A stretch of DNA of 28,184 nucleotides from a virus. The translations under genes and the position numbers were made by a program. The notes beneath the pieces were generated by a model. That model did no database searches. It was given only the letters and a program-made list of their open reading frames with translations, and had not been told where the DNA came from. The first letter of the stretch is position 1, and each line of letters begins with the position of its first letter. Positions 1-28,184 of the stretch are shown in pieces. Location of the stretch: the IMG/VR virus record IMGVR_UViG_3300031857_001055, positions 1-28,184 of that record, one strand, 5' to 3'.

Positions 1-1
1 A

Positions 2-127
2 CGAAAAAAAATACTTGAATTATATTCTGAAAAGTCAATAGTTATAATGACAGAATTTAAAATGGCTATATCAGAAAAAATGATGTTTGAAATATTAATA
101 CGTGAAACCGATGCTGTGCGCAAATAA
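2..127 (+). CDS. C-terminal end of an unknown protein (partial)
   Basis: An open frame enters from the left edge and stops with TAA at 125-127, giving at least 41 residues. It contains in-frame ATG codons at 47, 62, 80 and 83, but the frame is open to the edge, so it is most simply the tail of a longer gene. The visible part is charged and probably helical (it ends in ILIRETDAVRK). I do not recognise a family. It overlaps the start of the NinG-like gene, the tight packing typical of phage operons, which supports it being real. No function can be assigned. Confidence 0.45.
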   Translation, partial: RKKILELYSEKSIVIMTEFKMAISEKMMFEILIRETDAVRK

Positions 128-680
128 AGAATGTAACCAGGGAAATTTTGGAAAGCGAAAGAGATTTGAACCTGTGCGGGGAGAAAAGGTATGCTGCATT
201 GAATGTTCATTGGCTGTTATTCGCTCGAAAACTTACGTCAGAAAGCACGAAAAAGAAATTAGGCTTAGTAATGCTATAAAAAAGAAAAATATACTTGAGA
301 AGCTAGAAACGCATTCAGATTGGTTGAAGAAATTGCAAAAGGTATTTAATACTTACATCCGTAAAAGGGATAAAAACAAAAGGTGTATTAGCTGTCAAAC
401 ACCATTAAATGGTAGAAAATTCGATGCAGGACATTGTTATTCAGTTGGTGCATATCCTAACCTAAGATTCAATGAAAACAACGTTCATGGGCAATGTGTA
501 CACTGCAACCAACATAAGCATGGCAATATTCACGAATACATGAGCAATCTACCTATTGTTATTGGGGATGAAGCATTTGAAAGGCTACAAGAAAAAAGGA
601 ATGAACCTTTAAAATTATCAATACCAGAAATCAAAGAGTTAATCGAGATTTATAAGCAAAAAGTAAAAGCTTATTTATAA
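111..680 (+). CDS. ninG: NinG/Rap-family recombination endonuclease
   Basis: This protein matches the phage lambda NinG (Rap) family, which promotes recombination by acting on branched DNA intermediates. Numbered from ATG 111 it has an N-terminal cysteine cluster (C3, C8, C28/C29, C32), a lysine-rich helical linker (about 40-90), and then the diagnostic C-terminal block: CxxC at C92/C95, DAGH at 105-108, LRF at 118-120, NVHGQC ending at C129, and HCN with C132. This block is the HNH-like metal-binding core of NinG, and the 189-residue length fits the family. An in-frame GTG at 102 would add three residues; I prefer the ATG because it shortens the overlap with the upstream gene and ATG is the usual start, but the sequence does not settle this. 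Its stop codon lies inside the palindrome of the regulatory module that follows. Confidence 0.85.
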   Translation: MLCANKECNQGNFGKRKRFEPVRGEKVCCIECSLAVIRSKTYVRKHEKEIRLSNAIKKKNILEKLETHSDWLKKLQKVFNTYIRKRDKNKRCISCQTPLNGRKFDAGHCYSVGAYPNLRFNENNVHGQCVHCNQHKHGNIHEYMSNLPIVIGDEAFERLQEKRNEPLKLSIPEIKELIEIYKQKVKAYL

Positions 681-744
681 TGATTATAAATTAGGATTAT
701 TTTTGATACATGTATTTCATATATCAAAATACGGTGTATATTTG
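673..744 (+). promoter_or_regulatory. Regulatory module copy 1: palindrome, inverted repeat, -7 box
   Basis: A perfect palindrome, ATTTATAA-TGA-TTATAAAT, spans 673-691. Eleven bases after its start-to-end block comes an AT-rich inverted repeat, TTTGATA (702-708) paired with TATCAAA (722-728), with GTATTTC at 712-718 inside it. A Bacteroidota -7 box, TATATTTG, lies at 737-744. The same parts occur at 2338-2409 and 5199-5270 with identical spacing: 29 bases from palindrome start to TTTG and 64 bases to the -7 box. No TTG is present at the usual -33 distance, which suggests dependence on an activator or a phage-modified polymerase (inference). It would drive the gene at 776 with an mRNA leader of about 25-30 bases. 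Confidence 0.75.
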
Positions 745-775
745 CCTTCGAAATAATAACTAACAAATTAAAATC

Positions 776-988
776 ATGACAATTTCACTTACAGAACAAG
801 ACATCGAAATCATTGAAACAAATCATAGAACTAAAGCAAGCAATATAACAATAGTTAGCAAAGAATTAGATGTGAACGGAAAAATGTATTTGTGCGAAAT
901 ATCACCAAGCACGCCAACAACTATGTTTGAATTGGGTAAGATAGTTGGTAGGTCAAAAGAATATGAATTAAAAAAACATTTAGCTTAA
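776..988 (+). CDS. Small unknown phage protein (70 aa)
   Basis: The first gene behind regulatory module copy 1 encodes a 70-residue soluble protein with no signal peptide or membrane segment. The N-terminal third is acidic (LTEQDIEIIETNH) and the C-terminus basic (KEYELKKHLA). I recognise no family. ATG 776 is the only reasonable start: it lies 31 bases after the -7 box and is preceded by an A/T-rich segment ending in AAAATC. It probably opens the operon that continues with the genes at 1006, 1594, 1817 and 2119. Its position and dedicated promoter suggest an early protein, but no function is proposed. Confidence 0.6.
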   Translation: MTISLTEQDIEIIETNHRTKASNITIVSKELDVNGKMYLCEISPSTPTTMFELGKIVGRSKEYELKKHLA

Positions 989-1005
989 TTAATAATAAAA
1001 ACGAT

Positions 1006-1593
1006 ATGAATACAATAATTGAATTATTGAATGCAGCTGGTTACAAAAATAGTAATACTAACAAAGAAAGAGCAGTAAGGAACATGAATTTATTACTTAA
1101 TAGCGGAATTATGAAGTTAACATTAGTTGATGCTGAAGCTTATAATGCTAAAGAAAATGGTAGAGGTTTTTGGATGATGTGTAGTGATGGCAAAAAAAGA
1201 CCTACTGCATACAAAGTAACTTTATATGGTAAAACATACTATGGTCATTTAATGCAAAAAAGCCTTACAACAAAATTTAAGCACATCCAGCATATGGATT
1301 TAACTTGGGAGTATGCAACCAATACAGAGTACTACGATAATACATCTATTTCAATAAGTGATATTCAAACTCGTGTTGCTCAATTATTAACTATTATTCG
1401 TGAGGATAAAGATTTTTTTGCACCTAAATTGTTTGCTGCAAAAGGCGATTGCTCTTGCGGTAAATGTAATGGAGTTGGTATAATACCTGCATTTAGCTAT
1501 TATGCAAATGGGATATGTTTTGATTGCGGCGGTTCTGGTATAAATAGAAATTATTTAAAATCAATTGTTGATAACGCTATAAAAATTTCATAA
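1006..1593 (+). CDS. Unknown protein with paired DnaJ-like CxxCxGxG zinc motifs
   Basis: The protein has 195 residues. The N-terminal 140 residues resemble no family I know; they contain aromatic-rich segments (RGFWMMCSDGKKRPTAYKV) and a probable helix at about 110-130. The C-terminal part holds two copies of the DnaJ zinc-centre motif CxxCxGxG: C151-GK-C154-NGVG and C171-FD-C174-GGSG, with an extra cysteine at 149. Two such motifs could bind one zinc ion, as in a half DnaJ zinc domain. No J-domain (HPD) is visible, so this is not a complete DnaJ. It sits 17 bases after the gene at 776 and directly abuts the next gene (TAAATG). A nucleic-acid- or protein-binding adaptor role is possible but unproven. 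Confidence 0.65.
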   Translation: MNTIIELLNAAGYKNSNTNKERAVRNMNLLLNSGIMKLTLVDAEAYNAKENGRGFWMMCSDGKKRPTAYKVTLYGKTYYGHLMQKSLTTKFKHIQHMDLTWEYATNTEYYDNTSISISDIQTRVAQLLTIIREDKDFFAPKLFAAKGDCSCGKCNGVGIIPAFSYYANGICFDCGGSGINRNYLKSIVDNAIKIS

Positions 1594-1815
1594 ATGAAAA
1601 ATAAAAAAGAAATGAGAGGTGGAAAAAGACAAGGGGCAGGCAGAAAGGCAAGCCCCGATAAAATGGTAATGACATCTTTAAGACTACCGATTGAGGTAAA
1701 AAAAGGACTAACCACCAAAGAGAAGCGAGTTGTGCTTACTGAAGCTCACGATGAAAAGATGCGCGACTTATACGAGTGGTGCGAAAAAATGCTTAACAAA
1801 TTAAATTCAAAATAA
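1594..1815 (+). CDS. Small basic protein with GGKRQGAGRK motif
   Basis: A 73-residue protein with ATG immediately after the previous stop. Near its start it carries RGGKRQGAGRKA (about residues 8-19), a flexible basic Gly/Arg segment found at the N-termini of many phage and mobile-element DNA-associated proteins. The following MVMTSLRLPIEVKKGL resembles the strand-helix start of ribbon-helix-helix repressors (SLRLPxEV), but the rest (about 40-73, EAHDEKMRDLYEWCEKML) does not continue as a standard RHH protein. A DNA-binding role is a reasonable inference from these two features. The gene is part of the operon starting at 776, with a one-base gap to the next gene. Confidence 0.6.
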   Translation: MKNKKEMRGGKRQGAGRKASPDKMVMTSLRLPIEVKKGLTTKEKRVVLTEAHDEKMRDLYEWCEKMLNKLNSK

Positions 1816-1816
1816 G

Positions 1817-2122
1817 ATGAAAACTAAGACAATCAGTTACGTTAGCGGTAAGCTAGACCGCTCAATGACACCAACACAATCTACAACACAAATCGTGCGT
1901 GAAAAGCTAAAAAAAGCTATGATACATTTGGGTAAGGTAGTACTTTCAATGATGGAGAATGGCCAAAAGCAACTAATACGCATCGAGGGTGAGCGAATGA
2001 AGCACATCATCGAGGTGAGCCGAAGAAAGCGCACTAAGGTTATGTACAAACAGTGGGGCAACCCAGAACAAGACATCAATACGCAACAATTGATTAATGA
2101 TATTAGATTTGGAAGGCTATGA
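1817..2122 (+). CDS. Unknown basic phage protein (101 aa)
   Basis: A 101-residue, strongly basic protein with many Lys/Arg residues, including SRRKRTKVMYKQWG at about 70-83. ATG 1817 lies one base after the preceding stop, and the gene ends in an ATGA overlap with the next (2119-2122), so coupled translation is likely. No catalytic motif, membrane segment or known domain is visible. A frame on the opposite strand covers most of this gene, but it lacks the operon spacing seen here and is treated as a shadow. Function unknown; the basic charge would suit nucleic-acid binding. Confidence 0.55.
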   Translation: MKTKTISYVSGKLDRSMTPTQSTTQIVREKLKKAMIHLGKVVLSMMENGQKQLIRIEGERMKHIIEVSRRKRTKVMYKQWGNPEQDINTQQLINDIRFGRL

Positions 2123-2328
2123 ATTTTGACGAAACTCACAAAATAAGTATTGATGGTATTCCTTATACAGTGCATATCACAAAGCAATCAACTAAAGAAT
2201 GGAAGTTAACAGTATTTGAGGCAAGAAATATTCCAGATGTTTATAACCATACTCCTGAAAAGTGTATTAATTCGTTAAAGATGCAACTAGAGTCAAGAGG
2301 TAGAAGGTTTGAAATAATTAAAGTTTAA
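2119..2328 (+). CDS. Small unknown protein (69 aa)
   Basis: A 69-residue protein whose ATG overlaps the previous stop codon (ATGA). The pattern, with DETHKISIDGIPYTVHI near the start, then WKLTVFEARN and a C-terminal helix LKMQLESRGRRFEIIKV, suggests a small alpha/beta fold with a beta hairpin first. I recognise no family. It is the last gene of the operon that begins at 776; the next element downstream, about ten bases away, is regulatory module copy 2. Confidence 0.55.
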   Translation: MNFDETHKISIDGIPYTVHITKQSTKEWKLTVFEARNIPDVYNHTPEKCINSLKMQLESRGRRFEIIKV

Positions 2329-2337
2329 TAATTCCTT

Positions 2338-2409
2338 ATTTATAATGGTTATAAATTAGTATTTTTTTTGAATAAAGTATTTCATATATCAAAAATATAT
2401 GTACATTCG
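2338..2409 (+). promoter_or_regulatory. Regulatory module copy 2
   Basis: The palindrome ATTTATAA-TGG-TTATAAAT spans 2338-2356. TTTGA at 2367-2371 pairs with TCAAA at 2389-2393, with GTATTTCATATATC between them, and a -7-like box, TACATTCG, occupies 2402-2409. All distances equal those of copies 1 and 3 (29 and 64 bases from palindrome start). The -7 box deviates by one base from TAnnTTTG. It precedes the gene at 2438 by 28 bases. Confidence 0.72.
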
Positions 2410-2437
2410 CACTATCAAATTTAAAAACAAATACAAA

Positions 2438-2491
2438 ATGACAACTTTAATTCAAATTTTAAAATCAGAAACTCAATCTTTAAAAGAACAA
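2438..2491 (+). repeat. 54-bp leader-coding repeat, copy 1
   Basis: This coding start is nearly identical to 5291-5344: 49 of 54 bases match by eye. Three of the five differences are synonymous (ACT/ACA, TCT/TCA, TTA/TTG), one gives Ile/Val and one Gln/Glu at the end. With the upstream regulatory module it forms a duplicated cassette of promoter plus start of the reading frame. Confidence 0.8.
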
Positions 2492-2968
2492 TATCTTTTA
2501 AAAACTAAAGAATGGTCAATTAATTACTACAATTCTATTGAAGTTAAGAAGACATGGAAAGAAGTTGATTGGTGTAAGTATTTCAATTTAGAGCCAAGAG
2601 TTGCTAATGCTCATGGTCCAGCTAGTCAGCAATTTCTAACTTTCCCAAGTGGTTTTTATAACACTTCAAATTCGAAAGAATATAGAAAATTAAGAAATGA
2701 AATTCATAGCCTATTAACTATGGGTTTAGAAAAGTACATTGCTAAAGAATTGAAATACGCAGAAATGCACTATGAAACTAGCATTGAAAAGTTAGCATTT
2801 AGAATTGAAAAAAAAGGTCTTAACCAAGAAAAACTAAATGTTGTTACATCGCACATTGGTATTAATATCAATACTACTTTAACAGATGGCGATAAAATAG
2901 TAAGAGCATTCACAATAATCGCAGAGGGTGAAATACAAAGGCCACATTATCGCTATCTTATAAAATAG
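2438..2968 (+). CDS. Unknown early protein with the MTTLIQILKSETQSLKE N-terminus
   Basis: The protein has 176 residues. I start it at ATG 2438 although the frame is open from 2399: the 2438 start gives an N-terminus matching that of the protein at 5291 (MTTL[I/V]QILKSETQSLKE), and 2399 would lie inside the promoter module. After the shared leader come an aromatic-rich section (KEWSINYYNSIEVKKTWKEV), a polar region, and a charged helical stretch at about 80-135. No known domain was recognised. It is a stand-alone gene: module copy 2 lies directly upstream, and three hairpins including a terminator-like one follow. The stop codon lies inside a 10-bp stem hairpin. Function unknown. Confidence 0.65.
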   Translation: MTTLIQILKSETQSLKEQYLLKTKEWSINYYNSIEVKKTWKEVDWCKYFNLEPRVANAHGPASQQFLTFPSGFYNTSNSKEYRKLRNEIHSLLTMGLEKYIAKELKYAEMHYETSIEKLAFRIEKKGLNQEKLNVVTSHIGININTTLTDGDKIVRAFTIIAEGEIQRPHYRYLIK

Positions 2969-2974
2969 CGATAA
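2947..2974 (+). other. Perfect 10-bp hairpin across a stop codon
   Basis: TTATCGCTAT at 2947-2956 pairs perfectly with ATAGCGATAA at 2965-2974 around an 8-base loop. The stop codon of the gene at 2438 (TAG, 2966-2968) sits in the right arm. No T-run follows, so it is not an intrinsic terminator by itself. Protection of the 3' mRNA end or part of a larger structured RNA is possible. Confidence 0.6.
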
Positions 2975-2981
2975 AAATCTC

Positions 2982-2999
2982 ACCCTATTAGTACAGGGT
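2982..2999 (+). other. Short hairpin ACCCT/AGGGT
   Basis: ACCCT (2982-2986) pairs with AGGGT (2995-2999) around an 8-base loop. It lies between the stop-codon hairpin and the terminator-like hairpin and is one of the few GC-containing patches in this AT-rich region. Confidence 0.45.
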
Positions 3000-3004
3000 T
3001 GACA

Positions 3005-3027
3005 GGCTGGAAAGACAGCCATTTTTT
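3005..3027 (+). terminator. Rho-independent terminator-like hairpin
   Basis: GGCTG (3005-3009) pairs with CAGCC (3016-3020) around GAAAGA, and ATTTTTT follows at 3021-3027. The GC-rich stem plus T-run fits an intrinsic terminator for the gene at 2438. The next gene begins only 21 bases later without a clear promoter, so readthrough (attenuation) is likely if that gene is expressed from module copy 2. Confidence 0.65.
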
Positions 3028-3047
3028 AAAAATAAAATACTTCAAAA

Positions 3048-3323
3048 ATGAATATACTTCAAAAAGCAAATGAAATAGTCAATGAACGTACAGAAGAAAA
3101 AGAAAGAATGTACGGACCATTTGAAGAAGGAATGGAAAAAGCAGCAATAATAGCTTCTGCCATGTCTAGTAAGTTATTTTCTGCAGAAGACATATATGTA
3201 TGTCTTATAGCATTAAAATTGTCCAGAGCGTCTTATAATTACAAAGAAGACAACTATTTGGATTGTGTTGCATATTTAGGTGCACTTAATAATCATATAA
3301 TCAATAAAAATAATAAAAAATGA
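3048..3323 (+). CDS. DUF6378-like phage protein
   Basis: A 91-residue helical protein. Its layout fits the DUF6378 family common in phages: an N-terminal helix ANEIVNERTEEKER, the YG turn (MYGPFEEGMEKAA), a middle helix ending in the LKLSRASYN segment (K-x-x-R), and a C-terminal D-N-x-x-D-x-x-x-Y-L pattern (DNYLDCVAYLGAL). The helical arrangement with acidic residues resembles the all-alpha pyrophosphohydrolase (MazG-like) class, but the EExxE signature is absent. Biochemical function is unknown. It opens a gene group of nucleotide-related enzymes, and its stop overlaps the next start (ATGA, 3320-3323). Confidence 0.6.
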   Translation: MNILQKANEIVNERTEEKERMYGPFEEGMEKAAIIASAMSSKLFSAEDIYVCLIALKLSRASYNYKEDNYLDCVAYLGALNNHIINKNNKK

Positions 3324-4213
3324 AAACAGGAATAGTTGGAATACTAAACAACCCAGCAACATCAATGAACTCACATTCTGCTGGCATGAATAAGATAGTA
3401 GCTTCATTGTTTAATGCAAATTTATTAAGTCATGTAGATAATTGGGAAGAATATGACCAATTGATAATTTATCATGGCCCTAATTTTAAAGAAGGTAGTT
3501 ACAATGTCATTGGTGGAATAACAATTGAAGTTTTAATAAGAGCAAAAAAACTATCTCAATTCAAAGGCATCATTAAAACTTTAGATGGTTTCCAGTTAAA
3601 TGATTTTTCTATTAAAAGGAAAATTAACTTATACAATGATTTTACTATAATAGAAAAAATTGAATTGCCATTTATGGAAAACATGGTAATTGGTGATTCA
3701 CATTCTTTGTCAGTTTGGCCAAATGAAAATTATGGTATTTCAAGAAATGATGGAAAGACTTTATTTGGCTTTCTTAAGTTAGAAAAGGATTTAAGTTTGC
3801 ATAGTCATGTTATACTTTACTTTGGAAATATTGACATACGTTTCCATTTGTGTAGACAGTTAGACCCAATTAATGCTACCAAAGAATTATTTACTAGGTA
3901 TGTAGAATATGCTAAAAAGTACAATTGCACTTTAGTTGAATTATTACCAATTGAAGATGAAAGTAGAAAACTTCCTGCAAGTGGACTTTATAAAGGCAAA
4001 CCATTTTATGGAAGTATTGACCAAAGGAAACAAATAAGAGAAATAGCTAATGAAATAATTAGAAACTCTGGATTGGATTATTTAAGTTGGCCGGATGAAT
4101 TTTTAGATGAAAAAGGCAATTTAAAATTTGATGTAATGGAACCAAAACAATCAGTTCATTTAAGACCATCATATTATTTAAAAAACTTTAAAAAGCAACT
4201 AAATTTATTTTAA
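3320..4213 (+). CDS. SGNH-hydrolase-like protein, possible DNA-modification factor
   Basis: The protein has 297 residues. The centre contains a block I-like signature of SGNH/GDSL hydrolases, VIGDSHSLSVWP, with GDS at 125-127 as candidate nucleophile. YFGNIDIRFHL follows (G169, N170), in the place where the family has its oxyanion Gly and Asn, and a C-terminal SVHLRPSYY offers H280 as the catalytic base. The spacing supports a single SGNH domain at about 120-295. The first 115 residues are a separate unknown region with no signal peptide, so a cytoplasmic role is likely. Known SGNH enzymes are esterases and lipases, but here the neighbours are MazG-like, thymidylate-synthase-like and hypermodification-like proteins, so a role on nucleotides or modified DNA is inferred. 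The next gene starts one base after its stop. The true reaction is unknown. Confidence 0.6.
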   Translation: MKTGIVGILNNPATSMNSHSAGMNKIVASLFNANLLSHVDNWEEYDQLIIYHGPNFKEGSYNVIGGITIEVLIRAKKLSQFKGIIKTLDGFQLNDFSIKRKINLYNDFTIIEKIELPFMENMVIGDSHSLSVWPNENYGISRNDGKTLFGFLKLEKDLSLHSHVILYFGNIDIRFHLCRQLDPINATKELFTRYVEYAKKYNCTLVELLPIEDESRKLPASGLYKGKPFYGSIDQRKQIREIANEIIRNSGLDYLSWPDEFLDEKGNLKFDVMEPKQSVHLRPSYYLKNFKKQLNLF

Positions 4214-4214
4214 A

Positions 4215-5192
4215 ATGGAAAATTACAATACGAAAGCTCTTGAATGCTTAGATTACTACATTGAAATTTGCAGGAAAACAGAAAAAGTATTTATAGATAC
4301 AAAGAAAAGAGTGTTTAATACTGGAGACAAATACATCGATAATGTTTTCTTATTTCACAACATAGATAGAAGGTATGAAGGTTTTATATTTTTATTAGAA
4401 GATTACTTTATGCAAGAAAAATCACTAACGTGGGATATTTACAAATTTAAGGCTAATGCAAATTGGAACCATTATGATTATCTTTTTTTAATTTATGCGC
4501 ATAGGATATTTGGTTCAGGTACATCAAATCAATTTAACCATGGTTACAATAACACAATATTAGATAAATTTCAATACTATGAATCGTATGAAGAATTTAT
4601 GGACTTTATGTTAAGTAGCAATACAAATTTTGTTAGTTGTTGTGTTAATCAACCGCCAAGATATCCATTAAAGAATTTAGTAAAAACACATTTTAGAACA
4701 TGGGCTGATTATGTAATTAAAAACGTAAAAGGAACTATGTCTATAAAAGACATTGTAAATGTTATGAATAGTTATAACAAAGAAAACAATTTGCACGCTT
4801 TTAATTTCCATTACTTACTCATGGCTGGTGACATAGCAAACTATGTGAATTTAGACACTAAAATAAAAGGTCTATTAACAATAAATGAATGGAGCGAGTG
4901 TAATTTAGGACCAACATCTATGGCATCTATGAAGATTTTAAAGAAAAGTTATAAATACTCAGACTTTGAAAAACTATGTGAAAGGTATAATATGAAACCA
5001 ATAGATTTTGAGGACCTTTTATGTGTTTGGTTAAAATACATAAAAAATCCAATATGGAATTATTACATACAACCTAGCCATAGTTTTTCAGATTTTGAAA
5101 ATGGATGGGATATTGTAGAAAAACACAAAAGTTATTATCAATTCAAGAATAATTTTGGTAAACAATTACAACTAAAATTAGTAAATAGCTAA
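4215..5192 (+). CDS. Putative thymine-hypermodification helical protein (HMUDK-helical / aGPT-pyrophosphorylase-like)
   Basis: The protein has 325 residues, is almost wholly helical and rich in aromatics. Three spaced motifs resemble the helical domain shared by phage 5-hmdU DNA kinases and alpha-glutamyl/putrescinyl-thymine pyrophosphorylases: an N-x-x-R/D cluster FLFHNIDRRYEG at about 45-56; WSECNLGPTSMASMKIL at 226-242, comparable to the family's GPG-containing helix-turn; and DFEDLLCVWLKYIKNP at 264-279, comparable to its (D/E)-x-E-x-x-LCE-x-x-KY segment. In those systems such proteins activate or substitute 5-hydroxymethyluracil in DNA. No P-loop is visible, so it would be the pyrophosphorylase-like type and not a full kinase. 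The match was made by eye and is remote. It sits directly behind the SGNH-like gene and upstream of MazG-like and TS-like genes, which fits this reading. The family call is tentative. Confidence 0.45.
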   Translation: MENYNTKALECLDYYIEICRKTEKVFIDTKKRVFNTGDKYIDNVFLFHNIDRRYEGFIFLLEDYFMQEKSLTWDIYKFKANANWNHYDYLFLIYAHRIFGSGTSNQFNHGYNNTILDKFQYYESYEEFMDFMLSSNTNFVSCCVNQPPRYPLKNLVKTHFRTWADYVIKNVKGTMSIKDIVNVMNSYNKENNLHAFNFHYLLMAGDIANYVNLDTKIKGLLTINEWSECNLGPTSMASMKILKKSYKYSDFEKLCERYNMKPIDFEDLLCVWLKYIKNPIWNYYIQPSHSFSDFENGWDIVEKHKSYYQFKNNFGKQLQLKLVNS

Positions 5193-5198
5193 TTCTTT

Positions 5199-5270
5199 AT
5201 TTGTAATGATTACAAATTACAATTATTTTTGATTAAAGTATTTCATATATCAAAAGTTGGTGTACATTAG
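5199..5270 (+). promoter_or_regulatory. Regulatory module copy 3, with compensated palindrome
   Basis: The palindrome ATTTGTAA-TGA-TTACAAAT spans 5199-5217. Relative to copies 1 and 2 both arms have changed (A to G left, T to C right), so symmetry is kept. TTTGA at 5228-5232 pairs with TCAAA at 5250-5254, and TACATTAG (5263-5270) takes the -7 position. Spacing is identical to the other copies. The gene at 5291 begins 20 bases later. Confidence 0.75.
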
Positions 5271-5290
5271 CACTCAACAAACAAACAGAT

Positions 5291-5344
5291 ATGACAACTT
5301 TAGTTCAAATTTTAAAATCAGAAACACAATCATTGAAAGAAGAA
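5291..5344 (+). repeat. 54-bp leader-coding repeat, copy 2
   Basis: Second copy of the coding repeat at 2438-2491. Most differences are synonymous, which points to selection on the 17-residue peptide and not only on the DNA. Confidence 0.8.
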
Positions 5345-5629
5345 ATGAGTATTATTTCAAACGAAAATCGTTATGAAATAATTGACCAACAACAAACCAA
5401 CAAATCGTTAGATAATATATTAGATGCTATTCAATTATTAAATAACAATGGTTTAAAACTTACAACAGAAGATGAGACTGGTCACTATTCAGGTGGATAT
5501 AATTATATTAATTCTATGTATGTTAATAGCCCACTATCGTTTGATGTATTGATAAAAAAAGCTAATGATGTTTTATTTAAAAATAATATGGAACATTTAA
5601 GAATAGTTAAAGTAAATCCTTTTTTATAA
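5291..5629 (+). CDS. Unknown early protein sharing the MTTLVQILKSETQSLKE leader
   Basis: A 112-residue protein. Its first 17 residues repeat those of the protein at 2438 with one conservative change; the remainder is unrelated to that protein. The middle is Asn/Gln/Asp-rich (NILDAIQLLNNNGLKL), followed by HYSGGYNYINSMYVN and a hydrophobic/basic end. No known domain, membrane segment or catalytic motif is visible. Regulatory module copy 3 lies directly upstream, so it is probably made at the same time as the products of 776 and 2438. Function unknown. Confidence 0.6.
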   Translation: MTTLVQILKSETQSLKEEMSIISNENRYEIIDQQQTNKSLDNILDAIQLLNNNGLKLTTEDETGHYSGGYNYINSMYVNSPLSFDVLIKKANDVLFKNNMEHLRIVKVNPFL

Positions 5630-5718
5630 TAATTAACACAATTTTTAAAACAAATATCATAATGAAAGGCGTAAAAAGAAAAAATTTAACAAATAACAAT
5701 AAATAATAATTAGGCAAA

Positions 5719-6060
5719 ATGAAATTAAAAAACGAATTCCAACAGATTAGAGAGTGGGCAAATGAAAGAGGTATTTATGAAAAAGGTGACGTAAAAACCC
5801 AATTCATAAAGTTAACAGAAGAGGTGGGTGAATTATCTAGGGCCATTTTAAAAGAAGATGAAGATGAAATGATAGATGCTATAGGTGATATTGTAATTGT
5901 ATTGACTAATCTCACGCATTTAGCAAAATTATACAAAGATAATGCAACTAAAACAGCATGGGAGAATGTAACAATTGAAGACTGTATCAATTCTGCGTAT
6001 TCTGTCATAGCAAAAAGAACAGGTAAAATGGAAAATGGAACTTTTGTAAAAAACTCATAA
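5719..6060 (+). CDS. MazG-like nucleotide pyrophosphohydrolase
   Basis: A 113-residue all-alpha NTP-PPase of the MazG-like class. The metal-binding signature is clear: KLTEEVGELSRAI gives E34, E35 and E38 (EExxE), and DEDEMIDAIGDIVIVL gives E50-x-x-D53 and D57. Such enzymes hydrolyse (d)NTPs to monophosphates and pyrophosphate. In phages they often remove an unwanted dNTP so that a modified nucleotide can replace it, or adjust host alarmone levels. The size matches single-domain phage MazG homologues. It lies in the block with the TS-like enzyme (6306), two bases before the next gene, so a role in the nucleotide pool for DNA modification is a fair inference. Substrate specificity cannot be read from the sequence. 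Confidence 0.85.
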   Translation: MKLKNEFQQIREWANERGIYEKGDVKTQFIKLTEEVGELSRAILKEDEDEMIDAIGDIVIVLTNLTHLAKLYKDNATKTAWENVTIEDCINSAYSVIAKRTGKMENGTFVKNS

Positions 6061-6061
6061 T

Positions 6062-6316
6062 ATGAAAGCTATACTAACAAAAATAGATAATCCAAGAATG
6101 TCAAAACATGGAGGAGAATTCACAAGAGTGTATTTTAAATCTATTCCTGAAAATAAGACTTATAGACTTGATGTCTATACGAATCACACGCTGTCTAATA
6201 GATTTCTTCCATTTATAAAAACTCAAGCAATATTTGATGGTTTAGAAATTTATAAAAACAATATTATAAATGGTTGTTGCAACTTTAGATATTTAGGCAT
6301 AAAAAATGGTATTTAG
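6062..6316 (+). CDS. Small unknown protein upstream of the TS-like enzyme (84 aa)
   Basis: An 84-residue protein with alternating hydrophobic and polar stretches (KAILTKIDNPRMS, FTRVYFKS, YRLDVYTN), suggesting a mainly beta fold. No membrane segment or known motif is visible. The gene starts two bases after the MazG-like gene and overlaps the TS-like gene by 11 bases in a different frame, so translation of the two is probably coupled. Possibly a small binding or accessory protein of the nucleotide module; unrecognised. Confidence 0.55.
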   Translation: MKAILTKIDNPRMSKHGGEFTRVYFKSIPENKTYRLDVYTNHTLSNRFLPFIKTQAIFDGLEIYKNNIINGCCNFRYLGIKNGI

Positions 6317-6941
6317 TAATGCACAAGAAGCGTTTGAATTTTATTATAATGAAATATCAAACCATGGATTAATATTAGACAACACTAAGTTTATTCAAAA
6401 TATTGGTTTTTATATCAATAATCCACTTGACAATAAGATAAATACAGAATTCAGAAACTGGAAAAACTCTTATGCTGAATTAGAATGGGATTGGTATTTA
6501 TCTGAAAATAGAAATGTGTCAGAAATAAAAAAACATGCCAAAATATGGGACAAAATGCATAATGGCAACAACATAGTGAATTCAAATTATGGTTATCAAT
6601 GGAACAGAAATGGACAACTAGATTTCGTTATTAAAGAATTAACAACTAATCCTAATTCAAGAAGAGCTGCTATAACAATATATGATGGAAAAGAACACAT
6701 AGAACATAGTTTCGATACACCATGCACATTAAGTATTGTTTTTAATATAACCAATAACAAATTAAACATGACAGTCTTAATGCGCTCTAATGACTTGTGG
6801 TATGGATTCTGTAATGACCAATACTGTTTTAGTAAATTACAAGAGATGGTTACCACTAAACTCAATTTAGAAATAGGTTGGTATTATCATTTCGCTAATA
6901 ATTTACATCTATATGATAACAAGTTAAACAAAAACCAATAA
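6306..6941 (+). CDS. Thymidylate-synthase-family nucleotide (hydroxymethyl)transferase
   Basis: A 211-residue member of the thymidylate synthase (TS) superfamily. Recognisable landmarks are E60 in the AELEWDWYL segment (catalytic Glu), YGYQW at 95-99, SRR at 118-120 (phosphate-binding arginines), the catalytic cysteine C140 in TPC, MRSND at 159-163, and HLY at 201-203. At the position where TS has Asn selecting dUMP, this protein has Asp171, as in T4 dCMP hydroxymethylase. The N-terminal RTGT phosphate loop of classical TS is missing, and the protein is shorter than bacterial TS (about 264). These points favour a hydroxymethylase making hmdCMP or hmdUMP over a plain thymidylate synthase. It closes the nucleotide block, and a promoter-like box for the packaging genes follows the stop. 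Confidence 0.8.
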   Translation: MVFSNAQEAFEFYYNEISNHGLILDNTKFIQNIGFYINNPLDNKINTEFRNWKNSYAELEWDWYLSENRNVSEIKKHAKIWDKMHNGNNIVNSNYGYQWNRNGQLDFVIKELTTNPNSRRAAITIYDGKEHIEHSFDTPCTLSIVFNITNNKLNMTVLMRSNDLWYGFCNDQYCFSKLQEMVTTKLNLEIGWYYHFANNLHLYDNKLNKNQ

Positions 6942-6946
6942 TTGTT

Positions 6947-6954
6947 TACATTTG
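6947..6954 (+). promoter_or_regulatory. -7 promoter box before the terminase genes
   Basis: TACATTTG matches the Bacteroidota -7 consensus TAnnTTTG exactly and is followed by CA. It lies in the 35-base gap between the TS-like gene and the small terminase gene, 22 bases before ATG 6977. No TTG occurs at the usual upstream distance. It marks the likely switch from early/middle to late genes. Confidence 0.5.
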
Positions 6955-6976
6955 CATGATAACAAATTGAAACAAA

Positions 6977-7462
6977 ATGTTAACATCAAAACAAATTGAG
7001 TTCTGTAAGCAATACATAAATGGCTTAGATGCATCAAATGCTTACTCTATTGCATTCAATAAAGAAAACAATGGTTCAATACGTTCAGCGTCTTCAAGGC
7101 TGCTTAAACGCAAAGAAATACAATCTTACATTTCTGAGTTACAAGAGCAAAACAAGAAAATTGTTGAAATGGCTAATGAAAAAGCAAAAGACACAATTAT
7201 TGCAGGAAGCATAGCTAATTCAAGTGAAAGAATGATGACTTTAACAAAGATATTAAGAGGCGAATTGGTAATAAATACAGAACAAATGACAAAAGATGGA
7301 CCTGCCACTATAACATTATCACCTGAATACAATGACCGTATTAAAGCCATTGCCGAACTAAACAAGATGGATGGCAGCTATGCACCGACCCAAACAAAAA
7401 TAGAGTTATCAAAAGAGCAACCTTTATTCCCAGATGTTCAGACGAACAACCTCAATCAATAA
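6977..7462 (+). CDS. terS: Terminase small subunit
   Basis: A 161-residue protein of the Terminase_2 type. The N-terminal DNA-binding helices are typical: LTSKQIEFCKQYINGLDASNAY, then SIRSASSRLLKRKEIQSYISEL (about 35-57). A central helical oligomerisation region follows (KIVEMANEKAKD, RMMTLTKILRGE), then SPEYNDRIKAIAELNKMDG and a flexible tail. It recognises the phage DNA and presents it to the large subunit at the portal for packaging. It overlaps the large-subunit gene by 29 bases in another frame, the usual order for these two genes. The ATG lies 22 bases after a -7 box. Confidence 0.9.
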   Translation: MLTSKQIEFCKQYINGLDASNAYSIAFNKENNGSIRSASSRLLKRKEIQSYISELQEQNKKIVEMANEKAKDTIIAGSIANSSERMMTLTKILRGELVINTEQMTKDGPATITLSPEYNDRIKAIAELNKMDGSYAPTQTKIELSKEQPLFPDVQTNNLNQ

Positions 7463-8591
7463 GCTTCTTAAACTAACCAATCGTAAGAAGGTAGTACAAG
7501 GTGGGACAAGTGCTGGTAAGACATACGCTATTTTGCCAATCCTTATTGACAAAGCAGCTAAGACACCACGTTTAGTGATAACGGTTGTTGCCGAGTCAAT
7601 TCCTGCGGTTCGGAATGGGGCTGTGAGGATATTCCAAGATGTAATGCATGACACTAACAGGTGGATTGAAGACCATTGGAGGGCCAACCCCATGGAATAT
7701 AAGTTCAGCAACGGCTCAATTATTCAGTTCACTTCATTCGATACGCAAGGCAAAGCCAAAGCAAGCGGCAAACGTGACATCCTATTTATCAATGAAGCAA
7801 ATCATATTTCATTCGAGATTGCTGATGCTTTAATGGTAAGGTCTAATGAAATATGGATTGACTTCAACCCCGACAATGAGTTCTGGGCACACACAGAGGT
7901 AGTAACAGAAACTAACTCTGATTTCATAATACTTACCTACCACGATAATGAAGCCATACCACCCGAAATAAAGAAGGAGTTAGAGCTAAAGCAAGAGAAA
8001 GCAAAGACATCCGACTATTGGGCCAATTGGTGTAAGGTGTATATTGATGGCCAAATAGGTACTTTGCAAGGTGCTATCTTTCAAAATTGGAGGGTCGGTG
8101 AATTTGACAGTTCATTGCCTCATGTTTATGGCTTGGATTTTGGGTTTAGTAATGACCCAGATTCTCTTATAAAGGTAGCCGTCGACAAAAAAAGAAATCT
8201 AATCTATGCTCAAGAAATATTCTATAAGACAGGAAATTCAACTGAACAACTAATCCAACTACTAAGAACAAACGTGCTACCTAGCAACTCACTAATAGTA
8301 GCAGACAGCGCCGACCCTAGAACTATCAATGACTTACGAATAAAGAACTTGAACGCAATGCCAGCGACCAAAGGACCAGACAGCGTAAGGAATGGAATAA
8401 AGCGAATACAAGATTATGAAATAGTGGTTACTTCTGACTCATTAAACTTAATCAAGGAACTACGCAACTATGTTTGGCATGATAAGCGGTCAGAGATGCC
8501 AATCGACGCCTTTAATCATCAGATAGACCCTTTACGATATGCATTTGATAAATTAGTTCCGCAATCTTCACTTTATATTTCTGGAATGTGA
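7434..8591 (+). CDS. terL: Terminase large subunit (packaging ATPase-nuclease)
   Basis: A 385-residue packaging motor of the PBSX/Terminase_3 type. The ATPase domain has Walker A GGTSAGKT at 23-30, Walker B ILFINE ending in catalytic E121, and a DFNPD segment at 143-147. The RNase H-like nuclease domain follows with acidic residues at D235 (YGLDFGF), D291 (IVADSADP) and the C-terminal HQIDPLRYA segment. It cuts concatemeric DNA and pumps it into the prohead. It is slightly compact compared with the 410-450 residues common in the family, but all key motifs are present. ATG 7434 is chosen because it leaves a normal lead to the Walker A motif; it overlaps the small-subunit gene. Confidence 0.95.
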   Translation: MFRRTTSINKLLKLTNRKKVVQGGTSAGKTYAILPILIDKAAKTPRLVITVVAESIPAVRNGAVRIFQDVMHDTNRWIEDHWRANPMEYKFSNGSIIQFTSFDTQGKAKASGKRDILFINEANHISFEIADALMVRSNEIWIDFNPDNEFWAHTEVVTETNSDFIILTYHDNEAIPPEIKKELELKQEKAKTSDYWANWCKVYIDGQIGTLQGAIFQNWRVGEFDSSLPHVYGLDFGFSNDPDSLIKVAVDKKRNLIYAQEIFYKTGNSTEQLIQLLRTNVLPSNSLIVADSADPRTINDLRIKNLNAMPATKGPDSVRNGIKRIQDYEIVVTSDSLNLIKELRNYVWHDKRSEMPIDAFNHQIDPLRYAFDKLVPQSSLYISGM

Positions 8592-8592
8592 T

Positions 8593-8623
8593 TACATTTG
8601 CAATTAAAAATATATTAGTTTTG
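8593..8623 (+). promoter_or_regulatory. Two -7-type boxes before the portal gene
   Basis: TACATTTG (8593-8600) and TAGTTTTG (8616-8623) both match TAnnTTTG. The second ends five bases before ATG 8629, so transcripts from it would have almost no leader. The spacer between the TTG of the first box and the second is 15 bases, slightly shorter than the usual Flavobacterium spacing. Either could drive the head genes. Confidence 0.5.
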
Positions 8624-8628
8624 CAGAC

Positions 8629-9900
8629 ATGAATTTATATCAACGTATAAAATCGGCAGTCACTACCAAAGGAATGACAATGCCATTGACCGAACGCGAT
8701 AGAAGGGTAATTTGGCAATTCTTAGGCGGATGGATGCCGTTGAACTTTCAGAATAACTTTATCAATCAAGTAAATGCTGGTTACTCACAGAATGTTGATG
8801 TTTATGCAATCGTAAAAAAAATAACCGATGTTTCTAAGTCTATACCTTGGATAATTGAAAAGAAACTAAACAACGGCACTTGGAAACAATTAGAAGATAC
8901 AACCGTTCATGAGTTGATGTATTCACCTAACAATGCAAAAGGATATACATGGAACGATATAGAAGAACAAACATTGCTTTACTTACTTATAACTGGGAAT
9001 ACTTATCTAGTAGGTAACACGCAGTTTAATTCGTCATTGATAGAGGAACTCGATGTGTTACCTACGCAATCCGTTAACATCCTCAATCGCAATTCTGACT
9101 TCTTTTTACCACTATTAGAATACCAATTCAGCTATGGTTCAAGTGCTAGGATATACAGCAAGAATGACTTATGCCATATCAAGTTCTTTAATCCTAACTT
9201 AGAAAGATATTACTATGGACTTTCACCTATTCAAGTGGCAGCTAATGTTGTTCATGTAGGCAATGAGAGATGGGAGGCAGATGCCTCAATCCTATCAAAT
9301 AGGGGCGTTAGTGGTATTATTGGCGATAAGTCACAGCTACCAATGACATCAGATGAAGCGCAAGTTGTTGATGACTCGCTAAAGGGTAGAATAGGAGGCT
9401 CACATAAATATGGTGGTATAATTGTAAGCAATAAAGACTTAACCTATACCAACATTGCAATGAGTAGCGCGGACTTAGAGTTACTTAAAAAAGGAGTTGT
9501 AACAACTAGGACATTATGCAATGTTATGGGTTTAGATAGCTCACTATTTAATGACCCAGACAATAAGACTTATAACAATAGGTTAGAAGCAGAGAAAGCA
9601 ATGTATACTAATTGCATCATTCCTTTATCTGATAAAATGAGTGAAGCTTACACATCATTTATTTGCAAAAATCATTTTCCAAATCAGAATGTAAGAATGC
9701 GTCAAGACTTTAGTAAGGTGGAATGCCTGCAAGAAAACCTAAAAGAAAAGGCTCAAATACTTCAAGACTTCAAGACTAAAGGCATTTATACGGCAAATGA
9801 GGTGCGTCAAAAGATGGGAGAATCGAAAAGCGACGACCCAAATGCAGATATTTTAATCATAAACACCACGGCCGTTGAAAATATTTCTACAACGAATTAA
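8629..9900 (+). CDS. Portal protein (HK97 type)
   Basis: A 423-residue portal protein that forms the ring at one capsid vertex through which DNA enters and leaves. Family features include VDVYAIVKKITDVSKSIPW near residue 50, TVHELMYSPNNAKGYTW with the following helix EEQTLLYLLITGNTYL, an LDVLPTQSVNIL strand, HIKFFNPN and the YYYGLSPIQVAANVV segment. A C-terminal helical crown follows (LEAEKAMYTN, IYTANEVRQKMGE). Length and order behind terL are typical. The start at 8629 is fixed by the -7 boxes and the short gap upstream. Confidence 0.92.
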   Translation: MNLYQRIKSAVTTKGMTMPLTERDRRVIWQFLGGWMPLNFQNNFINQVNAGYSQNVDVYAIVKKITDVSKSIPWIIEKKLNNGTWKQLEDTTVHELMYSPNNAKGYTWNDIEEQTLLYLLITGNTYLVGNTQFNSSLIEELDVLPTQSVNILNRNSDFFLPLLEYQFSYGSSARIYSKNDLCHIKFFNPNLERYYYGLSPIQVAANVVHVGNERWEADASILSNRGVSGIIGDKSQLPMTSDEAQVVDDSLKGRIGGSHKYGGIIVSNKDLTYTNIAMSSADLELLKKGVVTTRTLCNVMGLDSSLFNDPDNKTYNNRLEAEKAMYTNCIIPLSDKMSEAYTSFICKNHFPNQNVRMRQDFSKVECLQENLKEKAQILQDFKTKGIYTANEVRQKMGESKSDDPNADILIINTTAVENISTTN

Positions 9901-9908
9901 AAAAAGAT

Positions 9909-9916
9909 TAATTTTG
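9909..9916 (+). promoter_or_regulatory. -7 box before the mini-gene and protease
   Basis: TAATTTTG fits TAnnTTTG. It ends five bases before ATG 9922, the same spacing as the second box before the portal gene and close to that at 14633-14640. No -33 TTG at normal distance is evident, so it is a weak candidate. Confidence 0.35.
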
Positions 9917-9921
9917 TAGCG

Positions 9922-10002
9922 ATGAAAACGAAATCGAAAGGCGAATTAGATGCTATTATCAAGCAAACGGAAGTTAAAAAAGGTAAAATAGTGAAGAAAT
10001 GA
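9922..10002 (+). CDS. Mini-gene, 26-residue basic peptide
   Basis: A 26-residue frame, MKTKSKGELDAIIKQTEVKK and a further KGKIVKK-type ending. It fills the gap between the portal and protease genes, and its TGA overlaps the protease ATG (ATGA, 9999-10002), as seen at true gene junctions in this genome. Ten of 26 residues are lysine. The alternatives are a translational coupling leader for the protease or chance. No function known. Confidence 0.4.
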   Translation: MKTKSKGELDAIIKQTEVKKGKIVKK

Positions 10003-10916
10003 GTATAAAGTCGGTATATTTTCCAAATAAAGAGTTCAGCACAAAGAGTGAGTTGATTGAGGCTATCGTAAAGGATGAGACTAAAATCAAAGCATTAAAA
10101 AAGGCCGAAGTTATCTACTCACACGAACGCAATCACATTTCAGCTATCAACTTAAAGCTAAAGGCGAATGCAACTAAAGCCCTTACTATTGAAGATGGTT
10201 ACATTTACCCTGTTATATCTACAACTAATTACATGGACTCGCACGGTGACGTTCACATCAATGGGTGCTTCAAGAAGACCGTACAAGAGCAACAGGGAAA
10301 AATACTATACTGCAAGAATCACGAAATAAGAGTAGGCTCAATCATTGCATGGCAGTCAGATGTTGAGATGATGATTAGCACATTGGCATTTAGTGAGCTT
10401 GGAAAAGACTATGCTGGCAATACTGAATGTTTGATTTTTAAGATTGACAAAGAAGCCATTGCAGATGATGAAGCAGAAGACATCATTGAGAAAAACAGAC
10501 CAGTTCAGAATAGCATAAGAATGCAGTATGTGACATTCTTTACTTGCATAGACGATAAAAGACCCGAATACAAAGAGTACAAAGCTAATTGGGACAAATA
10601 TTATCCTTTCATTGCTAATAAAGAGGTAGCAGATGCAGAGGGTTATTTTTGGGCCGTTACTGAATTAAAGATTAGAGAGGAAGGTTCAATGGTTGTTAAA
10701 GGTAGCAACGATGCAACGCCGATATTACAGATACCAGAGCCCGAAGAAGAATGTTCTAACTGTGGTGAAACTATGATGGGAGACTACTGTAGTGGATGTG
10801 GAACGCCAAGAAAGAAAACAAGTGCGCCGTCAGTTGACACGCAAGTTGATATAGAAGCCGCGAAAGCACTAAAGAAAAAAGAATTTTTTATTAATTTAAT
10901 CCAATCAAAAAAATGA
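9999..10916 (+). CDS. Prohead maturation protease with C-terminal zinc ribbon
   Basis: A 305-residue protein placed between portal and capsid genes, where HK97-type phages encode the prohead protease. The core matches that family: VISTTNYMDSHGDV (about 72-85), the ILYCKNHE segment with candidate catalytic H108, QNSIRMQY with candidate Ser172, and ELKIREEGSMVVKGSNDAT (222-240), equivalent to the family's conserved final strand pair. It cleaves the scaffolding part of the capsid protein during maturation. Unusually, a zinc ribbon, C252-x-x-C255 and C264-x-x-C267 (CSNCGETMMGDYCSGCGTP), follows the protease core, then a lysine-rich tail. This makes the protein about 80 residues longer than usual. 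The tail may be a scaffold or docking element. It overlaps the capsid gene by ATGA. Confidence 0.82.
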   Translation: MSIKSVYFPNKEFSTKSELIEAIVKDETKIKALKKAEVIYSHERNHISAINLKLKANATKALTIEDGYIYPVISTTNYMDSHGDVHINGCFKKTVQEQQGKILYCKNHEIRVGSIIAWQSDVEMMISTLAFSELGKDYAGNTECLIFKIDKEAIADDEAEDIIEKNRPVQNSIRMQYVTFFTCIDDKRPEYKEYKANWDKYYPFIANKEVADAEGYFWAVTELKIREEGSMVVKGSNDATPILQIPEPEEECSNCGETMMGDYCSGCGTPRKKTSAPSVDTQVDIEAAKALKKKEFFINLIQSKK

Positions 10917-12217
10917 CAAAGTTTGAAAAGTTCCTTGAAGTAAAAGGAATCACATCGGCTCAATTTGCCGATAAAAGTGCCGAAGATATGGCAGGGTTAT
11001 ACAATGAGTATAACGATGCAACTACTAAGGCATTAGAGGAAGCAGTATCGAAAAGCGCAAGCAAAGAGGATATTGAGTCTTTAAAGAGTGAAATTGCAGA
11101 GGCTCAAAAAGAGCAGATGAAGCAATTGAACGCTACATTAAAGCAGTATGGTTTAGCTATCGAAAAGTTAAACAAGAACAATGTTGACAGAAGCTTATCT
11201 AGCAATGCATCTTCAATCAAAGAAGCGTTATCTAGCGAAGAAAACAAAGCTAAATTAAGCGCATTGAAAGGTCTTAACAAAGGTAGCGCAGAGCAATCAG
11301 GCATTACTTTTGAGATTAAAGCAGCAGGAACGATGTTAGAATCAACTAACATTTCAGGTGGTAACGTACCAGTTGAGCAACGTATCGCAGGTCTTAACTT
11401 AATCGCTACACGCCGTGTTCGTTTGATGGACTTATTCGCTAAGGGCGCAGCTAGTTCAAACATCATCTCATGGGTATATCAAGCTAACCGCGATGGTTCA
11501 GCAGGTGGAACAGCAGAAGGTGACACTAAGAACCAAATCGATTTTGACTTAGTAGTGGCTTCGCAAGCAGTTGTTAAGCGTACAGCTTTCATCAAAGTAT
11601 CAACAGAAATGTTAGATGATATCGACTTTATCGAGTCTGAAATCCGTAACGAGTTGTTGAGATTGTTATTGTTAGATGTTGAAGGTACTTCATATTCAGG
11701 TAATGGAACAGCGCCAGCAATGAATGGAATCCGTACGGTTGCAACAGCATTCGCAGCGGGAACATTTGCAGCGACAGTTGACAATGCAAACGAAGCAGAC
11801 GTATTAACGGTTGCAATGAACCAAATCGCATTGGCAAATCAAGAAGCACCAAACGCTATCTTGATGAATCCAAGTGACATCACTAAGTTGAAGCTTTACA
11901 AAGTGTCGGCTACTGACAGACGTTACATTGACAGATTAATGTTCATCGGAGAAACTCTAACTTTGGATGGCGTTCCAATGATTGCAACTACATTAGTGAC
12001 TGCAGGTACTTACTTAGTAGGTAATTTCAACATGGCTACATTGTACCAAAAAGAAGCGGTAACAATCAACATGGGTCTTGATGGTAATGACTGGACTAAG
12101 AACTTGCGTACAATCATTGCAGAGTGGAGAGGTGCATTAGTAACTAAGAACAATGACAGAACAGCATTTGTAAAAGGTACATTTGCGACTGACATTGCAG
12201 CATTAGAAACAGCTTAA
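10913..12217 (+). CDS. Major capsid protein (HK97 fold)
   Basis: A 434-residue protein. The first 130 residues form a charged helical scaffold-like delta domain (EDIESLKSEIAEAQKEQMKQL), expected to be cut off by the protease; the cut probably lies near ITFEIKAAGTM (131-141), by analogy. The HK97 core follows: NVPVEQRIAGLNLIATRRV (P-domain start), WVYQANRDGSAGGTAEGDTK (E-loop region), VVKRTAFIKVSTEMLDDIDF (spine helix start) and GTSYSGNGTAPAMNGI (typical of the family after the spine helix). Codon use is richer in GC than in the early genes, as in strongly expressed genes. Three frames on the opposite strand are shadows of this gene. It self-assembles into the icosahedral shell. Confidence 0.93.
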   Translation: MTKFEKFLEVKGITSAQFADKSAEDMAGLYNEYNDATTKALEEAVSKSASKEDIESLKSEIAEAQKEQMKQLNATLKQYGLAIEKLNKNNVDRSLSSNASSIKEALSSEENKAKLSALKGLNKGSAEQSGITFEIKAAGTMLESTNISGGNVPVEQRIAGLNLIATRRVRLMDLFAKGAASSNIISWVYQANRDGSAGGTAEGDTKNQIDFDLVVASQAVVKRTAFIKVSTEMLDDIDFIESEIRNELLRLLLLDVEGTSYSGNGTAPAMNGIRTVATAFAAGTFAATVDNANEADVLTVAMNQIALANQEAPNAILMNPSDITKLKLYKVSATDRRYIDRLMFIGETLTLDGVPMIATTLVTAGTYLVGNFNMATLYQKEAVTINMGLDGNDWTKNLRTIIAEWRGALVTKNNDRTAFVKGTFATDIAALETA

Positions 12218-12219
12218 TC

Positions 12220-12408
12220 ATGGCTAAGAAAGTAGAAAAAGAAACTCAAACCGCTTCAATAGAGGCGGTTGAGTTCTCTCAATCAACTGAAATAGTAATC
12301 GTTGAGGTTGTTGAGGCGTTCAAAGGTTTAGAAGTAGGCATGAAGTTAGAAGTATCTACTAACATCGCCGAAATATTGACACACAAAAAACTAGTAAAAG
12401 TATTGTAA
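12220..12408 (+). CDS. Small head-region protein (62 aa)
   Basis: A 62-residue protein two bases downstream of the capsid gene. The N-terminus is polar (MAKKVEKETQTASIEAVE); the C-terminal part, AFKGLEVGMKLEVSTNIAEILTHKKLVKVL, looks like a small beta barrel or SH3-like strand set. Proteins of this size and position often decorate or complete the head, but I recognise no family. It is followed after one base by the connector-like gene. Confidence 0.6.
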   Translation: MAKKVEKETQTASIEAVEFSQSTEIVIVEVVEAFKGLEVGMKLEVSTNIAEILTHKKLVKVL

Positions 12409-12409
12409 A

Positions 12410-12913
12410 ATGAGTTACATTGTATCATTAGCAGATTTTGAAACTGGCACTACAGCCATTGCAACAGATAACTTCACAGAAGCGGAGTTAGAAACGGCTA
12501 TTGATACTTATGAAACATCAATTCTTTATGAGCTGTTAGGCGTTGAGTTATGCGATTTATTCTTAGATAGCATTGATGACCAAGCGCCAACAGAGCAAAG
12601 ATTTATAGATATTTTTTACCCATGGTTTAAGGACATAGATGGGGAGTTGGTTCAATCATTAGGCATCCCTAAGATGTTAGTAAAGTGGATATTCTTTTTT
12701 TATGTTCGTCAGCAAAGCCAAGTGAATACTATTTCGGGCAATGAGCAGTCTGAAAGCAGTATAAACTATTTTAGCAAGATGGGTTACGCAACCTTAGTAA
12801 ATGAATACAACCAATGTATTAGCACCTTTAAGGCGATTAGAAAATACATTGAGGCTAACAAAAATACTTATCCTGAATACAAGGGAATAGATAAAGATTA
12901 CATCTCATTATAA
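12410..12913 (+). CDS. Putative head-tail connector protein (DUF6712-like)
   Basis: The protein has 167 residues and is mostly helical. The pattern ATDNFTEAELETAIDTYETSILYELLGVELCDLFL near the N-terminus and LVKWIFFFYVRQQ in the middle resembles helical connector proteins (gp6/DUF6712-like) that bind the portal from below. Its position after the capsid gene fits this. The identification rests mainly on location and helical pattern. The stop codon overlaps the next start (TAATG). Confidence 0.5.
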   Translation: MSYIVSLADFETGTTAIATDNFTEAELETAIDTYETSILYELLGVELCDLFLDSIDDQAPTEQRFIDIFYPWFKDIDGELVQSLGIPKMLVKWIFFFYVRQQSQVNTISGNEQSESSINYFSKMGYATLVNEYNQCISTFKAIRKYIEANKNTYPEYKGIDKDYISL

Positions 12914-13587
12914 TGACAACACACGAACACATCCAAGCTATTATAAACACTATTGATGGAACTATCAAAGTGACATCTGTGGATGTAATTAGTTCGGGTT
13001 TATATCGTATGAATACAAGTAAAACACTATGGGCAACTGTAGGTAATTTACTCGGAGCGTACAAGATTACTGATGTAGTTGAGAACGCAAGCATAACGGT
13101 AAAGTCAAATGTTGCATTGAGTGCAGGTAGTTACTCTTTACGATTACCATTCTTTTATTATGGTACTTTTTTGGACACCAACAAGGAGTTGATGAAAAAG
13201 AAAAATGCCAACGATAAGTTACCTTTCATTTACCTTCACTTGAATGCTCCAGAGGTGTATGCTTCTGAAATGGATTTGGTGGACTATGAAAGCGATTGTG
13301 CTATTTATTTCATGGCTAACTGCGACCCTAAAGATTGGTTAACGGGTGACCATTACACCAATGCTATTAAACCGATGAAATCGGCGGTGAGGCAGTTCAT
13401 GATTGCCTTATCAAATTATGCTCAAGCAAACGCATCATACAACATTACTTTTGTGGAGAATGACTTTGTAAACTTTGGAGATGTTATCGAGAAGGGTATT
13501 GATAAAAAGATATTTTCAGATAATATTTCGGGAGTTGAATTGTTGATTAAGATTCCATTCAATAAGTGTTTGATATGTTGCAATTAA
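12913..13587 (+). CDS. Unknown head/tail-junction protein (224 aa)
   Basis: A 224-residue protein encoded between the connector and the major tail protein, where head-completion and tail-terminator genes usually lie. The N-terminus contains strand-rich segments (GTIKVTSVDVISSGLYRM, ENASITVKSNVAL); then KNANDKLPFIYLHLNAPEVYASEMDLVDYESDCAIYFMA is a hydrophobic strand-loop region followed by PKDWLTGDHYTNAIKPM and a helix, AVRQFMIALSNYAQAN. This arrangement resembles tail-terminator or tail-completion proteins (alpha/beta), but no family is recognised. It ends in CLICCN, with three cysteines close together. Confidence 0.5.
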   Translation: MTTHEHIQAIINTIDGTIKVTSVDVISSGLYRMNTSKTLWATVGNLLGAYKITDVVENASITVKSNVALSAGSYSLRLPFFYYGTFLDTNKELMKKKNANDKLPFIYLHLNAPEVYASEMDLVDYESDCAIYFMANCDPKDWLTGDHYTNAIKPMKSAVRQFMIALSNYAQANASYNITFVENDFVNFGDVIEKGIDKKIFSDNISGVELLIKIPFNKCLICCN

Positions 13588-13612
13588 TTATTAACTAAAA
13601 AAATTAAATAAC

Positions 13613-14572
13613 ATGAGTGCATTATGTTCTTGCGGTGTAAGCTTACAAAATACAGGCACACCGAATTGCATTCCAGTATTTGGAGTGACAAAACAACTGA
13701 TTCTCGTTCCATTAATTGCGAACGATGGAACAGAAAATTCAATAGACCCGACAGACACTTTAGATAGTGCTTATGTAACGGCGTTGATAAATCAAGCAGA
13801 CGATTCAAAGAGATGGTATCCTGTAGGCCCATTGAAGAATGTTGCTGGTGAGCGTGCTGATGCGTTGATGGAAACTTTCGAAGATGGTTCAAAGGTATTC
13901 ATCCGTCAAGGTGTTAGAAGCTTTACAGGCTTAGTTCTTAAAGGCGGTCCAGAGTTACTCAATCAGTTAAACTCAAACAGATGTTCATCGTTTGGGGCTT
14001 ACATGATTGACTCAAATGGATCGTTGTACGGAAAAGTAAAGAATGACGATGGTATGCTTTATCCTGTAGAGATACAAGCTGATTCATTCTACAACAAGTT
14101 GATGTTTACCACCGACACTACTATTCAAAAGATTATGATTTCTTTTGAGTTTGGTATCGACGAAAAAGACGAAGACTTGAGAATGATTTTATCTTCATCA
14201 TTTACAGGGGTAAATCTTGCGAATGTGAAAGGTTTGATTAACACTTACTACAAAGGTGTAGCAATCGGAACAACGTCAATCGTAGTTGATATTTTCAACA
14301 AGTATGGTGACTTTGTAAATGGTTCACCAGTTGAGGGATTACAGACCGCTGACTTTGTTAGTTCTGATTCAGCAACTACCGGTAAGGTGTATGACATCAC
14401 AGATAATTCTGATGTTACAATTTCTTCTGTAGCTGAAAGCACAACTCAATTAGGTAGATACACACTTTCAATGTCAAGTGGCATCACAGTTGGTGATGAC
14501 TTACAGATTCTTGTAAAGAAGAATGGCCTTGATGGTAGTACTATGTTGGGTACTATTGTTACCGCAGTTTAA
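13613..14572 (+). CDS. Probable major tail (tube) protein
   Basis: A 319-residue beta-rich protein. Its place after the head-junction genes and upstream of the chaperone-like and tape-measure genes fits the tail tube subunit, and the strong terminator after it fits a highly expressed structural gene. The first 220 residues contain strand patterns such as KQLILVPLIANDGTE and FTGLVLKGGPELLNQL. The last 95, from TTSIVVDIFNKYGDFV to the end, look like an Ig-like extension (alternating strands, SGITVGDDLQILVKKNG), as found at the C-termini of many tube proteins. It starts with a cysteine pair (CSCG). ATG 13613 follows an A-rich leader. Confidence 0.68.
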   Translation: MSALCSCGVSLQNTGTPNCIPVFGVTKQLILVPLIANDGTENSIDPTDTLDSAYVTALINQADDSKRWYPVGPLKNVAGERADALMETFEDGSKVFIRQGVRSFTGLVLKGGPELLNQLNSNRCSSFGAYMIDSNGSLYGKVKNDDGMLYPVEIQADSFYNKLMFTTDTTIQKIMISFEFGIDEKDEDLRMILSSSFTGVNLANVKGLINTYYKGVAIGTTSIVVDIFNKYGDFVNGSPVEGLQTADFVSSDSATTGKVYDITDNSDVTISSVAESTTQLGRYTLSMSSGITVGDDLQILVKKNGLDGSTMLGTIVTAV

Positions 14573-14600
14573 AGATGTTTCTGATAGTTTGATTTGTTTG

Positions 14601-14633
14601 AAAGCCCTTGCAGAAATGTGAGGGCTTTTTTTT
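14601..14633 (+). terminator. Strong intrinsic terminator after the major tail gene
   Basis: AAAGCCCT (14601-14608) pairs perfectly with AGGGCTTT (14621-14628) around a 12-base loop, with a run of eight T (14626-14633). It is the best terminator in the window and separates head and tube genes from tail genes. Confidence 0.88.
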
Positions 14634-14640
14634 ATATTTG
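14633..14640 (+). promoter_or_regulatory. -7 box overlapping the terminator T-run
   Basis: TATATTTG is an exact TAnnTTTG box. A TTG at 14608-14610, inside the terminator loop border, lies 22 bases upstream, which fits the Flavobacterium -33 spacing. The box starts on the last T of the terminator and ends four bases before ATG 14645, so its transcript would be nearly leaderless. Confidence 0.68.
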
Positions 14641-14644
14641 CAGC

Positions 14645-14818
14645 ATGGATAATCGCAAAATGATAACTATTGACGGCTATAAGTTTGAAGTCAATACAAT
14701 AGGAAAATACACAGAAAATCAGTTTCGTGAGGCGTTTAAGGACTTACCAAACTTTCATTGGCAAAATGCGTACAGACAAATCAAGAAAGAGTTTGCTAAG
14801 TTGAATGTGGAGTCTTGA
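14645..14818 (+). CDS. Small unknown tail-region protein (57 aa)
   Basis: A 57-residue protein. I place the start at ATG 14645; an earlier ATG at 14594 in the same frame would code through the terminator and promoter and is rejected. The sequence MDNRKMITIDGYKFEVNTIG, then ENQFREAFKDL and NAYRQIKKEFAKL, suggests a short beta hairpin followed by two helices. No family is recognised. It overlaps the next gene by 14 bases. It could be a small regulator or a tail accessory protein. Confidence 0.6.
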   Translation: MDNRKMITIDGYKFEVNTIGKYTENQFREAFKDLPNFHWQNAYRQIKKEFAKLNVES

Positions 14819-15269
14819 GGCCATAGCAAAAAAAGTATTAAAGCTAAATGAAACGGATGCGCTAAAGGTAGTAACTGGCAATCGTTCTATTCAGTTTGAA
14901 GCGTTGAGGCTCAATCGTCAAGTTCAGTTATACGAAAAGGGTGTTGATGTAGATGGTCGCACATTGCGTTCAGTCTATGCAAGAGGTGCTTCTGTTTATT
15001 CGCCGAATACTGAATTTATAAAGCGTGAAAAAGGCCAACCAATAAACAGAGTAACGCTAAGAGATACAGGCGCATTCTACAGCACATTTAAAGTGAAGAC
15101 TATTGCGAATGGTGATTTGGTTATTGATGCCAACACTATTAAGGATGGCGAAGACTTGCAAGATAATTTCGGAATAGTTATCGGATTGACTCAAGAATCA
15201 AAAGATGTATTAAGGGAAAAGGCGAAGCCAATAATTATGACGTATGTTAAGAGTAAAATTTTACAATAG
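14805..15269 (+). CDS. Putative tail completion/morphogenesis protein
   Basis: The protein has 154 residues. A central ARGASVYSPNTEFIKREKGQ with RVTLRDTGAFYSTFKV at about 82-97 resembles phage morphogenesis proteins of the head-closure/tail-completion kind, which carry an (R/L)DTGxFxxS/T motif. The C-terminus is a helix (ESKDVLREKAKPIIMTYVKS). No enzymatic motif is seen. It lies between the tail tube and the chaperone-like gene, overlapping both. The placement and motif support a structural or assembly role; the exact role is unproven. Confidence 0.5.
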   Translation: MWSLEAIAKKVLKLNETDALKVVTGNRSIQFEALRLNRQVQLYEKGVDVDGRTLRSVYARGASVYSPNTEFIKREKGQPINRVTLRDTGAFYSTFKVKTIANGDLVIDANTIKDGEDLQDNFGIVIGLTQESKDVLREKAKPIIMTYVKSKILQ

Positions 15270-15696
15270 CATTGACACCATGCCTACATTTAATTACTTA
15301 AAGGTAGTTGATGAAGATGATATTAAATTCATGGCTAAAAAGCGTGGGTTGTTTGGCAATTATGAAAAGGCATTTGAGGCTATTCAGAGGCAGTTAGTTG
15401 ATAGGTTTGGACTATCTGAATCATTCATTGAAATAATCGAGCTACAGAAAGAAATTATAGCGTTAAAATGCGAGGTAGCAATAACTGGAGATAAGTTTAA
15501 TAATACTTTTATTCGCATTCATGAGGATGAGTTGAAAAAAAAGTTAGAACAAAAATCTTTGAAATCAAATGAATTGAAGATATTAATTGAGAAATGGATT
15601 GGATTTAAGTTAAATTTGCACGAATTAAGTGTATCTGAATGGTTCAGTTATCTGCATCAGTATTCAGAGTTTAATAAGCAAAATAATAAGGAATAA
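15244..15696 (+). CDS. Protein in the tail-assembly-chaperone position
   Basis: The protein has 150 residues, is helical and charged, and lies directly before the tape measure (TAATG junction), where siphoviruses encode tail assembly chaperones. Its N-terminus, LRVKFYNSIDTMPTFNYLKVVDEDD, has the FY-S-I--MP pattern seen in phage proteins at this location; that supports ATG 15244 over ATG 15280, though the former overlaps the previous gene by 26 bases. Helices follow at 50-150 (AFEAIQRQLVDRF, IIELQKEIIALKCEVAI). No programmed-frameshift extension is seen: shifting at the A-run near 15535 leads quickly to a stop. It would coat the tape measure during tail assembly. Confidence 0.5.
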   Translation: MLRVKFYNSIDTMPTFNYLKVVDEDDIKFMAKKRGLFGNYEKAFEAIQRQLVDRFGLSESFIEIIELQKEIIALKCEVAITGDKFNNTFIRIHEDELKKKLEQKSLKSNELKILIEKWIGFKLNLHELSVSEWFSYLHQYSEFNKQNNKE

Positions 15697-18350
15697 TGGC
15701 AGAAGGTAAGGCATTAGGCAAAGAAGATTTATTCGTCAATGGTTTGTTTGACGATGCTAAGAGGGGAGCAACGGAACTATTAGCAGTAATCAAAGAAACG
15801 CAAGATACGATTAGGGGTTCGATATCGGCTCAAAAGGAGTTTGTGTCTACGTTTAAGGCTAAGAGCTATGACGATGTGAAGCAGTTGAATCAGGCAATGG
15901 CTGAAACCAATCAACTTATTAAGCAACAAGAGCAACTAACAAAGGCTGAATTGGTGGTGGCGCAACAAGCAGAAAAACTTAATCAACAAAAGCTAAAGAC
16001 ACAACAAGAGGAAATAAAAACAGCATCATTAGCAGAAAAACAAAATAGAGCCACAGAGCGCAGTTTAAATTCTTTGAATGGTGAATATACTAAAGGTGTA
16101 AAACAGCTCGCAGAAATAAAAAAACAGCTAAAAGAATTAGAGTTTACAGGTCGAAACAATGGCAAACTTTATAAGCAACTAGGGAAGGAGTTCGAGGAAC
16201 TAGATAAAAAGGTTCGAAAGGCAGAAGAAGGCGTTGGTGAATTTCAAAGGAACGTAGGTAACTATCCAAATGCTGTCAAAGAATTAAAGGCTCTCAATCG
16301 TGAGATGCAAAACATGGAAGTTGGCACGGCTGAATTTGAAAAAGCAGCTAAGAAAGCGGGTGCATTGCGCGACCAAATAAAGGATGCTAAAGAAGCGACA
16401 GCGGTATTTGCTAACGAAAGCAAAACAGCTCAAGCAAGTACAGCATTTGGGCAAATGTTAGGGTCAATAAAGGATTTAGATTTTAAAGATGCAGCCGACA
16501 AAGCAAAAGTATTTTCAAGCGTTATAAGTTCTATTTCTTTGACAGAGGTAGTATCGGGGTTAAAGAATTTAGGTGTAGCATTATTAAATGTTGGTAAGGC
16601 ATTATTATTTAATCCTCTTACTTTACTTGCGGCGGCGGTTGCGGCGGTTGTGTATGTAGTGTATGATTTAATCGAAGCTAATAGACAATTAGATGCAGGA
16701 TTAGAAGAAAATAGAAAGACTATTGAAGCTAATAATGAATCGTATAAAAAATATGCTAATGCCCATGCTGAATATGTTGTGAAAATGGCCGTTGCATTAG
16801 GTAAATTATCTAAGGCTCAAGGTGAATTAAAGCTTTCAGAATTAAAAAATAATAATGAAAGGATAGATTTAGCTAAGAAATTTGCAGAGCAAAAAATAAA
16901 ATTAGCGAAAGACTTAGAGGTTGACATCACACAACTTGAAAATGGTCGGGCAAATGAAAGCTATACTGGAGATTACAAGCAAATGCAAAGAAATATAGCA
17001 TTTAATAAAGGTATTATAGACCTAGAAAAATCACAAGCATTAGAAAGAAAAGGATTACTACAATCACAACAAGATGAAATAAACTTGATGAAGCAAGAAA
17101 ATGACAATGAGGAAAAGGCTAAGAAAAAAGAGCAACTAGAGAAAGAAAAAAAAGAAAATGATGCAGCATTAAAACGAATAAAGGAACATGAGGCAGCCGT
17201 TTACAAAGCCAGAGCGGCTGCAAGAAAAAAAGAGTTTGATGACTTATGGAAACAAGTTCAAAAAGATACGGAAGACTTAAACAATTATATCACAGAGCAA
17301 CAAGTAAAGTCTATTGATAACGAAGTAGAGCGCAAGAAAGCAGAAGCAAAAAGGATATACGATTTAAAAGTAAAAGAAATTGAAAACTCTAAAGCATTAG
17401 AGGAAACCAAAGCAGCAGCATTAATTGAGGCAGCACGAAGGTTAAAAAAAGCATTAGAGGATATTGACAAAGAGGCTGACGACAACAAGGATAAAGCAGA
17501 TGCCAAGCGCCAAGAGAAAAGAGCAAAAGCAGCGCAAAAAGATTTTAAAGAAAAGTGGGATGACTATCAAAAGGATGTTGACAAACAAAAAAAAGCAACT
17601 CAAGAACAAATAGCACAACTTGATAAGTTAGAAAAAGCGGTTGAGGCTGGATTCCAAAAGAGAAATAAAATAGCTAATGACTACTTAGACCGCGAAACGC
17701 AAGCAAATCAAAAAGCTATTGAGGCCCAAGAGCGACTAGCTGAACGTGGACTAGATAACACACTTGCATTCGAGAAAGAGAAAGCAGCTAAGTTAGAACT
17801 AGAGAAACGTAGACAGCAAGAGAAAGAGGTTCGTCAACAAAAGATATTTGCTTTCTATCAACTATTTTCAAGCTATGCAAAGACAGACCCTAACACAGCA
17901 CTACAAAAGGCAATCGTTGACACGGCACTTGCAGAGGTAATCAGCGGTGCATTCATTGAAGGTACTGAAAATGTAGGGCGTGACTTGCAAGGAAACAAGG
18001 TTCACAACGGCACGGATGGATACGTTGTGGCGGTGGATGGAAACGAACGAATATTTAATCCTTCACAAAATGCTAAGATAGGTAACATATCAAATGAGGA
18101 TGCAGCGCAAATACTACATGACTATCAAAAGGGAGTGCTATTTAATTATGGTAACATCGAGCAACCTAAAGGCGTATTGATTAATCAAAATATTGAGCTA
18201 AGAGAAACAAATAATCTTTTGAAGCAATTACTATCGGTAACGAATAATAAGCCTGTACATCAAACGAATATTGACAATTTAGGCAATATAGTTCACGCCG
18301 AGATTAGAAATGGAATTGCTAAAGTAACCACACATCGCAGAAGGATATGA
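15696..18350 (+). CDS. Tail tape measure protein
   Basis: At 884 residues this is the longest protein in the window. Long charged coiled-coil segments occupy about 20-270 and 390-720 (for example KKKEQLEKEKKENDAALKRI). A strongly hydrophobic stretch rich in Ala/Val/Leu lies at about 297-322 (LTLLAAAVAAVVYVVYDL). A C-terminal part, from about 730 on, has FYQLFSSYAKTDPNTALQKA and a glycine-containing module (DGYVVAVDGNERIFNPSQNAKIG) common at tape-measure C-termini. It sets tail length and is ejected with the DNA, the hydrophobic stretch probably crossing the cell envelope. With about 0.15 nm per residue, a tail near 130 nm is expected (inference). It overlaps the next gene by ATGA. Confidence 0.9.
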   Translation: MAEGKALGKEDLFVNGLFDDAKRGATELLAVIKETQDTIRGSISAQKEFVSTFKAKSYDDVKQLNQAMAETNQLIKQQEQLTKAELVVAQQAEKLNQQKLKTQQEEIKTASLAEKQNRATERSLNSLNGEYTKGVKQLAEIKKQLKELEFTGRNNGKLYKQLGKEFEELDKKVRKAEEGVGEFQRNVGNYPNAVKELKALNREMQNMEVGTAEFEKAAKKAGALRDQIKDAKEATAVFANESKTAQASTAFGQMLGSIKDLDFKDAADKAKVFSSVISSISLTEVVSGLKNLGVALLNVGKALLFNPLTLLAAAVAAVVYVVYDLIEANRQLDAGLEENRKTIEANNESYKKYANAHAEYVVKMAVALGKLSKAQGELKLSELKNNNERIDLAKKFAEQKIKLAKDLEVDITQLENGRANESYTGDYKQMQRNIAFNKGIIDLEKSQALERKGLLQSQQDEINLMKQENDNEEKAKKKEQLEKEKKENDAALKRIKEHEAAVYKARAAARKKEFDDLWKQVQKDTEDLNNYITEQQVKSIDNEVERKKAEAKRIYDLKVKEIENSKALEETKAAALIEAARRLKKALEDIDKEADDNKDKADAKRQEKRAKAAQKDFKEKWDDYQKDVDKQKKATQEQIAQLDKLEKAVEAGFQKRNKIANDYLDRETQANQKAIEAQERLAERGLDNTLAFEKEKAAKLELEKRRQQEKEVRQQKIFAFYQLFSSYAKTDPNTALQKAIVDTALAEVISGAFIEGTENVGRDLQGNKVHNGTDGYVVAVDGNERIFNPSQNAKIGNISNEDAAQILHDYQKGVLFNYGNIEQPKGVLINQNIELRETNNLLKQLLSVTNNKPVHQTNIDNLGNIVHAEIRNGIAKVTTHRRRI

Positions 18351-20185
18351 ATCAACTAAATTTTTACCTCAATAATCAGAAGGTTAATCCACCAAAGAAC
18401 TGGCGTGAGTTAGGCATTGAATGTAACTTTCAAGACGGCGAGTTCAAGAGCAGTCAAGTAACGATTAATGATTGGGACTTTGTGCGCGAGAACATTGATT
18501 TATTGCAGCAATGGATATTTTCGGGTTACATCATGGAGGGTATGGGCTTTAGGATTGAGGCGGTGCGCGAATCTGACGGCCAAGTAATACCTGTTTTGGA
18601 TGGATATATTGACTTGACTGACGATGCAATCTTTGATGAGTATTCCATCCAAGCCAAGAGCAAAGAAAAGTATTCTATTGATTGGATTAATGACACGGCG
18701 GCGGGCTTTGGATTTGACTATTTAGCAAGCCCAGAAGTGGGCCTAATTACTGATGCCGACTACATAAATATTCCTTATGTTATTTCGGCTATTCCTAACT
18801 ACAAAGAAACAGCTATTGCGATGGTATCACTTACCTTTGTAGGGCAGTCACTTTATGCGGCGGGAAGGGATTTGTTAGCGACGTTATCGGCATTAGCAAC
18901 AGACCCTTTATCGTATGGTCAGATATTTGCGTTGGTAGTTCAGATAGTAAAGTTTGTGGCTATGTTAGTGGCTATGTTGCTATTGATAAAGCAGATGTTC
19001 AACTTGCTTATTCAGCCTGTGAAGTATCACAAAGCAATGAAGCTAAGAACACTATTCGAAAAGGGATGTCAATATTTAGGTTTGACTTTTGATAGCACGG
19101 TTGTTCCTAGCGATTGGGTAATATTACCTAAGAAGTTCAGAGTGCCACCGTCAACAACTAATGCTTATGACTTTGGTATGATAGGGGCGTTAACTACATC
19201 GGAGTTCCCACAATTTGGATATCCTAAGGATATGACGTTTTCGGACTTCATCATTAAGATGAAAGACTTATTCAATGGTAAGGTGTTGATGAATAGTTCA
19301 ACTGGTAATATGCGATTTGAGCGCAAGGACTATTCAACTATTCCACCTCAATACACATTGCCACCAATCATGAATACTACATACAGATTGAACACAAGTG
19401 AGATTTATTCAAATCTGTTTATTGAATTTCAAACTGATGTAATGGAATCGAACACTATCACTCAATACAAAGGTACTTCATATCAAGTATTACAGAGTCA
19501 GATATCGAGTGTTAATCCACAATTCAAACTATTAAAGGGCCTTAAACAAGTAGAGTTAGCGTATGCATTGGGCAAACGAAAGACAGAGCTGACAACCGTT
19601 GAGAAAGTATTTGACTTCATGCTTGACGCGATTGATGAACTTATAGTTCCAACGGTTCAAGCTATTAACTTTTCAATATCTGTTATCAATGATATTGTTG
19701 ATGCCATTAATAACTTCATAGAATTTCTTGAGGACTTAGGTGACTTACCTCTTATCGGTTTTGGTTTTGATTATCCAGAGATACCTACTATCAATCCTAT
19801 CGAGTATACACCTATTGGATCATTGATTGACAATAGAGTTGGGATGTTGATGTTGGAGAATGATTTTTTCACGCAAGATAAATTACTTGCTGTGGATGAC
19901 GATGGTAAATTGAAAGTAGAACAGCCAACAGCAAAGTATGTCTATGAAAACTTTTACATCATTGAAATCATTAACAACCAATGGAAGCTTCAAGATTTTG
20001 ACCGCATACCATTCACGCTAACTGACTATCTAATGGTTAAGGATAACCCAAATGCAACCGACGATATGAAGTTGGAATCATTTATTTTTAATCCTTGGGA
20101 TGAAACAGCATCCGCGAAAACAAGAAAATTGTATATTTACAACGAAAATTTACAAAGAACGTATGTCGAACAATCAGGCGAATAA
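18347..20185 (+). CDS. Large tail hub/baseplate-like protein with hydrophobic segment
   Basis: The protein has 612 residues and directly follows the tape measure, the place of distal tail and hub proteins. The N-terminal 130 residues are beta-rich (LNFYLNNQKVNPPKNWRELG, QVIPVLDGYIDLTDD). A strongly hydrophobic helix-like stretch lies at about 191-222 (FALVVQIVKFVAMLVAMLLL), and a second amphipathic/hydrophobic region at 440-470. The remaining parts (FDYLASPEVGLIT, FDFMLDAIDELIVP) fit a hub with several beta domains. I recognise only a resemblance to minor tail proteins of Bacteroidota siphoviruses. The hydrophobic region may insert into a membrane or pack inside a trimeric hub. It overlaps the following small gene by 23 bases. 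Confidence 0.6.
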   Translation: MNQLNFYLNNQKVNPPKNWRELGIECNFQDGEFKSSQVTINDWDFVRENIDLLQQWIFSGYIMEGMGFRIEAVRESDGQVIPVLDGYIDLTDDAIFDEYSIQAKSKEKYSIDWINDTAAGFGFDYLASPEVGLITDADYINIPYVISAIPNYKETAIAMVSLTFVGQSLYAAGRDLLATLSALATDPLSYGQIFALVVQIVKFVAMLVAMLLLIKQMFNLLIQPVKYHKAMKLRTLFEKGCQYLGLTFDSTVVPSDWVILPKKFRVPPSTTNAYDFGMIGALTTSEFPQFGYPKDMTFSDFIIKMKDLFNGKVLMNSSTGNMRFERKDYSTIPPQYTLPPIMNTTYRLNTSEIYSNLFIEFQTDVMESNTITQYKGTSYQVLQSQISSVNPQFKLLKGLKQVELAYALGKRKTELTTVEKVFDFMLDAIDELIVPTVQAINFSISVINDIVDAINNFIEFLEDLGDLPLIGFGFDYPEIPTINPIEYTPIGSLIDNRVGMLMLENDFFTQDKLLAVDDDGKLKVEQPTAKYVYENFYIIEIINNQWKLQDFDRIPFTLTDYLMVKDNPNATDDMKLESFIFNPWDETASAKTRKLYIYNENLQRTYVEQSGE

Positions 20186-20393
20186 CATTAAGCAACAGAT
20201 TGAGCAAACAATGTCGGGCATTACAGGCCTATTGAAGGTTGCTAATGACAAATTAAAAGAGGCTCAAGAATCAGCACAAACGATAGACGAAAAAAAGGAG
20301 TTTGTGAGTGCTTTCATGAAGTCAGGAGTGTTGAAAGAGTTTCAAGATGTGAATAGTAAATTAGAAGAATTGAACAAATGGCAGTCATCATAA
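20163..20393 (+). CDS. Small coiled-coil tail-region protein (76 aa)
   Basis: The protein has 76 residues and starts at ATG 20163 (MSNNQANNIKQQIEQTMSG). An earlier in-frame ATG at 20100 would extend it deep into the upstream gene and is not preferred. The rest is one long amphipathic helix with a break (LLKVANDKLKEAQESAQTID, KKEFVSAFM, FQDVNSKLEELNKW), so it is a coiled-coil protein. It overlaps both neighbours (20163-20185 and 20378-20393), which suggests translational coupling with tail assembly genes. Function unknown. Confidence 0.55.
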   Translation: MSNNQANNIKQQIEQTMSGITGLLKVANDKLKEAQESAQTIDEKKEFVSAFMKSGVLKEFQDVNSKLEELNKWQSS

Positions 20394-22777
20394 CCAATAG
20401 AACAATTACAGACAAGTTAAGGCCAAGTTCAGATGTGAACTGGTCATTGTTTACTATTGGCGAACCATTAACGATAACAATAGACTTTGAGGTTTTCACT
20501 TATAAGACTTTTACATCTAATTCACCTTTGCAGTTTGGCCATGCACCTAGCGCGAACACTTATGCACTTGCAAATAGTTCGGGCAGGTTAAGCGATATAA
20601 ATGTAGGGGATGAAATCAAAATAGTTGACGGCGCGACGACGTTTATCGTAACGGTTATGAATGTGCTTTCGCCGAATCTTATAATCACTGATTATGATTT
20701 CGGTTCTTATAGTTCATCAGCAACAGCGGTAATCTATAATATAACACCCATTACAGGCGTTGGTATGCCTTATGGCTTCATTGAGAATGCGGAGATATTG
20801 AATTTTAATTCAAAGGTTGACGGAAGCTTTCAAAAGATGTATGCCATTGGTTTAGATGCTGCGAATACAACGCCTATTCCTATGCTATTTGATGGGCTTT
20901 TACCATATCAAACAGGTTCAGCTACTATTGAGGGTGTAAGCTACGATACAGCGACAGGAAAACAAGTATTTAGAATCATTCATGAAACAACGGTAACGCC
21001 TATTTATTTGGCGAATCAGTTAACCGATACACAGAATGAGGTTGCACCTACATACTACTTTAATTCTCGATGCCTTAAGCACGTTTATAGAATAGAGGCT
21101 TACGGAGTATATTCTAACCCTAACTCAAGGCAATGGGCCGATTGCAGACTAGAGATTGGCAATTCGGGATGGTTCAATGAGGTGTTTAATGGCAGTGCGA
21201 GTGATTACACGATTACGAATGTAGAGATAAACGGAAGCACAACGGCGAAGCTAAGACTAGACACCACTTTACAGACTATTGAGTTTGATATCAACGGCAC
21301 AACAGGAGATTTCAGCAACCCTTATAATATTTTATTAGGGTGGGCAAAGCTACCAAACAACCAAACAGAATATCAAGGCAATTCAAGAACCTTTGATGAA
21401 AACTTTTTGTTCACGAATACATTATTGACCGATGCAAATATTGACTTTACACCTAGCACGGTTGGTACTACATACGAATCATGCACAAATGTAATTTATG
21501 ACTATGTAAATAGTAACCAATTACACATTACAATGACTATTCAATTCAATGCGGCTGCATTAGCGGTAATGAATGAGTCATTGACACCACGTTATACGTT
21601 TTGGATTACATTGTCAAACCATGTATTAACAACGGCAGCGACACAAAACAAGCAAGCAATCTACAACGGAGTGTTTGAAACGTATAATCCAAGCGTTGCT
21701 GACATTGTAGTGATTTATCCTAAGTTTTTGCGCCACTATGAGAACGTGAATGATGCTGGAGTAGAAGCAGGCATAACAACTATTAAAGAAGATGAATGTG
21801 TAATGTATTCAAGTATCTTCTTAACGCCGATGAATTTTCCATTACCAACGGTATTCACGAAGGTAACGCTACAGATTGTAGCTAAAAAGAATAATGGCCG
21901 CGAATTTGTGATTGAGGACTTTCAATTTAATCCAAGTCAAGTATTTTCGGGCGACTATCAGCTCACAAACTTTGCCGGTACGAGAGTATTTCAGATTCCA
22001 ACAACAGAGCCACGCAAGAATGTAACACTTTCTAATTGTTATGCTGACGGCGATAAGATTCGATTCGATATTGCTTATGGATTTATGATACGTTGGGAGT
22101 ATTGGATTGCTTTAATAGGTGCGAATACTGACTTCTACGACATAAATTACCCACAAAACGGGCTGAATCAAGATTGGTTTAGGTATCAAAATGCTGATTG
22201 GGGCGTTTACTTTAGGACCGTGATAGACATTACCTATAACGGAATACCAATGAGTTACAAGCTCGATAATTTGATTGAGATAAACGATTACGAAAGCAAC
22301 ACAGATTACACCACAAAAGATGTAGAAAGCTTTGATATGAGCGGAAATAGCCTATTTGATAGCGTTAATTCACGTTGGTATATCCAATCATTCGCAAACA
22401 CACAGATAAAAGCTACATTCGAGAAAAATGCACCTTTAGATATTAACCTTTGCTATGTTGTTTTTGGAATAGAAATATTTGAGCAAGGCGGTATAGCAGG
22501 CCGACAAAGATACTCAAGCAAGTGGGCAACTAATAACCCTTTGACGTGCTTCATTCCATTGACAGGCGTAAGCGGTAACAAGGTAGAGCTAACACAACCA
22601 ACATCAGACACTATAATTGCTAAGGCGGTGATTGACCACACTTTATTGCCTCAAGGAAACATCATCTACAAGATTGTTGCGAGGTTGTATGAGAATGATG
22701 GAAGTGCAGCCAATAAGATTACAGAGGATGGAATTGATAAGTTCACAGAAGATGACATACAAAAAATAATTGAGTAA
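20378..22777 (+). CDS. Large beta-rich tail structural protein (799 aa)
   Basis: A 799-residue protein that is almost entirely beta-rich, with many Asn/Thr/Ser-Gly turns, as expected for a tail or receptor-contact protein. No enzymatic motif is visible. Segments such as NAEILNFNSKVDGSFQKMYA, DNCYADGDKIRFDIAYGF-like (about 550-570) and RWEYWIALIGANTDFYDINY recur in style with large tail proteins of Bacteroidota phages. The last residues, ANKITEDGIDKFTEDDIQKI, form a short helical end. It sits between the hub and fibre-like genes, and its stop overlaps the next start (TAATG). A host-range determinant role is possible; no family was recognised. Confidence 0.55.
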   Translation: MAVIITNRTITDKLRPSSDVNWSLFTIGEPLTITIDFEVFTYKTFTSNSPLQFGHAPSANTYALANSSGRLSDINVGDEIKIVDGATTFIVTVMNVLSPNLIITDYDFGSYSSSATAVIYNITPITGVGMPYGFIENAEILNFNSKVDGSFQKMYAIGLDAANTTPIPMLFDGLLPYQTGSATIEGVSYDTATGKQVFRIIHETTVTPIYLANQLTDTQNEVAPTYYFNSRCLKHVYRIEAYGVYSNPNSRQWADCRLEIGNSGWFNEVFNGSASDYTITNVEINGSTTAKLRLDTTLQTIEFDINGTTGDFSNPYNILLGWAKLPNNQTEYQGNSRTFDENFLFTNTLLTDANIDFTPSTVGTTYESCTNVIYDYVNSNQLHITMTIQFNAAALAVMNESLTPRYTFWITLSNHVLTTAATQNKQAIYNGVFETYNPSVADIVVIYPKFLRHYENVNDAGVEAGITTIKEDECVMYSSIFLTPMNFPLPTVFTKVTLQIVAKKNNGREFVIEDFQFNPSQVFSGDYQLTNFAGTRVFQIPTTEPRKNVTLSNCYADGDKIRFDIAYGFMIRWEYWIALIGANTDFYDINYPQNGLNQDWFRYQNADWGVYFRTVIDITYNGIPMSYKLDNLIEINDYESNTDYTTKDVESFDMSGNSLFDSVNSRWYIQSFANTQIKATFEKNAPLDINLCYVVFGIEIFEQGGIAGRQRYSSKWATNNPLTCFIPLTGVSGNKVELTQPTSDTIIAKAVIDHTLLPQGNIIYKIVARLYENDGSAANKITEDGIDKFTEDDIQKIIE

Positions 22778-23532
22778 TGGGAATAAGAATAACCGAATAT
22801 CCAAATACGCAAACCACCTTCGATAACAATGATGAGTTCGATGTGTCTGCATACGTTGCACCTGCGACACCTTACGACTCAAGAAAATATACTTGGTCTA
22901 CGTTAAAGGCTGCAATCATTACGATAATAGGTCAGATATGGCCAAGCGGAACTACAGGCCAAACAATAAAGAAGGGCGCGAGTGCATGGGAAGCAACAAG
23001 CGACATCTTCAATTCAAGTGGCAACATTGGAATTGGAACAATAACACCAAGTACAAGGCTTCATGTAGAAAAAAATATTGCTGGAGTTGATCCTGTTGCT
23101 TTTTTTAAGAACTCAAGAAATACGGGCACTACTAATGTTGCAAATAATGTAATGGTTGGTAGCTTAGAGGTTGGTTCTGTTAGTTCATTGGGCTATGCTA
23201 ACCAATATGGTGAAGTGAATGATGTGTTTTTAAAGGCAGATAAAACGACTAATGGTAACACTAATGTATGTGCAGGGTTTCAATCAACTGAATATGAAGG
23301 GATGGTTAGATTTTATCCATTAGCAGTAACACCACAGCATAATATTCATGCGCCTTTATCGGTTCAGGGTACGGATGGTAAGTTGATATGGAAAGACATG
23401 ATTACAAATGGCATGGCTTATACTGATGGCTTCAAGATTATTAACAAAGTGACTGCAAGCAAAACAGCAACAGGTGATTATTTAGAAATATCGATTGCAG
23501 GAGTGACCAGATACATACCTTTATTCAATTAA
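22777..23532 (+). CDS. Tail fibre-like protein A with GNIGIGT motif
   Basis: The protein has 251 residues. Residues 1-50 resemble the start of the protein at 24443 (RITEYPNTQTTFDNNDEFDV against KISEYTTEQTTIEDTDRQEL), a likely virion-attachment segment. Near residue 81 is GNIGIGTITPSTRLHVE, the repeat found in many phage fibre and spike proteins that carry a C-terminal S74 chaperone. No S74 domain is visible here and the protein ends after a beta-rich section, so cleavage-type maturation is not expected. It probably forms a thin fibre or fibre adaptor on the tail tip. Confidence 0.65.
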   Translation: MGIRITEYPNTQTTFDNNDEFDVSAYVAPATPYDSRKYTWSTLKAAIITIIGQIWPSGTTGQTIKKGASAWEATSDIFNSSGNIGIGTITPSTRLHVEKNIAGVDPVAFFKNSRNTGTTNVANNVMVGSLEVGSVSSLGYANQYGEVNDVFLKADKTTNGNTNVCAGFQSTEYEGMVRFYPLAVTPQHNIHAPLSVQGTDGKLIWKDMITNGMAYTDGFKIINKVTASKTATGDYLEISIAGVTRYIPLFN

Positions 23533-23534
23533 TC

Positions 23535-24446
23535 ATGGACGGCGAAACAGCACTACAATACTTTTACACATTGCCAAGGCCGACAGCCGTTGAGCCTACA
23601 TTGTTATTACCGAATAGCAATTTAGATGATTGCTGCAAGCTATTTAAGACGATGGTACTTGCTAACGATGGAGTGAATAACATGGAGAATGACATTACAT
23701 CATTCTTGAATCTTTGTTCGCCGACCACATCAGCGGCAGTCTACAAGATATACAAAGAAGGTGTATTGAAAGCTACATTGACAGGCAGCACATACGGCGT
23801 TGATTATCCTTTTGCCTTTGATAGCATAGGAGTTCAAAAGTTTGTAGGCTATAAAGTAGAATGGTATAAGATAATTGACTTATACGGCGAAGGTATTTAT
23901 CAAATTGCGTTGGTTGTTACTGATGCAATGCTAGGTAATACAACAACATATTCAGATGAATACAAGGTTTGCCTTTACAGAGCAGACAGAGCCGAGCAAA
24001 CAGTTAGAATTGATTGGTGGCAAAGCGGAACTATTGGTTCAATGATTAATCAAAAGCTGCAGAAACAATATTCAGATTTGAATTGGCATAATCAAATAAG
24101 ACTACCAGCATTTTTTGGTTATCCAACAACGGAAGGAGTAAAGGAAAATGTGCAATATTGGAATGGCATTAGAGAGTGGACTAAGGATGAACAAGAGCCT
24201 ATGTATGTGTTAAAGACAAAGCGCATACCTTACAACTTGCAGACATTATTGAGAGTTGAAATCATGGCATCAGATAGATGTTTGATTACTGACTATAATT
24301 CGAAAAATGCAGCTATTTTTGTTGACTTCGATGTTAAATTTGAGCCGAAACACGCACCAAATTGGAAGCCATTAATTAGTAAATTAGCGGACGTTGAATT
24401 AAATTGCACACAACGATATAATAATTACAAAAAACATAGGTCATGA
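23535..24446 (+). CDS. Unknown tail protein (303 aa)
   Basis: A 303-residue protein between two fibre-like genes. It contains mixed strands and loops (AVYKIYKEGVLKATLTG, VEWYKIIDLYGEGIYQIALVV), the middle WHNQIRLPAFFGYPTTEG, and a cysteine pair near the start (DDCCKLFK). The domain style recalls Ig-like or jelly-roll tail proteins, but no family is recognised. Its position suggests a tail-tip or fibre-base role. It overlaps the next gene by ATGA. Confidence 0.5.
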   Translation: MDGETALQYFYTLPRPTAVEPTLLLPNSNLDDCCKLFKTMVLANDGVNNMENDITSFLNLCSPTTSAAVYKIYKEGVLKATLTGSTYGVDYPFAFDSIGVQKFVGYKVEWYKIIDLYGEGIYQIALVVTDAMLGNTTTYSDEYKVCLYRADRAEQTVRIDWWQSGTIGSMINQKLQKQYSDLNWHNQIRLPAFFGYPTTEGVKENVQYWNGIREWTKDEQEPMYVLKTKRIPYNLQTLLRVEIMASDRCLITDYNSKNAAIFVDFDVKFEPKHAPNWKPLISKLADVELNCTQRYNNYKKHRS

Positions 24447-26068
24447 GCTTAAAGATTTCAGAATATACAACAGAGCAAACAACTATTGAGGACACAGATA
24501 GACAGGAACTATCGACTGAAATTGCGCCTAGCGTATGGGAGACTAGATGGTATTCAATAACGAATTTAAAAGCTAAGTTAAAGGCTTATTTTGATACGTT
24601 ATACTTGACGGCAACTCCTAACTTAGCGCAAGTAACAGTAGCAGGAAATACTACAACAAGTGGAATAGATGTAGCTGCTTTAAATGTTACTCAAGGTACT
24701 GAAAGTTTCCAAATCAATTCAAATGGTCAAATAGATGCAATACCTGACACAACAGCACCCACGAATAAAACTACAATTCAATTTAATTCACCCACAGGAA
24801 ATAATCAATACTCGATTCCTGATAAAGCAGGTGCAACAGATACTTTTGCGATGCTATCTGACATCACAGGTGGTGGTGGCATACTTCACGGCACGGCAAG
24901 CGGAACAGACACATACGCGGTTACTATCACAGGGCCAACAGCGTACAACGATGGCGATGCTTACCTAGTAAGATTCACAAACGGAAACACAACAGGCGCA
25001 ACACTTAACATCAACTCAATCGGTGCTGTTGACTTATACAGAAACAACGATGGCCCTTTAATAGGTGGCGATATAGTAGATGGTGGTGAAATGCTATGTG
25101 TCTACAATTCGACTACTAATAGATTTCAAGTTATAGGCACAGCACCAAACACATTACTTGCTTACGTTACGAATGACGACTCAGTATCACTAACGAAAGG
25201 AATGCCAGTGTACGCATTCAGTGGTACAGGCGATAGGATGACCGTTAAGAGAGCCGACAATTCATCAGATGCGACGTCTGCTCAAACAGTTGGGCTTGTA
25301 TTATCAACCTCAATCGGGGTTAATCAAAAAGGATTAATCATGATGCAAGGGCTATTGGATGGGTTAAGCATTTTACCTACATCTACCTTTGCTGATGGGG
25401 ATGCTATCTATTTAGGTGGAACGGCAGGCACAATAACCAACGTGAAGCCAAGCGCACCTGACCATTTAGTTTACTTAGGAGTGGTAACCACAGCTAACAC
25501 AGGTAGTGCAGGTCGTATGTATGTAAGGGTGCAGAATGGATATGAGCTTCAAGAGCTTCATAACGTAGCTATTTCAAGTCCCGCAAACAATGATGTGTTA
25601 CAATATGACAGCGCAACATCGTTGTGGAAAAATAAAGCTACTAACCTATTTATTACGACAGGTGACCAAACAACTAGTTCAACAACAAACGTAGGTATTA
25701 CAGGCTTGTCGGTTGCAACATCTGCAAATAAGCGTTATGCTTTTGATGGATTTATTCATATTGGATGTGCTACTACAGGTGGTTTAAAATTTACCGTTAC
25801 AGTACCATCAGGTTCAACATTAAACTTTGCATTTTTTGGGCCAACAAATCCAAATGTTGGAAATGCTATTCAACAATTTATAAACGTATCTGCAACTCAA
25901 ACGGGAATTATTGGAAATGGTGTTTCAACATTAGGTATTGTTAGATTTTATGGTGAAGTAACAACAGGAGCAACAACAGGTACAATACAAGTAGGATTTG
26001 CAACGGGAGTTAGCGGTAATTCAACAATATTTCAAAATGGTACTAACATAGTTTATACAGAAAGATGA
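24443..26068 (+). CDS. Tail fibre-like protein B
   Basis: A 541-residue protein rich in Thr, Gly, Ala and Asn. Its N-terminal 50 residues (KISEYTTEQTTIEDTDRQEL with a following SITNLKAKLKAYF) match the start of the protein at 22777. A repeat-like, glycine-rich stalk follows, then a region of GVNQKGLIMMQGLLDGLSI, DGDAIYLGGTAGTI and GRMYVRVQNGYELQELHN type, common in phage fibres (about 280-380). The C-terminal 140 residues (from FITTGDQTTSSTTNVGITGL) look like a jelly-roll head ending in IVYTER. This tip is the likely receptor-binding part. The gene overlaps its neighbours by ATGA at both ends. Confidence 0.7.
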   Translation: MSLKISEYTTEQTTIEDTDRQELSTEIAPSVWETRWYSITNLKAKLKAYFDTLYLTATPNLAQVTVAGNTTTSGIDVAALNVTQGTESFQINSNGQIDAIPDTTAPTNKTTIQFNSPTGNNQYSIPDKAGATDTFAMLSDITGGGGILHGTASGTDTYAVTITGPTAYNDGDAYLVRFTNGNTTGATLNINSIGAVDLYRNNDGPLIGGDIVDGGEMLCVYNSTTNRFQVIGTAPNTLLAYVTNDDSVSLTKGMPVYAFSGTGDRMTVKRADNSSDATSAQTVGLVLSTSIGVNQKGLIMMQGLLDGLSILPTSTFADGDAIYLGGTAGTITNVKPSAPDHLVYLGVVTTANTGSAGRMYVRVQNGYELQELHNVAISSPANNDVLQYDSATSLWKNKATNLFITTGDQTTSSTTNVGITGLSVATSANKRYAFDGFIHIGCATTGGLKFTVTVPSGSTLNFAFFGPTNPNVGNAIQQFINVSATQTGIIGNGVSTLGIVRFYGEVTTGATTGTIQVGFATGVSGNSTIFQNGTNIVYTER

Positions 26069-26511
26069 TAACAGAAAAAGCAATTAACGAAAATGGGGCT
26101 TTAGTTCCTGAAAACTTACACAATTTAGGTTTTGGCAGCACTTGCGATGGTACTAATTTCTACTTTTTTGAAACAAAGCAAGAAGCCGATGATTTTGTTT
26201 CGGCTAACACACCACCAATAGTAGATGAAAGACTAGCACCTGAATATTATTTAGTGCGTGAAACTGTAGGCAAAGCGTTAGTGAATGAGGTGTCAAATGA
26301 CTTGTTATCGCAATACAAAAGAGGTGAATTAACTTTTAGCCAAATAATGGACATCGAAGAAAGTCTGAAAGAGGTTATATCTTCATTGAGAGGTGGTCAA
26401 TTCTACACAGCAAGCTATAAGTTAAGCATTGCACAAGGCGTGCCCGAACAAATGAAAACAGACTTGACAGCTACAATCAATTTATTAATCCAAACTCATT
26501 ACGTTGTATAA
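26065..26511 (+). CDS. Unknown protein after fibre B, possible fibre chaperone (148 aa)
   Basis: A 148-residue protein that overlaps the fibre gene stop by ATGA. The start, MITEKAINENGALVPENLHN, and the middle, FYFFETKQEADDFVSANTPP, precede a helical C-terminal half (VGKALVNEVSNDLLSQYKRGE, QIMDIEESLKEVISSLRGG). A small helical protein directly after a receptor-binding fibre is often a fibre assembly chaperone, but no family resemblance is clear. No signal peptide or membrane segment is seen. Confidence 0.5.
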   Translation: MITEKAINENGALVPENLHNLGFGSTCDGTNFYFFETKQEADDFVSANTPPIVDERLAPEYYLVRETVGKALVNEVSNDLLSQYKRGELTFSQIMDIEESLKEVISSLRGGQFYTASYKLSIAQGVPEQMKTDLTATINLLIQTHYVV

Positions 26512-26909
26512 TGCTATACTTATCTAACATCGCGTTTTTCATCCTTATAGGCTTTATTGAGGCACTTATGTGGCATGAACTTGTAACTAAGATTTCAAGG
26601 CTACAGGCAAAGAGATTACACTACCCATTAGTGGTTATTAGATTGGTTTGGTTTTGGGCCATTGCCTTTGTTACCAACTACGATATGGCCACTTTAATAC
26701 CTTTGTTTATGTGTTACCCTTTTTGGCATCTAGGGAGTTTATATCAGTTTAGGCATTGGCTTAATCCTATGATATATCCTTATGGATTTTTCAGCAATGC
26801 TTCGAGCAGTTCAACATCTGTATGGGATAAGATATTGCCTATGGATTGGCAGTTCAGAACTATGTTATTTGTTGTTGGTAGTATGTTTTATTTACTTTGG
26901 AACTTATGA
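26511..26909 (+). CDS. Multi-spanning membrane protein, holin candidate
   Basis: A 132-residue protein with about four hydrophobic segments: 4-19 (LSNIAFFILIGFIEAL), about 40-58 (LVVIRLVWFWAIAFV), 60-72 (MATLIPLFMCYPFW) and 117-132 (MLFVVGSMFYLLW). Short charged loops lie between. Its size, number of membrane segments and place after the fibre genes, immediately before a second membrane protein, fit a lysis function such as a holin, but no endolysin gene is visible in the window to confirm it. It starts at the previous stop (TAATG) and overlaps the next start by ATGA. Confidence 0.55.
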   Translation: MLYLSNIAFFILIGFIEALMWHELVTKISRLQAKRLHYPLVVIRLVWFWAIAFVTNYDMATLIPLFMCYPFWHLGSLYQFRHWLNPMIYPYGFFSNASSSSTSVWDKILPMDWQFRTMLFVVGSMFYLLWNL

Positions 26910-27226
26910 TTACGTTACCAGTTGTTATCACTATTTGTGCCTTTATATTAGGCATCACCTTTACGCTTGTAAAGATTATCTACGACATCATAATTAGAAG
27001 GGTTACATTGCTTGAGAAAGTAAAAGAGAACCACGAAAAGAGAATCCAAAAGGTTGAGGATTTGCATGGGCGCGACATTGAAGAAATAAAAAGGCTACTT
27101 GCTGAATTGTCAATCGAGGTAAAAGCACTTAACAAGTACATTCATAAAGACAATCTCGATTTGATAGACTTTATTAAGCAGCAAGGCGACATTATTCAGC
27201 TTATACATCGGCAGATGAATAATTAA
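26906..27226 (+). CDS. Single-TM coiled-coil protein, spanin- or antiholin-like
   Basis: A 106-residue protein starting at ATG 26906 (MITLPVVITICAFILG); an upstream TTG at 26897 would add three residues but lacks the ATGA coupling. The N-terminus is a hydrophobic helix (about 3-30, including ITFTLVKIIYDIII), followed by a long charged coiled coil (VKENHEKRIQKVEDLHGRDI, EIKRLLAELSIEVKALNKYI). One membrane anchor plus coiled coil is the layout of inner-membrane spanins and of some holin-superfamily proteins. Coupling to the preceding membrane protein suggests they act together, possibly in lysis. Confidence 0.55.
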   Translation: MITLPVVITICAFILGITFTLVKIIYDIIIRRVTLLEKVKENHEKRIQKVEDLHGRDIEEIKRLLAELSIEVKALNKYIHKDNLDLIDFIKQQGDIIQLIHRQMNN

Positions 27227-27237
27227 GAACAACACCC

Positions 27238-28184
27238 ATGTCACAAAGAAATGAATCACATTATAAGTATGTAATTGATAATCCGAGTGCCACCTACCAC
27301 GACTTTGCTAAGGAATTTAACATAGGCAAACAATTTGCAAAAACTAAGTTCGCTAAGATGAAAAAGTCAATAGCTAAGCACCCGACACTAGCTAAAGATT
27401 CATCAGAGCAAGGTTATTCATTCGAAGATTCTAAACACTACTGGCATAAGTCAGACAATGTATCCACCTTTGTAAAGGTCGATAACTCAATAAGTGGCTT
27501 TGAGGTTGTGCAGATGATAGATGAGATTCTTGAATCTCGCAAACTACCCAAAGTAAAGTTCCCAAAAGTAAAGCCCACAGATAATGTGCTGAATGTAATC
27601 CTATCAGATATGCACGTTGGACTAGACCCTAATCCGCAAGGTAGGTCTTTATTCAACTACAAGTATAATAAGGAGATTTTTAATTATAGATTAGAGCAAG
27701 TTTACTTTACAATTTGTAAGGAATATAACACACATGGATGCTTTGACACCTTAGTACTTTATGACTTAGGAGATGGACTAGATGGATGGAACGGTGAAAC
27801 AACTCGCGGAGGTCATAAGCTAGAGCAAAACATGAGCAATGTAGAGGCTTTTAAGACTTATGTGGGAGGTAAACTTGATTTGATTGAGAAAATAATAAAT
27901 GGTGGTTTTGCATCTAAGATAGTTATTCGGTCAGTATCGAAATGTAACCATTCGGGCGACTTTGGTTACATAGCCAACGAAACTATAAAGATGCTAATTG
28001 AGAGGGTGTATGATAATCAGTATTGCTCATTCTACATACTAGAGAGGTTTATGGAACACTTTGTGCATGGTGAGCATTGCTTTATCGTTACGCATGGTAA
28101 GGATGATAAAGTTATGAAGTTTGGGATGCCTTTAAATTTGAACGACAAGACAATCAACTTTATAAATTCGTACATAAAGCACTA
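27238..28184 (+). CDS. Metallophosphoesterase-like protein with N-terminal HTH-like region (partial)
   Basis: The frame is open from ATG 27238 to the right edge (315 residues seen, C-terminus missing). Residues 15-43 (PSATYHDFAKEFNIGKQFAK) look like a helix-turn-helix. From about 118 the calcineurin-like phosphoesterase motifs follow in order: ILSDMHVG (D124, H126), LGDGLDG (G178-D179), KCNH (N237, H238, in place of GNH), a VHGEH segment (H280) and FIVTHGKDD (H286), the latter replacing the usual GHxH. The family cleaves phosphodiesters or phosphoproteins with two metal ions. The atypical GNH and GHxH motifs leave the activity uncertain. A nuclease or DNA-end-processing role fits the HTH-like start, but this is inference. 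It starts 11 bases after the coiled-coil protein gene. Confidence 0.72.
   Translation, partial: MSQRNESHYKYVIDNPSATYHDFAKEFNIGKQFAKTKFAKMKKSIAKHPTLAKDSSEQGYSFEDSKHYWHKSDNVSTFVKVDNSISGFEVVQMIDEILESRKLPKVKFPKVKPTDNVLNVILSDMHVGLDPNPQGRSLFNYKYNKEIFNYRLEQVYFTICKEYNTHGCFDTLVLYDLGDGLDGWNGETTRGGHKLEQNMSNVEAFKTYVGGKLDLIEKIINGGFASKIVIRSVSKCNHSGDFGYIANETIKMLIERVYDNQYCSFYILERFMEHFVHGEHCFIVTHGKDDKVMKFGMPLNLNDKTINFINSYIKH

Follow-up and report, generated by a model that had tools for sequence, protein, structure and literature searches.

A duplicated predicted promoter module with an upstream Fur-box-like palindrome in a phage genome and its relatives, a candidate site for host control

Three copies of a short, palindrome-bearing element stand ahead of three genes in the phage DNA analysed here, and they raise the question of what such an element does and which protein would read it. 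The window, that is, the whole stretch analysed, is a virus record of 28,184 bases with the gene order ninG-terS-terL-portal-capsid-tail. In all three modules, a 19-bp palindrome (8-3-8), starting at 673, 2338 or 5199, is followed at +29 from its start by TTTG and at +64 by an 8-bp box resembling a -7 element (Table 1), which confirms the identical 29/64 geometry described in an earlier note on this DNA. The 17-mer GTATTTCATATATCAAA is invariant in the three modules (at 712, 2377, and 5238) and has no further match in the window at up to three mismatches, and none of 20 Markov-simulated windows held a 17-mer present three times; given 55 invariant columns out of 72, a run of 17 bp is only mildly unusual (about 9% by permutation).

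The modules are identical to one another at 58-60 of 72 positions, ungapped, and are thus homologous duplicates. Equal spacing is therefore expected and proves little alone, and the earlier argument that exact spacing implies constraint does not survive. Between modules 2 and 3, the likeness continues through the leader into the first ~18 codons of the downstream gene, and with module 1 it is confined to the regulatory part. The palindrome is perfectly symmetric in modules 1 and 3 and has one broken pair in module 2. An ordinary promoter, duplicated together with AT-rich, UP-like DNA and free of any specific regulator, would yield copies of this identity, and AT-rich motifs at -18 and -28 belong to the usual make-up of F. 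johnsoniae promoters (PMC6847099). This explanation is nonetheless improbable, since the module is conserved in diverged relatives in which the remaining intergenic DNA is different, the two arms of the module 3 palindrome have changed in step relative to module 1, the repeat at -33 covaries, and the palindromes are enriched over composition-matched palindromic controls (see below). An RNA element was also considered and rejected, with no Rfam match and folding not better than that of shuffles.

Table 1. Coordinates of the three modules, their parts, and the adjoining genes in the window
Feature	Position	Strand	Remarks
ninG/Rap-type endonuclease gene	102..680	+	Pfam PF05766, E 2e-42; 3' end carries module 1; junction same in relatives
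Module 1, distal palindrome ATTTATAATGATTATAAAT	673..691		Centre about -67; Fur-box-like; overlaps ninG stop codon
Module 1, proximal inverted repeat TTTGAT-N15-ATCAAA	702..728		Arms 702-707 and 723-728; axis at -33 (715)
Module 1, -33 position, TTT	715..717	+	TTG in relatives (CTG in some)
Module 1, -7 box TATATTTG	737..744	+	Full consensus match; predicted start about 749-750
First gene behind module 1	776..988	+	70 aa, unknown product; relatives have various first genes here
Insertion carrying modules 2 and 3 plus cargo genes	2329..6976	+	4.6 kb, between g2119 and terS
Module 2, palindrome ATTTATAATGGTTATAAAT	2338..2356		One broken pair; second-ranked Fur-PWM site in window
Module 2, proximal inverted repeat	2367..2393		Around the -33 position, TTT 2380-2382
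Module 2, -7 box TACATTCG	2402..2409	+	One mismatch; predicted start about 2414
Gene behind module 2	2438..2968	+	N-terminus MTTLIQILKSETQSLKE common to the gene behind module 3
Module 3, palindrome ATTTGTAATGATTACAAAT	5199..5217		Both arms altered together; Fur-PWM rank 4 in window
Module 3, proximal inverted repeat	5228..5254		Around the -33 position, TTT 5241-5243
Module 3, -7 box TACATTAG	5263..5270	+	One mismatch; predicted start about 5275
Gene behind module 3	5291..5629	+	Body homologous to L107 and L108 genes

The downstream part of each module has the layout of a promoter for the primary sigma factor of Bacteroidetes. The -7 consensus of such promoters is TAHHTTTG, with the transcript starting 4-5 nt past the box and the last G at -5 (PMC6847099); module 1 matches it exactly, and modules 2 and 3 depart from it by one mismatch each, at the seventh letter. 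A -33 element (TTTG or TTG, ~19 bp before the -7 box) is missing from all three window copies, which have TTT. Specifically, the site reads GTATTTCA in the window versus GTATTGCA in nearly all relatives, with the exceptions of L112 (GTACTGCA) and L083 (GTATTGCG), and the relatives have TTG or CTG exactly at the -33 site (-34 to -32), 19 bp before the box. From the lack of TTG, the earlier note had derived an activator or a modified polymerase: the observation is correct for the window, but the derivation does not follow, as the TTG is in place in the relatives and the -33 element is “much less evident” than the -7 element in the F. johnsoniae promoter survey (PMC6847099), so that TTT is no sign of a modified polymerase. 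The missing -33 element is compatible with, and does not exclude, a working promoter of the sigma-ABfr type, whose activity is predicted here from its boxes. An E. coli-type promoter scan was uninformative, with 59 promoters detected versus 45 expected. A relaxed module pattern had zero exact matches in 84,980 prokaryote genomes and, therefore, the module is not a common host promoter.

The module is also found outside the window. One viral contig is a near-identical copy of the window, and four more diverged contigs (L030, L028/L111, L110, and L112) carry the proximal part at the end of ninG, at the same junction as module 1 and with identical geometry. A model of the proximal part built from sequence only recovered one copy per ninG-end relative and one more in G011 (L184:914-960), which precedes an inserted radC-like gene, two genes downstream of g1817; L112 has this radC-like gene inside the module-1 operon without a module of its own. 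The distal palindrome takes the form ATTTAGAATGATTATAAAT in L030 and L028/L111 and is absent from L110, L112, and L184, which keep the promoter part; it is an optional component in the clade. Variant arms, TTTAATA/TATTAAA, occur in other lineages (L165 and L174). The earlier expectation that relatives would carry the motif at equivalent positions is accordingly borne out for the proximal part in the four contigs and for the palindrome in L030 and L028/L111, but not in L110 and L112. Isolated Flavobacterium phages have a similar gene order around ninG and the terminase genes, and the Muminvirus phages, in which the ninG-terS order is present, have no module there. The exact 17-mer was discarded as a module finder in viral contigs, its matches falling mostly in unrelated coding DNA.

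Two inverted repeats may serve as operators. The proximal one consists of TTTGAT and ATCAAA half-sites 21 bp apart centre to centre and symmetric about -33. Its axis is sharp, with 96 of 120 paired cells matching versus 39-66 on neighbouring axes across 15 modules or module-like promoters. Sequence conservation alone adds to this count, and covariation is thus the stronger argument: columns 8 and 28, which the search pattern did not constrain, hold G-C, A-T, or T-A in 12 of the 15 (shuffle p 0.002, dereplicated 0.024). A phage regulator is a possible ligand of this repeat, which would be its putative site.

The distal palindrome is similar to the Fur box published for Riemerella anatipestifer, ATTTAGAATTATTCTAAAT, along with a list of Fur-regulated sites (PMC5609570): 17 of 19 letters agree in L030/L028 and 16 of 19 in module 1. 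A matrix was built without any phage sequence from six published R. anatipestifer sites, all from one species and with only some of the promoters EMSA-tested (PMC5609570). Among all positions of the window, it ranks module 1 first (18.2), module 2 second, and module 3 fourth, and sites like that of module 1 are unexpected by chance in 28 kb. Moreover, the palindromes of L030 and L028 are at the top in their own loci, at 20.4 versus 6.7 and 10.6 for the next best. The likeness thus exceeds chance for modules 1 and 2, L030, and L028, and the palindrome of module 3 by itself scores at chance level. No protein with a FUR domain was found in 18 phage records, window included, and 13 of 14 control genomes were positive; a phage-encoded Fur protein was hence rejected as a candidate, and the regulator would be the host's. 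On these grounds, a host Fur-family protein is the better candidate for binding the palindrome, and the earlier proposal of a phage regulator is less favoured at this site, retaining its place as a possibility for the -33 repeat. Conversely, further points weigh against a host Fur: an operator laid over the core promoter, as for a repressor, is not what is seen, the box being centred at about -67, which is not the classical repressing position, and the Fur family was picked post hoc among the possible regulators. TATTTTTG at 698-705 would, if it were a second -7 box, lie at an offset of 25 to the palindrome.

The position of the palindrome was examined in a census of 2.1 Mb, mostly Bacteroidetes phage DNA. 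In a first set of 965 kb, comprising the window, its relatives, and named phages with redundancy removed, Fur sites scoring at least 16 numbered 10, compared with a mean of 1.2 and a maximum of 6 for 60 column-permuted palindromic matrices. Palindromes with a consensus promoter downstream numbered 9, 6, and 4 at thresholds of 12, 14, and 16, versus 1.28, 0.53, and 0.13 for the permuted matrices. A second set of 645 kb, extended by ten more named phages, had 2 such palindromes at each of the thresholds 14 and 16, versus 0.17 and 0.05; in the same set, the mymlan match at threshold 12 is homologous to that of hattifnatt. At threshold 14, eight palindromes lie upstream and two downstream of promoters, with upstream offsets of 25, 25, 53, 54, 64, 64, 75, and 76, in which the groups 53-54, 64, and 75-76 are one helical turn apart. 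Offsets above 40 are phased at a period of 10.5 bp (Rayleigh p 0.002-0.013 depending on the set), with the period and set picked after the first data were seen, few independent phased sites (5-11), and this clade included in two data sets of the joint test. The enrichment and phasing upstream of promoters, together with the Fur-box likeness, uphold the earlier view of the palindrome as an upstream operator. Upstream phased sites suggest contact with the RNA polymerase and, hence, activation, and they would also accommodate repression by wrapping or looping.

The main rival to a host Fur holds that the cassette is likewise portable and of the sigma-A type, but that its operators are bound by a phage-encoded middle or late activator or repressor with a similar site, the Fur likeness arising by convergence on an AT-rich palindrome. 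The copies track phage genes and not host genes, as the lack of exact matches to the relaxed pattern in prokaryote genomes indicates, and the early region, the expected home of such a regulator, lies outside the window; the variant arms in L165 and L174 look like co-evolution with a regulator, and the palindromes of G018, the only sites at the repressor-like offset of 25, would suit one. However, the palindrome occurs in unrelated phages with differing gene sets (hattifnatt, mymlan, TCUEAP1, phi10:1, L090, and L075), which favours a shared host factor, and palindromes with permuted columns but unchanged composition turn up far less often. A phage-encoded regulator is, on balance, a rather unlikely explanation. 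A small protein encoded behind module 1 in relatives, g1594 (GAGR..MVMTSLRLP), was considered as a ribbon-helix-helix autoregulator and rejected, as AlphaFold predicted a single long helix at the C-terminus (pLDDT 72) and no strands, and a Pfam search returned no usable match for it. The product of g1006 was likewise rejected as a Q-type antiterminator, with a weak match confined to a zinc finger and no homologue in relatives.

The genes behind the modules bear on when and why the promoters would be used. The earlier note had grouped the genes at 776, 2438, and 5291 into a small early regulon, a grouping that the gene context does not support: module 1 lies at the junction of ninG and the late genes, modules 2 and 3 lie in morons before terS/terL, and the relatives have one module each. 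The junction and the morons before terS suggest delayed-early or late expression. The 4.6-kb segment with modules 2 and 3 is absent from L030, L028, and L110. Five of its genes (g3048, g3320, g4215, g5719, and g6306) are syntenic in L098, which lacks the two genes directly after the modules, and the L107 and L108 homologues of the module-3 gene, the latter on a 117-kb contig, have another N-terminus and no module; the promoter and the attached gene start were therefore copied or exchanged as units.

Such mobility recalls the PeSL cassettes of T4-type phages, in which a promoter is reportedly joined to a stem-loop and genes are shuffled by homologous recombination. A cassette of this kind, made of the upstream gene's terminator and a promoter and serving mainly for gene shuffling, would explain why all three modules have their palindrome at most about 10 nt from the stop codon of the preceding gene, why copies flank inserted genes, with the leader and 18 codons shared by modules 2 and 3, and why the G011 copy precedes another moron; repetition at the boundaries of shuffled genes is indeed observed for modules 2 and 3 and G011. 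The terminator half of this explanation fares worse, as the A/T-only hairpin is no more stable than shuffles (z -0.44, -0.62, and -1.86), no intrinsic terminator was called at the palindrome, the palindrome keeps a distance and phase to the downstream promoter that a terminator does not need, and three modules in relatives have no palindrome at all. Recombination as the main function has a low probability.

The preferred reading is that of a portable Bacteroidetes sigma-A promoter cassette at the ninG/late junction, with an inverted repeat on -33 and an optional upstream Fur-like palindrome to which a host Fur-family protein would bind; based on the sequence evidence, belief and doubt in it are evenly balanced. 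Each module would be a cassette for the host primary sigma factor (sigma-ABfr type), made up of a -7 box of the form TAHHTTTG and, at -33, an element that is TTG in the relatives and would have degenerated to TTT in each of the window copies. Module 1 would be the ancestral copy and drive the operon that runs on to the genes for terminase and virion proteins; modules 2 and 3 would have come with, or been put before, the moron genes inserted ahead of terS, which would thereby join the same transcription programme. A regulator at the proximal operator, its half-sites two helical turns apart on the -33 element, may compete with or contact the RNA polymerase. The distal operator, present in many but not all copies, would most likely be the site of a host Fur-family protein (Fur, PerR, or Zur) that acts from a fixed helix face and would make the phage promoter responsive to the iron or peroxide state of the host. 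Sequence, position, and the absence of a phage-encoded Fur all fit, and a host Fur-family protein at -57/-67/-78 on one helix face is, therefore, the simplest reading. A broader proposal, tentative and rather improbable at present, is that phages of many Bacteroidetes use operators of the host Fur family upstream of sigma-A promoters, in fixed helical phase at 54/64/75 bp from the -7 box, and thereby let the iron or peroxide state of the host control late or moron transcription; one lineage would have turned this arrangement into a portable cassette copied with inserted genes. The literature found says little about how Bacteroidetes phages are regulated; should the palindrome prove to be a site for a host Fur-family protein, these phages would read the metal or oxidative state of the host via its own regulator, and infection would be tied to host physiology in a way that is easy to test. 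A promoter that moves as a unit would also offer a concrete route for wiring inserted genes into the phage programme, comparable to the T4 PeSLs but in another phylum.

As in PeSLs, a short unit of promoter and inverted repeat recurs at the boundaries of variable or inserted genes, and a comparable unit, a TATA and inverted-repeat motif before most ORFs of one side, appears in the archaeal virus HGTV-1. Unlike either, the module promoter is of the Bacteroidetes sigma-A type and present in only 1-3 copies per genome, and its repeat is A/T-rich, has no terminator character, and stays in helical register with the promoter. In B. subtilis, the PerR box is TTATAATNATTATAA, a consensus that module 1 contains letter for letter. 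With the R. anatipestifer Fur box, the palindrome shares the 19-bp 8-3-8 architecture and 16-17 of 19 letters (PMC5609570); in contrast to Fur and PerR boxes, this candidate site lies ~67 bp upstream of a predicted phage start and not over a metal-uptake promoter. The -7 box, the 19-bp spacing, and the -33 TTG of the relatives are those of sigma-ABfr promoters (TTTG at -33, TAHHTTTG at -7; PMC6847099), from which the window copies differ by the TTT at -33 and the inverted repeat laid over it. Lastly, as in lambdoid morons, the inserted genes carry their own promoter, but here that promoter was copied from the one at the late junction of the phage itself and is not foreign.

The genes that follow modules 2 and 3 have unrelated bodies, yet have an 18-residue N-terminus in common, MTTL[IV]QILKSETQSLKE. 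The body of the module 3 gene recurs in other phages behind different N-terminal peptides (MKLTELRQIIREEI..., MKKSELKQIIKEEI...); these N-terminal stretches look like exchangeable tags. The module 2 gene is followed by a terminator-like GC-rich hairpin and a T run. One gene past module 1 lies a 195-aa protein whose CxxC zinc-finger segment bears a weak likeness to Q-type antiterminators; the relatives lack a homologue. In the relative L083, the large terminase gene is interrupted in frame by a segment (SCFVADTLITTDKGQ...FANGILVHNC) that looks like an intein.

In modules 1 and 3, TATTTTTG also matches the -7 consensus, at an offset of 25 bp from where the palindrome begins, as in phage G018; these modules may be tandem promoters, with the palindrome in a repressor position.

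Coordinates of the features (window unless a record is named)
Feature	Position	Context
Common N-terminus	2438-2491	module 2
Common N-terminus	5291-5344	module 3
Homologue of module 3 gene	L107:5349-5420	other phage
Homologue of module 3 gene	L108:5948-6010	other phage
Hairpin, T run	3005-3020	module 2
Zinc-finger protein	1006-1593	module 1
Interrupted large terminase gene	L083:8040-10094	
TATTTTTG	698-705	module 1
TATTTTTG	5224-5231	module 3
Palindromes	L178:6859, 20660	Flavobacterium phage hattifnatt
Palindrome	L249:about 9214-9232	Cellulophaga phage phi10:1
Palindrome	L180:7154	Elizabethkingia phage TCUEAP1

Fur-box-like palindromes also lie upstream of predicted promoters in three isolated phages, and the proposed binding of a host Fur-family protein upstream of phage sigma-A promoters is therefore open to test in cultured phage-host pairs.
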